From Halogeometricum rufum (GTDB lineage Archaea > Halobacteriota > Halobacteria > Halobacteriales > Haloferacaceae), in NCBI RefSeq assembly GCF_900112175.1, contig NZ_FOYT01000001.1:124001-188000 (forward strand): DNA of 64,000 nucleotides, in the 5' to 3' direction. The notes under the pieces were generated by a model that saw nothing but the letters and a program-made list of their open reading frames with translations, was not told the DNA's origin and did not search any database. Made by a program: the position numbers and the translations under genes. Positions 1 through 64,000 of this stretch are shown one piece after another (position 1 is the first letter of the stretch; each line of letters opens with the position of its first letter).

Positions 1-1242
1 TACTACTTCATCCCGTTCGGACTCGCCCTCGCGCTGACCAGCGGTACCATCAGCGTCGTCTCGCGGGTCGTCGGCGCGGGCAACTACGACGCCGCGGACT
101 TCGCGGTGAAGCAGTCGCTGTGGCTCTCGATTCTCCTCTCCGTTCCCATCACCGCCGCCGGGTGGGTGTACGCGACGCCGCTCATCGACCTCCTGACGAA
201 CGACCCGGCGGCCATCGAACTCGGGAGCGCGTACCTCCGAATCGTGATGTTGTCGGTGACGTTCCGCTTCTGGAGTATGATCGCCGCCCGCGCTCTCGCG
301 GGCGTCGGCGACACCCGGACGCCGATGTACGTCCGCCTGCTGACGCTCCCGACGAACGTCGCGCTGAACGCCGTCCTCATCTTCGGCCTGTTCGGCGCGC
401 CGGCACTCGGTGTCGAAGGCGCGGCGTGGGGCACCGTCGCCGCCAACACGCTCGCGGCGGTCATCTTCTTCGGACTGCTCGCCTCCGGGCGGTGGGACGT
501 GCGACTCCGCCTCGGCGGCAAGCAGTGGGACTGGGGCGTCGTGGCAGAAATCGTCCGCGTCGGTCTCCCCCTCGCCGGGACGCGGCTCTCCCGGACGTTC
601 GGTCGGTTCCCGTTTCTGTTCGTCCTCGGCGTCCTCGGCACCGACGTCGTCGCCGCGTACGCCATCGGTCGGCGCGTGATGCTGCTGGCGCTCATGCCGG
701 CGTGGGGCTACTCCACGGCCGCCTCGACGCTCGTCGGACAGGCGGTCGGCGGCGGCGACGACGCCGAGGCGACGGAGTACGGCTGGCAGACGCTCCGCAT
801 CGCCCTCGTGACGCAACTGCTCATCGCGGCGGTCATCTTCCTCGCCGCCGAGCCACTGGCGCAGGTGTTCGGCGCGGGTAACGTCGCTCTCACGACGACG
901 TTCATCCGCGTGTTCGGCCTCGGCGTGGCCGGGTTCAGCGTCTCGCGAACGATGCGCGGTGCCCTCCGCGGCGCGGGCGACACCCGCTGGCCGTTCTACG
1001 GCGGTCTGCTCGGGACGTACGTCGTCCGTCTCCCCGTCGCCTTCGCCGCACTCCCCGTCGGGTTCGCCGTCTCGGCGTTCGGCGTCACCGTCGCCCCCGG
1101 ACTCGGGTGGGCGCTCCCGGCCGTCTACGCGGCCATCCTCGCCGACATGTACGCCCGCGCCGTCGTCAACGGGGCGCGGTACTACAGCGGCGAGTGGCTT
1201 CGCGTCGCCCGGGAGTCGAACGTCGGCTCTGCGGCCGACTGA
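1..1242 (+). CDS. MATE family efflux transporter, 5'-truncated by window edge
   Basis: Multidrug and toxic compound extrusion (MATE) antiporter of the cell membrane, expected to expel organic cations in exchange for Na+ or H+. The frame is already open at base 1, so the real start lies outside; 413 residues are visible, against about 450-490 for the family. The sequence is almost entirely hydrophobic helices. The two-fold repeat of the family can be seen: TSGTISVVSRVVGAGNYDAA near the visible N-terminus and STLVGQAVGGGDDAEA in the middle are equivalent Gly-rich loops, and RALAGVGDTRTP pairs with RGALRGAGDTRWP. Substrate cannot be told from sequence. The next gene on the strand is a tiny membrane peptide with its own promoter, so no operon partner is evident. 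Confidence 0.9.
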   Translation, partial: YYFIPFGLALALTSGTISVVSRVVGAGNYDAADFAVKQSLWLSILLSVPITAAGWVYATPLIDLLTNDPAAIELGSAYLRIVMLSVTFRFWSMIAARALAGVGDTRTPMYVRLLTLPTNVALNAVLIFGLFGAPALGVEGAAWGTVAANTLAAVIFFGLLASGRWDVRLRLGGKQWDWGVVAEIVRVGLPLAGTRLSRTFGRFPFLFVLGVLGTDVVAAYAIGRRVMLLALMPAWGYSTAASTLVGQAVGGGDDAEATEYGWQTLRIALVTQLLIAAVIFLAAEPLAQVFGAGNVALTTTFIRVFGLGVAGFSVSRTMRGALRGAGDTRWPFYGGLLGTYVVRLPVAFAALPVGFAVSAFGVTVAPGLGWALPAVYAAILADMYARAVVNGARYYSGEWLRVARESNVGSAAD

Positions 1243-1418
1243 GCGACGCCCCGACGGACCGGACCGACGCGGCCAACCGACCGCCGGTTCCGGCGTCGAC
1301 TCTCCGCGTTCGGGCCGTCTGCGCCCCGCGAACCCCTCCGTTTCCACTCGAACCCGAAGTGAACTCGAATGCGAGTGATGTCCTCGCCGGTCGGGACGAC
1401 GGTGGCCGATATTGAAGC

Positions 1419-1426
1419 CTTTAAGC
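1419..1426 (+). promoter_or_regulatory. TATA element of the 29-residue peptide gene
   Basis: CTTTAAGC centred 27 bases before the ATG at 1450, the spacing of a leaderless haloarchaeal promoter. Confidence 0.5.
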
Positions 1427-1449
1427 GCCAGCACTCTCTGCGTGACAGT

Positions 1450-1539
1450 ATGAGCCAAGCGACGAAGATCGTCATCGGAACCGTCGGTGTCGCCGCGTTT
1501 CTCGCTATCGCACTCCTCGCCGTCCTCGCGTTCGGGTAG
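1450..1539 (+). CDS. Small single-helix membrane peptide (29 aa)
   Basis: Too short for most gene callers. It begins MSQATKIVIG and continues as one uninterrupted hydrophobic helix ending in FG, so it would sit in the cytoplasmic membrane with a six-residue cytoplasmic N-terminus. A TATA element lies 27 bases upstream and no other ORF uses it, which is the main reason to accept the gene. The stop codon falls inside the first unit of an 18-base tandem repeat. Function unknown; tiny one-helix proteins of this kind are often subunits or modulators of larger membrane complexes, but nothing here identifies a partner. Confidence 0.5.
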   Translation: MSQATKIVIGTVGVAAFLAIALLAVLAFG

Positions 1540-1623
1540 GCGGACGCGAACCGGTAGGCGGACGCGAACCGGTAGGCGGACGCGAACTGGTCGGCGGACG
1601 CGAACTGACCAGCGAACGCGAAC
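1534..1623 (+). repeat. 18-bp tandem repeat, five copies
   Basis: Five head-to-tail units of 18 bases (1534-1551, 1552-1569, 1570-1587, 1588-1605, 1606-1623). Consensus CGGTAGGCGGACGCGAAC. The second and third are identical, the first differs by one base, the fourth by two, the fifth is degenerate. There are no spacers, so this is a minisatellite and not CRISPR. It starts over the stop codon of the small peptide gene and ends 35 bases before the next ATG. Confidence 0.9.
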
Positions 1624-1658
1624 GCACCGCTGAAGGTGGCGCGGTTCGAACCGCGTCC

Positions 1659-2468
1659 ATGTTCGAATCCCGTGACCTCGCAGACGACGTCGCCGCCGTC
1701 CGCGACGAACACGCCCCGGACGCCCTCGTCCTCTCGGCGGCGGCGGACTTCGAGACCATCCCGCCCGCCGCGGCGGAGGACCTGGGTCTCCTCGTCGATT
1801 CGCTCGACCCGGCGACGTATCCGGCCGACTGGCTCCCGGACGACGCGCCCGCACTCCTCGTCCGCTATGCGGGCGGCGACTTCACCATCGGGATGCCGGG
1901 CGACGGTACCGTCGTCTGGACGCGACAGACCGTCCCGCCGTGCGTCGTCGCGAAGAAACGCGCGGAGGGGACGCCGACGGACTTTCTGGACTTCCTGTTC
2001 GCCGAGGCGTTCGTCCAACTCGGTGCCGGCGTGCCGGAACAGTTCCTCCCGTTCTTCGGCGAGCAGTACCGCGAACTCGACGCCGCGGTTCCCCTCCCGC
2101 CGAACGACGTCTACCAGATAGCGGCGGCCCTGTACGAGGCGTGGGTCGGACTCCAGACGCGGCCGACGTTCGATTCGTGGGAGTCGGACCACCCGCGACT
2201 GTACGACGCGTGGCGCGACGCCGGCCAGCGACTGGAGGGGCGACTCGACACCCTACCGCGCGCCGTCGCCCGCGGGAACACCTCGTTCGCGGAGGCGACG
2301 GAGTACGCCTGCTCGGCCGTCAAACACGGACTCGACCTGCCCGCACCGTTCGCGGCCCTCGACACGGAGGCGTACGTCGAGTACGGCCCGAGTTACGGTG
2401 TCCGCTGGGCGAGGAAGACGTTCGAGCGACTCGAGACGGACACCGACACGGACGCGGACGAAGTCTGA
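1659..2468 (+). CDS. Conserved haloarchaeal protein, DUF7089-like
   Basis: A 269-residue soluble acidic protein with no signal peptide or membrane helix. It ends in an acidic Asp/Glu/Thr tail (ETDTDTDADEV). The sequence looks like a family conserved across Halobacteria that I associate from memory with DUF7089; no enzymatic motif is visible. Codon use (strong G/C third positions) and the ATG after the repeat tract support a real gene. It converges on the gene at 2502-3080 with 33 bases between the stops. Function unknown. Confidence 0.75.
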   Translation: MFESRDLADDVAAVRDEHAPDALVLSAAADFETIPPAAAEDLGLLVDSLDPATYPADWLPDDAPALLVRYAGGDFTIGMPGDGTVVWTRQTVPPCVVAKKRAEGTPTDFLDFLFAEAFVQLGAGVPEQFLPFFGEQYRELDAAVPLPPNDVYQIAAALYEAWVGLQTRPTFDSWESDHPRLYDAWRDAGQRLEGRLDTLPRAVARGNTSFAEATEYACSAVKHGLDLPAPFAALDTEAYVEYGPSYGVRWARKTFERLETDTDTDADEV

Positions 2469-2501
2469 GACTGCCGGTCAGCCCCGCGGATTCTGCCCGC
2501 C

Positions 2502-3080
2502 TCAGAAGTCGCTCGTCACGATGCCGTCCACGTCGAGTTCGACGACGCCCTCGAACAGTTCGCGGAAGCGTTCGAGCGTCGCCTCGTCGTGAACCTCGTT
2601 CGAGAGGTGGAACAGGCCGACGGCGTCGTGTTCGTCCAACAGGTCGAGCAGTCGCTTCGTCGCCTCGTAGGCGCCGTCCACGTCGGCGTAGTAGGCCATC
2701 TCGGTCACCGAATCCACGCTGACCCGGAGTTTGCCGTCGTGCGATTCGAGGAAGTTGCGCGTCTGTTCGACGATGCCGTCTAAGTCGTCCGGCGCGGAGA
2801 CATAGTGGACGTTGTCGGACCCGCGGCGGGAGTAGCCACGTTCGACCGAGAGCGTGTCGAGGATGACGGCGCGGGACTCGTCCACGTCGTAGTGTTCCAG
2901 TTTCTGCTCTACCTCGCGGGCCGTCGTCCGGGTGGAGACGACGAGGAAGTGGTCGGTGTCGGTCTTCAGAAAGTCGGTGTCGATTCGGTCCGTCTCGCCG
3001 ATGCTCGGATGCAGGAGAAGAATGCCCGTGCCGCCGGGAATCGTGTCCGGCGTGTTCTCGATGGCGAGGGTGTAATCCAT
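2502..3080 (-). CDS. RecA/KaiC-fold-like haloarchaeal protein with degenerate P-loop
   Basis: A 192-residue soluble protein. The N-terminal stretch TIPGGTGILLLHPS sits where the KaiC/RecA-type Walker A loop would be but lacks the GK[ST] signature, so ATP binding is doubtful. The layout (P-loop-like start, then AVILDTLSVERG, then alternating strands and helices) resembles the haloarchaeal 'HTR-like'/DUF835-type proteins derived from the RecA superfamily. A TATA-like CTTAAG lies 27 bases before the ATG (3103-3111), supporting this start and a leaderless transcript. Possible role in signalling by analogy only. Confidence 0.7.
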   Translation of the reverse strand: MDYTLAIENTPDTIPGGTGILLLHPSIGETDRIDTDFLKTDTDHFLVVSTRTTAREVEQKLEHYDVDESRAVILDTLSVERGYSRRGSDNVHYVSAPDDLDGIVEQTRNFLESHDGKLRVSVDSVTEMAYYADVDGAYEATKRLLDLLDEHDAVGLFHLSNEVHDEATLERFRELFEGVVELDVDGIVTSDF

Positions 3081-3189
3081 ACCAGATTCTCCGACCGGGG
3101 AACCTTAAGACTGCGGGTGAGTCTCTGTCGCATCCGGCGATTCGCGGACCGCGAACCCCCCTCCGGCGTCGCCATCTCCGTCGCCGGTT

Positions 3190-3231
3190 CCGTCCGCACT
3201 TCGGTTGTTGCCGTCCGCACTTCGGTTGTTG
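3190..3231. repeat. 21-bp direct repeat, two exact copies
   Basis: CCGTCCGCACTTCGGTTGTTG occurs twice head to tail (3190-3210 and 3211-3231) in the gap upstream of the gene at 2502-3080. Confidence 0.9.
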
Positions 3232-3258
3232 CCGCCTCGGCGCTCTCACAGTACGAAG

Positions 3259-3714
3259 TCAGAACACGCTGTCGGCCGTCGCGGCGCCGATGACGCTGAA
3301 CACCGCACCGATGCTCGCCGCCTTCAGCGTGACCCTCAGCACGTCGAGTTGGAGGCTCAACCCGAAGAACGTGTCCGCGTCGCCGGCCATCTCCGAGAGG
3401 AACGTCCCCGGCGCGTCGAACGCGAGTGCGAGGATGAGCACCGAGAGGTAGGCGACGAGGATGAGCGAGACGAACCGGGCGGGGACGCCGAGGAGTTCTC
3501 GTTCCCGGTCGGGGTCCCTGTCGTCCGCCTTGTAGAGCGCCCCGTACCCGACGGTGAGGACGATGACGGCGGTGAGCAATCCCTGCACGACCGACATGCT
3601 GGCCGCGAGGTTCCACACCTCCTCGGTGACGACGAACGGTCCCGCGAGCAGGAACCCCCCGACGACCTGTTGGGCCGTGTCCGCGAGTGCGAACCGGCGG
3701 CGTCTTCCGACCAT
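3259..3714 (-). CDS. DUF2391-like integral membrane protein
   Basis: A 151-residue protein with four predicted membrane helices: VVGGFLLAGPFVV, a helix after SVVQGLLTAVIVL, FVSLILVAYLSVLILAL, and a C-terminal helix near VTLKAASIGAVFSVIG. It matches the TIGR02587/DUF2391 type of small membrane protein known in bacteria and archaea, function unknown. I start at ATG 3714 (MVGRRRRFALADTAQQ) rather than at 3813, because TTTATGC lies 28 bases upstream (3738-3746) and the extra 33 residues are Arg/Gly-rich and look non-coding. Confidence 0.75.
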   Translation of the reverse strand: MVGRRRRFALADTAQQVVGGFLLAGPFVVTEEVWNLAASMSVVQGLLTAVIVLTVGYGALYKADDRDPDRERELLGVPARFVSLILVAYLSVLILALAFDAPGTFLSEMAGDADTFFGLSLQLDVLRVTLKAASIGAVFSVIGAATADSVF

Positions 3715-3842
3715 GCCCCGATGCTTGCGACGCCTCGGCATAAACCGTCCGGCGCACTCTCTGCCCCGCCCCGCCGCACGCGACGGGCCGGTCGGCGTCC
3801 CGAATCCAGTCACGTTTAGTCGTCCGGCGACGACCCGACCGT

Positions 3843-4523
3843 ATGAGCGTCAGAGACGAGTTCGACGCGTGGGCCACCGACGGCCGCGACAAGGGGATGG
3901 AGGAGCGACACTGGCACACGGCCAAGCACGTCCTCGCGCGGATGCCCGTCGAGTCGGGCGACGTGGTGTTGGACCTCGGATGCGGCAGCGGATACGCCGG
4001 CCGCGCCCTCCGCGAGACGAAGGACGCGGGGCGCGTGTACGGACTGGACGGCGCCCCGGAGATGGCGCGCAACGCCCGGTCGTACACCGACGACGAGAGC
4101 GTCGACTTCCTCGTCGGCGACTTCGACGAACTGCCGTTCGCCGACGACAGTCTCGACCACGTGTTCTCGATGGAGGCGTTCTACTACGCCGCCGACCCCG
4201 ACCACGCACTCGCCGAAATCGCGCGGGTCCTCCGCCCCGGCGGGACGTTCTTCTGCGCGGTCAACTACTACGAGGAGAACGAGGCGTCCCACGCGTGGCA
4301 GGAGAACATCGCGATAGAGATGACGCGGTGGTCCCGGGAGGAGTACCGCGAGGCCTTCCGCGATGCCGGCCTCTACGTCGCCGAACAGGACAACGTGCCG
4401 GACCTGGAGATAGAGATTCCGCCCGCGGAGGCGTTCCCCACCGAGAACTGGGAGACGCGCGAGGCGATGGTCGAACGCTACCGGACGCTCGGGACGCTTC
4501 TGACCGTCGGCGTCGCGCCCTGA
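3843..4523 (+). CDS. Class I SAM-dependent methyltransferase
   Basis: A 226-residue cytoplasmic methyltransferase. Motif I of the Rossmann fold is VLDLGCGSG at residues 43-50, followed by the acidic loop VYGLDGAPEM and motif IV region LVGDFDELPF, then the post-motif RVLRPGGTFF typical of the Methyltransf_11/25 group. Substrate is unknown; the group includes quinone and small-molecule methylases. It is a monocistron: the gene at 3259-3714 diverges from it, and a decayed oxidoreductase follows on the opposite strand. Confidence 0.85.
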   Translation: MSVRDEFDAWATDGRDKGMEERHWHTAKHVLARMPVESGDVVLDLGCGSGYAGRALRETKDAGRVYGLDGAPEMARNARSYTDDESVDFLVGDFDELPFADDSLDHVFSMEAFYYAADPDHALAEIARVLRPGGTFFCAVNYYEENEASHAWQENIAIEMTRWSREEYREAFRDAGLYVAEQDNVPDLEIEIPPAEAFPTENWETREAMVERYRTLGTLLTVGVAP

Positions 4524-4592
4524 CTCTCCGACTCAGTCGCCGGCGACGTCGCGCCCTAACGAACCGTCGGCGCTACGCCTGACCCTCGCGAC

Positions 4593-5014
4593 TCAGTCGC
4601 CGTCGGACGCCGTCGGCAGGTCGCCTACTACCGGCCCGTCTATCACTGACCCGTCGCAGTCGAAGTGCGACCCGTGACACCGACAGTCCCGCGTCCGGTC
4701 GCCGTCGTTCCACTCGACGAGACAGCCCATGTGCGGGCAGACGGCGGAGACGGCGTGCAGGTCCGCCTCGTCGTCGCGGTGGACGCCGCGCACGTCGCTG
4801 CCGTCTCGGAGCACCGTCGCCTCCCTCGGCGCGAGGACCCGCACCTCCTCGGACCGGGGCTTCGTCACCCGGTCGCCGGCGAACGAATTCGCCACCTCGG
4901 CGTTCTCCTCGACGAACTCGTTCGCCGCCGACGACGGCCCGAGGCGGTCCGAAACCAGTAGGCGTCTCGGTCGGCGGTCGGGTCGGTCTCGGCCGGTGAA
5001 GTGTCGTAGGGCAT
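4593..5014 (-). pseudogene. Remnant of FAD-dependent oxidoreductase with C-terminal Rieske domain (large internal deletion)
   Basis: The 100-codon ORF from GTG 4895 to 4593 is a complete C-terminal Rieske [2Fe-2S] domain with both ligand pairs, CPHMGC and CRCHGSHF, ending in the usual DGPVVGDLP. Upstream, in the same frame, sequence resembling the linker of these enzymes continues (SAANEFVEENAEVA). In another frame, ATG 5014 opens MPYDTSPAETDPTADRDAYW, which resembles the N-terminus of the same family. Family members carry about 380 residues of FAD-binding (DAO) domain between these two parts. Reading: an out-of-frame internal deletion near 4935-4950 removed the FAD domain. A short ORF for a free Rieske domain could still be translated, so the alternative is a stand-alone Rieske protein. 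Confidence 0.6.
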
Positions 5015-5332
5015 GGGTACGCCCCGCTGTGAACGAGATAGCCGTGGTAGCGAGGCGTCGGGGAAACTCCTGCTGGTCGCGCGTCCGAACTCCCGCTCGG
5101 TTCGACCCCTTCGTTTCGAGTGGAGATTGTGACTGGTCAGCGTCCGGATAGTCGCGTCCGCACCGTCCGACCGGCGTGTTCGCGCCGCCTCGGTGGCCGG
5201 ATTCGAGCCGTTCGAGTGGCCGGATTCGCGTCCATGCGTTCGATTGGGATGGACTCGACGGAGACGGTCGAGACTGCAGTGGAACCGGTCGGTATCAGTC
5301 GCGAAGACGGCCGAAACGGCCGAGTCAGGCGG
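5015..5332. other. Intergenic region without a supported gene
   Basis: 318 bases between the Rieske remnant and the stop of the permease. No coding frame is convincing. It holds two copies of GTGGCCGGATTCG, 23 bases apart (5193-5205 and 5216-5228). This is where an ABC ATPase gene would be expected for the thiamine importer, but no Walker motifs are encoded on either strand. Confidence 0.6.
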
Positions 5333-7045
5333 TCACAGTCCGCCGCGTTCGCCGGTCCGACCGCCGAAGCGTTCGATGACGACGAAGCTGAGGCTGGTGA
5401 CGACGAGGAGGACACAGCCCATCGCCGTGGCGGGGCCGAGTCGCCGTCCCAGATAGCGCTCGACGGCGACGGGCATCGTGTAACTGGCCGACCCCTCCGC
5501 GAGAATGACCGTCGAGTCGAACTCGCCGATGCTGATGGCGAACGCGAACGCCGCGCCGGCGACGACGCCCGCGGCGACCAGAGGGAGTTCCACGTCGAGG
5601 AGGGCGCGGACGCGACTCGCGCCCAGCGTCCGCGACGCCTCCACGAGGCGGGGGTCGAGGCCGCCGAGGAGGGGGGCGACGTTGCGCGTCACGAACGGGT
5701 ACGCGCCGACGGCGTGGGCGGCGACGATGGCCAACGCGCCCGTCACCTGCACGCGGGTGCCGAACACGTCGACGCCGAACACCAGTCCCCGGAGGAGGCC
5801 GAGGCCGACGACGATGCCCGACACCGTCAGCGGTGCCATCGAGAGGGCGTCGATTACCTTCCGCCCGCGGAACTCCCGCGTCGTCAACACGCTGGTGACG
5901 ACGCCCATCGGGAGGGCGAGAGCGAGCGTTCCGAGGCCGAAGACGAGCGAGTTCCTGACCGCCGAGAGCGGCCGAACCTGATAGGTCGTCCCCGTCTGCT
6001 GGCGTTCGACGAGGAACAGGTAGTGGTCGAGCGTGAACCCGCCCTGCGGTCCGGTGACGCTGGCGAGGAGCATCGACGCGATGGGGGCGACGAACACCAC
6101 GACGGCGACGACGCCGTACGCGAGGACGGCCAGCGTGGTTCCGAGTTCGGGGAGCGACGGCGCGGACGGCCACACCGACCGACGACGCTGCGGGCGCGCG
6201 CCGCGACTGCCCGACGCGCGACTCCCCTCGTAGCGGAGGTAGGCGTACGTCAGCGCCAGCGAGATGGCCGTCTCGACGGCCGCCAGCGACGCCGCCTCCG
6301 CGAAGGCGAGGTTCTGGACGCGCGAGTAGATGAACACCTCGACGGTGGCGAGTTGGAAGCCGCCGAGGGCGAGGACGATGGGGAAGGAGGCGAAGGTGAA
6401 GATGAACGTGAGCGTCGCGCCGACGGCGACGGCGGGGAGCAGTTGCGGGAGGACCACGTCGAGGAAGGCGCGACGCGGCGACGCGCCGAGCGTCCGGGCC
6501 GTCTCCACGGCGGAGGCGTCCACGCTCTCCCACGCCGCCGTCGCCACGCGCGTGACGAGGGGTGCGTTGTAGAAGGCGTGGGCGACGATGATGGCGGGCA
6601 GCGAGTAGAGCATCGTGAACTCGGGGAGTCCGAGGGCGGACAGCGCGCGGTTGAGCGTCCCGTTCTGCCCGAACGTCGCGACGAAGCCGATGGCGACCAT
6701 GATGGAGGGCATGACGAACGGGAGGATGGTGAGCGAGCGAAGTGTCTCCCGGCCGCGGAAGTCGAAGCGCGACAGCACCCACGCGCCGGGGAGGCCGAGG
6801 GCGACGGAGGCGACGGTGGAGAGCAGCGCTTGGTACGCGGTGAACCGGAAGATGCCGAGGTAGAACGGCGACGTGAGCACCTCGACGAGGGGGGTCAGCG
6901 TCCACTCGCCGGAGACGCGCACCGCGTCGACGAACACCGTCCCGACGGGGTAGTAGAAGAGGACGAACAGGACGACTGCGGTCACGGCGGCGACGAACGC
7001 CAGCGCCCGCCGTTCGACCCCTCGGGCGAGTGCCGCGACGCTCAC
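5333..7045 (-). CDS. thiP: Thiamine-type ABC transporter permease (two fused BPD domains)
   Basis: A membrane permease of about 570 residues made of two binding-protein-dependent transport domains in tandem (about 12 helices), as in ThiP and the AfuB/FbpB iron permeases. Each half carries an EAA-type loop: ETARTLGASPRRAFLDVVLP in the first and EASRTLGASRVRALLDVELP in the second, the ATPase contact sites. I prefer GTG 7045, four bases after the stop of the binding-protein gene; an upstream GTG at 7093 would overlap that gene by 44 bases and add 16 Gly/Ser-rich residues. Pairing with a TbpA-like binding protein points to thiamine or its phosphates. No ATPase gene follows. Confidence 0.85.
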   Translation of the reverse strand: MSVAALARGVERRALAFVAAVTAVVLFVLFYYPVGTVFVDAVRVSGEWTLTPLVEVLTSPFYLGIFRFTAYQALLSTVASVALGLPGAWVLSRFDFRGRETLRSLTILPFVMPSIMVAIGFVATFGQNGTLNRALSALGLPEFTMLYSLPAIIVAHAFYNAPLVTRVATAAWESVDASAVETARTLGASPRRAFLDVVLPQLLPAVAVGATLTFIFTFASFPIVLALGGFQLATVEVFIYSRVQNLAFAEAASLAAVETAISLALTYAYLRYEGSRASGSRGARPQRRRSVWPSAPSLPELGTTLAVLAYGVVAVVVFVAPIASMLLASVTGPQGGFTLDHYLFLVERQQTGTTYQVRPLSAVRNSLVFGLGTLALALPMGVVTSVLTTREFRGRKVIDALSMAPLTVSGIVVGLGLLRGLVFGVDVFGTRVQVTGALAIVAAHAVGAYPFVTRNVAPLLGGLDPRLVEASRTLGASRVRALLDVELPLVAAGVVAGAAFAFAISIGEFDSTVILAEGSASYTMPVAVERYLGRRLGPATAMGCVLLVVTSLSFVVIERFGGRTGERGGL

Positions 7046-7049
7046 CCGT

Positions 7050-8192
7050 TCAGTTCCCGACGAACTGCCGTTCCCACGCGCTGGTCCACTCACTGAGGTT
7101 GTCTCGGAGCGTGTCGTAGTTGAAAGTGACTGCTTCGGGGGGTTCCTGCGCGTACTTGGCGAACGACTCGGGCAACTCCGCCGTCGTCGTCGCCGGGTAC
7201 TGGACGTTGCGGACGGCTATCTCCGCCTGCACGTCCGGCCGGAGGACGAAGTCCATGAACGTCCGAGCGAGTTCGGGCCGGTCGGTGCCCTCGAACATCG
7301 CCATCCCCTCGGGGTTGGCGTAGCCCTGGTCGTTCAGGAAGCGGAGTTGGTGCTTCGCCAGGTCCTCGCCGGAGTCGTGGGCGTACACCTGGTCGGTGGA
7401 GTAGGAGACGACCATCGGCGCCTCCCCGTTCGAGTAGGCGGTGTAGGAGGTGGACCAGTCCTCCAGCACGCGCACGTCGTTCTCCTTCAGCCCCTGCCAG
7501 TAGTCGAGGAAGCCGTCGCGCCCCTTCGCCGCGACGGTGTGCAGGAGGAACGCCTTACCCGTCGCACTCGAGACGGGGTTCTGGGTCAACAGGTCGCCCG
7601 CGAACTGGTCCTCCAGCAGGCCGTCGAACGTCGCCGGCGCGGAGAAGTCGCCGTCGCCGAACGTCTCGTCGAAGACGAGGCAGATGTAGCCCGTGTCGTA
7701 CGGGACGGCGCGTCCCTGCGGGTCGAACTCCAGCGACTCCTTCACCGTGTCGCGCCGTTCGAGGCCGTCGACGGGGGCGAAGAGCGGGGCGTCGAGATTC
7801 TCGTCGATGCGGATGAGCATGTTCACGTCCAGCCCAACGTACAGGTCCGACGGGATGTCGACGCCGCGGGCGGCGCGTTCGATGTAGTAGTTCACCTCGC
7901 TGTCGGGCGTCTCGTAGCGAATCGTCGCGTCGAACTCCGACTCGAAGGCGTCCTTCAACCACGGGCCGGGACTCGTACTCGGCGCGTCCACGAACGCGCC
8001 GTACGTCGCGACGACCAACTCCGGCGTCTCCCCGCCGGCGGTGCCCGTCGTCGTCCCCGTCTCACTCGCCGTCGTGCCGCCCGTCGTCGTCGTGCCCTCG
8101 TCCGCCGTGGTCGCGCCGCCGTCGCCGAGACACCCGGTGAGAGCCGCGACGCCGCCTGCTCCCGCCGTCGTCAGGAAACTGCGTCGTTTCAT
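7050..8192 (-). CDS. Thiamine-type ABC transporter substrate-binding lipoprotein
   Basis: A 380-residue extracellular solute-binding protein. The N-terminus MKRRSFLTTAGAGG is a Tat signal and LTGC is a lipobox, so it is exported folded and anchored by a lipid; a Thr/Gly-rich linker follows. The mature part matches the TbpA/ThiB group: VATYGAFVDAPSTSPGPWLK, LYVGLDVNML, and APLFAPVDG after it. ATG 8192 is chosen over TTG 8198 because the Tat motif then starts directly and a TATA element (8215-8223) lies 27 bases upstream. It is first in an operon with the permease. Iron-type binding proteins are the alternative, but the GLDVN segment favours thiamine. Confidence 0.85.
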   Translation of the reverse strand: MKRRSFLTTAGAGGVAALTGCLGDGGATTADEGTTTTGGTTASETGTTTGTAGGETPELVVATYGAFVDAPSTSPGPWLKDAFESEFDATIRYETPDSEVNYYIERAARGVDIPSDLYVGLDVNMLIRIDENLDAPLFAPVDGLERRDTVKESLEFDPQGRAVPYDTGYICLVFDETFGDGDFSAPATFDGLLEDQFAGDLLTQNPVSSATGKAFLLHTVAAKGRDGFLDYWQGLKENDVRVLEDWSTSYTAYSNGEAPMVVSYSTDQVYAHDSGEDLAKHQLRFLNDQGYANPEGMAMFEGTDRPELARTFMDFVLRPDVQAEIAVRNVQYPATTTAELPESFAKYAQEPPEAVTFNYDTLRDNLSEWTSAWERQFVGN

Positions 8193-8214
8193 TACCAAGT
8201 AGTTCCACCCGGTG

Positions 8215-8223
8215 ATACTTAAC
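8215..8223 (-). promoter_or_regulatory. TATA element of the thiamine-type ABC operon
   Basis: On the minus strand GTTAAGTAT is centred 27 bases before ATG 8192. The leader is effectively absent, and ACTTGGTA sits immediately before the start codon. Confidence 0.5.
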
Positions 8224-8372
8224 GCGTGTCATCGCGAGCGACTGCGGGCGTCGGCGCCGAGGGGCGTCCGTCGACGGAGAGGCGCGACGAGTCTGTCGAC
8301 GGAACCGCCGCGTCGAACCGTCGCGCCGCGTTTCGGAGGAACGACTTTGTACCTCCACAGATACCTCCGGTC

Positions 8373-9374
8373 GTGACACTCGACCGTCGGTACGTGTTCG
8401 GCGGACTGTTCGTCCTCACGGGCGTCGCCGCCGCGTTCCTCCTGCGTTCCGTCCTCGGCACCGTCTTCTTCGCCGTCACCGTCGCCTACCTGCTGTGGCC
8501 GGTCCGACAGGCGCTGGTCCGGCGCGGACAGTCGTTCCGGGTGGCGAGCGGTGTGGCGACTGTGGGGGCACTTCTGGCCGCGCTCCTCGTCCTCTCGCCG
8601 TTGGTCGTCGTCGTCTACCTCCGCTTCGACGCGCTCGCGTCGCTCTTGGACCTCATCCCCTCGGACGTCGTCTTCGAACTGTTCGGGATGACGTACCGGT
8701 TCACGCTGGCGGAGGTGTCGACGTTCGCCGTCGCGTACCTCCGGCGACTGGCGACGGCCGCGGCGGCGGCGACGCCCGTCCTTCTCGTGAAGGCGACGCT
8801 GTTCGTCTTCCTCGTCTACTCGCTGCTCTACCACGGCGAGAAAGCCCAGCGCGCGGCGCTCGCCGTCGTCCCGTCGTCGTACCAGCCGGCCGCCAGAGCC
8901 CTGAACGAACGCGCCCGCGACACGCTGTTCGCCATCTACGTCCTGCAGGCCGCGACGGCCGTCGGGACGTTCGTCCTCGCCCTGCCGGTGTTCTACCTGC
9001 TCGGCTACGAGGCCGTCGTCACGCTCGCCACCGTCGCCGCCGTCCTCCAGTTCGTCCCCATCCTCGGCCCGACGCTCCTCCTCGCGGGGTTGGCGGCGTA
9101 CCAACTCGCCATCGGGCAGACGGTGGCGGCACTCCTCGTCGTCTTCGTCGGCGGTGCCGTCGTCGCGTGGCTTCCGGACGTGCTCATCCGACCGCGCCTC
9201 GCCCAACAGACGGCGCACATCCCCGGCAGCCTCTACTTCGTCGGTTTCTTCGGCGGCGCTCTCACCCTCGGCGCCGTCGGTATCGTCGCCGGTCCCCTCG
9301 CCGTCGGCCTGTTCGTCGAGACGGCGTCGCTGCTCACCGGCGAACTCCACGCCGTCCCCGTCGACGACGAGTGA
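8373..9374 (+). CDS. AI-2E family (PerM-like) transporter
   Basis: A polytopic membrane protein of 333 residues from GTG 8373 (VTLDRRYVFGG). The AI-2E/PerM family usually has 330-370 residues and about eight helices. Characteristic parts are visible: the helix pair near YVFGGLFVLTGVAAAFLLRS, the soluble middle, and the C-terminal signature LQFVPILGPTLLLAGLAA followed by LIRPRLAQQTAHIPGSLYFV. An earlier in-frame GTG at 8226 would add 49 polar residues that do not resemble the family, so I exclude it. Members export small molecules or act in Na+(Li+)/H+ exchange; the substrate here is unknown. Confidence 0.85.
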   Translation: MTLDRRYVFGGLFVLTGVAAAFLLRSVLGTVFFAVTVAYLLWPVRQALVRRGQSFRVASGVATVGALLAALLVLSPLVVVVYLRFDALASLLDLIPSDVVFELFGMTYRFTLAEVSTFAVAYLRRLATAAAAATPVLLVKATLFVFLVYSLLYHGEKAQRAALAVVPSSYQPAARALNERARDTLFAIYVLQAATAVGTFVLALPVFYLLGYEAVVTLATVAAVLQFVPILGPTLLLAGLAAYQLAIGQTVAALLVVFVGGAVVAWLPDVLIRPRLAQQTAHIPGSLYFVGFFGGALTLGAVGIVAGPLAVGLFVETASLLTGELHAVPVDDE

Positions 9375-9455
9375 AGTCACGGGGCTCGTTCGAGCGGAGG
9401 TGGTCACGCACCGAAACCCGCTCGCGGCGTCCTCCATCCCGGCCTCTCGCGAACT

Positions 9456-9464
9456 CTATATAAA
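9456..9464 (+). promoter_or_regulatory. Strong TATA box
   Basis: CTATATAAA, the closest match to a consensus archaeal TATA box in the window, followed by a second AT-rich patch TTATACGAATAA. It points to transcription starting near 9485-9490. Confidence 0.6.
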
Positions 9465-9520
9465 CGGGTTATACGAATAAGCTACAGAACGATGCAGTTA
9501 CGGGCCTTCTATTCGGGTAT

Positions 9521-9658
9521 ATGGCACAGAGAACCCGTGCCGACGACCGAGGCAGCGCCACCGAATTAGAACTCTACCTCCCCGCCGGGGTCAGCCCGTC
9601 GTTCGACGGCAGTTGGTTCGACCGACTGTGGGCGAGGCTGTTCGACTATCGCGTCTGA
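9521..9658 (+). CDS. Small protein of unknown function (45 aa)
   Basis: ORF starting MAQRTRADDRGSATELELYL and ending FDRLWARLFDYRV. Third codon positions are overwhelmingly G or C, as in genuine genes here, and a consensus TATA box lies 57-65 bases upstream, giving a leader of about 30 bases. The C-terminal half looks like a short amphipathic helix; there are no cysteines and no membrane helix. An overlapping ORF from ATG 9492 (MQLRAFYSGIWHREP, 25 residues) is nearer to the leaderless distance and is the competing interpretation. Not recognised. Confidence 0.45.
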   Translation: MAQRTRADDRGSATELELYLPAGVSPSFDGSWFDRLWARLFDYRV

Positions 9659-9932
9659 GACGCCGACGTCGCTCCGAACGAACGCGCTGACACCGTCGAC
9701 TCGGAGGTAGCGTGTATTCTCGCCCGCCCGACTCTCCCGGTCTGACCGCCGCGTACGAGACGTGAGAGAGTGAACGGTCTCGTCGTGTCCGGGAATCGCG
9801 ACCGACCCAGTTAAGCCCCCACACGGTCACCGCTACGACCACGGCAGCGAGCGGTGTCGCGTCGATCGTCACCGAACGTCTCGACACCCCTCGTCGCGAG
9901 ATTCGAAACTGCACACCACTCCCCTGTAGAAC

Positions 9933-10598
9933 ATGACCGACATCAAAGCGGTCGTCCGGGTTCAGCACCCCGACATCGTGCTCTCACAGACGGTCGATCA
10001 CGACCGAAGCTCGACGGTCAAGTCGGTGTCAGAAGCGGGCACTGACCCGACGTCGGGGAAGTTCTTCTATCACATCGAGTCGTCCGACTTCTCCCAGTTC
10101 GAAGACGGACTCCGGAACGACAGCACCGTCGCCGAGTTCGAACGCGTCAGCGAAACCAGAGACGAGAAGGCAATCTACAGCTTCGAGTACACGGACGAAG
10201 CGAAGGTCCTCTCGCCGGTAGTCTCGGCGGCGAACGGCGTCATCCTCGACATGGAGAACGACGGAAGCGCCTGGATACTGACGGTGTGGATACCCGAGCG
10301 AACGGAGTTGGTCCACCTCTGGGAGTACGCACAGGAGAACGACATCGACATCGAATTACTGCGCGTGAACGAGTACGCCAGCCTGGGTACGACGGACGCC
10401 GGGTTGACCGACAGCCAACGGGACGCACTCCTCGTCGCACTCGAAACGGGGTACTTCGAAGAACCGCGGGACGCGACGCTCGGCGACGTCGCCGCCGATT
10501 TGGACATCTCTCAACCCGCGGCCAGCGGCCTCCTCCGACGCGGAATCAAGCGACTCATCGTGTCATCTCTGCTGGACGACGAGGAATCCCCGGACTGA
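9933..10598 (+). CDS. Bacterio-opsin-activator-type HTH transcriptional regulator
   Basis: A 221-residue soluble regulator. The N-terminal part (about 1-155) is the haloarchaeal Bat-associated sensor-like domain, and residues about 160-212 form the HTH_10 domain: LTDSQRDALLVALETGYFEE, then PRDATLGDVAADLDISQPAA and the recognition-helix end SGLLRRGIKRLI. Such proteins bind DNA as transcriptional activators in haloarchaea. No GAF or PAS domain is fused, so any ligand must bind the N-terminal domain. Located upstream of the thiolase/DUF35 pair on the same strand with a 151-base gap; control of that pair is possible but not shown. Confidence 0.9.
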   Translation: MTDIKAVVRVQHPDIVLSQTVDHDRSSTVKSVSEAGTDPTSGKFFYHIESSDFSQFEDGLRNDSTVAEFERVSETRDEKAIYSFEYTDEAKVLSPVVSAANGVILDMENDGSAWILTVWIPERTELVHLWEYAQENDIDIELLRVNEYASLGTTDAGLTDSQRDALLVALETGYFEEPRDATLGDVAADLDISQPAASGLLRRGIKRLIVSSLLDDEESPD

Positions 10599-10749
10599 CC
10601 GTCGACGACTCGTGCGACGGCGACGGTGACGCCCGAGGAACTTCGGGAGCGCGTACGATAGTACTTAGCTGTTTCCCACGACTCGACAGTTCAGCCGCCG
10701 AGAAAATGCGAACAGATAACAGGGCTCGTCGTGACCGTGGTAGGGACGA

Positions 10750-11925
10750 ATGCCAGAGCCAGTCATCGCGTCGGTCGGCGCCTCGCCGATCGGCCGCACG
10801 GACCTCCCGGGTCGCGACCTGTTCTCGGTCGCCCTCGCGGAGGCGTTCGACGAACTGCCCGACCCCGCCGACGTCGTGGAGGCGATGTACGTCGGCAACC
10901 AGTCGGAGAGCTACGAACACCAGATAATGCACGGGACGCTCCTGGCCGAGTGGGCCGGCCTCCGTCACGTCCCCGCCGAACGAGTCGAGGGATGCGCCGC
11001 CGCGGGTGCGCTCGCGCTGCGTAACGCGGTCAAGGACGTCCGCAACGGCGAGCACGAGGCCGTGCTCGCCTGCGGCGTCGAGAAGATGACGTCCGCGGGT
11101 ACCAGCGGCGCGACGGACGCGCTGTCGGCTGCGTTCGACCGCGCCATCGAGCAGCGCTCCGGCGTCACCGCGCCCAGCCAGTACGCGCTCCTCGCCCAGC
11201 GGTACCTCCACGAGACCGACGCCACGGAGCGCGACCTCGCCGAAATCGCGGTGAAGAATCACGCCAACGCCGCTCGCAACCCCCGAGCGCAGTTCCCGAA
11301 GGAGATCGACGTGGCGACGGTTCTGGACTCCGACCCCGTCGCCCCGCCGCTGAAGCTCTACGACTGCGCGCCGGTCGGTGACGGTGCCGCGGCCGTCCTC
11401 GTGACGACCGCCGAGTTGGCGGCCGACCTCGACTGCCCGCAGGTGCGCGTCGCGGGTAGCGGGGCCTCCGCGAACAACATCGCGGTCGCAGAGCGGAACA
11501 TGACCGACATCGCGGGCGCTCGCGTCGTCGCCGAGACGGCCTACGAGGAAGCGGGTATCGACGCCGCGGCCGTCGACATCGCGGAGGTCCACGACGCCTT
11601 CACCGTCTGCGAGGCGTTGCTCGCGGAGGCCGCCGGCTTCGCCCCCTCGGGAACGGGCTATCAGAGCTACCGGGAACCAGCCGAGCGAGCGGACGGCTGG
11701 ACGGACGTGCAGTTGAGTCCGAGCGGTGGCCTGAAGGCCCGGGGCCACCCCATCGGCGCGACCGGCCTCCTGCAGGCGCTCGAAGCCTACGAACAGCTCA
11801 CGGGGGCCGCGGGTGACCGTGCGGTCGAGGGTGCCGAGACGGCCCTCCTGCTCAACGAGGGGGGCGTCGCGGACGCCGTCACCGTCGGCCACGTGCTCAC
11901 GACGACGGAGGCGGAGGCACGATGA
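10750..11925 (+). CDS. Thiolase-family acyl-CoA acyltransferase
   Basis: A 391-residue thiolase-fold enzyme catalysing reversible acyl-CoA condensation or cleavage. The nucleophile is Cys82 in EGCAAAG, the HDAFT motif is near residue 280 and the catalytic His is near 333 in GGLKARGHPIGATG. The second catalytic Cys of classical thiolases is absent (LLNEGG instead of a CGG-type motif), as in the SCP2-thiolase-like archaeal group. The stop overlaps the next gene by four bases (ATGA), so the DUF35 protein is translationally coupled. Archaeal thiolase/DUF35 complexes are known to channel acetoacetyl-CoA to HMG-CoA synthase, but no such synthase is in this window. Confidence 0.88.
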   Translation: MPEPVIASVGASPIGRTDLPGRDLFSVALAEAFDELPDPADVVEAMYVGNQSESYEHQIMHGTLLAEWAGLRHVPAERVEGCAAAGALALRNAVKDVRNGEHEAVLACGVEKMTSAGTSGATDALSAAFDRAIEQRSGVTAPSQYALLAQRYLHETDATERDLAEIAVKNHANAARNPRAQFPKEIDVATVLDSDPVAPPLKLYDCAPVGDGAAAVLVTTAELAADLDCPQVRVAGSGASANNIAVAERNMTDIAGARVVAETAYEEAGIDAAAVDIAEVHDAFTVCEALLAEAAGFAPSGTGYQSYREPAERADGWTDVQLSPSGGLKARGHPIGATGLLQALEAYEQLTGAAGDRAVEGAETALLLNEGGVADAVTVGHVLTTTEAEAR

Positions 11926-12353
11926 CCGACGCCGACCTCGACGCGACCGACCCGCGGACGCTGCCGGGTTTCTTCGACGCCCTCGCGGACGGCGAACTCC
12001 TGGGCGGAGTCTGCGCGGACTGCGGACAGGTCCTGTTGCCGCCGCGGCCTGCCTGTTACGCCTGCGGCAGTCGCGCCGTCGACGTCGAACCGCAGTCGCC
12101 CGAGGGGCGGGTCTTCTCGTACACGGAGGTCCACACGCCGCCGCCGGCGTTCGCGGCGGACGCGCCCTACACGGTCGCCGTCGTGGAACTCGCGGACGGC
12201 GGCCGCCTCCTCGGGCGCGTGGCCGCCGACTACGCCGACGTCGACATCGGCGACCCGGTCGAACTCACGGTGCGCGAGCCGACGAGCGCGGAGCAGGAGG
12301 CCGCGCTGGACTACGAGGAGGACTGGCCGGTCCACGTCTTCGAGCTTCGGTGA
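11922..12353 (+). CDS. DUF35 OB-fold protein with rubredoxin-like zinc ribbon (thiolase partner)
   Basis: A 143-residue acyl-CoA-binding scaffold. The N-terminal zinc ribbon has two CxxC knuckles, CADCG and CYACG (about residues 31-51), and is followed by an OB-fold with the usual GRVFSYTEVHTPPPAF strand and YTVAVVELADGGRLLGRV. DUF35 proteins form complexes with thiolases and provide the CoA-binding surface. The ATGA overlap with the thiolase stop supports a stoichiometric complex. Confidence 0.88.
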   Translation: MTDADLDATDPRTLPGFFDALADGELLGGVCADCGQVLLPPRPACYACGSRAVDVEPQSPEGRVFSYTEVHTPPPAFAADAPYTVAVVELADGGRLLGRVAADYADVDIGDPVELTVREPTSAEQEAALDYEEDWPVHVFELR

Positions 12354-12499
12354 GAGTCGGGCCCCCGGCTCCACGCCGGTCCGCCGGTGGTCGAACAGGT
12401 CGGTCGACGACCCGCTTCGGTTCCGAGCGGGCGCGATAGGCCGTCGCGTGTCCGACACGAGCCGGACGCTCCGACGGATTCCGGAGGACGCCGGCCGTC

Positions 12500-13282
12500 T
12501 CAGGCCGTCTCGACCGGTCCGCCGCGGTCCTCCCACTCGGTGAGGCTCCCCTCGTAGAACGCCACGTCCTCGTAGCCGAGCGAGCGCAAGACGACGTAGG
12601 TGTGGCTGATGCGCCGGGCGGTGTTGCAGTAGAGGACGACGCGTCTGTCGGGGGCGATTCCCGCGTCCGCGAGGGCGGCTTCGAGTTCGTCGGCGGACTT
12701 CAGCCCGCGCGTCTCGTCGTCCACGAGTTCCCGCCAGTCGAGGTTGACCGCGCCGGGGAGGTGGCCCTCCTCGAACTCCCAGTCCTCGCGGGTGTCCACG
12801 ACCACGCAGTCGGGGTCGTCCAGACTGTCGCGGACGAACTCGTAGTCCACCAGCGGCGACCGCTCGGGGTCGCGCACCTCGTACGCCGTCGCCGTCACCG
12901 CGGAGACGTCGGTGGTCGTCTCCCGGTCACGGTTCCACGCGCTGTAGTCGCCGTCTAGGAGGTGCAGGCGGTCCGGCGGGTGGCCGTACAGTTCCGCGGT
13001 GACGAGAAAGCGCGCGGCGAACACGCCGTGAGTGTCGTCGTAGGCGACGAGGTGGTCGTCCGGACCGACGCCCGCCCCGGACAGCAGCGACTCCCACGCG
13101 TCCGCGCCGGGGAGCATCCCCTCGTCGCCCTCGGACGACCGGAACTCGTCGAACGGGACGTTGACGGCGCCGGGGAGGTGGCCGATGCCGTCGAACTCCC
13201 ACGCGTCTCGGACGTCCACGAGGCGAATCTCGTCGCGTCGTGACTCGACCCAATCGGGCGACACGACGACGTTCTCGTACAT
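12500..13282 (-). CDS. Sulfurtransferase, two rhodanese domains
   Basis: A 260-residue thiosulfate/3-mercaptopyruvate sulfurtransferase. The N-terminal rhodanese domain lacks the catalytic Cys (AYDDTHGVFAAR at the loop position); the C-terminal domain carries Cys219 in VLYCNTARRISH. The closing segment LTEWEDRGGPVE is typical. The CNTARR loop differs from the CRxGxR loop of the divergent neighbour at 13525, so the two may use different sulfur donors. They are divergently transcribed from a 242-base shared gap. Confidence 0.88.
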   Translation of the reverse strand: MYENVVVSPDWVESRRDEIRLVDVRDAWEFDGIGHLPGAVNVPFDEFRSSEGDEGMLPGADAWESLLSGAGVGPDDHLVAYDDTHGVFAARFLVTAELYGHPPDRLHLLDGDYSAWNRDRETTTDVSAVTATAYEVRDPERSPLVDYEFVRDSLDDPDCVVVDTREDWEFEEGHLPGAVNLDWRELVDDETRGLKSADELEAALADAGIAPDRRVVLYCNTARRISHTYVVLRSLGYEDVAFYEGSLTEWEDRGGPVETA

Positions 13283-13491
13283 GCGACGACGTATTCACCC
13301 CGGCGTCTTCAACCCGGCTGGTGGGAGTGTCGTTCGCCGGACGTCCGAGAAACAAGAATTCCTTGCCGCTAATCGACCGCAGTTCCGTGTTCGCCCGCCG
13401 TCGCCGCGTCCTCGGACGTGACGCGCCCGATTAATGCGGCAACATCGTCCGCATGGCGCGATGATGGGCAGTACACGCCGTAGATGGGGGG

Positions 13492-13499
13492 ATTAAGCC
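13492..13499 (+). promoter_or_regulatory. TATA element of the second sulfurtransferase
   Basis: ATTAAGCC centred about 29 bases before ATG 13525. Confidence 0.45.
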
Positions 13500-13524
13500 G
13501 GATGCGCTCCTAGAAGGGTACGTA

Positions 13525-14385
13525 ATGTCAACCGACGGTTACGCGAAGGACGTGCTCGTCTCGGCGGATTGGGTGGAAGACCACCTCGACGAGTTCCAGT
13601 CCGACGACCCGGCGTATCGACTCGTGGAAGTGGACGTGGACACGGAGGCGTACGACGAGGGCCACGCCCCCGGCGCCATCGGCTTCAACTGGGAGACGCA
13701 ACTGCAGGACCAGACCACCCGCGACATCCTCACGAAGGAGGACTTCGCGGACCTGCTGGGCGGTCACGGCATCTCCGAGGACTCCACCGTCGTCCTCTAC
13801 GGCGACAACTCCAACTGGTTCGCCGCCTACACCTACTGGCAGTTCAAGTACTACGGCCACGACGACGTCCGCCTCCTGAACGGCGGCCGCGACTACTGGC
13901 TGGAGAACGACTACCCGCTGACCGAGGAGATCCCCGACTTCGACGCCGTCGAGTACGCGGCGAAGGGGCCGTTCGAGTCCATCCGCGCGTACCGCGACGA
14001 CGTGCAACACGCCGTCGACGAGGGCCTGCCCCTCGTGGACGTTCGCTCGCCCGAGGAGTTCTCCGGCGAGATTCTCGCGCCCCCGGGACTGCAGGAGACG
14101 GCCCAGCGCGGCGGCCACATCCCCGGCGCCTCGAACATCTCGTGGGCGGCGACGGTCAACGACGACGGGACGTTCAAGTCCGCCGAGGAACTCGACGCAC
14201 TGTACGGCGACGAGGGCATCGACGGCGACGAGACGACCGTCGCCTACTGCCGCATCGGCGAGCGCTCCTCCATCGCGTGGTTCGCGCTCCACGAACTGCT
14301 CGGCTACGACGAAGTCGTCAACTACGACGGCTCGTGGACCGAGTGGGGCAACCTCGTCGGCGCGCCCATCGAGAAGGGCGACTGA
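13525..14385 (+). CDS. Thiosulfate sulfurtransferase-type protein, two rhodanese domains
   Basis: A 286-residue cytoplasmic sulfurtransferase. The N-terminal inactive domain has the family pattern VEVDVDTEAYDEGHAPGAIG and VVLYGDNSNWFAAY; the C-terminal domain has LVDVRSPEEFSGE, RGGHIPGASNI and catalytic Cys242 in AYCRIGERSS, the classical CRxGxR loop of thiosulfate:cyanide sulfurtransferases. Likely role: handling persulfide sulfur for tRNA thiolation, cofactors or detoxification. Start supported by a TATA element at 13492-13499. Confidence 0.9.
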   Translation: MSTDGYAKDVLVSADWVEDHLDEFQSDDPAYRLVEVDVDTEAYDEGHAPGAIGFNWETQLQDQTTRDILTKEDFADLLGGHGISEDSTVVLYGDNSNWFAAYTYWQFKYYGHDDVRLLNGGRDYWLENDYPLTEEIPDFDAVEYAAKGPFESIRAYRDDVQHAVDEGLPLVDVRSPEEFSGEILAPPGLQETAQRGGHIPGASNISWAATVNDDGTFKSAEELDALYGDEGIDGDETTVAYCRIGERSSIAWFALHELLGYDEVVNYDGSWTEWGNLVGAPIEKGD

Positions 14386-14503
14386 CTCGGACGCGCCGAC
14401 CGAACCTGCCTCGGGCGGTTCGACGCCGCGGCTCCGACCACTTTTTGCGCACCGCCGACCGGACGTCGCGATTTCGTGAGAGCGCGGCGTCCGTCGAGGC
14501 GGC

Positions 14504-15988
14504 CTAGCCGCCGAGGACGAACGACGCGACGGCGGGCGTGAGGAACGCCTCCACGAACGCGGCGACGACGAACAGCGGAACCAGTCCGAGGAGGACGCGG
14601 TAGGCGCGGCGCACCGCCGCCGCGACGCCGTCGGCGGTGGTCCGCCCGCGCGCCGCGCGGTAGCCGACGCCGCCCAGCCAGAGGCCCAGTCCGCCGCCGA
14701 AGACGAGGGCCGGCACCTCGACGACGCCGTGCGGGGCGACCAGGGCGGCGAACGCGACGGGGTCGAACACGCCGCCGAGAGCGCCGACGAGCACGCCGTT
14801 GAAGCCGAGGTTCACCACCGCGGGCACGCCGACGGCGATACCGCTGTAGGCGGTGTCGGCGGCGACGAGCCAGTTGTTCGCGGCGAGGTTGACGAACGTC
14901 CCCACCGGGAACGCGCCGAACACCTCGCCGACGCCCTCCCGGATGGGCAGCGACGTGTCGTACCGCGCGGTGGCGGCCCACCCGCCGGCGACGCCGCCGC
15001 CGAAGACGACGGCCGAACCGAGGTTCGCCAGCGGGTGGTCGCGGACGAACGCGCCCAGCGAACGCAGGCCGCCGCCGAACGCCGCACGACCCCGGTCGAG
15101 GAGCGCGGGCGTCGCCGCGCTCGACAGGTCGCGTTCGGCGTACAGCGCCGTCTTGAAGCCGTCCAGTACCGGGCGGACCAGCACCGTCCCGACGAGTGCG
15201 GTCACGCGCGTCGCCCCGGCCAGCGAAGCGATGCCGGCGACGGTCACCGTGACGAGGAGGGCACCGAACGCGACGGCGACGTAACCGACGAACGCCTCGG
15301 GGCGGCGGAACGGGAACCCCGCGCTCCGGCGGACGGCAGCGACGACGCCCACTCCGTCCACGACGACGGCCTGTTCGGCGAACGCGAACAGGGCGACGAC
15401 GACCAGCACGAAGAGGATGGCCAGCAGACCGCCGAGCAACAGGGCGACCACTCCCGCCGCGGCGGAGACGGTCGCGAGGCCGAGTCCGAGGAGGCCGACG
15501 GGCACCGTGACGGCGGCCAGTGCGACGAGGAGGAGGAGACGGACGCCGAGGAGGGTGAGCCAGTCGCTTCGCGCGCCGACGAGTGCGGCGCGGACGCCGT
15601 CGTCGTCGCGGAGCAGTCCGAAGACGGCGTGGAGCGTCGCGGCTCTCGCCGCGCCCGCGACGACGACGGCGAGGAGCGTCGACGCGAGGACGCCGGCGGC
15701 GACCAGCAACAGCACGTCGGCCGAGACGAGACTCTGCATCGCATCGACGAGTCCCGGCGAGACGGACTGCGGGTCCACAGAGTCGGCGTCGAGGCCGTCG
15801 AGTTCGCGGAGGAGGGCTCCGAGGCGGCCGTCCGCCGCGACGAGGGCGAACGCGGCCATCCCGGCGAGGACGAGTGGGACGCGGGCGACGCCGTACAGTC
15901 CGGTCGCGAGGAGGTACACGGGGAGGACCGACGCCGACCGCTCCGTGAGCAGTCGGCCGCCGGCGCGGAGGGCGGTCGTGACGTTCAC
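14504..15988 (-). CDS. SpoIIM-like (DUF95) multi-helix membrane protein
   Basis: A 494-residue membrane protein from GTG 15988 (VNVTTALRAGGRLL). The N-terminal half has four to six helices in the style of glycerophosphodiester-phosphodiesterase membrane domains; the C-terminal half is a stage-II-sporulation-M-like domain, recognisable by VGTFVNLAANNWLVA, the central GVPAVVNLGFNGVLVG and the terminal APHGVVEVPALVFGGGLG. The same fold occurs in many archaea that do not sporulate; function is unknown. The upstream ATG at 16039 adds 17 polar residues and is less likely. Confidence 0.75.
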   Translation of the reverse strand: MNVTTALRAGGRLLTERSASVLPVYLLATGLYGVARVPLVLAGMAAFALVAADGRLGALLRELDGLDADSVDPQSVSPGLVDAMQSLVSADVLLLVAAGVLASTLLAVVVAGAARAATLHAVFGLLRDDDGVRAALVGARSDWLTLLGVRLLLLVALAAVTVPVGLLGLGLATVSAAAGVVALLLGGLLAILFVLVVVALFAFAEQAVVVDGVGVVAAVRRSAGFPFRRPEAFVGYVAVAFGALLVTVTVAGIASLAGATRVTALVGTVLVRPVLDGFKTALYAERDLSSAATPALLDRGRAAFGGGLRSLGAFVRDHPLANLGSAVVFGGGVAGGWAATARYDTSLPIREGVGEVFGAFPVGTFVNLAANNWLVAADTAYSGIAVGVPAVVNLGFNGVLVGALGGVFDPVAFAALVAPHGVVEVPALVFGGGLGLWLGGVGYRAARGRTTADGVAAAVRRAYRVLLGLVPLFVVAAFVEAFLTPAVASFVLGG

Positions 15989-16076
15989 GGTCGTGTCGTC
16001 TCGCCGAACCGTCAAATGGCTACGGGTGTCGAACCTCAACGATGGCTACAAGCGGCGACGCGTCGTACCACGGGGT

Positions 16077-16694
16077 ATGGACGGAACCGACCTCGCAGAC
16101 CGCGTTCGCGACGACCACGAGACAGCCTTCTCCCGCCTCGGGTCCTCGAAGGCCCTGTACGCCCTCACCGCCGGGGAGATGGAAGCCGACGCCGTCAGGG
16201 CCGCCGCCGCGGACGACCAGTACGCCGCCGCCGACCTGTTGGACGACTGGGCGATGGTCGAACACGGCGACGCCGCCCCCCTCCTCGCGGACCTGGCCGA
16301 GGAGACGCGCGACCACGCCGAGTCGGTCGAACCCGACGGCTACGAACGGGGCGACGACCCCGCCCTCTACGACCGCCTCGCCTTCGAGGACGACACGCCG
16401 GGCCGCCTCGGCGGCCTCCTCGGCCGGTACCTCGTCGTCGCCGAGTACGCCGGGCAGATGGTCGGCTTCTTCGTCGGCGACGCCGACCCCAAGGCCGCCG
16501 CGGAGTTCCGCGAACTCCGCACCGCCGTCGAGGACGAACGGGACCGAGTCGTCGAGACCCTCGACGACGTCTGCGAGAGCGACGACGACTGGGATGCCGC
16601 GGGCGACGCCGCCGCCGCCGTCGTCGAGGCGGCCTACGACGACTACGTCGAGACGCTGGAGAGCATGGGCGTGAAACCGAAGAACGTCTGCTGA
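16077..16694 (+). CDS. Conserved acidic helical protein (rubrerythrin-like annotation group)
   Basis: A 205-residue acidic, all-alpha soluble protein starting MDGTDLADRVRDDHETAFSR. Haloarchaeal homologues are often labelled 'rubrerythrin family'; I see helices rich in Glu, Asp and Ala and several ExxxE/ExxD patterns (EETRDHAESVEPDGYE), but no clear pair of ExxH metal motifs, so iron binding is unproven. The start at 16077 is chosen because the longer open frame upstream covers the divergent gene's promoter region. The gene at 14504-15988 diverges from it. Confidence 0.65.
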   Translation: MDGTDLADRVRDDHETAFSRLGSSKALYALTAGEMEADAVRAAAADDQYAAADLLDDWAMVEHGDAAPLLADLAEETRDHAESVEPDGYERGDDPALYDRLAFEDDTPGRLGGLLGRYLVVAEYAGQMVGFFVGDADPKAAAEFRELRTAVEDERDRVVETLDDVCESDDDWDAAGDAAAAVVEAAYDDYVETLESMGVKPKNVC

Positions 16695-16884
16695 CCCGGG
16701 TCCTCTCCCGAGGCTTGGCAGCGTCGCCGAGGACGACACGCCCGCCCGCCGACCCCCTCGTTTCCGGTCCGCGTCTCCCCGTGACCGACTCCCGACGCGA
16801 CGCAGTCTCCCGTTCTCGTCGCTTCTCGGTTCGTGCGAACCGTTCTCAGTCTCCACGCGAAACGGAGGGGTTCGAGAACTGCTC

Positions 16885-17154
16885 TCAGACGCCCGCGACG
16901 CCCTCGCGGTACTCCGACACCTTGTCTCGGGCGGACTCGACCTTCTCTCGGACGCCGCCGTCGGACTGGTCGGCTATCTCCGCGAGGGCGTTCATGTGCC
17001 GGGCGAGTCGGCCGTGGTCGGGGCCTCGGTCCGCCGACGCGAGTTTCGAGAGCGTCTCGGCCTGTCCCTCGATGCGTTCTCTCAGGTCGCCTTCCGCCGC
17101 CTCCGCCGCCGCGGTCAGGTCGTCGCTCGCCGCTTCGAGTAAGTCACGCGTCAT
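16885..17154 (-). CDS. Small helical protein, DUF7553-like
   Basis: An 89-residue soluble protein starting MTRDLLEAASDDLTAAAEAA, mostly heptad-like helices, ending SARDKVSEYREGVAGV. I associate it from memory with a haloarchaeal family (DUF7553) of unknown function. The ATG at 17154 is selected; the frame stays open upstream only as Arg-rich shadow sequence. It lies 65 bases downstream of the gene at 17220-17495 on the same strand and may share its transcript. Confidence 0.65.
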   Translation of the reverse strand: MTRDLLEAASDDLTAAAEAAEGDLRERIEGQAETLSKLASADRGPDHGRLARHMNALAEIADQSDGGVREKVESARDKVSEYREGVAGV

Positions 17155-17219
17155 GCGAGAAGAGAGGTCGGCTCCGAGCAAAAAACGGCCGGTCGTCGCG
17201 ACGAACCGTCCGCACCCGT

Positions 17220-17495
17220 TCAGTCGTCGTCTCGGCGGTGGCGCAGGTAGATGGCCACGGCGAGTATCGTCTGCGGCCACTGGCCGACGAACAGGGCCCG
17301 TTCGGTGTCGCCCTTCACGTAGTACTGGTACATCGAGTAGAGGATGGACGCGACGGCCCCGAAGAGGAACAGGTCGCTGCCCTTCGCCTCCTCGACGTCT
17401 TCCTCGACGTTCGTCTCGACGCTCTGTGCGACGTCGTCTGCCGTCTGTTCGAGTTCGTTCTCGCTCTCCGTCGAAGATGATTGAAACAGGCTCAT
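17220..17495 (-). CDS. Small membrane protein with acidic N-terminus
   Basis: A 91-residue protein. The first 38 residues are acidic and polar ([20 protein letters not shown]), followed by a hydrophobic segment [18 protein letters not shown], a short loop, and a second hydrophobic segment [12 protein letters not shown] ending in RHRRDDD. So it is probably a two-helix membrane protein with a cytoplasmic N-terminal arm. Not recognised; start codon ATG at 17495. It diverges from uvrB with 147 bases between them. Confidence 0.65.
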
Positions 17496-17642
17496 CCACT
17501 AAAATCGAGCGAATGTATTCGGTTAATTATATCGGCGAGCGACTTTTCCGTCTCCCTCCCTGCACCCCCGCTCAGCCGCTGTGACCGGCGAGACGGTTCC
17601 ACCACCGCGCGGCTAAAGTGCCTCCGCCACGTTGACCGAACG

Positions 17643-19745
17643 ATGAGTGATACGTCCGGTTCCGGCGGCGCCCTGACCCCGGACCATCCCGAGGTGGACC
17701 GCGAGTTCCGCGTCGACGCGCCGTTCGACCCCGCCGGGGACCAACCCGACGCCATCGAGCAGTTGGCCCGCGGGTTCGAGGAGGGGATGGAGAAGCAGAC
17801 GCTCCTCGGCGTCACCGGGTCGGGGAAGACGAACACCGTCTCCTGGACCATCGAAGAGGTACAGAAGCCGACGCTCGTCATCGCGCACAACAAGACGCTC
17901 GCCGCGCAGTTGTACGAGGAGTTCAAGAACCTCTTCCCCGACAACGCGGTGGAGTACTTCGTCTCCTACTACGACTACTACCAACCGGAGGCGTACGTCG
18001 AACAGACGGACACGTACATCGACAAGGACATGTCCATCAACGAGGAGATAGACCGCCTGCGCCACTCGGCCACCCGGTCGCTCCTCACCCGCGACGACGT
18101 CGTCGTCGTCGCGTCCGTCTCGGCCATTTACGGGCTGGGCGACCCGTCGAACTACACCGACATGTCGCTCCGACTGGAGGTTGGCGACCGGATGGACCGC
18201 GACGAGTTGCTCGCCCGTCTCGTGGACCTGAACTACGAGCGAAACGACGTGGACTTCCAGCAGGGGACGTTCCGCGTCCGCGGCGACACCGTCGAGGTGT
18301 TCCCGATGTACGGCCGCTACGCCGTCCGCATCGAGTTCTGGGGCGACGAGGTGGACCGGATGCAGAAGCTCGACCCGCTACAGGGCGAGGTCAAGTCGAC
18401 CGAACCAGCCGTGATCATCCACCCGGCGGAGCACTACTCCATCCCCGAGGACCAACTGGAACAGGCCATCTCGGAGATAGAGGAACTGATGCACGACCGC
18501 GTCCGCTACTTCGAACGGCAGGGTGACCTCGTGGCCGCCCAGCGAATCGAGGAGCGGACGACGTTCGACATCGAGATGCTGCAGGAGACGGGCTACTGTT
18601 CGGGCATCGAGAACTACTCGGTCCACATGTCGAACCGGGAGTCCGGCGACCCGCCGTACACGCTCCTCGACTACTTCCCGGACGACTTCCTGACGGTCAT
18701 CGACGAGTCCCACCAGACGCTCCCGCAGATTCGCGGCCAGTTCGCGGGCGACAAGGCGCGGAAGGACTCGCTCGTGGAGAACGGGTTCCGCCTCCCTACG
18801 GCGTACGACAACCGGCCGCTGACGTTCGAGGAGTTCGAGGAGAAGACCGACCAGACGCTGTACGTCTCCGCGACGCCCGGCGACTACGAACGCGAGCACT
18901 CCGAGCAGATAGCCGAGCAGATCGTCCGCCCCACCCACCTCGTCGACCCGAAGGTGGAACTCGCCGACGCGACGGGGCAGGTGGACGACCTGATGGACCG
19001 CATCGACGAACGCATCGAACGCGACGAACGGACGCTCGTGACCACGCTCACGAAGCGGATGGCCGAGGACCTGACCGAGTACCTCGAAGAGGCCGGCGTC
19101 GACGTGGCGTACATGCACGACGAGACCGACACGCTGGAGCGACACGAACTCATCCGCGACCTCAGGCTCGGTCACATCGACGTGCTCGTCGGCATCAACC
19201 TCTTGCGCGAGGGACTGGACATCCCCGAAGTCTCGCTGGTGGCCATCCTCGACGCCGACCAGGAGGGCTTCCTCCGGTCGACGACGACGCTCATCCAGAC
19301 GATGGGGCGGGCGGCCCGAAACGTCGAGGGCGAAGTCGTCCTCTACGCCGACGAGACGACCGACTCGATGAAGGCGGCCATCGAGGAGACCCAGCGTCGC
19401 CGCGAGATTCAGCGGGAGTTCAACGAGGAACACGGCCACGAACCGACGACCATCGAGAAGGACGTCGGCGAGACCAACCTCCCCGGCAGCGAGTCGCGGT
19501 CCGCGCGGTCCTCGACGGACCAACCGACCGACGAGGACGAGGCGCGCGAACAGGTCGAGTACCTCGAAGAACGGATGCAGGAGGCCGCGGAGAACTTGGA
19601 GTTCGAACTCGCCGCGGACATCCGCGACCGCATCCGCGACGTCCGCCGCGAGTTCGACCTGTTCGACGAGGAAGACGGCGTCGAACCCGAGGCGGACCCG
19701 CTGGACGCCGACGACGACGGACTCGCGCCGCCGGACGACTTCTGA
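17643..19745 (+). CDS. uvrB: Excinuclease ABC subunit B
   Basis: The damage-verification helicase of nucleotide excision repair, 700 residues. Walker A is GVTGSGKT (56-63); the beta-hairpin that clamps DNA is in the [19 protein letters not shown] region; DEAD-like [11 protein letters not shown] and helicase motifs V and VI ([26 protein letters not shown]) follow; the C-terminal UVR motif ([20 protein letters not shown]) binds UvrA/UvrC. I start at ATG 17643, as the open frame further upstream covers non-coding sequence. uvrA and uvrC are not in the window. Haloarchaea acquired UvrABC from bacteria. Confidence 0.97.
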
Positions 19746-19770
19746 CCGCCTCGACCGGCGGACCGTCGCC

Positions 19771-19840
19771 GTCGGACGCGACTGCACCGTTGTCGGACGC
19801 GGACCTGTCGCTGCCGGATGCGACTGCATCGTTGCCGGAC
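19771..19840. repeat. Degenerate 21-bp tandem repeat, about 3.3 copies
   Basis: Units 19771-19791, 19792-19812, 19813-19833 and a partial 19834-19840, consensus near GTCGGACGCGACTGCACCGTT. Lies in the gap after uvrB. Shares the GGACGCGA core with the 18-bp repeat at 1534. Confidence 0.75.
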
Positions 19841-19942
19841 ATGAGATGCGTCGCTCCCCGTCGAACGGGTCGCAGAAGTGTGTGACACGCTGGGAACGAG
19901 AAGGCCCGCGCGTCGGTCGTGTCGCACCGAAGTCGCGTCGGC

Positions 19943-20548
19943 TTAGGAACTCGTCGTCGTCGTCTCGTTCATGCTCGTGCCGGTGGCCGTGCCGTTACCG
20001 GTCTCGTTGCCGACCGGTTCGTCGTCGGCCGACTGGGCACGGTCGCCGTCGAGTTCGACCGTGTACTTCCGCACTTCGTTCATCTTCGCCTCCTCGAAGA
20101 CGACGTCGAACTCCCACTCGGCGCCGGCTTCCAGCGTCTGCATCTGCTCCTCTTCGGTCTCGTCGATGAACTCGTAGAGGACTTCGCCCTGGTCGTCCTG
20201 CAGCGTCACTTCGACTTCGACGGACTCGTAGGGCACGTCGCCCGTGTTCTCGACGGTCCCGCGGAGACCGACGGCGCTCGCTTCCTCGTAGAGCTCCTCG
20301 CTTGCGACCTGAAGCCCCTCCGGGTCGTCGTCGAGGATTTCGCTGTCGAGGTCGCCGAGGTCGTCGCTCTCCGTACCGGTACCGTCGCTCGTCGTGCCGG
20401 TGTCTTCGCTCGTCGTGTCGGCGCCGCTGGTCGTCTCCGTGGCGCCGCCACCTGTCTCCGTGTTTCCACTCGAAGTGCCCGAACAGCCCGCCAGCGCGCC
20501 TCCGAGCATCGTCGCACCTGTCGCCTTGATGAACTTTCGACGGAACAT
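19943..20548 (-). CDS. Tat-exported lipoprotein with FxLYD-like domain
   Basis: A 201-residue surface protein. MFRRKFIKATGATMLGG is a Tat-type signal, ALAGC a lipobox; then a Thr/Ser/Gly/Asp linker (about 20-65), a beta-rich domain with GLRGTVENTGDVPYESVEVE, characteristic of FxLYD-type immunoglobulin-like modules, and a low-complexity Thr tail. Start at ATG 20548, where the Tat arginines are near the N-terminus. Presumably anchored to the outer face of the membrane; ligand unknown. Confidence 0.8.
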   Translation of the reverse strand: MFRRKFIKATGATMLGGALAGCSGTSSGNTETGGGATETTSGADTTSEDTGTTSDGTGTESDDLGDLDSEILDDDPEGLQVASEELYEEASAVGLRGTVENTGDVPYESVEVEVTLQDDQGEVLYEFIDETEEEQMQTLEAGAEWEFDVVFEEAKMNEVRKYTVELDGDRAQSADDEPVGNETGNGTATGTSMNETTTTSS

Positions 20549-20662
20549 AGTCGAACTAAGCATCCCAGTGTACCGGAGTGAGCGGGTTAAGTTCGGTGGC
20601 CGAGATTATGAATTATACTAATATCGGCCGTAAAAATTGTGTATCGTCGGCGGGGGCCGAAC

Positions 20663-20670
20663 GTTTACTA
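20663..20670 (+). promoter_or_regulatory. TATA element of the Nudix gene
   Basis: GTTTACTA centred 28 bases before ATG 20695, in an unusually AT-rich stretch (20600-20670) between two divergent genes. Confidence 0.5.
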
Positions 20671-20694
20671 CCGCGTCCGTCCGACGACTACGCG

Positions 20695-21078
20695 ATGGTC
20701 GTCTTCGCCGCCGGCGGTGTCCTCGAACGCGACGACGGGCGGCGGTGCGTCCTCCACCGACCGCGATACGACGACTGGGTGCTGCCGAAGGGAACGGTCG
20801 AACCCGGCGAGTCGCTGGTGGAGACGGCGCTTCGAGAGGTCACCGAGGAGGCCCAGTGCGACGTGGCACTCGGACCCGTCGCCGGCCGTTTGCAGTACGA
20901 CGTCGCGGCCGGACCGAAAGTCGTCGTCTTCTGGCGGATGTCGCTCGTCAGAGAGCGGCCGTTCCGGGCGAACGCGGAGGTGGACGAGCGAACCTGGTTC
21001 GCGCCGGCCGACGCCTGCGACAGGCTCACGTACGACAACGAGCGCGAACTCCTCCGTCGGACCCTCGACGAGCGCTGA
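20695..21078 (+). CDS. Nudix hydrolase
   Basis: A 127-residue pyrophosphohydrolase. The Nudix box spans residues 33-55, with GTVEPGES and the metal-binding REVTEEAQ. WVLPKG precedes it, the usual substrate-loop lead-in. Substrate not identifiable; the short single-domain form resembles diadenosine polyphosphate or house-cleaning hydrolases. The start MVVFAAGG is chosen over ATG 20578 because of the TATA element 28 bases upstream and because Nudix folds begin with this strand. Confidence 0.88.
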   Translation: MVVFAAGGVLERDDGRRCVLHRPRYDDWVLPKGTVEPGESLVETALREVTEEAQCDVALGPVAGRLQYDVAAGPKVVVFWRMSLVRERPFRANAEVDERTWFAPADACDRLTYDNERELLRRTLDER

Positions 21079-21331
21079 CTCGGGTATGGTACTAGGTCTC
21101 TATGACCTTCTCTAACCTCAAGACTTTTCACCGATTCGTCGTTAGGGCCGCGTCACGATGGTTTGCACTTCGACGAACCAGAGCGTCGAACTCGACCGTC
21201 ACGTCCCGCTCCCCACGGGGGGGATCTCCTGAATGCCTGTTCGCACCGACGCCGCGCCGAACAGCCACGCTGCACTCGTTCTCTCCGCTCGGTCACGACC
21301 GGACGCCGGTCTGACCCACTGATACACACCA

Positions 21332-22414
21332 ATGAGCTCTAGTTCCTACAGCCGACTGCAGAAGTCGTTCTTGAGGCACCAGCACCTGTTCGTGCTCCTC
21401 GCGCCCGTGGCGTTCGTCACCGGCGTCCTCTTGGCCGCGCCGACGGGCGGCGCCGGGGGAATGGACTACTGGCTGGACTACTGGTGGCTGTTCCCGGTGT
21501 TCCTCACGGGCGCGACCATCGTGAACACCGTCGGCATCAGCGGGTCGGCGCTGTTCGTGCCGTTCCTCATCTTCATCTTCCCGCTGTTCGCCCAACCGCT
21601 GCAACCGGCGACCATCGTCAAGGTGGGCCTCATCAGCGAGGCGTTCGGCCTGTCGAGTTCGTCGGTGGCGTTCGTCCAGTACGGGCTGGTCGACCGCCGA
21701 CTGGCGCTGACGCTCGTCGGCGGGTCGGTTCCGTTCGTCGTCGCGGGCGCGTTGCTGTCGTTCGTCATCCCCGAGGTGGTGTTCCACTCGCTGCTCGGAA
21801 TCGCCCTGCTGGCGGCGTCGTACCTGCTGTTCCGCGCCGACCTGGGCCACGGTTCCGAGAGCAGCGACGACTCCGAGGCGGTGGCCGACGGCGGCCAACC
21901 CCGTGACCTGCCGAACGACGCCGGCAAACTCGGCCCGGCGGGCGTCCGAACGGACGACGACGGCACCGTCACCCGGGTGGACCGCGAGGGCGACGACTAC
22001 ACGTACACCCGCGGGGGCTACCTCCGTCGCTTCGGCAACTACAGCATCGGCGGACTGTTCCAGGGGCTGGCCGGCTTCGGCGTCGGCGAACTGGGCATCA
22101 TCTCCATGCTCGGGACGAAAGTCCCCGTCCGCGTCGCCATCGGCACCAACCACATCGTCGTCGCACTCACCGCCGTCCTCGCCTCTCTCGTCCACGTCTT
22201 CGGCGGCGGACTGGTCGGCGGCCACTCGCTGAGTCTGGCGACGACGCCGTGGAACATGGTCGTCTTCACCGTCCCGGCGACGGTCATCGGCGGCCAGATT
22301 GCGCCCTACGTGTCGAACGCGCTGGAGACGGACACCATCAAGAACGGCGTCGGCGTCCTGTTCGCCGTCATCTCGGTCGCGCTGTTCCTCATGGCCGCGG
22401 GCAACGCCTTCTGA
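21332..22414 (+). CDS. TSUP (TauE/SafE) family permease
   Basis: A 360-residue membrane permease of the sulfite/sulfonate exporter superfamily, about eight helices in two pseudo-repeats. Family marks: the first repeat NTVGISGSALFVPFLIF and the second FQGLAGFGVGELGIISM with GTNHIVVALTAVLASLVHV. Between the halves lies a long acidic cytoplasmic loop (about residues 170-225, ESSDDSEAVADGG). Likely moves sulfite, sulfonates or organic anions. No sulfur-metabolic genes adjoin it. Confidence 0.88.
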   Translation: MSSSSYSRLQKSFLRHQHLFVLLAPVAFVTGVLLAAPTGGAGGMDYWLDYWWLFPVFLTGATIVNTVGISGSALFVPFLIFIFPLFAQPLQPATIVKVGLISEAFGLSSSSVAFVQYGLVDRRLALTLVGGSVPFVVAGALLSFVIPEVVFHSLLGIALLAASYLLFRADLGHGSESSDDSEAVADGGQPRDLPNDAGKLGPAGVRTDDDGTVTRVDREGDDYTYTRGGYLRRFGNYSIGGLFQGLAGFGVGELGIISMLGTKVPVRVAIGTNHIVVALTAVLASLVHVFGGGLVGGHSLSLATTPWNMVVFTVPATVIGGQIAPYVSNALETDTIKNGVGVLFAVISVALFLMAAGNAF

Positions 22415-22432
22415 CGGACGCCCGCCGGCCGA

Positions 22433-22522
22433 CTACTCGTTCTCGTCGGGGTCGCCGTCTTCGTCCTCGTCGACGAGTCCCTCGCCGTCGAGCATCACGC
22501 TCTCGCCGTCCGCGCCGGCCAT
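22433..22522 (-). CDS. Possible small acidic peptide (29 aa)
   Basis: ORF MAGADGESVMLDGEGLVDED ending DPDENE. The strongly acidic composition is typical of haloarchaeal coding sequence, and it converges on the TSUP gene with 18 bases between stops. There is no good TATA element upstream, so support is compositional only. Confidence 0.3.
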   Translation of the reverse strand: MAGADGESVMLDGEGLVDEDEDGDPDENE

Positions 22523-22698
22523 AGTCGGACGCCCGCCGCGACTCGCACAGGCGTGTGGGCCGAACGCGACGACCGGGGGGAGTCGGACCCACCCGACGGC
22601 GACGGCTGGTCGTCGTCACACGGTCAGAACGAGCGAGACGCGCGCGTCGGTCGGTCGTTCGGCCGCCCCGCAACTCGACGCTACCCGGTGGCCGTCCG

Positions 22699-22857
22699 CT
22701 ACCGTCGTTCGGCCGGCCGTCCCGTCCGCATCTCGACGTAGCGACGGGGCCACGTCCGGAGGTGGCGCTTCAGTCGAGCGACGACGCCGTCCGAGGTAGG
22801 CTCTGGTCGCGGTACCGATGCTCCTTGCGGCCCAGTCGAACCGCGTTCGTGGCTCAT
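22699..22857 (-). CDS. Possible small basic protein (52 aa), leaderless
   Basis: ORF MSHERGSTGPQGASVPRPEP continuing to a basic C-terminal half (VARLKRHLRTWPRRYVEM). A clear TATA (CGTTTATGA, 22881-22889) is centred 28 bases before the ATG. The Arg-rich composition is unusual for a halophile and could mean a nucleic-acid-binding peptide or a false ORF. Between TATA and ATG lies TGCACTTGGT, also found before the gene at 26492-26962. It shares the intergenic space with the SPFH gene, which ends at 22927 and is read in the same direction. Confidence 0.35.
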   Translation of the reverse strand: MSHERGSTGPQGASVPRPEPTSDGVVARLKRHLRTWPRRYVEMRTGRPAERR

Positions 22858-22880
22858 GTGCTAACCAAGTGCATGATTGT

Positions 22881-22889
22881 TCATAAACG
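22881..22889 (-). promoter_or_regulatory. TATA element upstream of the 52-residue ORF
   Basis: CGTTTATGA on the minus strand, 28 bases from ATG 22857. Confidence 0.45.
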
Positions 22890-22926
22890 TTGTGCGACGC
22901 GGCCGTCGACGGCCGAGACCGGCCGG

Positions 22927-24060
22927 TCAGTTCCGCTCGGCCTCTTCGAGGCGAATCTCCGCCTCGCCGGTGTCGCCGTTCGTCAACGCCTGCACCTCCC
23001 CGAGTATCTCCTCGATGTCGTCGAGGCCGATGAGTTCGCGCGTCTCCGCGTCGAAGTCGCGACTCTCCAGCGCCGACGACTCCTGCACGTCCGAGTCGGT
23101 GAGTTGCCGGCCGTAACGGCCCAGGAGGCTGGTGAGTTCCTGCGGGAGGACGTACGTCGTGGAGGGCGATTCGCCGATGCGGCGCAGGGACTCCAGCCCT
23201 CTGTCCACGATGGCGCGTTCGCCCATCGACTCGGCGGATTTCGCGCGAAGGACCGTCGAGATGGCGTCGCCCTGCGCTTCGAGAATCTGACTCTGTTTCT
23301 CCCCCTGCGCGCGGATGATGTTCGACTGCTTCTCACCCTCCGCCCGTTCGACGGCGGAGCGTCGTTCGCCCTGCGCTTCGAGAATCATCGCGCGGCGACG
23401 GCGTTCGGCGGACGTCTGTTGTTCCATCGCGCTCTGCACGTCCGGCGACGGTTTCACCTCGCTCACCTCGACGGACTCGACTTCGACGCCCCACTCGTCG
23501 GTCGGGTCGTTCAACTCCCGGTGGATGCGGCGGTTTATCTCGTCCCGGCGCGACAGCGTCTCGTCGAGTTCCATGTCGCCGATGACGGCTCGGAGCGACG
23601 TCTGCGAGAGGTACGACACGGCCGTCTTGTAGTCCTCGACTTCGAGGAACGCCTTCCGGGCGTCCTTCACGCGGATGTAGACGAACGCGTCGGCGGTGAC
23701 GGGCGAGTTGTCCTCGGTGATAGCCTCCTGCGGCGGCACGTTCAGCGTCTGCGTCCGCATGTCGAACGTGTACGCCCGCGAGACGAACGGCGGGACGATG
23801 TTCAGTCCCGGTTCCAACAGGCCTCTGTAGTCGCCGAACACCGTCAGCGCGCGCTTCTCGTAGGCGTTGACGATTTCGACGGCGCTGAACACCGTCGCGA
23901 CGAGGAGGACGAGGGCGAGGACGCCGACGAGGGCGACGGGGTTCAGGCCGAACACCGCCAACGCGAGGACGAACGCGGCCACGAGTCCCACACCGGTCAG
24001 GAGCCAGTCCGGCGGCCCCTGTGCGGACATGCGCCCGAGTTCGCGAAAGAGGTTGGCCAT
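22927..24060 (-). CDS. SPFH/band 7 (stomatin-prohibitin) membrane scaffold protein
   Basis: A 377-residue protein. Two hydrophobic segments (about residues 20-60, VGLVAAFVLALAVFGLNP and VGVLALVLLVATVFSAVEI) anchor it; the SPFH domain follows (VNAYEKRALTVFGDYRGLLE, PGLNIVPPFV, TQTLNVPPQE), then a long coiled coil rich in Glu/Gln/Arg repeats (EAQGERRSAVERAEGEKQ) that drives ring formation. Such proteins organise membrane microdomains and regulate proteases. The usual NfeD partner is absent; a 65-residue membrane protein is divergently encoded. TTAATG lies 27 bases before the ATG (24083-24091). Confidence 0.9.
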   Translation of the reverse strand: MANLFRELGRMSAQGPPDWLLTGVGLVAAFVLALAVFGLNPVALVGVLALVLLVATVFSAVEIVNAYEKRALTVFGDYRGLLEPGLNIVPPFVSRAYTFDMRTQTLNVPPQEAITEDNSPVTADAFVYIRVKDARKAFLEVEDYKTAVSYLSQTSLRAVIGDMELDETLSRRDEINRRIHRELNDPTDEWGVEVESVEVSEVKPSPDVQSAMEQQTSAERRRRAMILEAQGERRSAVERAEGEKQSNIIRAQGEKQSQILEAQGDAISTVLRAKSAESMGERAIVDRGLESLRRIGESPSTTYVLPQELTSLLGRYGRQLTDSDVQESSALESRDFDAETRELIGLDDIEEILGEVQALTNGDTGEAEIRLEEAERN

Positions 24061-24165
24061 ACCCGTCTCTTAGTGCCGACGACATTAAGCTACGTCCCTC
24101 GTTCACACGCGCCTGAAACCGTCGCTCCCACAAGACATTTCGAGTTCGGGGACTATTCGACGCAC

Positions 24166-24363
24166 ATGCTCCCCGGAACGCGCGGCGACGTCGACGTCGA
24201 GGACCTCCTGAAGCTGATTCTGGTTCTCGTCGTCGTCTGGCTCGTCCTCGAAATCGTCGGCGGCGTCCTCGGCATCCTCGGACACCTCCTCGGCCCGCTC
24301 CGACCGCTCCTCGGCCTCGTCGTCGTCGCCCTCATCGTCCTCTGGTTGCTGGACCGCCTCTGA
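24166..24363 (+). CDS. Small membrane protein, DUF7554-like (65 aa)
   Basis: MLPGTRGDVDVEDLLKLILV starts a protein that is almost wholly two membrane helices (LVVVWLVLEIVGGVLGILGH and LLGLVVVALIVLWLL). Start at ATG 24166. I associate it from memory with DUF7554, function unknown. Divergent from the SPFH gene with 105 bases between starts, so common control or a shared membrane role is possible. Confidence 0.65.
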   Translation: MLPGTRGDVDVEDLLKLILVLVVVWLVLEIVGGVLGILGHLLGPLRPLLGLVVVALIVLWLLDRL

Positions 24364-24436
24364 GCCTCCGACCCCGTCGACGGCGGTCCGCCCGACAAAT
24401 CCGACGACTTTTCACCGCCGACGCCGACGCTCGGAC

Positions 24437-24949
24437 GTGTTCAGCCTCAACGTGCCCGTCCCCGGTCAGGTCGAACGCCTCGCGGCGGACCTCCACCCCG
24501 CGCTGACCGCGTTCGACAGCATCCGCGAACGCCACTCGCTCGTCGTCAAGCGGTTCGACACGAGCCTCGACCCCGACGCGGACTCGCTCCCCCGTCTCCG
24601 CGAACGCCTCCGCGAGACGCTCCGGGGCGTCGCTCCGTTCGAGGCGCACGTCGACGGCATCGACTACTTCGAACGACCCACCCGCGGCGAGGGACCGGTC
24701 GTCTACCTCCGCGTCGAGAGTTCGGGGCTGTACGACCTGCACGGGCGACTCTGCGAGTCGTTCGGGACGGTGCCGGAGATGGAGGGCGACGACTACACGC
24801 CGCACGTCACCCTCGCTCGCGGCGGCCGCATCGACGACGCCGCGGCACTCGCCGACCGCGAGATAGACGAGATTCGCTGGACCGTCGGCGAGGTGGGCGT
24901 CTGGGACTCGCGGTACCGCGAGGACGCCGCGCGCATCCCGCTTCGGTGA
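24437..24949 (+). CDS. 2'-5' RNA ligase/cyclic phosphodiesterase-like (2H) protein
   Basis: A 170-residue protein of the 2H phosphoesterase superfamily, starting at GTG 24437 (VFSLNVPVPGQVERLAADL). The C-terminal HxT-like motif is HVTLARGG (near residue 123). The N-terminal motif is ERHSLVVKRF, where the second conserved residue is Leu rather than Thr, so activity may be reduced. These enzymes act on 2',3'-cyclic phosphates or 2'-5' linkages in RNA. It follows the DUF7554-like gene on the same strand after 73 bases. Confidence 0.75.
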   Translation: MFSLNVPVPGQVERLAADLHPALTAFDSIRERHSLVVKRFDTSLDPDADSLPRLRERLRETLRGVAPFEAHVDGIDYFERPTRGEGPVVYLRVESSGLYDLHGRLCESFGTVPEMEGDDYTPHVTLARGGRIDDAAALADREIDEIRWTVGEVGVWDSRYREDAARIPLR

Positions 24950-24976
24950 CGATGCGGTGACGCCGACGCTCGACGC

Positions 24977-26335
24977 CTACCGCCGTTGCAGTCGCATCCC
25001 CATCGGCTCCTCGGGGTGCATCGTCAGCGACCCGCGGAGGTCGAACGGTCTGTCGCGCACGTAGTCGAGTTCGTACTCCTGCGCGACGGTGGCGAGGATG
25101 AGTTGCGCCTCCATCATCGAGAACCGCTTGCCGATGCAGTGCCGCGGGCCGCCGCCGAACGGGAAGTACGAGAAGCGCGGCCGCTTCGCGCGGCGTTCGG
25201 GGAGCCAGCGGTCGGGGTCGAACTCGTCGGGCGCGTCGTACCACCGCGGCGACCGGTGGACCACCCACTGCGGGAGCATGATGGCCGACCCCGCCGGGAC
25301 GCGGTAGCCGCCGAGGCGCACGTCCACCTGCGGTTCCCGGAAGATGACGTACACCGGCGGGTACAGCCGCATCGCCTCCTGCAACGCGCGTTCGAGGTAG
25401 TCGAACCGCCGCACGTCGGCGACGGTGGGCGTCTCGCCGCCACACACCTCGTCCACCTCCGCCTGCACCGCCGCCTCCGCCTCGGGATGCTGCGAGAGGA
25501 GGTAGAACGCGTACGTCAGCGTCAGCGCGGTGGTGTCGTGCCCCGCCAGCAGCATCGTCATCATCTCGTCGCGTATCTGCTGGTCGGTCTGCTCGTTCCG
25601 GTTCTTCGCGCGCAGGAGGACCGACAGGAGGTCCATCGGCGGGCCGTCCTCGCCCGCCACCGCCGCCGCGGGGTCGTCCTCCGTGCCGCGGCGTTCGGCG
25701 ACCACGTCGTCGATGACGCCCTCCAGAATCGAGATGGACTCCTTGTACTCGCGGTTCTCCCGCGTCGGCGCCCAGTCGGGTATCAAAAACCGCATCGGGT
25801 CCGGCTCGAAGCGCTTGCCGAGGGGTTCGAGGTTCTCCTGCACCGTGCGGACGCGTTCGTCCGGGAGCGACGACCCGAACATCGCGTCCACGATTATCTT
25901 CACCGTGACGCGGGCCATCTCCAACTGCACGTCGCGCACCTCTCCGTCCGCCCAGCCGTCGACCATCGCCGTCGCGTGTTCGGTCATCGTCTCCCCGAGC
26001 GAGTCGATGCGCCGGGGGTCGAACGACGGTTGGGCCAGTTCGCGCTGCTTGCGCCACGTCTCCCCCTCGCTCAGGAGCAGTCCGTCACCGAGGAGCGTCC
26101 CGATGGCGTCGTCCTGAAAGTCCGGCTTGTGGTACTTCGCGTCGTCGGACACCAGCACCCGCTCGATGTCGGCGGGGTTGGTGAGCATGTACGTGTCCAG
26201 CGGACCGAGTCCGAAGTACACCACGTCGCCGTACGCCTCCGACACCTGCGTCAGAAACGTGAAGGGGTCCTTGGCGTACTGTCGGCTGTTTCCGAACAAC
26301 GGCACGCCCTTGGGCCCCGGGGGTCGGGTACTCAT
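24977..26335 (-). CDS. Cytochrome P450 (CYP174-like)
   Basis: A 452-residue soluble haem monooxygenase. Helix I oxygen-binding motif AGHDTT is at 264-269, the ExxR pair is Glu320/Arg323, and the haem ligand is Cys400 in FGGGPRHCIG. The proline-rich start (STRPPGPKGVPLFGN) resembles class II bacterial and eukaryotic-like P450s, and haloarchaeal members are known as CYP174. The endogenous substrate is unknown, fatty acids, carotenoids or terpenoids being plausible. No ferredoxin or reductase gene is adjacent, so electrons must come from elsewhere. Confidence 0.95.
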   Translation of the reverse strand: MSTRPPGPKGVPLFGNSRQYAKDPFTFLTQVSEAYGDVVYFGLGPLDTYMLTNPADIERVLVSDDAKYHKPDFQDDAIGTLLGDGLLLSEGETWRKQRELAQPSFDPRRIDSLGETMTEHATAMVDGWADGEVRDVQLEMARVTVKIIVDAMFGSSLPDERVRTVQENLEPLGKRFEPDPMRFLIPDWAPTRENREYKESISILEGVIDDVVAERRGTEDDPAAAVAGEDGPPMDLLSVLLRAKNRNEQTDQQIRDEMMTMLLAGHDTTALTLTYAFYLLSQHPEAEAAVQAEVDEVCGGETPTVADVRRFDYLERALQEAMRLYPPVYVIFREPQVDVRLGGYRVPAGSAIMLPQWVVHRSPRWYDAPDEFDPDRWLPERRAKRPRFSYFPFGGGPRHCIGKRFSMMEAQLILATVAQEYELDYVRDRPFDLRGSLTMHPEEPMGMRLQRR

Positions 26336-26491
26336 CGGATGGGGGTTAGCGCGGACGCGTATGAACGACTCGGATGTGCTAGAATCTGACAGGTCAGTCC
26401 GACGCGCCCGACCGCGTCGTTCGGGGGCGTTCGACCGGACAAATCGGGGCCGATGCGACCGCGAGAGCGAAGCAACGCGGTCGTCGAAGGC

Positions 26492-26962
26492 TCACGGCCG
26501 TCGCTCGAACAGTCGGCCGAACAGGAACGGGTACGTCGCCATGGCGATGGGGACGAACACCCACACCCGACCGGCCAGCAGGTTGTAGTCCGCGAGGAGC
26601 ACGCTCCACGGCGTCCCCATGACGTAGTGGCCGAACCCGAACTCGAACAGCACCGTCAGCGTCGCCCACAGGAGCCCGATTGCGACGAGTTCTCTCGCCG
26701 AGTGGCCCGCGTACCGGTCGAAGTAGAGGTACGCCACCACCGCGAGAGCCGCGAGTAACGACACGGTACTGAGCACGTGCCCCGCGTAGTCGCCGACGGC
26801 CGGCGCGAGGACCACCTCTCGGAACGTCGCGTTGAGGAGCGCGACGACCACCAGACCGACCCAGGCCGCGGCGGCGGCGGCCAGCCGAATCGGTCGGAGG
26901 CGGCGCTGGCTGTCGGTCGTCGTGCCGGCCGAACCGTCGTCCCTGTACGTGGTCTCTGTCAT
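26492..26962 (-). CDS. Four-helix membrane protein of unknown function
   Basis: A 156-residue protein. A polar N-terminus (MTETTYRDDGSAGTTTDSQR) precedes four hydrophobic helices: LAAAAAAWVGLVVVALL, VLSTVSLLAALAVVAYLYF, LVAIGLLWATLTVLFEFGFG and VWVFVPIAMATYPFLFGRLF. It ends FERRP. Start at ATG 26962; the frame is open much further upstream but only as a shadow of the helicase gene. TGCACTTGGT occurs 9 bases before the ATG. Function unknown. Confidence 0.7.
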   Translation of the reverse strand: MTETTYRDDGSAGTTTDSQRRLRPIRLAAAAAAWVGLVVVALLNATFREVVLAPAVGDYAGHVLSTVSLLAALAVVAYLYFDRYAGHSARELVAIGLLWATLTVLFEFGFGHYVMGTPWSVLLADYNLLAGRVWVFVPIAMATYPFLFGRLFERRP

Positions 26963-27066
26963 GTCCTTCACCAAGTGCAGAGAGGTGCTCTCGGACGAAA
27001 ACGGCCGCACCCGATTCTCACCGGCTGAGACGGACGGCGACGCCCGCCCCCGTGCGCTCGCCCCCG

Positions 27067-29244
27067 TCAGGGCCGCGGCGGTTCGCCGTCGTAGGCGTCG
27101 TGGTCGTTGTAGAAGTTCAGCATCGCGAACTTCAGCTTCTCGGTAGGAACGTCGACGAGTTCGGCGCGCTCCTCGGACGGGAACGTCGACCGCACGCCGT
27201 ACTTGCCCATCTGCGAACTCGCCCGCGTGTAACGTTTGTCGGCGAGGACGCGGACGCCGAAGTCCTCCGGCGACCGGATGACGCGGCCGAGGGCCTGTCT
27301 GGTCTTGCGGATGGTGGGAATCTCGACGGCGTAGCGCCAGCCCGCCTCGCGACGACCGCTGTACACCCGGTCGTAGGCGTCCTGAATCGCCTCCATCCGC
27401 TCGGAGAGGTGCGGGTAGGGCACGCCGACGACGACGACGGTTCGCGCGTCGTCGCCGTCGAAGCTCACACCCTCCGCCAGCGTCCCCCACAGCGAGGTGA
27501 GCAGCACCGCTCCCTGACTCGCGACGAACTTCGACCGTATCTCCTCCGTCGGCGTCCCCGCCTCGTCGAGGAACAGGCGGTCCGTCACGTCCATCCGCGA
27601 CTGCAGTCGCTCGTGGTATCGCTCGGCCTCCGCGTACGACGGGAAGAACACGAGCGCGTTCCCGGGCGTGAAGCGCGCGGCGTCGGCCAACACCTGCGTC
27701 AGCGTCTCCTGCGTCGCCGGTTCCTCGCGCTCGGAACTGAACAGCGCGGGCGTCTGCACCGCGAGCGTTCGCCGGTTCTCCTCGGGGTACGCCAGTTCGT
27801 ACGCCATCGTCGCCGGGTCCGACAGGCCCAACACGTCCTCGGTCACGTCGAACGGCCGGAGCGTCGCCGACATGAGGATGCTCGCGTGCACCTCCTCGAA
27901 CAGCGTCTCGGTCACCTCCCGCGGGATGCAGGTGTAGAGTTCGGCGCGTCCGTACACCTCCTCGGTACCGCCGTCGCGGCGGACCGAACACATCGGGTGC
28001 TGGCCCAACTTCGCGCCGTCGGCCATCCACGCGGCGACGAACTCGGCGGCCTGCAGCGTCTGGCACTCCTTGCGCGTCGTCGTCTCGCCGTCCCTGTACG
28101 CCTCCTCGTACTCGTCGTCGAGGCGCTTACCCAACTGGAGGGCGAGGTCCGCCTCCGTGCTGATTCCGCGGCCCTCGTACCGGTCCAGGAAGGCGAGCGT
28201 CAGGTCGTCGCGCCTGTCGTGGTTGGCGATGGGCAGGTCGTACCAGTTGTCGCCGACCTGTTCGCGTTCGCCGAAGCCGAGGGCGTCGTCGTACGTCTCC
28301 CGGAGTGCGTCGAGGAACGCCCCGAGGACGTTCTCCGCGGCGTCGGCGCGGGAGTCGTCCGCGTCGTCGAGTTCGCTCAGCGCGCTCTCGAGCGTGTTCT
28401 CCGTGAGCGTGCGACTCGCGTGGTCGCGGGCGGCCGACTCGATGTTGTGCGCCTCGTCGAAGACGGTGATGACCTCCTCCGGGTCGCGGTCCAGCCACCG
28501 GAAGAACTGCTCGCGGATGTTCGGGTCGAGCAGGTGGTGGTAGTTGCAGACGACGAGGTCTACCTGCTCCATCCCCTCCTTCAGCAGTTCGTAGCCGCAC
28601 AGCATCCGCTCGTCGGCGTACTCGTAGATGTCCTCGGGCGTCCGCACGTCGTCGAACAGCCACGAGAAGAACGCCTCGGTGTCCTCGGTGAGGTTGTTGT
28701 AGTAGTGCTCGCAGACGTTCCCCTCGCGCAGGTCCTCGAGTTCGTCTTCGAGGTCGTCGAGTTCGTCCGTCACGGCCGTCCGCGCGTCCGCCGCGCCCTG
28801 TTCGCCCTGCCGCATCCGGTCCACGAGGGCGTCGGCCTGTTCGGACAGTTCCGCCACGTCCTCCTCTTTCTCCACGAGACTCCGCGTCGTGTCTCGGAGC
28901 GTCTGGCACTCCTGGTACTCAACGTCGATGTGACACATCGACGACTTCCCCTTGAACACGACGGCGCGTATCGGCTCCGTCCGGGTGATGGCGCGCGCGT
29001 CCTCGACGAACTGGCGCATCTGCTGGTGGACGTTCGTCGTGATGACCACCGTCTTGTCCTCCCGTCTGGCGTACTCGAGGGCGGGAACCAGCGCCGAGAG
29101 CGTCTTGCCCGTCCCCGGCGCCCCCTCGACGAGGACGTCGCGCTCCGATTCGAGGGCCTCGGCGATGCCGTCCATCGCCTCCTCCTGGTTCGGGTACGGG
29201 CGGTCGTACGGGAAGAACCGCATGTGTCCGCTCGTCTCTGCCAC
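27067..29244 (-). CDS. XPD/DinG-type ATP-dependent DNA helicase
   Basis: A 725-residue superfamily 2 helicase of the Rad3/XPD/DinG group. Walker A is GAPGTGKT (41-48), DEAH-type box is VFDEAHNIES, motif III VHASILMSATLRP, and motif VI ALGRVIRSPEDFG. Cysteines at MCHIDVEYQEC and NVCEHYY lie between motifs Ia and II, where XPD and DinG bind a 4Fe-4S cluster; their number and spacing differ from the textbook pattern, so cluster binding should be tested. 5'-3' unwinding in repair or resolution of structured DNA is the expected role. Transcribed alone from the gap at 29245-29463. Confidence 0.92.
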   Translation of the reverse strand: MAETSGHMRFFPYDRPYPNQEEAMDGIAEALESERDVLVEGAPGTGKTLSALVPALEYARREDKTVVITTNVHQQMRQFVEDARAITRTEPIRAVVFKGKSSMCHIDVEYQECQTLRDTTRSLVEKEEDVAELSEQADALVDRMRQGEQGAADARTAVTDELDDLEDELEDLREGNVCEHYYNNLTEDTEAFFSWLFDDVRTPEDIYEYADERMLCGYELLKEGMEQVDLVVCNYHHLLDPNIREQFFRWLDRDPEEVITVFDEAHNIESAARDHASRTLTENTLESALSELDDADDSRADAAENVLGAFLDALRETYDDALGFGEREQVGDNWYDLPIANHDRRDDLTLAFLDRYEGRGISTEADLALQLGKRLDDEYEEAYRDGETTTRKECQTLQAAEFVAAWMADGAKLGQHPMCSVRRDGGTEEVYGRAELYTCIPREVTETLFEEVHASILMSATLRPFDVTEDVLGLSDPATMAYELAYPEENRRTLAVQTPALFSSEREEPATQETLTQVLADAARFTPGNALVFFPSYAEAERYHERLQSRMDVTDRLFLDEAGTPTEEIRSKFVASQGAVLLTSLWGTLAEGVSFDGDDARTVVVVGVPYPHLSERMEAIQDAYDRVYSGRREAGWRYAVEIPTIRKTRQALGRVIRSPEDFGVRVLADKRYTRASSQMGKYGVRSTFPSEERAELVDVPTEKLKFAMLNFYNDHDAYDGEPPRP

Positions 29245-29429
29245 GGTGCGTCCTAACGCCCCATCGGTTATAATCTCCCGGTTGGGTACGCGTTCCGACG
29301 GGTTTCGTTCGACGTCAGCGCCGGACGGCCGACGGGGAGCGTTGGCCCCCGCGAGCGACGTTGCCGGGGTCGCCCCGACCGAAAATCGACGCCCTCGCCG
29401 CCCCGATTCGGCCAGAACGGTCGCAACTG

Positions 29430-29437
29430 TTTTTATG
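29430..29437 (+). promoter_or_regulatory. TATA element of the MscS gene
   Basis: TTTTTATG centred 30 bases before ATG 29464. Confidence 0.5.
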
Positions 29438-29463
29438 TGCTAGCAATTACCAATGTCCGTAAC

Positions 29464-30384
29464 ATGTACGCTTCCAGTGGCCTGCCGGCGGCCCCGTTAC
29501 AGGCGGACCCGATTCCCGACTCGCTGAACGAACTGCTCGCCCAGTACGGCGGGCTCGTCGGGAAGGTAGTCGCGTTCGTCCTCGCGTTCGTGGTCGTCTG
29601 GCTCGTCGCTCGGGTCGTCCTCGTGCCGTTGGCCAACCGGGTGCTCAGAGAGCGCGGGTACGACGAGACGGTCCGCAGTCTCGCCGACAGCGTGTTCGGC
29701 GCGCTGGCGCTGCTTCTCGCCCTCGCCGTCGCGTTCACCGTCGCCGGGTTCGGCAGCATCATCGCGGCGTTCGCGACGCTCGGCGGCGCGTTGGCGCTGG
29801 CACTCGGTTTCGCCGCGCAGGACCTGCTGGCGAACTTCGTCGCCGGCGTGTTCATCCTGAAGGACAAGCCGTTCGAGGTGGGCGACTGGATAGAGTGGAA
29901 CGACATGTCGGGGCGCGTCGAGGACATCGACCTGCGCGTCTCCCGCGTGAAGACGTTCGACAACGAGCAGATCACGGTGCCGAACGCCGAACTCGCCAAC
30001 AACGCGGTGAAGAACCCCGTCGCCTACGACCGACTCCGGCAGAAGTTCGTCTTCGGCATCGGCTACGACGACGACATCGACCACGCGAAGTCCGTCATCG
30101 TCGACGAGGCGCGCTCGAACCCCGACATCATGGACGACCCGGCGCCGGACGTCCGAGTGACCGAACTCGCCGACTCCTACGTCGGCCTCCAGTCGCGCTT
30201 CTGGATCTCGGACCCCTCGCGCGCCGACTTCGCGCGGGTTCGCTCGAACTTCGTGCAGGCGGTCAAAGAGCGTCTCGACGCCGAGACCATCGACATGCCG
30301 TACCCGTACCGCCAACTCACCGGCGCCGTCGAGACGACGGCCACGGTGACGGAGTCGTCCGCCTCGCCCGCGACGGACGACTGA
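29464..30384 (+). CDS. MscS-family mechanosensitive channel
   Basis: A 306-residue small-conductance mechanosensitive channel that opens on hypo-osmotic shock, important for a halophile exposed to dilution. Three N-terminal helices; the pore helix is rich in Gly and Ala (FATLGGALALALGFAAQDLL), then the beta domain FILKDKPFEVGDWIEWND and ITVPNAELANN typical of MscS, and a C-terminal mixed domain. Start at ATG 29464 (MYASSGLPAAPLQAD) is favoured over GTG 29437 by the TATA position. Confidence 0.92.
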   Translation: MYASSGLPAAPLQADPIPDSLNELLAQYGGLVGKVVAFVLAFVVVWLVARVVLVPLANRVLRERGYDETVRSLADSVFGALALLLALAVAFTVAGFGSIIAAFATLGGALALALGFAAQDLLANFVAGVFILKDKPFEVGDWIEWNDMSGRVEDIDLRVSRVKTFDNEQITVPNAELANNAVKNPVAYDRLRQKFVFGIGYDDDIDHAKSVIVDEARSNPDIMDDPAPDVRVTELADSYVGLQSRFWISDPSRADFARVRSNFVQAVKERLDAETIDMPYPYRQLTGAVETTATVTESSASPATDD

Positions 30385-30550
30385 CGCGGAACTCCGCGCC
30401 GCGGGTCGATTCTCCCCTGTCCTGCCGTTGCGCCGGACTGTCGCCCCGTCGCGTACGTTCGTCCCGGGTTCGCGCTCCCGCACTCTCGTGTGCGCGCCGC
30501 GGACCTGACCGAGAGAGGGTTTTCTCCTCGGGGAACCTCTAGGACCTGTC

Positions 30551-31051
30551 ATGTCCACGAAAGCTACCGGCAGTGCGGTCGAAGGCGGCGAACAGATACT
30601 CGACGAACAGCCCGAGATACTCACCGGAGTCGAGAGCTGGCAGGCCGGCGTGGGCGCGGGTCTGCTCGGTGCCGTCGCGTTCGGCGCGGTGATGGCCATC
30701 GTCGCACCGGGTGCGTTGACGGCCGCCATCCCCGCGATGTACGGCCTCACCGGCGGCGCCGCGGGGACGTTCGTCCACCTCGCCCACGGCGCGATTCTCG
30801 GCGTCGCGTTCGCGGCCATCCTCCGCGCGCGCCCCGACTTCGGGTCGAACCTGACTCGCGCGACCATCGCCGGCGCGGCGTACGGCGTCGTGCTCTGGGT
30901 CGTCCTCGCGGCGTTCGTGATGCCGGTCTGGCTCTCCGCCGTCGGCTTCGCGGGCGCGCCGCCCCTCCCGTCGTTCGACCCCATCAGCCTGGCCGGCCAC
31001 GCGCTGTACGGTATCGTCCTCGGCGCGGCGTACCCCCTGCTGCGCCGGTGA
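30551..31051 (+). CDS. Membrane protein, first of a tandem paralogous pair
   Basis: A 166-residue protein with a polar N-terminus and four hydrophobic helices. Shared marks with the next gene: WQAGVGAG, AIPAMYGLTGG, HLAHGAILGV, YGVVLWVVLA, VMPVWLSAVG and GHALYGIVLGAAYP. The motif H-A-x-x-G-x-x-L-G appears twice within the protein (helices 2 and 4), which suggests an internal duplication. Database entries of this type are sometimes labelled histidine kinase, but no kinase motifs exist. Conserved membrane His and Met could bind a cofactor or metal; this is inference. Confidence 0.7.
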   Translation: MSTKATGSAVEGGEQILDEQPEILTGVESWQAGVGAGLLGAVAFGAVMAIVAPGALTAAIPAMYGLTGGAAGTFVHLAHGAILGVAFAAILRARPDFGSNLTRATIAGAAYGVVLWVVLAAFVMPVWLSAVGFAGAPPLPSFDPISLAGHALYGIVLGAAYPLLRR

Positions 31052-31215
31052 GCGCCCGGCCAGAACACCTCCAGAACCGTACATTAAGTTTTTCCGACAC
31101 CGCTACCGACTAACCGGCAATATTCCCTCCCTCTCGACGTAAAGCTATCCCCATCGTGCGGCGGCGACACCGCGCCGAGATGACGTTATGCGGTCGGTGC
31201 ACGCTACTGAATAGC

Positions 31216-31680
31216 ATGGCAACCGAGACAGCCACACAGACGGTCGAATCGACCTCGAACGGCGACTGGCAGGCGGGCGTCGTCGCCGGCGTCGCCGCGG
31301 GAATCGCGATGGGGGCCCTGATGGTGATGCAGATGCGGCCCGTCCTCGAAGTGGCGATTCCGTCGATGTACTTCCTCAGCGGCGGCCTCGCCGGCTTCAC
31401 CATCCACGTCGCACACGGTGCGGTTCTCGGCGTCGTCTTCGCCGCCATCGCAGCGACGCGACCGGACCTCTCGACGGGCACGAGTCTCGGACTCGGCGTC
31501 GCCTACGGCGTCGTGCTCTGGGTCGTCCTCGCCGTCCTCGTCATGCCCGTCTGGCTCTCCGTCGTCGGGTCGCCCGCGAACCCGCCGCTGCCGAACGTGA
31601 ACGTGACGAGCCTCGTCGGCCACGCCGTCTACGGCGCGGTCCTCGGCGCGGCCTACCCCGCGGTTCGGGGCCGACTCTGA
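31216..31680 (+). CDS. Membrane protein, second of a tandem paralogous pair
   Basis: A 154-residue paralog of the preceding gene, starting MATETATQTVESTSNGDWQA. It keeps the same helices and motifs: WQAGVVAGVAAG, AIPSMYFLSGGLAG, HVAHGAVLGVVFAAI, YGVVLWVVLAVLVMPVWLSV and GHAVYGAVLGAAYPAV. It lacks the 12 extra N-terminal residues of its neighbour. Separated by 164 bases including an AT-rich patch (CATTAAGTTTT), so it may have its own promoter. Start at ATG 31216. Function unknown. Confidence 0.7.
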   Translation: MATETATQTVESTSNGDWQAGVVAGVAAGIAMGALMVMQMRPVLEVAIPSMYFLSGGLAGFTIHVAHGAVLGVVFAAIAATRPDLSTGTSLGLGVAYGVVLWVVLAVLVMPVWLSVVGSPANPPLPNVNVTSLVGHAVYGAVLGAAYPAVRGRL

Positions 31681-31749
31681 GCGTCGGCCCCCGGGCCGAG
31701 TCGTCTCTCTGAGTCAACATTTTTTCACACCGGCGGACGGACGGGGGGT

Positions 31750-32670
31750 ATGGTTCCCAGGTCGTTCGCCGCCCTCGCAGTCGCAGCGATGCTCCTGCTC
31801 GCCGGCTGTGGCGCGCTCTCGTCGTCGCAGGAGGCGCCCACCGAGCAACCGCCCGTGACCGAATCGGTGACGGAGTCGACGGTGACCGAGGCAGCGTCCG
31901 CCGCGCCCGACTCCGCCGCGTCGACGGCCGAGACGACGGCGTCGCCGACGGAGACGCCCGACCCCGACGCGGCCGCCGACGTGGAGTGGGTAGAGTGGAA
32001 CGCGTCGCTGCCGGCCGCGTTGCCCCCGGGCGTGAACGAGTCGGGCGTCGACGCCGACACGCTCCTCGCCGCCCACGGGGAGTCGCTCGCCGACACCGGG
32101 TTCGTCGTGACGCGAAACACCACGGGGCAGTCGGCCGACGCGGCGCAGTCCACGTCCGGGAGCGTCCACGCCCGCGTGACGGCGAATCGCTCGGAGGCGC
32201 TCCTCCGGTACGTCACCGGCGGCCCCGACAGACAGGTGTACCTGACCGACGACCGACTGTTCGTCCGGACGGTCCGAGACGGCGAGACGCGGGTTCGCAG
32301 CGGTGAACGGACGCCGAACGCCTCGTCGGTCCCGGACGACTTCCGCTTCGACGGCGACGTGGCGACGTTCGTCGAGAACGCCGCGCACGAACCCGTCGGC
32401 AGCGTCGTCCGCGACGGGCGGACGCTCGTCGTCCTCGAAGCCGACGCCGAGGACGCGCGCGGCCTGTTCGGCCCCGAGGGCGAACTCGACGGCGACGTGA
32501 CCGCGCTCCGGTCGCAGGTCCTCGTCGCGCCGAACGGCACCGTCGTCGAACACCGCGCGCTCCTCACCGTGACGGAGGCGGGCGGCGACGCCACCACCAC
32601 CACCTATCGCTACGCCGTCGAAACCGGGACCGTCACCGTCGAGCGTCCGGCGTGGGCGACCGAGGAGTAG
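31750..32670 (+). CDS. Haloarchaeal surface lipoprotein (DUF7537-like)
   Basis: A 306-residue exported protein. The N-terminus is a Sec-type signal MVPRSFAALAVAAMLLLAGC with lipobox LLAGC; a long Thr/Glu/Ser/Ala linker (about 25-75) is followed by a beta-rich domain with VTRNTTGQSADAAQS, YLTDDRLFVRTV and a terminal TTTYRYAVETGTVTVERPAW strand. Similar proteins are abundant and paralogous in haloarchaea (DUF7537 from memory). Poly-T at 31719-31726 lies about 27 bases before the ATG. Function unknown. Confidence 0.8.
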   Translation: MVPRSFAALAVAAMLLLAGCGALSSSQEAPTEQPPVTESVTESTVTEAASAAPDSAASTAETTASPTETPDPDAAADVEWVEWNASLPAALPPGVNESGVDADTLLAAHGESLADTGFVVTRNTTGQSADAAQSTSGSVHARVTANRSEALLRYVTGGPDRQVYLTDDRLFVRTVRDGETRVRSGERTPNASSVPDDFRFDGDVATFVENAAHEPVGSVVRDGRTLVVLEADAEDARGLFGPEGELDGDVTALRSQVLVAPNGTVVEHRALLTVTEAGGDATTTTYRYAVETGTVTVERPAWATEE

Positions 32671-32776
32671 CGGACGAGCGAACGCCGAGCGGACGCCCCG
32701 AAGCGGTCACCGACGCGGACAGTCGACTTCGGGACGCAAACAGCCTCTTGCGTGTCGCGGGCCGAACACGAAGCCC

Positions 32777-33328
32777 ATGTTTGGTGCCTACGCGCTCGGC
32801 AAGCGGGCCGCAAAGTTCGGCTACAAGCGATTCGGCGTCCCCGGCGCCGTCGCCTCGGGCGGGGCGGCACTCGTCGGCTACGTCGCCGTGCGACGCGCGC
32901 TGAAGTCGCTCACGAATTCCGGCGACGTCACCTCGGCCGTCGACGCCGAGACGATAACGCGCGCCGTCGAGGAGGACGGCCTCTCGGCGGTGACGGACAG
33001 GGCGACGCTCGAAGCGGCGGTCGACGAGGAAGAGTTGGACGCCCCCGTCGACATCGACGAACTCCGGTCGTCCGCGGCGGTGGAGTCCGAAACGCTGACC
33101 GATTCGGACGACGCCGTCGACGTCGTCGGTTCGCAGGACGACGTGGACGTCGTCGACCCGTACCGGGAGACGGCCGCCGACTCGGACGACGTGGACGTCG
33201 TCGACGTGGTGGACGAACCGGACGGCGACGGGATGGACGAATCAGACGGCGACGGGATGGACGAATCAGACGGCGACGGGACGGACGAATCGGACGCCGA
33301 CGCGGACGACGAGCACAGCGAGAAGTAG
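32777..33328 (+). CDS. Acidic repeat protein with N-terminal hydrophobic segment
   Basis: A 183-residue protein. Residues 1-45 (FGAYALGKRAAKFGYKRFG, then PGAVASGGAALVGYVAVRRAL) are basic and hydrophobic, possibly a membrane-associated hairpin; the rest is very acidic, with VDVV repeats and three copies of DGDGMDES near the C-terminus from a 24-base DNA repeat. A disordered acidic tail on a membrane anchor is the likely architecture. Function unknown. Confidence 0.7.
   Translation: MFGAYALGKRAAKFGYKRFGVPGAVASGGAALVGYVAVRRALKSLTNSGDVTSAVDAETITRAVEEDGLSAVTDRATLEAAVDEEELDAPVDIDELRSSAAVESETLTDSDDAVDVVGSQDDVDVVDPYRETAADSDDVDVVDVVDEPDGDGMDESDGDGMDESDGDGTDESDADADDEHSEK
33221..33292 (+). repeat. 24-bp in-frame tandem repeat, three copies
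   Basis: Units 33221-33244, 33245-33268 and 33269-33292, each encoding DGDG(M/T)DES. First two are identical. Confidence 0.9.
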
Positions 33329-33406
33329 CCCGCACCGTCGCCGTTCGCTCGGCGTCGCCCGTCCGGTCCCATCCGCCGCGCATCCGCGCTTTCTCCGACG
33401 GGACGA

Positions 33407-34306
33407 CTACTCGTCCAGCAGTTCGACCAGGAGGCCCTTCTGGGCGTGCAGGCGGTTCTCCGCCTGGTCCCAGACGAGGGCGCGGTCGGATTCGAGGACG
33501 TCGTGGCTTATCTCTTCGCCGCGGTGGGCGGGCAGACAGTGCATCACCTTCGCGTCCGTCCCGTCCAGCAGCGACTCGTTCACCTGATAGCCCTCGAACG
33601 CGGCGAGTTTCTCGTGTCGCTGGGACTCCTGTCCCATCGAAATCCACACGTCGGTGTACACCACGTCCGCGTCGGCGACTGCCTCTTCGGGCGTGTCGGC
33701 GACGGTCGGTTCGCCGCCGTACTCCGCGGCGTGCGCCAACACGTCGTCGTCGATGCCGTAGTCCTCGGGCGTGGCGACGGTGAGGTCCAGTCCCGCCATC
33801 GCACAGCCGAGGACGAACGACTGGCCGACGTTGTTGCCGTCGCCGACCCACGCCGCCTGCACGCCGTCGAAGCCGCCGAACGCCTCTCTGATGGTGAGGA
33901 GGTCCGCGAGCGTCTGGCACGGGTGCGCGTCGTTGGTCAGGCCGTTGACGACGGGCACCTCGGCGTACTCGGCTATCTCCACGAGGTCCGCGTGCTCGAA
34001 CAGGCGGGCCATCACCACGTCCACGTAGCGCGAGAGGACCCGCGAGGTGTCCGACAGCGGTTCGCCGTGACCGAGTTGGATGTCCTCGGGGCCGAGGAAG
34101 ATGGCGTGGCCCCCCAACTGCGTCATCCCCGTCTCGAAGGAGATGCGCGTCCGGGTGCTCGGCTTCTCGAACAGCATCCCGAGCGTCTGGTCCTCGAGTC
34201 GGGTGTCGTCGGCGCCCGACTTGACCGCCGCCGCGCGGTCCAGGACCGCGTGCAGTTCGTCCGTGCGCAGGTCGTCGATGTCGAGGAAGTGTGTCGTTTC
34301 GAGCAT
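33407..34306 (-). CDS. argF: Ornithine carbamoyltransferase
   Basis: Converts ornithine plus carbamoyl phosphate to citrulline. 299 residues. Carbamoyl-phosphate motif STRTR is at 50-54 (FEKPSTRTR), HPCQ at 128-131, and the ornithine loop MHCLPAHRGEE near residue 265. ATG 34306 lies five bases after the lysK stop; the open frame beyond it is shadow. Last gene of the lysW-X-argC-B-D-lysK-argF operon. Confidence 0.96.
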   Translation of the reverse strand: MLETTHFLDIDDLRTDELHAVLDRAAAVKSGADDTRLEDQTLGMLFEKPSTRTRISFETGMTQLGGHAIFLGPEDIQLGHGEPLSDTSRVLSRYVDVVMARLFEHADLVEIAEYAEVPVVNGLTNDAHPCQTLADLLTIREAFGGFDGVQAAWVGDGNNVGQSFVLGCAMAGLDLTVATPEDYGIDDDVLAHAAEYGGEPTVADTPEEAVADADVVYTDVWISMGQESQRHEKLAAFEGYQVNESLLDGTDAKVMHCLPAHRGEEISHDVLESDRALVWDQAENRLHAQKGLLVELLDE

Positions 34307-34311
34307 CCCTG

Positions 34312-35526
34312 TCACTCCGTCAGCGTCTCGCAGACGCCGGTCAGCACGTCGATGGCGGCGTCGTACTCCGCCAGGTCGAGGTGTTCGTTCGGCGCGTGGT
34401 CGAGGTCCGAGTCGCCGGGGCCGTACGTCGCCATCGGGCAGTCCCACTGCCCCGCGAAGATGTTCATGTCGCTGGTGCCGGTCTTCCGCAGGAGGCGGGG
34501 GTCGCCGTCCTCCTGTCGGATTGCGACGCGGAACGCCCGCGCCACTTCCGTCCGGGGACTCGTCATCACGGGCGGGATGGGCTTCTCCCAGTGGACGCTC
34601 CCCTCGGCCAGTTCGCCCTCGGCGACCTCTTGGACGTCCTCGATGGTGAGACGCGGGGGGACGCGGAACTGCACGTCCACCGTCGCCTCGACGGCCAGTC
34701 CGTCCTCGGTGGGGCCGCCCTCGAAGTTCACGGGCTTCGTCGTCACGGTGTCGAAGACGCCCTCCTCCTCGCTCTCGAAGAAGTCGGCGACGCGCGACCA
34801 CCAGTCGACCGCCGACTGGATGGCGTTGTTCTCCGGGCGCGAGGAGTGGCCGAGTTCGCTCGTGGCGACGTACGTCCCCGAGAGGAACCCGCGGTAGCCG
34901 AGCGTGATGCCGTCCCAGCCCGACGGTTCGCCGTTGATGAGGGCGTCGGGTTCCGCGCGGTCCTCCAGCAGGTGCCACGCGCCCGTGGAACTCGTCTCCT
35001 CCTCGACGACGCCGGCGAACGAGACGCCCGTCTCGACGGCCGCGACGGCCATCGACGCGAGGGGGCCGGTGGCGTCCACGCTGCCGCGGCCCCACAGCAC
35101 GCCGTCCTCTATCTTCACGGGCACCTCGCCGGGCACGGTGTCGATGTGCGAGGTGAGAAGCACCGAGTCGTCGGCGGGCGCGCGGACGTTGCCCACCTCG
35201 TCGATCCACACCTCGCGGTCGTGCGCCTCGAAGAACGCCTTCAGCACCGCGGCCGCCTCGGACTCGTCGCCCGACACCGACGGCGTCGAGACGAGGTCCG
35301 CCAGCAGCGTCTGCGCCTCGTTCAACCCCTCGGTGAGGTCGGCCTGTACGTCGAACGGTTCGGCGTGCATCATCTCTCTCTCCTCGTCTGTCCTCTGTCC
35401 GTTCGTCTCCGCGGCCGCCGTCTGTCCGTTCGTCTCCGCGGCCGCCGTCTGTCCGTTCGTCCGCCCTTCGCTGGCCGCGTCGTCGGCCTCGGCGCGTTCC
35501 TCCTCGGTGAGATGGATACCGCTCAT
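34312..35526 (-). CDS. lysK: [LysW]-ornithine/lysine hydrolase (M20-family deacylase) with repeat-containing N-terminal arm
   Basis: Releases ornithine (or lysine) from the LysW carrier. 404 residues from ATG 35526, which overlaps the argD stop by four bases (ATGA). Zn-peptidase marks: LTSHIDTVPGE (metal His/Asp), VDATGPLASM, VVEEETSSTGAW (catalytic and metal Glu) and GTSDMNIFAG. The first 51 residues are an extra arm with TNGQTAAAE repeated from a 27-base tandem DNA repeat; the conserved enzyme would start at the MMHAEPFDVQ Met pair. The coupled start suggests the arm is translated, but it is probably disordered and not catalytic. Confidence 0.93.
   Translation of the reverse strand: MSGIHLTEEERAEADDAASEGRTNGQTAAAETNGQTAAAETNGQRTDEEREMMHAEPFDVQADLTEGLNEAQTLLADLVSTPSVSGDESEAAAVLKAFFEAHDREVWIDEVGNVRAPADDSVLLTSHIDTVPGEVPVKIEDGVLWGRGSVDATGPLASMAVAAVETGVSFAGVVEEETSSTGAWHLLEDRAEPDALINGEPSGWDGITLGYRGFLSGTYVATSELGHSSRPENNAIQSAVDWWSRVADFFESEEEGVFDTVTTKPVNFEGGPTEDGLAVEATVDVQFRVPPRLTIEDVQEVAEGELAEGSVHWEKPIPPVMTSPRTEVARAFRVAIRQEDGDPRLLRKTGTSDMNIFAGQWDCPMATYGPGDSDLDHAPNEHLDLAEYDAAIDVLTGVCETLTE
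35393..35460 (-). repeat. 27-bp in-frame tandem repeat, about 2.5 copies
   Basis: Units 35393-35419 and 35420-35446 plus a 14-base partial copy to 35460, within the 5' end of lysK. They encode TNGQTAAAE on the minus strand. Confidence 0.9.
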
Positions 35527-36659
35527 CCCGTCACCTCCACGAACGCGTCGACGAACTCGTCGGCGTGGTCCTCCGTGACGACCAGCGGCGGCAACAGGCG
35601 CACGACGGTCCGCCCGGCGGGCAGCGCCAGCACCTGTTCGGAGATGGCGAGGTTCTTCAGCACGCGGTTCGCCCCGCGCTTCACCTGCACACCGAGCATC
35701 AGGCCCTGCCCGCGCACCTCGCGCACGGGCAGGTCGTGTTCCTCCGCCGCGGCGGTTATCTCGCTCTTGAGGTACTCGCCGACGGCGGCGGCGTGACTCG
35801 GGTAGTCCTCCTCGACGATGGTGTCGAGGGTGGCGTTCGCCGCCGCGCAGACGACGGGGCCGCCGCTGAACGTCGACCCGTGGTTGCCTGGGTCGTCGGC
35901 TATCCAGTCGGCGACCAGCGTCGCGCCGAGGGGCAGGCCGTTGGCGATGCCCTTCGCCGAGGTGAGGATGTCGGGCGTCACGCCCGACTGCTCGCAGGCC
36001 CACAGCGTCCCCGTCCGACCGACGCCGGTCTGAATCTCGTCGAACGCGAGGGCCGCGCCCGCCTCCTCGGTGAGTTCGCGGGCCGTCTGCAGGTACTCCG
36101 TCGTCGCGGGGTGGATGCCGCCCTCGCCCTGCACGGGTTCGAGGAAGACGGCCGCCGTCTCCTCGTCCACCGCCGCCGCCAACTCCGCCTCGTCGCCGTA
36201 GGTGACGAACTCCACGTCGCCCGCCAGCGGTTCGAACGGCTCCTTGTACTTGTCCTTCCACGTCATCGCCAGCGCGCCCATCGTCCGGCCGTGGAAGCCG
36301 CGCTTCGTGGCGACTATCTTCGAGCGACCCGTCGCCGAGCGCGCGAACTTCATCGCCGCCTCGTTCGCCTCCGTCCCGGAGTTGCAGAGCCAGACGTTCT
36401 CCAGTCCGTCGGGGGCGACGGCGGCCAGTTTCTCGTACAGTTCCGTGCGGGCCTCGACGGGGTAGGAGGCCTGCACGTACGTCAGCTTCTCCGCTTGTTC
36501 CTGCACCGCCTCGGTGACGGCGGGGTGGGAGTGGCCGAGTGCGGCGACGGCGTACGACGCGCCGAAGTCGAGGTACTCGGTGCCGTCGGTGCCGTACAGG
36601 TAGGCCCCTTCGCCGGACTCGATGCCGATGGGTTTCTCGGAGAACACGAAGCCGCTCAT
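35523..36659 (-). CDS. argD: [LysW]-glutamate-semialdehyde/aminoadipate-semialdehyde aminotransferase (acetylornithine aminotransferase family)
   Basis: Transaminates the LysW-bound semialdehyde using glutamate and PLP. 378 residues, class III aminotransferase. Seen: NSGTEANEAAMKFAR (PLP phosphate loop), DEIQTGVGRTG (Asp stacking on PLP), and the Schiff-base Lys in LTSAKGIANGLPLGA. Four-base overlap with argB upstream (ATGA) and with lysK downstream. Also called lysJ in dual pathways. Confidence 0.95.
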   Translation of the reverse strand: MSGFVFSEKPIGIESGEGAYLYGTDGTEYLDFGASYAVAALGHSHPAVTEAVQEQAEKLTYVQASYPVEARTELYEKLAAVAPDGLENVWLCNSGTEANEAAMKFARSATGRSKIVATKRGFHGRTMGALAMTWKDKYKEPFEPLAGDVEFVTYGDEAELAAAVDEETAAVFLEPVQGEGGIHPATTEYLQTARELTEEAGAALAFDEIQTGVGRTGTLWACEQSGVTPDILTSAKGIANGLPLGATLVADWIADDPGNHGSTFSGGPVVCAAANATLDTIVEEDYPSHAAAVGEYLKSEITAAAEEHDLPVREVRGQGLMLGVQVKRGANRVLKNLAISEQVLALPAGRTVVRLLPPLVVTEDHADEFVDAFVEVTG

Positions 36660-37594
36660 GCGTCCACCTCCTCGACGAGGGCCGACGCGTGGACGTGGGT
36701 GCCGCCGCCGCGAATCGCCTCCACGACGGGGTCGTTCACGTTCGCGGACGCGACGATGACCTTCGAGGCCCCGCCGGTCAGCGCCTCTTTCGCCGCCATC
36801 ACCTTCTTCGTCATGAACCCCTCCGCGGCGGACTCCAGCGCGGCGAACTCCTCGGCCGTCTCCACCCGGTCGATGAGCGTCGCCTCGTCGTCGGGGTCCT
36901 CGTAGACGCCCGTGACGTCCGTGAGGACGACCAACTCGGCGCCGAGTGCGCCGGCGACGGCGGCCGCCGCGCGGTCCGCGTCGGCGTTGACCGCGACGCC
37001 GTCGTCGGCCAGCATGGGGACGGTGACGACGGGGACGTAGCCGTCGCCGAGGAGCGTCTCCAGCAGGTCGGCGTTCACGTCCGTTATCTTCCCGGAGTGG
37101 TCGCCGCGCTTGATCTTCTTCTTGCCGTCCTCGACGACGCGCACCGCGGACTTGCGCGGCCCCGTCAGGAGGCCGCCGTCGACGCCGGAGAGGCCGAGGG
37201 CGTCCACGCCCGCCCCGCGGAGCGTCGTCACGAGGTCCGTGTTCAGTTTGCCGGGCATCACCATCGAGAACACCTCCATCGTGCGCTCGTCGGTGAAGCG
37301 CCCGACGACGCCCGACGGCGTCTCGACGTAGGTGGGTTCCTCGCCGAGTTCTTCGAGGGTGTCGTCCACCGCGGTTGACCCGCCGTGGACCACGACCACG
37401 TCGCGGCCGTTGGCGACGAGGTGCGCCACGTCCTGGACGGCACCGGCCGGGTCCACCGCTCGTGCGCCGCCGACTTTGACGACGACCGGCGGTTCGTCCG
37501 CCGGCACGGTGCCGCCGTCGGCGCAGAGGGTGGCGTCGTTGTCGGCCAGTTCGTCGTGTAGCGAGGCGAGTTCGTCGCGGGTGTAGCGTGTCAT
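36656..37594 (-). CDS. argB: [LysW]-glutamate/aminoadipate kinase (acetylglutamate kinase family)
   Basis: Phosphorylates the side-chain carboxyl of LysW-bound glutamate. 312 residues; amino-acid-kinase fold: VVVKVGGARAV (first Gly-rich loop), VVVHGGSTAVDD, TDVTGVYEDPDDE and AGGTMxxK-equivalent FMTKKVMAAKEAL. A 45-residue N-terminal extension (TRYTRDELASLHDELADNDA) is longer than in typical ArgB. Start ATG 37594; 72 bases follow the argC stop. Also called lysZ. Confidence 0.94.
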   Translation of the reverse strand: MTRYTRDELASLHDELADNDATLCADGGTVPADEPPVVVKVGGARAVDPAGAVQDVAHLVANGRDVVVVHGGSTAVDDTLEELGEEPTYVETPSGVVGRFTDERTMEVFSMVMPGKLNTDLVTTLRGAGVDALGLSGVDGGLLTGPRKSAVRVVEDGKKKIKRGDHSGKITDVNADLLETLLGDGYVPVVTVPMLADDGVAVNADADRAAAAVAGALGAELVVLTDVTGVYEDPDDEATLIDRVETAEEFAALESAAEGFMTKKVMAAKEALTGGASKVIVASANVNDPVVEAIRGGGTHVHASALVEEVDA

Positions 37595-37666
37595 CGGTGG
37601 TGTGAAACTGTGTGTGGTGGGTCGGATGCGAGTCGGGTGCGTGGTCCGGTCAGTCTGCGGTTCGGT

Positions 37667-38713
37667 TCAGGGCGCGCCGACCGGGTGGAGTCCGGTGAAC
37701 TCCAGTCCGGCCGTCTCCTCCAGGCCGAGGGCGACGTTCGCGGCGTGGACCGCCTGCCCGGCGGAGCCCTTCATCATGTTGTCGATGGCCGAGAAGACGA
37801 CCACCCGGCGGTTCGAGGGGTCGAGTTCGAAGCCGACTTCGGCCGTGTTCGTCCCCGCCACCGCCTTCGGTTCGGGGTAGCGGTAGACGCCGCCGCCGCC
37901 GGCGACGGTGCGCACGAACGGTTCGTCGGCGTAGGACCCCCGGTAGGCCTTCCACATGTCGCCCTTCGAGACGGGCGCGTCGGGGAAGACGTGACAGGTG
38001 GCGCTCGCGCCGCGGACCATGTCCACCGCGTGGACGGTGAACGAGACGGAGAGTCCGAGGAACTGCTCTATCTCGGCCTCGTGGCGGTGGCCCGTGGGCG
38101 CGTACGGGCGGACGATGCCCGAGCGCTCGGGGTGGCTGGAGGCGTCGCCGCCGCCCGCGCCGCCCTCCGAGGAGCCGACTTTCACGTCCACGACCACCTG
38201 CTCGTCGCCCGACAGCACGCCGGCGTCGAACAGGGGCTTCAGGCCGAGGATGGTCGCCGTGGCGTTGCACCCGCCCGACGCGATGAGGTCGGCGCCGGGG
38301 AGGTTCTCGCGGTTTATCTCCGGCAGGGCGTACTCGGCCTGCTCCAGATACTCGGGGCAGACGTGTCCGTCGTACCACTCGTCGTACTGCTCCTCCGTGT
38401 CGAGGCGGAAGTCCGCCGAGAGGTCCACGACGGTGTCGGCGGCGTCGCGGAACGCGTCGATGTGCTGCATCGAGACGCCGTGCGGCGTCGCCGCGAACAG
38501 CACGTCGACGGATTCGAGGTCCTCGGGCGAGGTGAACCGCAGGTCCATCTCGCGGAGGTTCGGGTGGACGTGGCCGACGGTCTTGCGCTCCTTCGAGCGA
38601 CTCGTCGCCTGCGCCACCTCGAAGTCGGGGTGTTGGTACAGGAGACGGAGCAGTTCGCCGCCGGTGAAGCCGGTGCCGCCGACGACGCTCGCGGTGTACG
38701 TCGCTTCGCTCAT
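37667..38713 (-). CDS. argC: [LysW]-glutamyl/aminoadipyl-phosphate reductase
   Basis: NADPH-dependent reduction of LysW-bound acyl phosphate to the semialdehyde. 348 residues, N-acetyl-gamma-glutamyl-phosphate reductase family: VVGGTGFTGGELLRLL (NADP loop) and the catalytic Cys in ASGGCNATATILGL. ATG 38713 overlaps the lysX stop by four bases (ATGA). A Gly-rich segment SEGGAGGGDASSHPE occurs in the substrate domain. Also called lysY. Confidence 0.95.
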   Translation of the reverse strand: MSEATYTASVVGGTGFTGGELLRLLYQHPDFEVAQATSRSKERKTVGHVHPNLREMDLRFTSPEDLESVDVLFAATPHGVSMQHIDAFRDAADTVVDLSADFRLDTEEQYDEWYDGHVCPEYLEQAEYALPEINRENLPGADLIASGGCNATATILGLKPLFDAGVLSGDEQVVVDVKVGSSEGGAGGGDASSHPERSGIVRPYAPTGHRHEAEIEQFLGLSVSFTVHAVDMVRGASATCHVFPDAPVSKGDMWKAYRGSYADEPFVRTVAGGGGVYRYPEPKAVAGTNTAEVGFELDPSNRRVVVFSAIDNMMKGSAGQAVHAANVALGLEETAGLEFTGLHPVGAP

Positions 38714-39588
38714 GCCGTCGTCGCCTCTGCGACCGTCTCGTCGGCCTCGACTTTCGCTTCCAGCCAGTCGACCACCGCGGCGGGCACGTCCGTCTCGACG
38801 GCGTCGTTCAGCGCCTTGAACTCGACGGTGTGGTTCACCTCGTGGACGGTGTAGTCCTCGCCTGTCTCCATGAGGTCCACGCCGAGCAGTCCGCCGCCGA
38901 CGGCGTCCGACGCCTGCTGGACGAGTTCCCTCGCGCGGTCGTCGAGTTCGAACGCCTCGGCCTCGGCTCCCTTCGCGGCGTTCGTCAGCCAGTGGTCCGA
39001 CGAACGCGTCATCGCGGCGACGGGGTCGCCGTCGACGGCGACGACGCGGATGTCGCGGCCGGGCTTCTCCACGAACTCCTGCACGTAGAACACCTTGTGC
39101 TGGTAGTGACCGAGCGTGGCCTTGTGTTCGAGGATGGCCTCGGCGGCCGAGGGGGAGTCTATCTTCGCCATCAGGCGACCCCACGACCCGACGACGGGCT
39201 TGAGGACGCAGGGGTAGCCGAACTCCTCGATGGTCTCCATCGCGGCGTCGGTGGTGAACGCGACTTCGGTGTTGGGCGTGGGGACGCCCGCCTGCTCCAA
39301 GGCGAGGCTGTTCTTCACCTTGTCCGCGCACACCTCGGCCGTCTCCGCGGCGTTCACCACGGGCACGTCGTAGGCGTCGAGGAACTGCGTCGCGTAGAGG
39401 CTCCGACTCGTCGCCAGACAGCGGTCGAGCACGACGTCGATGTCGTCGAACGCCGCCGGCGGTTCCGAGATGTTGAACTGCTCCTTCCGGACGTCTATCT
39501 TCGCCACCTCGTGACCGCGCTCGCGAAGCTCGCCGAGGAGGAGCTTCTCGTCTCTGCGAATCCGGGAGTAGAGCAGCCCAACCTTCAT
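38710..39588 (-). CDS. lysX: Glutamate/aminoadipate-LysW ligase
   Basis: ATP-dependent ligase attaching the amino group of glutamate (or aminoadipate) to the C-terminal Glu of LysW. 292 residues, ATP-grasp fold of the RimK/LysX type: CVLKPVVGSWGRLMAKI, YVQEFVEKPGRDIRV and EVNHTVEFK at the metal site. A Phe/Asn specificity loop near the C-terminus (NHTVEFKAL) is of the type that in other species separates glutamate- from aminoadipate-specific enzymes; with the rest of the cluster being arginine genes, glutamate is the likely substrate. The start is one base after the lysW stop. Confidence 0.93.
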   Translation of the reverse strand: MKVGLLYSRIRRDEKLLLGELRERGHEVAKIDVRKEQFNISEPPAAFDDIDVVLDRCLATSRSLYATQFLDAYDVPVVNAAETAEVCADKVKNSLALEQAGVPTPNTEVAFTTDAAMETIEEFGYPCVLKPVVGSWGRLMAKIDSPSAAEAILEHKATLGHYQHKVFYVQEFVEKPGRDIRVVAVDGDPVAAMTRSSDHWLTNAAKGAEAEAFELDDRARELVQQASDAVGGGLLGVDLMETGEDYTVHEVNHTVEFKALNDAVETDVPAAVVDWLEAKVEADETVAEATTA

Positions 39589-39589
39589 C

Positions 39590-39769
39590 TTACTCGCCCC
39601 AGTCCTCTTCGAGTTCGGGCGCTTCCTCCAGTGTCACGGGGTCGAGCGAGACGACTTCCAGCTCTGCGCCCGTGGCGGGACTGTCCACGATTTCGCCGAC
39701 TTCGACGTCGGCGGGGAGTTCGATCGCTTCTCCGGTCAGCGGGTCTTCTGCGGTAATGGTGTCTGCCAT
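39590..39769 (-). CDS. lysW: LysW-type amino-group carrier protein lacking zinc cysteines
   Basis: A 59-residue acidic carrier. The C-terminus EAPELEEDWGE is the diagnostic LysW tail whose final Glu is modified. The Thermus-type protein has two CxxC knuckles (CPECG and CEDCG); here the equivalent positions read AEDPLTG and DSPATG, so no cysteine remains in the whole protein. AELEVVSLDPVTLE in the middle matches the core. Despite loss of zinc ligands its position directly before lysX leaves little doubt of its role. A TATA element lies 30 bases upstream. Confidence 0.93.
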   Translation of the reverse strand: MADTITAEDPLTGEAIELPADVEVGEIVDSPATGAELEVVSLDPVTLEEAPELEEDWGE

Positions 39770-39794
39770 CGTACTCGTCGCTGGGCGATGTGGA

Positions 39795-39803
39795 GACTTA
39801 AAC
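39795..39803 (-). promoter_or_regulatory. TATA element of the lysW-argF operon
   Basis: GTTTAAGTC on the minus strand, about 30 bases before ATG 39769; a leaderless start is likely. Confidence 0.5.
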
Positions 39804-40004
39804 CCATCGAACTTATCATCGAAATTAAAAGAACGGAGACGGCTCTATCGGCAGAAATCGGGGGAGCGAACGGGTCGTGTGAAATCTGTGTCGGATTTCA
39901 TATGTTATTCGTCCCCGGACGGGGACGGTCGTCGTGGCGGTCGCGGGACCGGTCGAAGCGGCTTCGCGTCGATGCGGCGCGCGGCCGTCTGCGTCGTGTG
40001 TGTC

Positions 40005-41474
40005 TCAGTCACGGGTCCTCACCTCTACCTCGGTCGCGAGTCGCTCCGCCGCCGAGTCGAGCGCTTCCCGGCGGTCCGCGAGGGTCGTGCGGTCGGCGTC
40101 GACGTCCGCGCCCGCCTCGTCGAGTTGGGCCGCGACCGCGGCGGGTGCGGGTCCGCCGGGGGAGTCGCGACTCTCGACGCTGTGGACGGGGTCGAGCGCT
40201 CGCTGCACGTCTGCACGGCTCACGTATTCGAACAGGGAGGCATCTAACACTTCATCCGCGGATGCGTCAAGTGTTGCGAGATCCGGCGTCCCGTCGGCGC
40301 GTTCGGCGGCGGCCGCGACGACTTCGTGCGCCGTGCGGAACGGCAGGCCGGCCATCGCGAGTGCGTCCGCGACGCCCGTGGCCGTCGAGAAGCCGTCGCC
40401 CGCGGCGGATTCGAGCGTCTCGGCCGGCCAGTCGGCCGACGACACCGCGCCGGCGACGACGGCCGTCGCCTCCGACACCGCGTCGACCGTCTCCCACGCG
40501 TGCGGCGTCGCACGCTGCAGGTCGCGGTTGTACGCGCGCGGCAGGCCCTTCAGCGTCGTCAACAGGCCCGAGAGCCCCGACGCCGCGTCGCCCGCGGTGG
40601 CGCGGACGAGTTCGAGCGTGTCGGGGTTCACCTTCTGGGGCATGATGGAGGAGGTAGACGAGTAGTCGTCCGACAACTCGACGAACCCCTTGTTCGCGAA
40701 GATGACCACATCTTCGGCCAGACCGGACAGCGTCGTCGCGTGCGTCGCCAGCGCCGACACCGACTCGATGAGGAAGTCACGCGCCGACGAGGCGTCCATC
40801 GAGTTGCGCAGGACGCCGTCGAACCCCAGCAGTTCGGCCGTCCGCTCTCTGTCCACGTCGAACGGCGTCCCGGCGAACGCGGCGGCCCCGAGGGGCGACT
40901 GGTTCGTCCGGTCGTAGGCGTCGAGGAGGCGGGCGGTGTCGCGGGCGACGGCCGCCTCGTACGAGAGGAGGTAGTGTGCGACGGTGGTGGGCTGGGCGGG
41001 TTGCAGGTGCGTGTAGCCCGGCATCACCGTCTCCACCTCCGCCTCGGCGGCCGCGAGGAGCGACTCGCGGAGCGCCAACGTCGCCTCGACGGCCGACAGG
41101 AGGTCCTCGCGCAGGCGGTGACGGATGCACGTCGCCACCTCGTCGTTGCGACTGCGGGCGGTGTGCATCTTCCCGCCGTCGGGACCGACGCGCTCGACGA
41201 CGGCCGTCTCGATGGCTTCGTGGACGTCCTCGCCCGCCGGGAGGGCGGCGTGGCCCTCGCTCTCGACGGCGTCGAGGGCGGCCAGAATCTCGGCGGCCAC
41301 GTCGGACTCGACGATTCCCCGTTCGTCGAGCATCACGACGTGCGCGCGGTCCACCGCCACGTCGGCGGCGAAGATGCGCTCGTCGGCCGCGAGGCTCGAC
41401 ATGAACGCGCGGGCGGGGCCGCCGCTGAACCGGTCGCGGCGGACGACTCCCTCGTCGGCTCCCTCCTCGCTCAT
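40005..41474 (-). CDS. argH: Argininosuccinate lyase
   Basis: Splits argininosuccinate to arginine and fumarate. 489 residues, fumarase/aspartase superfamily. Signature SSIMPQKVNPDTLE is the conserved GSSxMPxKxNP loop; MPGYTHLQPAQPTTVAHYLL and HTARSRNDEVAT are the other two conserved regions. Three bases separate it from argG, so they form an operon; 235 bases separate it from lysW. Confidence 0.96.
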   Translation of the reverse strand: MSEEGADEGVVRRDRFSGGPARAFMSSLAADERIFAADVAVDRAHVVMLDERGIVESDVAAEILAALDAVESEGHAALPAGEDVHEAIETAVVERVGPDGGKMHTARSRNDEVATCIRHRLREDLLSAVEATLALRESLLAAAEAEVETVMPGYTHLQPAQPTTVAHYLLSYEAAVARDTARLLDAYDRTNQSPLGAAAFAGTPFDVDRERTAELLGFDGVLRNSMDASSARDFLIESVSALATHATTLSGLAEDVVIFANKGFVELSDDYSSTSSIMPQKVNPDTLELVRATAGDAASGLSGLLTTLKGLPRAYNRDLQRATPHAWETVDAVSEATAVVAGAVSSADWPAETLESAAGDGFSTATGVADALAMAGLPFRTAHEVVAAAAERADGTPDLATLDASADEVLDASLFEYVSRADVQRALDPVHSVESRDSPGGPAPAAVAAQLDEAGADVDADRTTLADRREALDSAAERLATEVEVRTRD

Positions 41475-41477
41475 CGT

Positions 41478-42725
41478 CTACTGGCTCTCGTCGTCGGCGT
41501 CGTCTGCGTCCCCGCCGTCGGTGGCGAGTTCGGGCTTGTCCTTCGTCGCCTTCGCCACCGCGGCGTTGGCGAGGCGGGACTGGAAGCCGTGGTACTTCGC
41601 GACGCCGGTGGCGTCCTCCTGCGTGATGCCGTTGACCGTCTCGGTGTTGAACGAGGCGGCCTCCTCGGAGTAGACGGCGTAGTCGGAGTCGCGGGCGACG
41701 GGGCGCGCGCGGCCGCCGTCGAACTTGATAGTCACCGTGCCCGTGACGCGCGTCTGCGTCTCGCCGATGAAGCCCTCCAGCGCCTTCACGAACGGCGCGT
41801 CGACGAGGCCTTGGTAGCCCTTGTTGGCCCACTGCTGGTCGATCTGCTCTTTGAAGTCGCGCTCCTCCTTCGTGAGGACGAGTTGTTCGAGGCCCTCGTG
41901 AGCGGTGAGCAGGGTCGTCGCGGCCGGGTGCTCGTAGTTCTCGCGCACCTTCAGGCCGAGCATGCGGTCCTCCATCATGTCCGTGCGGCCGACGCCGTAC
42001 TGCCCGGCGAGGTCGTTGAGGTGTTCGATGAGGGCGGCGGGTTCCATCTCCTCGCCGTCGACGGCGACGGGGTAGCCGTTCTCGAACGTGATGTCGACCG
42101 TCCCCGTCTCGCCTTTCGGCGTCTCCGTCCACTCGTAGATGTCCTCCGGCGGGACGTAGCCGGGGTCTTCGAGTTGACCGCCCTCGATGGAACGGCTCCA
42201 GAGGTTCGTGTCGATGGACCAGACGCCGTCGTTACCGGCCTTCACGGGCAGGCCCTTCTCCTCGGCGTACTGCTTCTCCCACTCGCGGGTGAGCCCCATC
42301 TCGCGGACGGGGGCGACCACGTCCAGGTCGGAGGCGCGCCAGATGACCTCGAAGCGGAGTTGGTCGTTCCCCTTCCCGGTACAGCCGTGTGCGAGGGCGT
42401 CGCAGCCCTCCTCCTGCGCCACTTCGAGGATGGCGTTGGCGATGACCGGGCGCGCCAGCGCCGTCCCCAGCGGGTAGCCCTGATACGTCGCGTTCGCGCG
42501 AACCGAGTCGAAACAGAGGTCCGCGAACTCGTCTTTCGCGTCCACGACGTGCAGGTCCAGTCCGTGCGCGTCGGCCGTCTCCTGAGCCTCCTCGAACTCC
42601 GATTCGGGTTGGCCGACGTCCACGGTGACGCCGACGACTTCGTCGTATCCGTACTCCTCTTTCAGCAGTGAGACGCAAACTGTGGTGTCCAGTCCGCCGC
42701 TGAACGCGAGTGCAACGCTTGTCAT
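41478..42725 (-). CDS. argG: Argininosuccinate synthase
   Basis: ATP-dependent ligation of citrulline and aspartate. 415 residues. N-type ATP pyrophosphatase P-loop ALAFSGGLDTTV near the N-terminus, GCTGKGNDQLRFE and TYQGYPLGTALARP also diagnostic. Acidic C-terminal tail GGDADDADDESQ. First gene of the argGH operon. Confidence 0.96.
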   Translation of the reverse strand: MTSVALAFSGGLDTTVCVSLLKEEYGYDEVVGVTVDVGQPESEFEEAQETADAHGLDLHVVDAKDEFADLCFDSVRANATYQGYPLGTALARPVIANAILEVAQEEGCDALAHGCTGKGNDQLRFEVIWRASDLDVVAPVREMGLTREWEKQYAEEKGLPVKAGNDGVWSIDTNLWSRSIEGGQLEDPGYVPPEDIYEWTETPKGETGTVDITFENGYPVAVDGEEMEPAALIEHLNDLAGQYGVGRTDMMEDRMLGLKVRENYEHPAATTLLTAHEGLEQLVLTKEERDFKEQIDQQWANKGYQGLVDAPFVKALEGFIGETQTRVTGTVTIKFDGGRARPVARDSDYAVYSEEAASFNTETVNGITQEDATGVAKYHGFQSRLANAAVAKATKDKPELATDGGDADDADDESQ

Positions 42726-42750
42726 ATCTCTCAGTCGTCGTTCGGGGGTG

Positions 42751-42760
42751 ATAAATTACA
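42751..42760 (-). promoter_or_regulatory. TATA element of argGH
   Basis: TGTAATTTAT on the minus strand, about 30 bases before ATG 42725. Confidence 0.5.
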
Positions 42761-42856
42761 CGATGTTAAATGCCGAAAACAAAGGGTAGAGACGCCTATA
42801 CGGGAGCTGAGCGCTTTTGGGTGAGTCCGATAATCCGTCGAAAGTGTAGTATAGTT

Positions 42857-42870
42857 GGCCCTAAAGGGCC
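42857..42870. promoter_or_regulatory. Palindrome GGCCCTAAAGGGCC
   Basis: Two 6-base arms (GGCCCT/AGGGCC) around AA, in the 440-base gap between argG and the antiporter block. It could be an operator or a short hairpin; the stop codon of the possible 43-residue ORF lies in it. Confidence 0.35.
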
Positions 42871-42992
42871 GGTCGTCGTCGTCGCGCGCCGCCGTCGCGC
42901 GCCGGGGAGAGAATCGTCGTTTCGGACGCCGAGGCGCCCGAAGCCGCGGCTCCCGGAGCGTCGCGGACGGCGACTGTGGGGAACCGCGTCAT
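42861..42992 (-). CDS. Possible leaderless small ORF (43 aa)
   Basis: ORF MTRFPTVAVRDAPGAAASGA ending RDGGARRRRPAL. A good TATA (CTATTAATA, 43017-43025 on the minus strand) is centred 29 bases before the ATG. Composition (Ala/Gly/Ser then an Arg run) is not typical of haloarchaeal proteins, so the promoter might instead serve a non-coding RNA or an argG leader. It is read toward argG; its stop is 136 bases before the argG start codon. Confidence 0.3.
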   Translation of the reverse strand: MTRFPTVAVRDAPGAAASGASASETTILSPARDGGARRRRPAL

Positions 42993-43016
42993 TGCACAGT
43001 CAAAGCGAGTACGTCG

Positions 43017-43025
43017 TATTAATAG
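43017..43025 (-). promoter_or_regulatory. TATA element in the argG upstream gap
   Basis: CTATTAATA on the minus strand, near-palindromic, pointing toward 42992. Confidence 0.4.
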
Positions 43026-43165
43026 CTTTCGGAGGTGCAACGCTTGCCGCGCAAAATACGGTCGTCCCCGCTTCGGGAGGGGGTCCGTCTCTGCCTGAGT
43101 AGCCACCGCACGTCGGTCAGGTGACCCGACGTCGGACGCCCTCGGGCGGACGCCGTCCGTCCGCC

Positions 43166-43282
43166 TCAGTCTGCCGCTTCCAGCGCCAGTTCGAGTATCG
43201 TCTCCGTGTCGAACAGCGCGAACGCGACGCCGAGGACGACTACCGCGACGATACCGAGCAGAAGCCACTCTACTGGTGTCAT
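43166..43282 (-). CDS. Small membrane peptide (38 aa) downstream of the antiporter
   Basis: MTPVEWLLLGIVAVVVLGVA then FALFDTETILELALEAAD: one membrane helix followed by an acidic amphipathic tail. It lies 54 bases after the antiporter stop on the same strand, so it may be the third gene of the KhtT-KhtU-like operon and could act as an accessory peptide. Third codon positions are mixed but mainly G/C. Not recognised. Confidence 0.55.
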   Translation of the reverse strand: MTPVEWLLLGIVAVVVLGVAFALFDTETILELALEAAD

Positions 43283-43336
43283 CGCAGCAGATTGTCGGTG
43301 TTCGGAGAGTAAGTGCTTGGTGGCCGGGACCCGCCG

Positions 43337-44536
43337 TCACGCCTCCGCGCCCGTCCGGTCGCCGCGGAACACGAGTCGCTCGACGAACTCCGAGCGCTCC
43401 ATCAGCACCGTCCCGAGACCGCTCATGACGAGGACGTAGCCGACGGCGAACGCCGGAATCACCTCCCGCATGACGGGCGTGGTGCCGGACGCGGCGAGGG
43501 CGGCGATGACCAGCGAGAACTCCCCCCGCGGCACCATGCCGACGCCGACGCGGAGCGACCGGCGCTTCGAGAGGTCGTAGACGCGGCCGCCGAGGTAGCC
43601 CGAGACGACTTTCGCGGGCGTCGTCAGCGCCACCGCGAGGACGAGGGGGACGGCCGCCGCCACGAGGATCGTCGGGTCCGTCCCCACGCCGATCCAGAAG
43701 AAGAACACCGCGCCGAACACGTCCCGGACGGGGGCCAGCAGGCGCTCTATCCGTTCGCGGTGGCCGCTGGTGGCGAACCCCATCCCGACGAAGAACGCCG
43801 CGACGGCCTCGCTGACGCCGAGTACGAGCGCCGCGCCCGAGATGGGGACGACGACGGCTAGCGTCCGGAGGACGAACGCCTCCCGTCCCGTCCCGTCGAG
43901 GACGCCCGTGAACAGGCGAGTGCCGTACTGGACGGCGACCAACAGCAGTCCGAGGAAGCCGAACGCGACGGCCAGCGACCGACCGACGCTCCCCAGTCCG
44001 CCCTCGCCGCCGAGGACGAGGGAGGTGACGACGGCGAGGTAGACGGCGATGAACAGGTCCTCGAACACCAGCGTTCCTAGCATCGGTTCGGCCTCCGGGT
44101 TCGCTATCCACCCGAGGTCGATGAGCGACTTCGTGATGATGGCGCTCGAGGAGATGTAGACGATGCCGCCGAGCAGGAGCGACTCCACGAGCGACCACCC
44201 GAGGACGAGGCCGATGGCGATTCCCAAGGGGAGGTTCACCGCGATGTCGGCGACGCCGGCCCGCGTGATGCGCGTCCGCGATTCGAGCAGCCTGTCGAGG
44301 CTGAACTCCAACCCGAGGAAGAACAGGAGGAGGACGATGCCCACCTCGGCGAACAGCGTCACCACCTCCCCGTTCGTGACGTACGGCAGACCCATCCGAC
44401 CGGCGACGAACGGGCCGGCGAGGACGCCGCCGACGACGTACAGCGGGATGACCGACAGCCCCAGACGGAGGGCGAACGCGCCCGCCACGGCGACGACGAC
44501 GAACAGTTGCCCGAGTTCGAGGAGTTCCGCCGCCAT
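43337..44536 (-). CDS. CPA2-family cation/proton antiporter (KhtU-like)
   Basis: A 399-residue membrane antiporter of the KefB/KhtU group, 11-12 helices without a fused RCK domain. Marks: PLYVVGGVLAGPFVAG, LLLFFLGLEFSLDRL (the GLEF motif of CPA2), YISSSAIITKSLIDLG and VGMVPRGEFSLVIAALA. ATG 44536 shares one base with the stop of the upstream TrkA-C gene (TGATG). In Bacillus, KhtU exports K+ (or NH4+) in exchange for H+ under control of KhtT. Confidence 0.9.
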   Translation of the reverse strand: MAAELLELGQLFVVVAVAGAFALRLGLSVIPLYVVGGVLAGPFVAGRMGLPYVTNGEVVTLFAEVGIVLLLFFLGLEFSLDRLLESRTRITRAGVADIAVNLPLGIAIGLVLGWSLVESLLLGGIVYISSSAIITKSLIDLGWIANPEAEPMLGTLVFEDLFIAVYLAVVTSLVLGGEGGLGSVGRSLAVAFGFLGLLLVAVQYGTRLFTGVLDGTGREAFVLRTLAVVVPISGAALVLGVSEAVAAFFVGMGFATSGHRERIERLLAPVRDVFGAVFFFWIGVGTDPTILVAAAVPLVLAVALTTPAKVVSGYLGGRVYDLSKRRSLRVGVGMVPRGEFSLVIAALAASGTTPVMREVIPAFAVGYVLVMSGLGTVLMERSEFVERLVFRGDRTGAEA

Positions 44537-45021
44537 CAGTCGCCGCGCACCATCGAGAGCAGGTCGCGGCAGGCGTCCGTCTTTCCGATGACCACGAGCG
44601 TGTCGCCCGCTTCGATGGTGGCGTCGCCGCCGGGCGAGACGACGACGTCGTCGTCGCGTTCGATGGCGATGACGGACGCACCGGTCGCCTGCCGGAGGTT
44701 CGACTCGGCCAGCGTCGTCCCCACCACGGGCGAGTCGTCGCCGACTTCGACCCACTCCAGCAGGGTGTCCTCGCCCAGCAGCGTCTCTATCGTGTCCGTC
44801 TGCACGGGCTGGAAGTACGCCCCCTCCAGGAGCGTCCCCACCTGCCGCGCGAGCTTGTCGGACAGTTCGAACAGCTTCTTGGAGTCGCTGTCGGCGTCCG
44901 GCCGGCGGAACACCTCGCGCTTCCCGCTGTTGTGCGTCACGATGACGAGGCGGCCGCCGTCGCCCAGTTCCACCTCGTGTTTCTTTCCGACGCCCGGAAG
45001 GTCGCTCTCGTAGACAGTCAC
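44536..45021 (-). CDS. TrkA-C domain regulatory subunit of the antiporter (KhtT-like)
   Basis: A 161-residue cytoplasmic protein from GTG 45021. The N-terminal module VYESDLPGVGKKHEVEL plus RLVIVTHNSGKREVFRR matches KhtT, and the C-terminal RCK_C domain contains DDSPVVGTTLAESNLRQATG and DATIEAGDTLVVIG. In Bacillus KhtT gates KhtU and binds c-di-AMP through RCK_C. Haloarchaea make c-di-AMP, so the same control is possible. The 30 residues before GTG 45021 in the open frame are Arg-rich and excluded. Confidence 0.87.
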   Translation of the reverse strand: MTVYESDLPGVGKKHEVELGDGGRLVIVTHNSGKREVFRRPDADSDSKKLFELSDKLARQVGTLLEGAYFQPVQTDTIETLLGEDTLLEWVEVGDDSPVVGTTLAESNLRQATGASVIAIERDDDVVVSPGGDATIEAGDTLVVIGKTDACRDLLSMVRGD

Positions 45022-45091
45022 GGGCCGTGGTTCGGCGTCCGGCGACAAAAGCGCTCCCCGCCGACGCGGACGCGGCGACCGACTCGCATCC

Positions 45092-45715
45092 TCACACGAC
45101 CGCCGCCGCACCCGTCGCCGCGAGGACGGCCGCGATACCGAGACACGCCGCCGGCGGAATCGAGGCGTTGTCGTCGACGACGTACCCCCACACGACCGGC
45201 TTCACGCCGTCGGCGACGGTGGCCCCGACCGACCCCGCGGCGGCGGCGACGACGCCGACGGCCCCGGCGACGGGGTAGAGGACGGGGACGCTGACGGCCA
45301 GACAGACCGCGAACATGGCGGCCAGCGTCCGCAGGCGCTTGGGTTCGCCGGCCTCCCGCGTCCGGCCGAGCAGGCCGCTCACTGGGTCGCCGACGGCGAG
45401 CATCAGCATCCCCGGCACCGCGACGTGGGGTTCGAAGACGAGGACGACGCCGGTCATGCTGTACACGTAGAGCGCGTACCCCGCCAGGTTCGTCTGCTCG
45501 TACGAGCGGGTGAGTTCGTCGTAGATGGCCCAGTCGAGGCCGACCTGCAGGCGGAGGACCTCCAGCACGGTGACGACGCCCGAGAGGACGACCATCAGGA
45601 GCGTCAGGTGCGACCACGAGAGGACGCCCGCGAGGTAGCCGAGGGGGACGGACGCACCGCTGGCGTGGACGAGACGGCGTTTGACCTCGCTCTTCGAGAG
45701 GGACCCGAGGTGCAC
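45092..45715 (-). CDS. Dolichol kinase-like membrane protein
   Basis: A 207-residue polytopic protein of the SEC59/phosphatidate cytidylyltransferase-like group. Seen: KRRLVHASGASVPLGYLAG at the start, and AVGDPVSGLLGRT, which matches the CTP-binding DPxxxxxGR-type motif. In haloarchaea dolichol phosphate carries glycans for N-glycosylation, so recycling or making dolichol phosphate is plausible. Starts at GTG 45715, six bases after the glyS stop, hence in one operon with glyS. Confidence 0.8.
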   Translation of the reverse strand: MHLGSLSKSEVKRRLVHASGASVPLGYLAGVLSWSHLTLLMVVLSGVVTVLEVLRLQVGLDWAIYDELTRSYEQTNLAGYALYVYSMTGVVLVFEPHVAVPGMLMLAVGDPVSGLLGRTREAGEPKRLRTLAAMFAVCLAVSVPVLYPVAGAVGVVAAAAGSVGATVADGVKPVVWGYVVDDNASIPPAACLGIAAVLAATGAAAVV

Positions 45716-45721
45716 CGTGGG

Positions 45722-47512
45722 TCAGGCGTCGGTGAGTTCGTCGTACTCGGCGGCCACGTCGTCGAACGTCCGGTCGCCGCCCCGAACCGCGCCGAGTTCC
45801 GCGGCGAGTTCGGAGACGGGGACGCGGACCTGCCGGCCGGAGTCGCGTTCGCGGATGGTGACGGTGGTCTCGCCCTCACCTTCGAGGCCGTCGCGGTCGA
45901 CGGTGATGCAGAACGGCGTGCCGACCTCGTCCTGCCGGCGGTAGCGCCGGCCGATGCTGCCGGAGTCGTCGTAGACGACCGAGAGGCCGGCGGCGCGCAG
46001 GTCGGCGACGACGTCGTCGGCGAGTTCGACCAGTTCGTCGACGTTGCTCACGAGGGGGAACACGCCCACGTCGCGCGGGGCGATTTCGGGCGACAGCGAC
46101 AGGTACGTCCGTTCCTCGCCGTCCACCTCGTCCTCCTCGTACGCGTGCGCGAGGAGCGTGTATATCGTCCGGTCGACGCCGAAGGAGGGTTCGACCACGT
46201 GCGGCGTGACGTGTTCGCCGCTTATCGTCTGCTCTTCGACCGAGAAGTTCGTCACGTCGGTGGCGACGGCGTACGACTCGCCGGCCACCTCGACGGTCAC
46301 CTCGTCGGCGTCGAAGGCGTCGGGGTCGCGTTCGGCCAACGTCTCCAGCGCCGCCTTCACGTCGCCCGCCGCGCCGCCGAACTCGGGACCGAGGACGGAC
46401 ATGTCGGGATCCACGACGGCGCGTTCGACCGTCTTCGGTTCGTCGTACTGCCGGAACACCGTGTAGTCCTCCTCGGAGTACTCGGCGTGCTTCGACAGGT
46501 CGTAGTCCGACCGGTAGGAGAAGCCGGCTATCTCTATCCAGTCGCCGTCCACCTCGCTCTCGGCGTCCCAGCAGTCGCTGGAGTAGTGCGCGAGTTCGCC
46601 GGGCAGGTGCTGACGGAACCGGAAGCGGTCCGTGTCGACGCCGATTCGCTCGTACCACTCCTGTGCGACGCCGAGGAAGTAGCCGACCCACGCGTTCGCG
46701 ACGACGCCCTCGGCGACGGCGTCGCCGACGGTGGTCTCGACGTACTCGCCGTCGTCGGCCTCCTGTTCGGACGCCGGGTAGAGGGTGACTGCCACGTCCT
46801 CGACCGACGACAGGTCGGGTTCGTCGCGTTCGGGGTCGACGAACTGCTCCAACTCCGCCTGCGTGAACTCCCGCGTGCGGACGATGCTCTTGCGCGGCGA
46901 AATCTCGTTGCGGTAGGCGCGACCCACCTGCGTCACGCCGAACGGGAGGCGGTTGCGGGCGTACTCCTTGATGCGCGGGAACTCCACGAAGATGCCCTGC
47001 GCCGTCTCCGGGCGGAGGTAGCCCGGCGTCGAGGAACCGGGGCCGATGTTCGTCTCGAACATGAGGTTGAAGCTCTCGACGGACTGGCCGGCGAGTGCGG
47101 CGCCGCAGTTCGGACAGACGAGGTCGAGGGCGGCTATCTCCTCGGCGGCCGCCTCCAGCGACAGCGTCTCGGCGTCTTCGAGGTCGGAGTTGTCCTCGAT
47201 GAGGTGGTCCGCGCGGTGGGACTCGCCGCACTCGGCGCACTCGACCAGCATGTCGTCGAAGCCGTCGAGGTGGCCCGACGCCTCGAAGACCGGTTCGGGC
47301 ATGACCGTCGGCGCGTCTATCTCCATGTTGCCCTCCTGTACGGCGAACCGGTCGCGCCACGCCTCCTCGACGTTCGACTTCAGCGCGGCGCCCTGCGGGC
47401 CGTAGGTGTAGAAGCCGGCGGTGCCGCCGTAGGACTCGTTGGAACCGAAGTAGTAGCCGCGCCGCTTCGCCAACTCGGTGAGGCGTTCGCCCTCGGTTCG
47501 GTCCGCACCCAT
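45722..47512 (-). CDS. glyS: Glycyl-tRNA synthetase
   Basis: Class II synthetase, homodimeric archaeal/eukaryal type, 596 residues. N-terminal RRGYYFGSNESYGGTAGFYT and YGPQGAALK, a zinc module (CAECGESH and CPNCGAAL), motif 2 region VGRAYRNEISPRK, and motif 3 EPSFGVDRTIYTLL. C-terminal anticodon-binding domain follows (VVYDDSGSIGRRYRRQDEVG). Its ATG directly abuts the stop of the CBS gene. Confidence 0.97.
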   Translation of the reverse strand: MGADRTEGERLTELAKRRGYYFGSNESYGGTAGFYTYGPQGAALKSNVEEAWRDRFAVQEGNMEIDAPTVMPEPVFEASGHLDGFDDMLVECAECGESHRADHLIEDNSDLEDAETLSLEAAAEEIAALDLVCPNCGAALAGQSVESFNLMFETNIGPGSSTPGYLRPETAQGIFVEFPRIKEYARNRLPFGVTQVGRAYRNEISPRKSIVRTREFTQAELEQFVDPERDEPDLSSVEDVAVTLYPASEQEADDGEYVETTVGDAVAEGVVANAWVGYFLGVAQEWYERIGVDTDRFRFRQHLPGELAHYSSDCWDAESEVDGDWIEIAGFSYRSDYDLSKHAEYSEEDYTVFRQYDEPKTVERAVVDPDMSVLGPEFGGAAGDVKAALETLAERDPDAFDADEVTVEVAGESYAVATDVTNFSVEEQTISGEHVTPHVVEPSFGVDRTIYTLLAHAYEEDEVDGEERTYLSLSPEIAPRDVGVFPLVSNVDELVELADDVVADLRAAGLSVVYDDSGSIGRRYRRQDEVGTPFCITVDRDGLEGEGETTVTIRERDSGRQVRVPVSELAAELGAVRGGDRTFDDVAAEYDELTDA

Positions 47513-48358
47513 CTACAGCGCCTCCAGCAGGTCCACGTCGCGGACGATGCCGACGAGTTGGTCGCCGCTGACGAGCGGAATCTGCTCGATGTCGTTCGTG
47601 ATCATCGCCTGCGCCGCCTCGACGGCGGACGTGCGCTTCGAGACGGTGACCATGTCCGTGCTCATGAACGTGGCGACGGGTTCGGTCGGTATCTCGACGT
47701 TCCGGGTCGGGATGTAGCGACTGCCGACGCCCTTGATGCCCTCCCACATCCACTCGTCGTCCTGGTTCGCCACGGAGTCGCCCGTCTCGTCCTCGCCCTC
47801 GACGACCCGGGCGACGTCGATGATGTCCACCTCGGTGAGGATGCCGGACATCACGCCCGACTCGTCGAGCGCGACGGTGTAGGGGACGTTCGCGTAGAAT
47901 ATCTCGCGCTCGGCGACGGTCAGGGGGGCGCCCTCGTACGTCGTGTTCACGTCGAGCGTCGCCACCTCGTCGGCCGTCGCGTCGAGGTCGACCTGACTGC
48001 GGGCGATGGCGCGAATCACGTCCGTGACGGTGACGATGCCCTCCAGTTCGCCGTCGACGACGGGGACGCGGCGGGCGTTCTGCTCGACCATCAGGTGAGC
48101 TGCGTCCTCGATGGACGTGTCGGCCGTCGTCGTCGGCACGTCGTGCATCAGGACGGCCAGTTGGTTCTCGTCGGGGTGTTCGATGAGGTCCTGTCGGGTG
48201 ACGAGGCCGCGGTACGCCTCGCCGTCGTCGGTCTGCTTGACGACCGGAACGGACGAGAAGCCGCGCTCTTGGAGATACTCCAGAACGTCGTCGCGGGTGC
48301 CGGGGAGTTCCACGGTCACCACGTCCTCTCGCGGCGTCATCGCGTCGGCTACATTCAT
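47513..48358 (-). CDS. Protein with four CBS domains
   Basis: A 281-residue cytoplasmic protein made of two CBS pairs, starting MNVADAMTPREDVVTVELPG. Repeats are evident at VADAMTPREDVVTV, LAVLMHDVPTTTADTS, VATLDVNTTYEGAPLT and VATFMSTDMVTVSKRT; each ends in a GIVT(V/R)-type strand. CBS pairs bind adenosine nucleotides (ATP, AMP, SAM, c-di-AMP) and regulate other proteins. First gene of the CBS-glyS-dolichol-kinase run; no target domain is fused. Confidence 0.9.
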   Translation of the reverse strand: MNVADAMTPREDVVTVELPGTRDDVLEYLQERGFSSVPVVKQTDDGEAYRGLVTRQDLIEHPDENQLAVLMHDVPTTTADTSIEDAAHLMVEQNARRVPVVDGELEGIVTVTDVIRAIARSQVDLDATADEVATLDVNTTYEGAPLTVAEREIFYANVPYTVALDESGVMSGILTEVDIIDVARVVEGEDETGDSVANQDDEWMWEGIKGVGSRYIPTRNVEIPTEPVATFMSTDMVTVSKRTSAVEAAQAMITNDIEQIPLVSGDQLVGIVRDVDLLEAL

Positions 48359-48476
48359 ACCCCGTCGTACTTGCCGCCACCTCTTGTAGTCTGCGAAGGC
48401 GTGCGACGCGCTCCCGTGGGCGTCTCGCCCCGTCTTCCGGGCCGTTCGGCGTCGGCCCGCCGCCGCCGGCACCACC

Positions 48477-48968
48477 TCAGACGGGCACGACCTCGAACAC
48501 CGTCTCCAGCACGTACGACCCCACGAGCGCCCAGATTCCGCCGAAGAAGAGACGAAGCCCCCACGACGCCCGGTGGGCCGGGTCCGGCGCGAGCGAATCG
48601 GGCAACAGCGTCGGCGGCCCGCTTGCGGCGTCCGCCGGCGGGTCCGACCGCTCTGCGCTCTCGTCGCGCCCGGCGTCCCCGTCTCGCCCGCCGCCGCGGT
48701 TCCACGGGCGGCGCGGCCGCAGGGCGAGGAGCGACCCGCCCATCGCGAGGAAGCCGAAGACGAACAGTCCCCGCTTGAAGCCGACGAGTCCGTTGCCGAC
48801 GACGAGGCCGACGACGCCGAGGAGGGCGGCGCCGAGGAGGGCGAGGACGACGCCCCACGTCGCGGCGTCGAGTGTCGTTCGAGCGAGTCGGTCCGCCGTC
48901 GGCGTCGCGTCGTCCGGGCCGGCGTCGCCGTTCGGGCGGGAGTCCACGGTGTCCGAATCGAGGTCCAT
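48477..48968 (-). CDS. Three-helix membrane protein, DUF7555-like
   Basis: A 163-residue protein: polar acidic N-terminus, then ATWGVVLALLGAALLGVVGL, GLFVFGFLAMGGSLLAL, an Asp/Arg-rich cytoplasmic loop (about 90-130), and a last helix LFFGGIWALVGSYVLETVF. From memory it resembles DUF7555, function unknown. It precedes the CBS gene on the same strand after 118 bases. Divergent from the 55-residue gene at 49093. Confidence 0.7.
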   Translation of the reverse strand: MDLDSDTVDSRPNGDAGPDDATPTADRLARTTLDAATWGVVLALLGAALLGVVGLVVGNGLVGFKRGLFVFGFLAMGGSLLALRPRRPWNRGGGRDGDAGRDESAERSDPPADAASGPPTLLPDSLAPDPAHRASWGLRLFFGGIWALVGSYVLETVFEVVPV

Positions 48969-49060
48969 GCGCGGTGTGTGGGCCCGTTGGGCGAGCGAGC
49001 GGGTAGGCGTTGCCTTCGTCTCCCGACCGGATTCTGAGTGTCGGTGATGTCGTTCCGACG

Positions 49061-49068
49061 AATTTATG
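49061..49068 (+). promoter_or_regulatory. TATA element of the DUF7556-like gene
   Basis: AATTTATG centred 28 bases before ATG 49093. Confidence 0.5.
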
Positions 49069-49092
49069 TATGATTGTTACAGACTATCATAC

Positions 49093-49260
49093 ATGACGCC
49101 GAATGTGGCGGCTGCGTCCGACGCGTCGCGCACCGAGGTCATGGCCTCGGTGGACTCCACCCCTGCCCGGTCGGAGTTCATTATCGCAGACATCTCCTGC
49201 GACAACGCGTGGCTCTCGATGGCAGCGGCGGAGGCGCCGTCACTTCGAGACTGGGCCTGA
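49093..49260 (+). CDS. Small soluble protein, DUF7556-like (55 aa)
   Basis: MTPNVAAASDASRTEVMASV, then IIADISCDNAWLSM and EAPSLRDWA. The pattern 'MASVDx...IADxxxDxAWLSx...EAPSLxDW' is what I recall of the haloarchaeal DUF7556 family. Leaderless start supported by the TATA element; the earlier ATG at 49066 lies inside the promoter. Function unknown. Confidence 0.65.
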   Translation: MTPNVAAASDASRTEVMASVDSTPARSEFIIADISCDNAWLSMAAAEAPSLRDWA

Positions 49261-49439
49261 GGCCCACGAGTCGGCGGGCGCGGCACGTCCGCCGGTTCCA
49301 CCCGACCCACGATTCTCCGGAGCGACGCGCCGCCGGCGTTCGCTCCCGCGGTTCTCGCCGTCGCCGAGCGGTTGCGACGCCGACCGGTCTCGGCCGCGAA
49401 CACTGAACACTTTTGACGCTCCCACGCAAGCACCAGTCT

Positions 49440-49859
49440 ATGAACTATCGGGCAGTCGAATCCAGTCGAGAGTTCCTCGTCTCGCTGGACAACGGGGCGG
49501 ACTGGCGGGAGGAGATAGAGGAGTTCGCGCAACTGGAAGACATCGAGTCGGCGTGGTTCAACGCCATGGGCGCGGTGCAGGACGCCGAGGTGTGGTTCTA
49601 CGACCAGGACGACCAGGAGTACCAGTCGGTCCAGTTCGACGAACCGCTGGAAGTCGCCGCCTGCGTCGGCAACGTCGCGCTTCTGGACGGCGAACCGTTC
49701 GCGCACACCCACGCCGTCCTCTCGCGGCGAAGCGGGCAGTCGCTGGCGGGCCACCTCAACGCGGGCACCGTCTTCGCCGGCGAAGTGTACCTCCGCGCGT
49801 TCGACGAACCCCTCGAACGCGAACACGACGACGTGACCGACCTCGACCTCTGGTTGTAA
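49440..49859 (+). CDS. PPC/DUF296 domain protein
   Basis: A 139-residue soluble protein with the 'plants and prokaryotes conserved' domain, which forms trimers and in plants occurs with AT-hook DNA binding. Marks: SREFLVSLDNGADWREEIEE, FNAMGAVQDAEVWFYD, the metal-like HTHAVLSRRSG and GHLNAGTVFAGEVYLRAF. Haloarchaeal versions lack a DNA-binding hook. ACTTTTG near 49410 gives a leaderless-type promoter 28 bases before the ATG. The polymerase gene starts three bases after its stop, so the two are co-transcribed. Confidence 0.88.
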   Translation: MNYRAVESSREFLVSLDNGADWREEIEEFAQLEDIESAWFNAMGAVQDAEVWFYDQDDQEYQSVQFDEPLEVAACVGNVALLDGEPFAHTHAVLSRRSGQSLAGHLNAGTVFAGEVYLRAFDEPLEREHDDVTDLDLWL

Positions 49860-49862
49860 GCC

Positions 49863-52800
49863 GTGCACGAGGACGACGAACGGTACTTCGCGCGGATCGA
49901 GGACCGTCTCGACGAGGCGTTCGACCGCGCCCGCGCCGCGAAAGGACAGGGACGTGACCCGCGGCCCGAGGTCGAGATTCCGGTCGCCAAGGACATGGCC
50001 GACCGCGTGGAGAACATCCTCGGAATTCCGGGCGTCGCCGAACGCGTCCGCGAACTGGAGGGGGAGATGTCCCGCGAGGAGGCCGCCCTCGAACTCGTCA
50101 ACGACTTCGTCGAGGGCAGCGTCGGCGACTACGATTCCCGTGCGGGGAAGGTCGAGGGGGCCGTCAGAACCGCCGTCGCACTCCTCACCGAGGGCGTGGT
50201 CGCCGCCCCCATCGAGGGCATCGACCGCGTGGAGATTCTGGAGAACGACGACGGCACCGAGTTCGTCAACGTCTACTACGCCGGCCCGATTCGCTCCGCC
50301 GGCGGCACCGCGCAGGCGCTTTCGGTCCTCGTCGCCGACTTCGCCCGGTCGCTCCTCGGCATCGAGGAGTACGAGGCGCGCGACGTGGAGGTGGAACGCT
50401 ACGCCGAGGAAGTCGCCCTCTACGACAAGGAGACCGGCCTGCAGTACTCGCCGAAGGACAAGGAGACGAAGTTCGTCGCCGAGCACATGCCCATCATGCT
50501 CGACGGCGAGGCGACGGGCGACGAGGAGGTGTCCGGGTTCCGCGACTTAGAGCGGGTCGACACCAACTCCGCCCGCGGCGGCATGTGTCTCGTCATGGCC
50601 GAGGGTATCGCCCTCAAGGCCCCGAAGATTCAGCGCTACACGCGCCAACTCGACGAGGTGGACTGGCCGTGGCTACAGGACCTCATCGACGGCACCTACT
50701 ACGACGACGGCGGCGCGGACGACGGCGACGACGCCGAGGCAGACGACGGCGACGACACGGCGACCGACGACGCCGACGAGGGGGAGACGCCCGACTCGCC
50801 CGACCCGGCCGGTCCCGCCCGCGTCGAACCCGCCACGAAGTACCTGCGCGACCTCATCGCCGGCCGTCCCGTCTTCGGCCACCCCAGCGTCGCGGGCGGG
50901 TTCAGGCTCAGATACGGCCGGTCGCGTAACCACGGCTTCGCGACGGCGGGCGTCCACCCCGCGACGATGCACCTCGTGGACGACTTCCTCGCGACGGGGA
51001 CGCAGATAAAGACCGAACGCCCGGGGAAGGCCGGCGGCGTCATCCCCGTCGACTCCATCGAGGGGCCGACGGTCAGACTCGCCAACGGCGACGTGCGCCG
51101 CATCGACGACCCCGCGGAGGCCCTCGAAGTCCGCAACGGCGTCGAGGAGATTCTCGACCTGGGCGAGTACCTCGTCAACTTCGGCGAGTTCGTCGAGAAC
51201 AACCACCCCCTCGCGCCCGCCGCCTACGCCTACGAGTGGTGGGTGCAGGAGTTCGAGTCCGCGGGCGCGCCCGTGCAGGCCCTCGAAGACGACCCGAGCG
51301 TGGACCTCGAACACCCGACGCCCGACCGGGCGTTCGAGTGGGCGACCGAGTACGACTGCCACCTCCACCCCGACTACACCTACCTCTGGCACGACGTGAG
51401 CGTCGGGGCGTTCGAGACGCTGGCCGCCGCCGCCGCCTCGGGTCGCATCGTCGACGTGGAGGCCGACGGCGGCGCCGAACCCGGTTCGACGTCTCGTCGG
51501 ACGGAGTCCGACGGCGGCGTGGTCGTCCGCCCCGACGACGCCGGCCCGGCCGACGGCGTCCTCGAACTCGACCGCACGCCGGAACTGACCCGGACGCTCG
51601 AATCACTCCTCGTCGAACACACGCAGACCGAGGAGACCCTCCGCGTCTCCGAGTGGCGACTGCTCGTCCGTTCGCTCGGACTCACCGCGGACCTCGAACG
51701 CACGTGGGACGGACTCTCGGCGGCGGCGCGCGAGTGGGACGGCGGCGACAACGCGGTGAAGGCCGTCAACGAAGTCGCGCCGTTCGACGTGCGCGAACGC
51801 GCTCCCACCCGCATCGGCAACCGGATGGGCCGCCCCGAGAAGTCCGAGTCGCGCGACCTCTCGCCGGCCGTCCACACGCTCTTTCCCATCGGCGAGATGG
51901 GCGGCAGTCAACGCGACGTGGGCGAGGCGGCCCGCGGCCGCAACGACCAGGGCGTCCGCGGCGAGGTGAACGTCCTCGTCGGCGAACGGGCCTGCCCCGA
52001 CTGCGGGACGCACACGTACAAGAACCGCTGTCCGGACTGCGAGACGCACACCGAACCGCACTACGAGTGCGAGGAGTGCGGCACCGTCGTCGAACCCGAC
52101 GAGTCGGGGCGCGTCTTCTGCGACCGCTGTGAACGCGAGGTCGAGAGCCCCGACTGGTTCTCCATCGACGTGGCGACGGAACTCCGAAACGCCTTGGAGA
52201 ACGTCGGCGAACGCGAGTCGGCCTACCCCATCCTGAAGGGCGTGAAGGGCCTCACCTCCTCGAACAAGACGCCCGAACCCATCGAGAAGGGCGTCCTGCG
52301 GGCGAAACACGACGTCTCGTCGTTCAAGGACGGCACCGTCCGCTACGACATGACCGACCTCCCCGTCACCTCCGTCCGCCCCGCGGAACTGGACGTGACG
52401 GCCGAGCACTTCCGCGAACTCGGCTACGACACCGACATCGACGGCGAGAAACTCCGGTTCGACGACCAACTGGTCGAACTGAAGGTGCAGGACGTCGTCC
52501 TCTCGGACGGCGCGGCCGAACACATGCTACAGACGGCCGACTTCGTCGACGACCTCCTGGAGAAGTTCTACGGGTTAGAGCCGTTCTACGAGGTCGAGGA
52601 ACGCGACGACCTGGTGGGCGAACTGGTGTTCGGGATGGCGCCGCACACCTCCGCCGCCGTCGTCGGCCGCGTCGTCGGCTTCACCTCCGCCGCCGTCGGC
52701 TACGCGCATCCGTACTTCCACGCCGCCAAGCGGCGGAACTGCTTCCACCCCGAGACGAAGGTGTGGTACCGCGACGAGAGCGACGAGTGGCACCACGACC

Positions 52801-55016
52801 GGATTCGGGAGTTCGTGGAGGCGCGCCTCGACGACCCGAGCACCGACGACTTCGGAACGCTCGTGCAGGAACTCGACGGCGACGTGTTCGTCCCCTCGAT
52901 AGACGAGCACGGGGACGAGGTGGTACGACCGGTCGAAGCGGTGTCGAAACACCGCGCGCCCGACCACATGGTCCGGATCGAGACGCGGAGCGGTCGGGAG
53001 GTGACGGTGACGCCGGACCACGACGTACACGTGTTCGACGGTGATGGTATCTCATCGAAGCGAGCCTCCGAGTTAACGACCGACGATCACGCTATCGTAC
53101 CGGACCGTCTAGCGTCCGTTGACGTCGGTCGTGGGATTCCTGAGTTCGACCTTCTCGACGAATTCCTCTCGCTCGACGAATTCCCCGTCGACAGGCTCAC
53201 GGTCCGTGGACTGGACAAAGACGCACTGTACGATCTGTTCGAGAGCGCTCTTTCCGACCGCTGGGACGGAACGTTCTATCCGCTTCAGAGTACCGCAGAC
53301 TACCTCGGAGTGACGAAAAAGAGGCTCGGCAATTATCTGTATCGGGAGAGTATCCCCGTCTCGATTCTGTCTGAACTGTTCGAGACGAGAGAGGAACTCC
53401 TCTCGCACATCCCGGACGACGTTCGACTCGGGATGAAACACGGCCGTACTGCCATCGACAGGCGCGTGCACGTGGACGCGGACGTCGCTACCCTACTCGG
53501 TTACTATGCCGCGGAAGGATTCGCACGGGAACAGCAGACGCCGAAAGGGACCATCCACCAGACGACTATCTGCGGTACGGAGCCAGAGGCCCGCGACTAC
53601 TTCGTGGAAACTCTGCGAGACGCGTTCGGTGTCGACCCGTATCGCGAAAACGAGGCAAAAGTCACAGTCTCTGGGCGTCTCCTGAGAACGTTCTTCGATA
53701 CCGTACTCGAGGCTGGCGTGTTCGCAGACGAAAAGCGCGTCCCACAGTTCGTCTTCGACGCACCGGACTCACTAGTCGAAGCGTATCTCCGCGGCTACTT
53801 CAGCGGAGACGGGACCGTCGACGCTAACGCCTTGAAGGTATCTGCGACGACCGTCAGTTCCGAACTCAAAGAGGACCTTCTCGCGCTATTCACCCGTCTG
53901 GGGATTACTGCGAAAGCCGACATCCTGGAACCAACTCTCTTACGCGAGAAGTTCCCCGATTACTACGATGTCGGTGACCAGTCGATGTCGGCGTCTTCCT
54001 ACGTCGTCCACATCACCTCGTCCGACGCTGTACGGTTCGCTCGACGGATCGGGTTCCACCTGACGCGGAAAGAGCAGCAACTCCAATCACAGGTAGATTC
54101 CGTCTCGCCGGCCGCACGGCGTGCATTCGACGGTGGAAACGGCGATTATCTGGTCGAGTCGATCGTCTCGGTCGAGTCCGTCGCTTCGGACGTCGACCAC
54201 ACGTACTGTCTCACGGTCGAGGAAACTCACTCGCTCATCGCAAACAACCTCTCTCAAAAGCAATGCGACGGCGACGAAGACTGCGTCATGCTCCTCATGG
54301 ACGGCCTCCTGAACTTCTCGAAGGAGTACCTCCCCGACAAGCGCGGCGGGCAGATGGACGCGCCCCTCGTGATGTCCTCGCGCATCGACCCCTCCGAGAT
54401 AGACGACGAGGCGCACAACATGGACATCGTGCGGCGGTACCCCGAGGCGTTCTACGAGGCGACGTTGGAGATGGCGGACCCCGGCGAGGTGGAGGACCTC
54501 ATCCAACTCGGTGAGGACACCCTCGGCACCGACGACGAATATCGCGGCTTCGACCACACCCACGACACCACCGACATCGCCCTCGGCCCGGACCTCTCGG
54601 CGTACAAGACGCTCGGGTCGATGATGGACAAGATGGACGCGCAGTTGGAACTCGCGCGGAAACTCCGCGCCGTCGACGAGACGGACGTGGCTGAACGCGT
54701 CATCGAGTACCACTTCCTGCCGGACCTCATCGGCAACCTCCGCGCGTTCTCCCGGCAGGAGACGCGGTGTCTCGACTGCGGCGAGAAGTACCGCCGGATG
54801 CCGCTGACCGGCGACTGCCGGGAGTGCGGCGGCCGAGTGAACCTGACCGTCCACCGCGGGTCGGTGAACAAGTACATGGACACCGCGATTCAGGTGGCCG
54901 AGGAGTTCGACTGCCGGCCGTACACGAAACAGCGGTTGGAGGTGCTGGAGAAGAGCTTAGAGAGCGTCTTCGAGAACGACAAGAACAAGGCGTCGAAGCT
55001 GGGCGACTTCATGTAA
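49863..55016 (+). CDS. polC: DNA polymerase D (PolII) large subunit DP2 with in-frame intein
   Basis: The catalytic subunit of the euryarchaeal replicative polymerase D, 1717 residues including a 508-residue intein (960-1467); the spliced protein would have 1209. GTG start three bases after the PPC gene. Seen: [20 protein letters not shown] and YRVTNRHP-type region [19 protein letters not shown]; a zinc cluster near residues 710-760 ([21 protein letters not shown], CDRCE); the catalytic CDGDED at 1468; a C-terminal zinc pair near 1636 ([14 protein letters not shown]); and the PCNA-type C-terminus. An acidic insert rich in Asp lies near residues 280-305. The small subunit DP1 is not in the window. 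Confidence 0.97.
   Translation: [1717 protein letters not shown]
52740..54263 (+). mobile_element. PolII intein with LAGLIDADG homing endonuclease
   Basis: Self-splicing insert of 508 residues at AAKRRN^CDGDED. Block A starts at Cys960 ([11 protein letters not shown]), block B is [20 protein letters not shown], block F is [18 protein letters not shown], and it ends SQKQ before Cys1468. So the last residue is Gln with Lys before it, instead of the usual His-Asn. Endonuclease blocks: [10 protein letters not shown] (about 1211) and [12 protein letters not shown] (about 1308) are the two LAGLIDADG dodecapeptides; an HTH-like segment [20 protein letters not shown] precedes them. The central part has more A/T at third positions than the flanking polymerase, a sign of separate ancestry. 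Confidence 0.93.
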
Positions 55017-55018
55017 CC

Positions 55019-55075
55019 CCAGCTTTTTGCACACTCGGGTCGCGCAGAGCGCGACCGCTCGTCGCAAAAAGCTGG
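55019..55075. terminator. Long inverted repeat after polC (possible terminator or dispersed element)
   Basis: CCAGCTTTTTGC (55019-55030) pairs exactly with GCAAAAAGCTGG (55064-55075); inside, GGTCGCGC and GCGCGACC (55038-55056) form a second stem. The T- and A-runs in the outer arms could act as a bidirectional terminator. The sequence continues GACCAAAAAGACTCC with another short hairpin CGCGAG...CTCGCG (55089-55118). I recall closely similar AAAAAGCTGGACCAAAAAG segments in other haloarchaeal intergenic regions. Confidence 0.7.
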
Positions 55076-55136
55076 ACCAAAAAGACTCCGCGAGACTCGG
55101 CCTTCGGCCTCGCTCGCGGTCCGACTCCCTTCTCTC

Positions 55137-55258
55137 TCCGCCTCCGCACGGCACCGCATCCGCCACCGCTCCGCCCGCACAGCACCCCGCATCCGCCCCG
55201 CACCGCTCCGCCTCCGCACTGCACCGCATCCGCCCCGCACCGCATCGCCCCATCTCCG
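55137..55258. repeat. Low-complexity C-rich imperfect repeats
   Basis: Imperfect reiteration of GCACCGCATCCGCC and CCGCTCCGCCTCCGCAC units. No coding frame is credible. Sits between the inverted repeat and the stop of the propeller gene. Confidence 0.75.
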
Positions 55259-55269
55259 CATCTACTCGG

Positions 55270-56568
55270 CTACTCCGCCGGCCCGATTCCGTGCAGGCCG
55301 TCGGCGGCGTCGACGTACACCGCCCCGTCGACGGGCGTGATTCCGTCGATTCCTCGGTTCACCGTGTCCGCGACCCGTACCTCCGGCGTCCCGTACGACC
55401 ACAGGCCGTCGCCCGTCGTCGCGTCGTAGGCGTACAGCGTCCCCGCACTCGTCGCGTACAACACGTCGCCGGTTCGAGCGAGTGGGACGGCGCGACGACC
55501 GAACGAGCGGACTTCCGCGCCGTCGTCGACGTCGAGGGCGACGAGCGTCTCGTCCGCGTCGAGGAGGTAGACGACGCCGTCGGCGACCACCGGCGGACCG
55601 TCCCAGCGCCCGGTGTCGGCCTGCCATCGGACGCTCCCGGCGGCGGCGTCGAGCGCGTACAGTCGGTCCGGGCCGTCGCCGCCGTCCGCACGGCCCGCGA
55701 CGAACGCCGTCTCGCCGGCGACGACGACGTTCGCCCAGCGGTCGCCGACGACGTCGGTCCTGAATCGCTCCGCTCCCGTGTCGAGTTCGACGGCGTGAAC
55801 GTCCTCGCCCGTGTCGACGAACGCCGCGCCGTCGCCGACTGCCGGGGTCGAGTGCGAGTCCGCGGCCGCCGTGTACGACCAGCGCGGGGTCCCGTCGAAG
55901 TCGAACGCCGCGAGTCGGGCGCGCGCGCCGGAGAAGCCACCGCTGTTGACGAGGAGTGCGTCGTCGGCGACGGTCGGCGCGCCGTGGATACCGTCCATCT
56001 CCGGCCCGCGCCACAGGACTTCGTCGCGGCCGGTGGCGAGACAGAACACCTCGACGAACGTCGTGACGAACGCCCGGTCGTCGTCGACGGCGGGTGGGCT
56101 GTTCACCGCGTAGGAGACGAGTTCGGTCCGCGAGCGGAGTTCGGCCGTCGCGGGGTCGCGCCGGGCGAACGTCGCCGGGTCCTCACGGGTGCGAACGTTG
56201 AACAGCGTCCCCTCCGCGACGCTCGGCGCGTGTCCGGCGTCCAACGCCCAGTGGCCCGTCGCGTCCCGGAGACCCGCGGTGTCCGGCGCGTAGCCGGTGT
56301 TGCCGGCGTCGAAGCGGTACTGCGGCCACGACCCGTTCGGATTCAGCGGCGGGTCTCCGGGCGGCGTCCGCGTGAGGCGTTCGTCCGGGCCGTCCGTCGG
56401 CCCGTACGTCTCGGTGTCGGGCGGCGATTCGGTCGGCGTCGCCGTCGGCGGTCGGGTCGGCGAGTCCGTCGGGGACGACGCGTCGCCTCCGCGCGAGGTA
56501 CACCCCGCGGTGCCCGCGAGGGCGAGGCCGGCCAGTCGGAGGACCGCGCGTCTGGATGGAGGGCGCAT
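55270..56568 (-). CDS. PQQ-like beta-propeller lipoprotein
   Basis: A 432-residue exported protein. SRRAVLRLAGLALAG is a Tat signal, AGTAGC the lipobox, then a Pro/Thr/Ser linker (about 25-70). The rest is repeats of the form WxYDAxxGxxxW/R: YRFDAGNTGYAPD, CLATGRDEVLWRG, AAFDFDGTPRWSYTA, YALDAAAGSVRWQAD, VALDVDDGAEVRSFG, YAYDATTGDGLWSYG. It is anchored outside the membrane; whether it binds PQQ or acts as a BamB-like scaffold is not known. Confidence 0.88.
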   Translation of the reverse strand: MRPPSRRAVLRLAGLALAGTAGCTSRGGDASSPTDSPTRPPTATPTESPPDTETYGPTDGPDERLTRTPPGDPPLNPNGSWPQYRFDAGNTGYAPDTAGLRDATGHWALDAGHAPSVAEGTLFNVRTREDPATFARRDPATAELRSRTELVSYAVNSPPAVDDDRAFVTTFVEVFCLATGRDEVLWRGPEMDGIHGAPTVADDALLVNSGGFSGARARLAAFDFDGTPRWSYTAAADSHSTPAVGDGAAFVDTGEDVHAVELDTGAERFRTDVVGDRWANVVVAGETAFVAGRADGGDGPDRLYALDAAAGSVRWQADTGRWDGPPVVADGVVYLLDADETLVALDVDDGAEVRSFGRRAVPLARTGDVLYATSAGTLYAYDATTGDGLWSYGTPEVRVADTVNRGIDGITPVDGAVYVDAADGLHGIGPAE

Positions 56569-56651
56569 ACATCGGCGTTCGGCGAACCCCGGTGAGTACC
56601 TTGTGGAGGCCGCGGCCGGGATTTATGCCGTCGCCCGTCGAAACCTCTCAC

Positions 56652-56942
56652 ATGGCCGACGAGAATCCCACAGTCACGGTCGGAACGACCGTCTACACCG
56701 AAGACGGAAGCGCGCTCGGCACCGTCCGCGGGTTCGACGACGACGGCCTCTTCGTGACGACGCGCGAGGGCGTCGCCAGCCTCTCGGTCGAACACGAACG
56801 CGCCGGCCACGAGTTCGGCGGGGCGGAACTGATGTGGCGGTGCACCCAGTGCGGCGAGATGGGCGACATCGAGGAACTCCCGGAGTCGTGTCCGAACTGC
56901 GACGCGCCGAAAGAGGACATCTACTACTGGACCGAGGACTGA
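56652..56942 (+). CDS. Rubredoxin-like zinc/iron protein (DUF7130-like)
   Basis: A 96-residue protein: an N-terminal beta barrel of the PRC-like kind (VTVGTTVYTEDGSALGTVRG, FVTTREGVASLS) and a C-terminal metal knuckle pair CTQCGEMGDIEELPESCPNC, the rubredoxin-like CxxC...CxxC. Fits a haloarchaeal family I recall as DUF7130. Electron carrier or zinc-structured adaptor. Start at ATG 56652; it diverges from the propeller gene. Confidence 0.8.
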   Translation: MADENPTVTVGTTVYTEDGSALGTVRGFDDDGLFVTTREGVASLSVEHERAGHEFGGAELMWRCTQCGEMGDIEELPESCPNCDAPKEDIYYWTED

Positions 56943-57032
56943 CTCGCGAGCGACGAGGCCGGCCGGGCGGCCGTCGCGCCGGTCGGACCGTCGGACCCGT
57001 CCGCTTTTTTCGCCCCGCGCCGATGGCTCCGC

Positions 57033-57935
57033 ATGGACGTACTCGTCTTCGGCGCCGGAAGTCTGGGCACCCTCGTCGGCGCACTCCTCGCGCGGGTCCA
57101 CGACGTGACGCTCGTCGGCCGGGAGCCGCACGTCTCGCGCGTCGCCGAACGCGGCGTTCGCGTCTCCGGTGCGGTCGAGGACCGGACGCGACCGGACGCG
57201 ACCACCGACGGCACGGGCCACAGCGCGGACCTCGCCGTCGTCACGGTGAAGTCGTTCGACACGCCCCCGGCGGCCGACGCGCTCGCCACCGGCAGTTTCG
57301 ACGCCGTCCTCTCCCTACAGAACGGACTCACCGAGGGCGAACTCGCGGCGCGACTCGACGCGCCCGTCCTCGCCGGCACCGCCACCTACGGCGCGCGACT
57401 GCGCGACCCCGGCCACGTCGAGTGCACGGGCGTCGGGCGCGTCGTCCTCGGCGCGAGACGGGGCGGCACCGACCCGCACGCCGAACGCGCCGGGAAGGCG
57501 TTCCGCGACGCCGGCATCGAGACGCTGGTCGCCGCCGACATGCCGCGGCGACGCTGGGAGAAACTCGCGGTCAACGCCGGCGTCAACGCCGTGACCGCCC
57601 TCGCGCGCGTCGAGAACGGCGCTCTCGCCGACGGCCCGGGGTACGAACTGGCGCACCGCGCGGCCCGCGAGACGGCCCGCGTCGCCCGCGCGGAGGGCGT
57701 ATCGCTCTCGAACCGTCGCGCCCGGCGGGCGCTGGACGAGGTGGTCGCGGCGACGAGTGCGAACCGGTCGTCGATGCTGCAGGACGTGGACGCGGGCCGA
57801 CGAACCGAGGTCGAGGCCATCCACGGCGTCGTCGTCGAACGGGCCGAAACCCACCGGCTGGCCGCCCCGACGAACCGGACGCTGGCCGACCTGTTGCGGA
57901 CGTGGGAACGGGGTCGGGGGGTCCGGAGCGAGTAG
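57033..57935 (+). CDS. panE: Ketopantoate reductase family protein
   Basis: NADP-dependent reduction of ketopantoate to pantoate for CoA synthesis. 300 residues. Rossmann loop FGAGSLG at 6-12; RPDATTDGTGHSADLAVVTVKSFD and LQNGLTEGELAARL (NG of the cofactor site); the catalytic Lys in RRRWEKLAVNAGVNAVTAL. Many paralogs of this family exist, so another 2-oxo acid substrate cannot be excluded. TTTTTT at 57005-57010 about 25 bases upstream may serve as a TATA element. Confidence 0.82.
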   Translation: MDVLVFGAGSLGTLVGALLARVHDVTLVGREPHVSRVAERGVRVSGAVEDRTRPDATTDGTGHSADLAVVTVKSFDTPPAADALATGSFDAVLSLQNGLTEGELAARLDAPVLAGTATYGARLRDPGHVECTGVGRVVLGARRGGTDPHAERAGKAFRDAGIETLVAADMPRRRWEKLAVNAGVNAVTALARVENGALADGPGYELAHRAARETARVARAEGVSLSNRRARRALDEVVAATSANRSSMLQDVDAGRRTEVEAIHGVVVERAETHRLAAPTNRTLADLLRTWERGRGVRSE

Positions 57936-57998
57936 TAGCCGTCGCCGACTCGAATCGAAGCCGCGCCGGTCAAGGGACTCCGCGCCGAACCCTCTCGC

Positions 57999-58325
57999 GT
58001 GAAGCAACAGACTGCGTGGCTGGTCCTCGTCGGCGCGGCGTTCTTCGAGACGGCGTGGGCCGTCGGACTGGAGTACGCCGACGGTTTCTCGAACCTCCGG
58101 GCGACGGCGTTCGTCGTCGTCGCCCTCGTCGTGAGCATGGCCGGCCTCGCGAAGGCCGTCGAGGTGCTGCCGGTCGGAACGGCCTACGCCGTCTGGACCG
58201 GCATCGGAGCGGTCGGCACCGTCCTCGTCGGCATCGCCCTGTTCGACGAGTCCACGTCGCCGGTCCGACTCCTCTGTCTCGTCGCCATCGTCGCCGGCGT
58301 CGTCGGCCTCCGGTTCGCGGCCTGA
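57999..58325 (+). CDS. SMR-family exporter, Gdx/SugE (guanidinium) type
   Basis: A 108-residue four-helix exporter that works as an antiparallel dimer. GTG start (VKQQTAWLVLVGAAFFETAWAVG); the essential Glu is in FFETAWAVGLEYADGF, where Gdx proteins have LLEVVWAVGLKYTHGF. VGTAYAVWTGIGAVGTVLVG is near-identical to Gdx, and the Trp/Gly pattern distinguishes it from EmrE. Expected to export guanidinium in exchange for H+. No carboxylase or guanidine riboswitch is next to it. Confidence 0.88.
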   Translation: MKQQTAWLVLVGAAFFETAWAVGLEYADGFSNLRATAFVVVALVVSMAGLAKAVEVLPVGTAYAVWTGIGAVGTVLVGIALFDESTSPVRLLCLVAIVAGVVGLRFAA

Positions 58326-58353
58326 ACGCCGCGAACGGCCGACTTCGCGCCGC

Positions 58354-59895
58354 TCACTCCAGATAACCGAGGTCGCGGAGGCGTTCCTGTGCCTCGTCGT
58401 CCATCTGCTCGACCGAGTCGTCGGACACGTCGTCGTCGAGGGCGTCCGTCCACGCGCCGCCGACGTTCGACTCGAACGCCGAGAGCGCGGCCTCCGTCCC
58501 CTCGACGGCGTCGTCGTCGCCTCCCGCGAGGTTCTCCGTCTCTCCGGGGTCGTCGTCCAACCGGTACGCCTCGTCGGGGATGCGGTCGATGCGGACGTAC
58601 TTGGCGTCGGTGCGCCGCGCCGCGCGCATGCGCGAGTAGAACCGGGAGTCCTCCGGGAGCGTGATGCCCGCGCTCGACGCCTTCTCCTCCAGTTGCTTCA
58701 GTTCGACCACCGGGCGGGAGTACTCCACGAACGCGTACTCGCCGTCGCGAACCTGTCCGGGGTCGTCGTTCGACGCCCGCGAGAACTCCCGGTAGGAGGC
58801 CGAGAGCAGCGACCGGGTCCGGTCGAGTGCGACGACGTCGTCGCCGGGCGAGGCGGGCGTGCCGCCCTCCACGTCGAGAGCGTCCAGCACCGTGTGGTAG
58901 AGGTCGACGAGTTCGACCTGGTCGTCCCGGCGGTCAGCCTCCAGTTCGGGGTGTTTCACCAGCAGGGGGACGTTCACGAGCGGGTCGTACAGACAGAACT
59001 CGTGGCCGTACAGGTCGTGTTCGCCGTGGAGTTCGCCGTGGTCGGCGCAGACGACGACCATCGTGTCGTCCCAGCGGCCGGTCTCCTTCAGCCAGTCGAA
59101 CAGGCGGCCGAGTTGGTCGTCGATGTGGGCGATTTCGGCGTCGTACAGGCCCCGGATGGCCTCCCACTCGTCGTCGTCGATGTCGCGCGCCCCCGAGTTG
59201 TACTCCTTTGAGTTCTGGCAGACTTCGGTCGAGTCGACGCCCGGCGCGAACTCCTCGGCGAACTCCTCGGGCGGGTGGTACGGCAGGTGGGCGTCCATGA
59301 GGTTGATGAACGCGAACGACCGCTCGGACCCCTCGACGAACTCCATCGTCCGGTCGACGACGGCGGGCGTCTTCGAGTCGGCGCCGCCGCCGCCGGCGAA
59401 GTACTCGTGGGCGGTGTTGCCGAGGCTGACGAGTTTGTCGGCGACGGCGCGGAGGGCGTCGTTGTCGTTCATCGTCTTCCACGCCTTCGCCAACGGGCCG
59501 GAGAGGAACTCCCCGGGCATCACCTCGAAGAAGTTGTCCTGGTGGGAGAAGCCGTCCGTCAGGTGGGTGTACGGCGTTATCCACGCGTTCGAGGAGTAAC
59601 AGGCGGTGTCGTAGCCGGCGGCCGACAGCGTCTCCGCGAGGGTGGTCGCACCCTCCAGATACGGGTTCTCCTGGTCGGCGCCGTGGTGGGAGGGGTACAT
59701 CCCGGTGAACAGCGACGCGTGGACGGGGAGCGTCCACGGTGCCGGGGCGACAGCCTCCTCGAACACCGTCGCTTCCTCCGCGAACGATTCGAGGTTCGGC
59801 GTGGTCGGCCGGTCGTACCCGTACGGCGTGAGTCGGTCCTTCCGGACCGTGTCCATCACGACAAAGAGAACGTTCTCGGGCGACTCGGTGCTCAT
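58354..59895 (-). CDS. Sulfatase/alkaline phosphatase-superfamily enzyme with Thr nucleophile
   Basis: A 513-residue enzyme. Metal Asp15 in NVLFVVMDTVRKD; the nucleophile position of the C/S-x-P-x-R motif reads T-L-P-V-H (Thr55, His59) within APAPWTLPVHASLFTGMYPS; later metal site VVCADHGELHGEHDLYGHEF. With Thr there it cannot form the formylglycine of true sulfatases and resembles the Thr-type phosphoglycerol or phosphoethanolamine transferases. No membrane helix or signal is seen, so it is cytoplasmic or non-classically exported. TTTCATTC 28 bases upstream (about 59918-59927) supports the start. Confidence 0.87.
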   Translation of the reverse strand: MSTESPENVLFVVMDTVRKDRLTPYGYDRPTTPNLESFAEEATVFEEAVAPAPWTLPVHASLFTGMYPSHHGADQENPYLEGATTLAETLSAAGYDTACYSSNAWITPYTHLTDGFSHQDNFFEVMPGEFLSGPLAKAWKTMNDNDALRAVADKLVSLGNTAHEYFAGGGGADSKTPAVVDRTMEFVEGSERSFAFINLMDAHLPYHPPEEFAEEFAPGVDSTEVCQNSKEYNSGARDIDDDEWEAIRGLYDAEIAHIDDQLGRLFDWLKETGRWDDTMVVVCADHGELHGEHDLYGHEFCLYDPLVNVPLLVKHPELEADRRDDQVELVDLYHTVLDALDVEGGTPASPGDDVVALDRTRSLLSASYREFSRASNDDPGQVRDGEYAFVEYSRPVVELKQLEEKASSAGITLPEDSRFYSRMRAARRTDAKYVRIDRIPDEAYRLDDDPGETENLAGGDDDAVEGTEAALSAFESNVGGAWTDALDDDVSDDSVEQMDDEAQERLRDLGYLE

Positions 59896-59961
59896 ACTCT
59901 CCCCTCGCGGGGACGGAATGAAAGAGGCTCCGGTCTCGTGCGTCGCCGCAGCGGGGACCGA

Positions 59962-60330
59962 TCAGAAGGGCGCTTGCGGGCCTTCGTCGCCGTCGCCGCC
60001 GTCGTCGCCGCTCGATTCGCCGGGGAACGAGGGGGACATGCCGCCGCCGCCGTGGCCGCCGTCACCGGTCATTCCCGTCTCGGCGTTCACCGTCTCTATC
60101 TCGGGAATCTCCTTGACCATCCGGCTCTTGATGGCCTGGATGGTCATCGGCGAGATACCGCACCCCGAGCAGGCCCCACCGAGCATGATGGTGACCTCGC
60201 CCGCCTCGCGGTCGAGGTGCTGGATGGCCGCGGAGCCACCGTGCATCTGAATCTGCGGGAAGTTCCGGCGCAGGAAGTTGGTGACGCGCTCTTTCAGGTC
60301 GTCGTCGGCGTTGGTCGCGTCCGTGCTCAT
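59962..60330 (-). CDS. NifU C-terminal-domain iron-sulfur scaffold
   Basis: A 122-residue protein. The first 80 residues are a NifU-like domain: FPQIQMHGGSAAIQHLD, IMLGGACSGCGISPMT with Cys54 and Cys57 that hold an Fe-S cluster. The C-terminal 40 residues are a Gly/Asp/Pro-rich tail (GMTGDGGHGGGG). Delivers Fe-S clusters to apoproteins. CCTAAGCC about 28 bases upstream is the likely TATA element. Confidence 0.9.
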   Translation of the reverse strand: MSTDATNADDDLKERVTNFLRRNFPQIQMHGGSAAIQHLDREAGEVTIMLGGACSGCGISPMTIQAIKSRMVKEIPEIETVNAETGMTGDGGHGGGGMSPSFPGESSGDDGGDGDEGPQAPF

Positions 60331-60382
60331 GTCTCGCGGTTCGGGATGGACTGGCTTAGGCCTTTGGTTCGGGGGGGACGAC

Positions 60383-60700
60383 TCAGCCGTTCAACCCGAA
60401 GACGCGACGGTGTTCGGCCGCCAACTCGTCCAGATACCGGTCCAACACGGCGTCGAGTTTCTCGTCCTCGACGACGACGCCGGTCAGTCGCTCCTTCGGG
60501 TTCTCGGGCAGTTGGACGTAGAAGTCGCCGTCCTCGTACATCGGCTCGGACTCGTTCAGAATCTGCTGGTCGATTGCGTGGATGAGCGTCGAGTCGTACT
60601 CGTCGTTCATCGTGTTGAACGCGTTCTTGTACGCCCGCTGGAGTTGCGGGAAGTAGTTCGCGTACTTGTCCTCGAACTTTTCGGGGTCGAAGTCGGCCAT
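60383..60700 (-). CDS. DUF5783-like small protein
   Basis: A 105-residue soluble, acidic protein: MADFDPEKFEDKYANYFPQL, DSTLIHAIDQQILNESEP, YEDGDFYVQLPENPKERLTG. It matches a conserved haloarchaeal family I recall as DUF5783, function unknown. High conservation and acidic residues argue for a core role. Start ATG 60700, with ACTTTTC about 31 bases upstream. Confidence 0.8.
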   Translation of the reverse strand: MADFDPEKFEDKYANYFPQLQRAYKNAFNTMNDEYDSTLIHAIDQQILNESEPMYEDGDFYVQLPENPKERLTGVVVEDEKLDAVLDRYLDELAAEHRRVFGLNG

Positions 60701-60841
60701 ACTCCGGATTTCCCGCTCGAGAAGAAAAGTCGGACGGTTGGTGAACGCCGTCGCGTTCGTCCGTCGGATGGGCGACGACGCCCCCGAACGTCCGCGGTTC
60801 CCTCCACCACCACGTCGAGTCGGAACCGCTCTCCCGACGGT

Positions 60842-61288
60842 TCAGGCCGTCGGTGCCTCGGGTATCGTCCCGAGTTGCGTGAGGAGTCCGAGCATGTCGT
60901 AGTACCACCACGCCTCGACTATCTCCTCTCCCTCCATCTCGTAGACGGTGACGCCCGACCACTCGACGGACTCGCCGGTCGGGGGCACGCCGAACGCCGA
61001 GAGTTCACCCTCGTTCGTCCCGCGGGCCACCCACCGGGCGACGATGGCATCGTCGCCGACGACGACGCCTTCGACGTCCACCTCGAAATCGGGGAACGCC
61101 GTGCGAATCTCCTGCACCCACTGCTTGAACGCGTCTCGCCCCTCGTAGTCTGCCGTCTGCGGGACGTCGTGGACGACGACGTCGTCCGCGAAGTGTTCGT
61201 CCGCTCCGTCCACCTCCCCCCGATTCCAGACGGTCTCCGTGTACTCCCGTTGCAGTTCCTCGGCCCTCGTTCGAACGGACTCGTCCAT
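60842..61288 (-). CDS. SnoaL-like ester cyclase/NTF2-fold protein
   Basis: A 148-residue protein with the SnoaL-type alpha+beta barrel: NRGEVDGADEHFADDVVVHD, AFKQWVQEIRTAFPDFEVDV, VARWVARGTNEGELSAFGVP, VYEMEGEEIVEAWWYYDMLG. Polyketide cyclases of this fold use Asp/His pairs; here a catalytic role is not certain and a binding role is possible. Start at ATG 61288. Confidence 0.82.
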   Translation of the reverse strand: MDESVRTRAEELQREYTETVWNRGEVDGADEHFADDVVVHDVPQTADYEGRDAFKQWVQEIRTAFPDFEVDVEGVVVGDDAIVARWVARGTNEGELSAFGVPPTGESVEWSGVTVYEMEGEEIVEAWWYYDMLGLLTQLGTIPEAPTA

Positions 61289-62181
61289 GTTTCTCTCCCC
61301 CGAGACGACGATACGTTCCCTCCAACAATCAATTACCTCACACTTCTTCGCCGCGGAGAATCAGAGCCCGATTCTTACCGACTGCAGTGCGTACCTTCAG
61401 AGACGGCGACTGCACTCCATTCTGTATCGCATCATGTAATTTACTCGGACCCGGCGGTCGATTCGACCGTTCTCGCCACGCCGGCGCGTGAGCACCCGAG
61501 AGGCGGTCTCTCGTCCGTCTCGGGGGCGGGGTTCGACCGACCGTCCGAGAACGGCCGGTCGGCGACGCGCCCTCGCCGGACGCTCACTCGGGTCGCTCCG
61601 GCGAATCCCCTCCAGACCGATTCACCGCAGAACGGAGTCGTCACGGCGCGACGGTCGGAATGCACGGTCGAGACACGGACCGGTTCCGGCAGGACGGAGG
61701 GCCGTCACCGGGTGGGGACGGCGGTGGTCTCCGCCGACGCGGACCGGGCCGTCCCGCTCTGCCCGTCCAACGACCGGGCGATTGTCTCGACGGCCGAGCC
61801 CACGGTACGGTTGCCCCGAGTATGCCTCGATTCCGGTGTGCGAGCGCCGGACTGCGCCGCCCGTACGTTCGCTCGTCGCCCGTCCTTCGGAGACGACCAT
61901 CCGTTCGCGCCCGCCGTCGTGCGCGTCTCCCGAAGCCCCCACCTCACCCGCTGGCGTCCTCCGAATCCGTTTCACGCCCGGAGTACCGCCGAAATCGGCG
62001 CGCTGGAGGCGCTCGAATGCCGTCGAGGGGATTTCGACATCGGGAGTCGTTCTCCACAATATACCAACTAACGCTATATCGAATCCGAAAGAGACGCGGA
62101 CGACCCGGCGACTGGCCGTCGACTCGGTCGGACCGGTCGCTCGTCGGCTCGAACTCGACGACCGACCCGCAGGGCGCAGAA
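61289..62181. other. Gene-poor intergenic region of 0.9 kb
   Basis: No frame on either strand has the codon bias, promoter and family match expected of a gene. Arg/Thr-rich open frames occur on both strands as expected by chance at this GC. Two AT-rich patches are present (about 61320-61440 and 62048-62085, the latter with TATATTG on the minus strand). It may hold decayed sequence or a non-coding RNA. Confidence 0.5.
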
Positions 62182-62592
62182 TCAGGGGAACGACGACCCG
62201 CCGACGGAGACGGTCACGCTCTCGACGAACGCGCCGGTGTTGTCCGTGGCGGTGAGCGTGGCGGGCTCGCCGACCGGCAGGCGAACGTCGCTCACGTTGG
62301 TCTGCCCCGCGGCCACCGTGTCGCTCCAGACGCTACTGCCGTCGCTGTCGACCACTGCCAGTTCGCGGACGTTGCGTTCGGTCGTCGCGCTCTCGGTCAG
62401 TTTCACCGACGCGACGGCCTTGTTCGCCGTCCACGACTCCGACAGCGAGACGGACTCGAACACGTTCGACGCGTCGACGCCGTCGGTGCGGAGCGAGAGA
62501 CCGGTCGTCACGCACCCGCCGAGTGCGGCGGCGCCGACGGTGGCGAGGCCTGCGAGCAGTCGTCTCCGCGTAGGCGAGGGTTCCGTATCCAT
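62182..62592 (-). CDS. Tat-exported lipoprotein, small
   Basis: A 136-residue protein: TRRRLLAGLATVGAAALGGC has the twin arginines and lipobox of a Tat lipoprotein. The mature part is Ser/Thr/Val-rich beta (ESVSLSESWTANKAVASVKL, ATTERNVRELAVVDSDGSS) like an immunoglobulin-type domain. Not recognised. ATG 62592. It is read in the same direction as the DHH gene after 97 bases. Confidence 0.75.
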   Translation of the reverse strand: MDTEPSPTRRRLLAGLATVGAAALGGCVTTGLSLRTDGVDASNVFESVSLSESWTANKAVASVKLTESATTERNVRELAVVDSDGSSVWSDTVAAGQTNVSDVRLPVGEPATLTATDNTGAFVESVTVSVGGSSFP

Positions 62593-62689
62593 GTAACCAC
62601 GGCCGAGCGACCGTACGTGGTCCTCGCTCGGCGCTCGCTTAGGCGGTTCGGCCGTTTCCCCGCCTTCGTTCGCCGACCGGTCTCCGGCC

Positions 62690-64000
62690 TCACTCGAGTT
62701 GTTCGCCGACGATTCGGTCGGCTTCCGCGACGAAAGTCTCGCGGGTGCCCGCGGGGATGGTCGCGCCCGCGGCGACGTCGTGGCCGCCGCCGTCGCCGCC
62801 GACGGCCCGCGACGCCTCCCGCATCACCGTCGAGAGGTCCAGTCCCTGCCGAACGAGGACGTGCGACCCGCGGGCGGACACCTTCACCTCGTCGGCGGAC
62901 TTCTCGGCGAACGCGAGGATGGGGACGTCGCCGCGGATTCCCGCCGCGCCGACGGCCATCCCGGCGACGATGCCGACGATAGTCTCGCGGATGCGCGTCC
63001 CGGCGTCGAACCACTGGACGTTCTCCTCGACGGTGACGCCCTCGTTCTTCACCCACTGCAGCCCCTCCGAGAGGTTCCGACGGTGGTTGCGCAGGAGTTT
63101 CCGCGCGCGTTCGAGCGCTTCATCCCTGTCGCCGAGGCACACGGCCAGTCCCACGTCGGCGCGTTCGTACCGCGCGGTGGCGTTCAGCAGGGTGGAGAAC
63201 TCGCTCACGTCGCGGAGTTCCGTCCCCTCTTCCTCGTCCAGCAGCGAGTACGTCGTCCCCACCAGGTCGTCGATGCGGTTCGCGGGCACGCCCGAGGCGA
63301 TGGCGCGGCGCATCAGCGCGCTGACGACGGTCTTTCGCTCCGCCATCGACAGGTCCACCCACCGCCGCCAGTCGCCGTCGGTCTTCAAGTCGAGGTCGAG
63401 TTCCGAGAGGAACTCGATGGCGCCGTTCTGGTCGTTCGAGATACCGGGGATGCGCACGTCGCTGGCGTACTCTAAGAACTTCGGGAGCGGACGGGTCTGC
63501 CGTCCGTAGATGACGAGGTCGGTGGCCTCCTCCAGCACCCCCGCTTCGACGCCGTCGGCGACGATGCCGGCGTTCGCACCGTGGAGGCCGCCCTGCGAGT
63601 TCTGCATGTCGCCCACCGCGCCGACGACGGCGAGGCCCGCCAAATCGCGGTTCGCGCCGTCTGCCGGTTCCAGCGCCCGCGCGAGGACGTAACTCGCGCC
63701 CGCGCCGGACAGTTCCGACGCGCCGTCGATGCCGAACCGGAGGGGGTTGAGGTGGTAGTCGGTGTCGGCGTCGGCCGGTTGGTGGTGGTCGGCGATGACC
63801 GGGTCGAAGTCGCCCGCCCTCTCGTGCGCCGCGATGACGTCCAACTGCCCGCTGCCGAAGTCCGTGAAAAGCACCGTCTCGTACTCCGTCGCGGCTATCT
63901 TCGCCACCTCCGTCTCGTCCAACTGCTTCGAGAACACCGTCTCGAACGGGATTTCCGCGCGTTCCAGCGCCGTAGCGGCGATGGCGGCACTCGTCAGGCC
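62690..64000 (-). CDS. DHH-family phosphoesterase (RecJ/GAN-like), 5'-truncated by window edge
   Basis: 437 residues visible; the frame runs off the window without a start. Starting within GLTSAAIAATALERAEIPFE, just after the expected first DHH motif (D-x-D-G), it continues VLFTDFGSGQLDVI and FDPVIADHHQPADAD with the diagnostic Asp-His-His, then GAVGDMQNSQGG, and a C-terminal DHHA1 domain ending GGDGGGHDVAAGATIP with the GGGH motif. Expected to be a Mn/Mg-dependent single-strand exonuclease or oligonucleotidase. GTG 63937 is only an internal start. Confidence 0.9.
   Translation of the reverse strand, partial: GLTSAAIAATALERAEIPFETVFSKQLDETEVAKIAATEYETVLFTDFGSGQLDVIAAHERAGDFDPVIADHHQPADADTDYHLNPLRFGIDGASELSGAGASYVLARALEPADGANRDLAGLAVVGAVGDMQNSQGGLHGANAGIVADGVEAGVLEEATDLVIYGRQTRPLPKFLEYASDVRIPGISNDQNGAIEFLSELDLDLKTDGDWRRWVDLSMAERKTVVSALMRRAIASGVPANRIDDLVGTTYSLLDEEEGTELRDVSEFSTLLNATARYERADVGLAVCLGDRDEALERARKLLRNHRRNLSEGLQWVKNEGVTVEENVQWFDAGTRIRETIVGIVAGMAVGAAGIRGDVPILAFAEKSADEVKVSARGSHVLVRQGLDLSTVMREASRAVGGDGGGHDVAAGATIPAGTRETFVAEADRIVGEQLE

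Follow-up and report, generated by a model that had tools for sequence, protein, structure and literature searches.

Organization of the khtTU region

The 64-kb stretch of Halogeometricum rufum DNA that was analysed (the window) carries, on its minus strand, a khtT-like gene and a khtU-like gene followed by a very short open reading frame (ORF). The khtT-like gene (45021-44536) begins with GTG, terminates with a TGA ending at 44536, and encodes a protein of 161 amino acids. The khtU-like gene (44536-43337) begins with the ATG at 44536, has a stop codon ending at 43337, and encodes 399 amino acids. The A at position 44536 is common to both genes, resulting in a one-base overlap. After a gap of 54 bases (43283-43336), a 38-codon ORF on the same strand (43282-43166; ATG at 43282, stop ending at 43166) encodes an acidic membrane peptide with one helix, MTPVEWLLLGIVAVVVLGVAFALFDTETILELALEAAD.

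Upstream of khtT lies a gene for a polytopic membrane protein, designated DolK-like below (45092-45715, minus strand), and upstream of that gene a class II aminoacyl-tRNA synthetase was identified by domain match (45722-47512), which we take to be glyS. Downstream of the peptide are argH and argG, the latter (41478-42725, minus strand) assigned as argininosuccinate synthase by domain match. No tRNA was found in the window, and no known RNA family matched it at the Rfam gathering threshold.

The khtT and khtU genes

The khtT product, which begins with MTVYESDLPGVGKK, consists of a KhtT-type N-terminal module and an RCK_C (TrkA_C) domain without RCK_N; TrkA_C was its sole domain match above cut-off. 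Residues 2-154 of 161 aligned with the solved KhtT 7agv (phmmer; E value, 5.1e-26), and a profile of 16 sequences matched the solved KhtT with an E value of 4.3e-34. The entries 7agv and 7ahm are presumably KhtT from Bacillus subtilis. The predicted model of the H. rufum protein was of moderate quality (mean pLDDT 79.8). In a fold search with this model, the top nine matches were KhtT chains solved with c-di-AMP (6.1e-14 to 1.6e-11), and the next match, MthK (1.9e-6), was weaker by five orders of magnitude. The TM-scores to KhtT were only 0.43-0.52, with rmsd values of about 10 or higher; a different placement of the two domains is the probable cause.

A khtT gene was found in 290 of the 391 genomes of the class (E <= 1e-18). 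In all 70 khtT loci examined, which were drawn from the upper part of the 290-genome match list, khtU followed khtT on the same strand, and residues E5, L8-G10, G12, K13, R35, and R59 of the N-terminal module were identical, the H. rufum locus included. One genome (G375) had six khtT matches; the four with listed positions lie on two contigs, and each spans almost the whole of KhtT. The khtT of Halobellus rufus (L197, 1028-1506) was split over two overlapping frames, reflecting a frameshift or a sequencing error.

By homology, the khtU product is a CPA2-type cation/proton antiporter, and it matched PF00999 over residues 13-376 of 399 (5.8e-50). This was its sole Pfam match, and the protein has no RCK domain of its own. 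A match to the CPA2 family TIGR00932 (6e-35) fell under the curated cut-off of that family. The nearest solved relatives of KhtU were a bacterial Na+/H+ antiporter (4bwz) and KefC.

The initial annotation of this region had described a KhtTU-like antiporter pair whose RCK_C protein carries the KhtT-type N-terminal module. The antiporter assignment is upheld by the sequence matches of both proteins and the fold match of KhtT, and the module by the full-length match to the solved KhtT. Its coordinates for the one-base overlap, the 54-base gap, and the 38-residue ORF were all correct. Judging from these sequence relationships, the pair is very likely a KhtTU-type K+ exporter. Its transport activity, ligand, and direction would be those of B. 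subtilis KhtTU, from which they are carried over.

Possible gating by c-di-AMP

The premise of the same annotation that haloarchaea make c-di-AMP agreed with the data. The H. rufum genome encodes a DAC domain on contig C5 (73.5 bits, over the family cut-off), and the text of PMC6741144 describes c-di-AMP production in Haloferax volcanii, in which dacZ is essential. A second, weaker DAC-domain match was also seen in the H. rufum genome (C3:82003-82227; 30.2 bits, over the cut-off). The targets of the nucleotide in haloarchaea are left to future work in PMC6741144, and the words KhtT, RCK, and TrkA are absent from the main text of that paper; KhtT, present in 290 of 391 genomes, is a concrete candidate.

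For B. subtilis, the text of PMC10117811 describes c-di-AMP located at the interface of the KhtT dimer, where it breaks the contact between KhtT and KhtU and thereby activates export, and KhtT proteins of B. anthracis are described as binding c-di-AMP (text of PMC11302148). Judging by homology, H. rufum KhtT would probably bind c-di-AMP. Because relatives of this protein bind the nucleotide and the genome has a diadenylate cyclase domain, c-di-AMP gating of H. rufum KhtTU would be plausible.

The RCK_C signature published for c-di-AMP (PMC10117811) is followed strictly neither by H. rufum KhtT nor by the KhtT solved with c-di-AMP. Its D position is D in 39 of the 70 loci and replaced in 31, including H. 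rufum, where it is N, and its N position is S in 63 of the 70. Both departures would suit a genuine KhtTU in which the haloarchaeal KhtT senses pH, a cation, or another nucleotide, as would the statement in the text of PMC10117811 that two of six Streptomyces venezuelae RCK_C domains bind c-di-AMP. However, the closest solved relative of the H. rufum protein is a c-di-AMP complex, the KhtT in that complex itself carries T at the N position, and the arginine of RCK_C is retained in 66 of the 70 loci. A signal other than c-di-AMP is considered unlikely, albeit with a chance that deserves to be taken seriously.

Conservation of the 38-residue peptide

A search with one peptide as the query gave matches in 20 of the 391 genomes (E <= 0.01). 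A profile built from 11 peptides detected homologous ORFs, 37-43 codons long, in 28 of the 391 genomes of the class (E < 2e-8); 11 of these 28 had contributed to the profile. The count of 28 excludes, as likely chance, 17 of the 45 profile-matched genomes, in which the sole match was weak (E 9.7e-5 to 0.05). Among the nearest genera, the peptide was present in two of the three Halogeometricum genomes and 12 of the 15 in the genus containing Haloferax. Further away, it was present in five of the six genomes in the genus of Halolamina rubra, in three genomes of family f2 (both of genus g28 and one of the three of g74), and in all six of genus g71 in family f4. A tblastn search of the plasmid set found no copy of the peptide on plasmids.

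The peptides share the start MTxxE(W/L), followed by some 18 residues of hydrophobic sequence and an acidic tail that ends in ELxxELxD. Residues E5, E31, L32, E35, and D38 were invariant among the 11 aligned sequences, and among the 28 peptides, one has Q5 and one ends in G. The dN/dS ratio was below 0.5 in 15 of 16 pairs, which were hand-picked and mutually non-independent; the value of 0.73 for the exceptional pair came from three changes. Two further hydrophobic ORFs have different sequences and were not counted as the peptide: one of 29 amino acids behind khtU (L038, at +82), probably a chance frame, and one of 54 amino acids behind the DolK-like gene (L163).

A promoter-like box precedes the peptide in H. 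rufum (43308-43325, minus strand), with GGCCAC 38-43 nt and CTTACT 26-31 nt before the ATG. GGCCAC was found 34-47 nt before the peptide ATG in 21 of the 28 genomes, behind either khtU or the DolK-like gene, and was absent in seven, namely, all six of genus g71 and L176. The distance from GGCCAC to the ATG is that of a leaderless haloarchaeal promoter. The conservation of this box suggests an independent small membrane protein and makes it probable that the peptide gene has a promoter of its own and gives rise to a leaderless transcript.

A frame this short, lying amid many spurious ORFs, could in principle be open by chance. Against this, the peptides of 28 genomes from three families are alike in length and in their acidic C-terminal pattern, they show signs of purifying selection, and most of them keep the upstream box. 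The chance of an accidental frame is very small, and this explanation was rejected on the grounds of conservation and purifying selection. By these comparisons of sequence, the peptide ORF is a real gene.

Genomic neighborhood of the peptide

The gene directly upstream of the peptide was khtU in 14 of the 28 genomes and the DolK-like gene in the other 14, where no khtTU intervenes (three of the peptide loci, L179, L191, and L192, were placed by reading coordinates). In 11 of these latter 14 genomes, khtT was located at a distance of at least 27 kb or on a different contig, and in the remaining three (G090, G214, and G221), there was no full-length KhtT (E <= 1e-8). Four genomes of the two nearest genera (G358, G305, G245, and G076) have khtTU behind the DolK-like gene without the peptide. 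At the search cut-offs used, no peptide was detectable in 265 of the 290 khtT genomes, although a 38-residue query is hard to detect and such absences are less certain than presences. Because the peptide is found without adjacent khtTU, and khtTU without the peptide, it is, as far as genome comparison tells, a separable gene that is not tied to khtTU.

The initial annotation had suggested that the peptide may be a small KhtTU subunit, expected to be conserved next to khtU, and had named its absence from relatives with the pair as an observation that would count against this idea. The expected conservation was seen in the two nearest genera, in which 14 of 18 genomes have the peptide beside khtTU, but not beyond them; 14 of the 70 khtT loci have the peptide after khtU. 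The absence was observed in the large majority of khtT genomes, and the subunit proposal was not sustained.

A dedicated subunit that tunes the antiporter, analogous to khtS and cpeC of the bacterial Kht and Cpe operons, would account for the close spacing of the peptide to khtU, across which transcription could read through from khtU, and for its retention in the nearest genera; a third small gene, KhtS or CpeC, is also described for bacteria in the text of PMC10117811. Nevertheless, such a subunit should be found only or mainly with khtTU, and the peptide is not: half of the genomes that encode it have no adjoining khtTU, three of them have no full-length KhtT, and khtTU without the peptide occurs even in the two nearest genera. 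The distribution among genomes strongly weakens the subunit explanation, which is accordingly rejected as improbable.

The alternative partner suggested by the neighborhood is the DolK-like protein. Its gene was found in 388 of the 391 haloarchaeal genomes, and the peptide lies downstream of it in all 28 peptide genomes, 14 times as the next gene and 14 times with khtTU in between. The protein has conserved GDPxSG and DDNxxIP motifs, which resemble those of dolichol/phytol kinases, and the name DolK-like is taken from these motifs. Its predicted model was confident and all-helical (pLDDT 90.6). The H. rufum protein gave no Pfam or NCBIfam match (E <= 1), 18 of its relatives gave only stray weak Pfam matches (best, 0.0078), and the model had no credible fold match in the PDB (best E value, 0.95).

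The peptide may be an accessory of this protein, which would be of the polyprenol or lipid kinase type, co-regulated with lipid-carrier or glycosylation needs. The constant position behind the DolK-like gene favors this possibility, but the latter gene is nearly universal and the peptide is in only 28 genomes, the peptide gene seems to be served by a promoter of its own, and neighborhood alone may reflect vertical inheritance. The kinase identity, moreover, depends on motifs, with nothing credible from the Pfam, NCBIfam, and PDB fold searches. An accessory role for the DolK-like protein is regarded as a tentative proposal with well under an even chance of being correct. The likeliest guess at the role of the peptide would be a modulator of some membrane protein, for which the DolK-like neighbor would be the first candidate.

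Several lineages that lack the peptide have the DolK-like gene next to khtTU as well, and the pair can then also be encoded in the opposite orientation. In L147, L155, and L168, khtTU is in this reversed orientation and is flanked by the DolK-like gene and a gene for a helicase, presumably Hef-like. The site behind the DolK-like gene seems to be prone to rearrangement, and khtTU may have been inserted between this gene and the peptide, or lost from there elsewhere. The position of the peptide would belong behind the DolK-like gene, and the peptide stands beside khtTU because khtTU sits between the two in the Halogeometricum/Haloferax lineage.

Taken together, the locus probably combines a KhtTU-type antiporter pair with an independent gene for a 38-residue membrane peptide that is not a constituent KhtTU subunit, and we hold this reading with good confidence. 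Knowing that the peptide is separable from khtTU saves a vain hunt for a subunit and marks out a family of small membrane proteins linked to a different locus.

A candidate arginine attenuator upstream of argG

A leader ORF lies between the 38-residue peptide and argG on the same strand (42992-42861, minus strand). It encodes 43 amino acids, ends in ARRRRPAL and a stop codon, and its stop codon is held in a hairpin, GGCCC-TTTA-GGGCC (42857-42870, minus strand). A BRE/TATA-like box (43017-43032, minus strand), CCGAAAG followed by TATTAATA, is located 25-40 nt before the leader ATG, and a second TATA-like box precedes argG itself (about 42750-42756, minus strand). The leader lies outside the coordinates of the peptide and khtTU and uses nothing of KhtTU. 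The exact 19-base motif of the leader region occurs once in the H. rufum genome.

The argG search kept 80 loci, all of them haloarchaeal, with Halogeometricum pallidum as the nearest. The upstream regions of H. rufum and 73 of these loci were compared (n = 74); the other seven loci offered too little sequence. Of the 74 regions, 72 yielded a leader ORF, with a hairpin at the ORF end in 71; these ORFs were picked for terminal arginine and a TATA-like box, and those two contents are biased by the selection. In the haloarchaea examined, the leader ORF and hairpin are located 81-153 bases before argG.

A combined test required a TATA-like box, an ATG, and 15-60 codons with at least two arginine codons ahead of a stem in which the stop codon is contained or which closely precedes it. 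It was passed by 65 of the 74 upstream regions, compared with 1 of 3066 control windows from elsewhere in these loci, 0 of 74 regions on the opposite strand, and 0 of 740 shuffles, with criteria that were set after the leaders had been seen and among loci many of which are close relatives.

In a set of 33 of the 71 hairpins, hand-chosen for variety, three of the five stem pairs were altered on both sides. The observed share of paired cells (89.1%) and the covariation score were reached in 0 of 500 shuffles, whereas 279 of the 500 matched the counts of double-changed pairs and of pair types when these were taken alone. Pairing of the arginine run with downstream sequence gave z > 2 in 20 of the 71 (H. 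rufum, z = -0.6). This second structure was seen only in some lineages.

In 56 of the 74 regions, argG was itself preceded by a TATA-like box at a distance of 20-38 nt. Because such a box also precedes argG, the gene may have two promoters, one at the leader and one that would give a leaderless message.

These features are consistent with an archaeal arginine attenuator, in which ribosome stalling at the arginine codons of the leader would determine what becomes of the argG message, and we lean slightly toward this explanation. No report of an archaeal arginine leader or attenuator was found among the listed titles and openings of abstracts in open-licence PMC, which is weak evidence of novelty. 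If the explanation is true, the argG leader would provide evidence that translation-dependent attenuation by amino acids exists in Archaea.

Comparison with known systems

The leader-peptide attenuators of bacteria are represented by trp, his, and ilv. The candidate argG leader resembles them as a short ORF rich in codons for the end product that ends at a hairpin before a biosynthetic gene. It differs in being archaeal, in its leaderless start, and in the position of the stop codon, which is inside the hairpin in most species. In addition, the candidate is not known to have a terminator/antiterminator pair, and a second promoter-like box lies before argG in many species.

KdpF, CydX, and AcrZ are small accessory membrane proteins that generally stay with their partner genes. 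The 38-residue peptide is similar to them in having one hydrophobic helix and fewer than 50 residues and in being encoded adjacent to a gene for a membrane protein, whereas it does not stay with khtTU. The CpeABC system of Streptomyces, as described in the text of PMC10117811, is likewise an operon in which genes for an RCK_C protein and a KhtU-like exchanger are accompanied by a small ORF. However, CpeC is reported to be 22% identical to KhtS (PMC10117811), whereas the H. rufum peptide has 38 residues and one helix and is separable from the pair.

The closest counterpart of the two larger genes is KhtTU(S) of B. subtilis, with which they share the two-gene set, the alignment of KhtT over its full length, including the ExDLPGxGKK module and RCK_C, and the matching exchanger type of KhtU. 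The H. rufum pair differs in being archaeal and in the overlap of khtT with khtU, and it is a good archaeal member of the known KhtTU kind.
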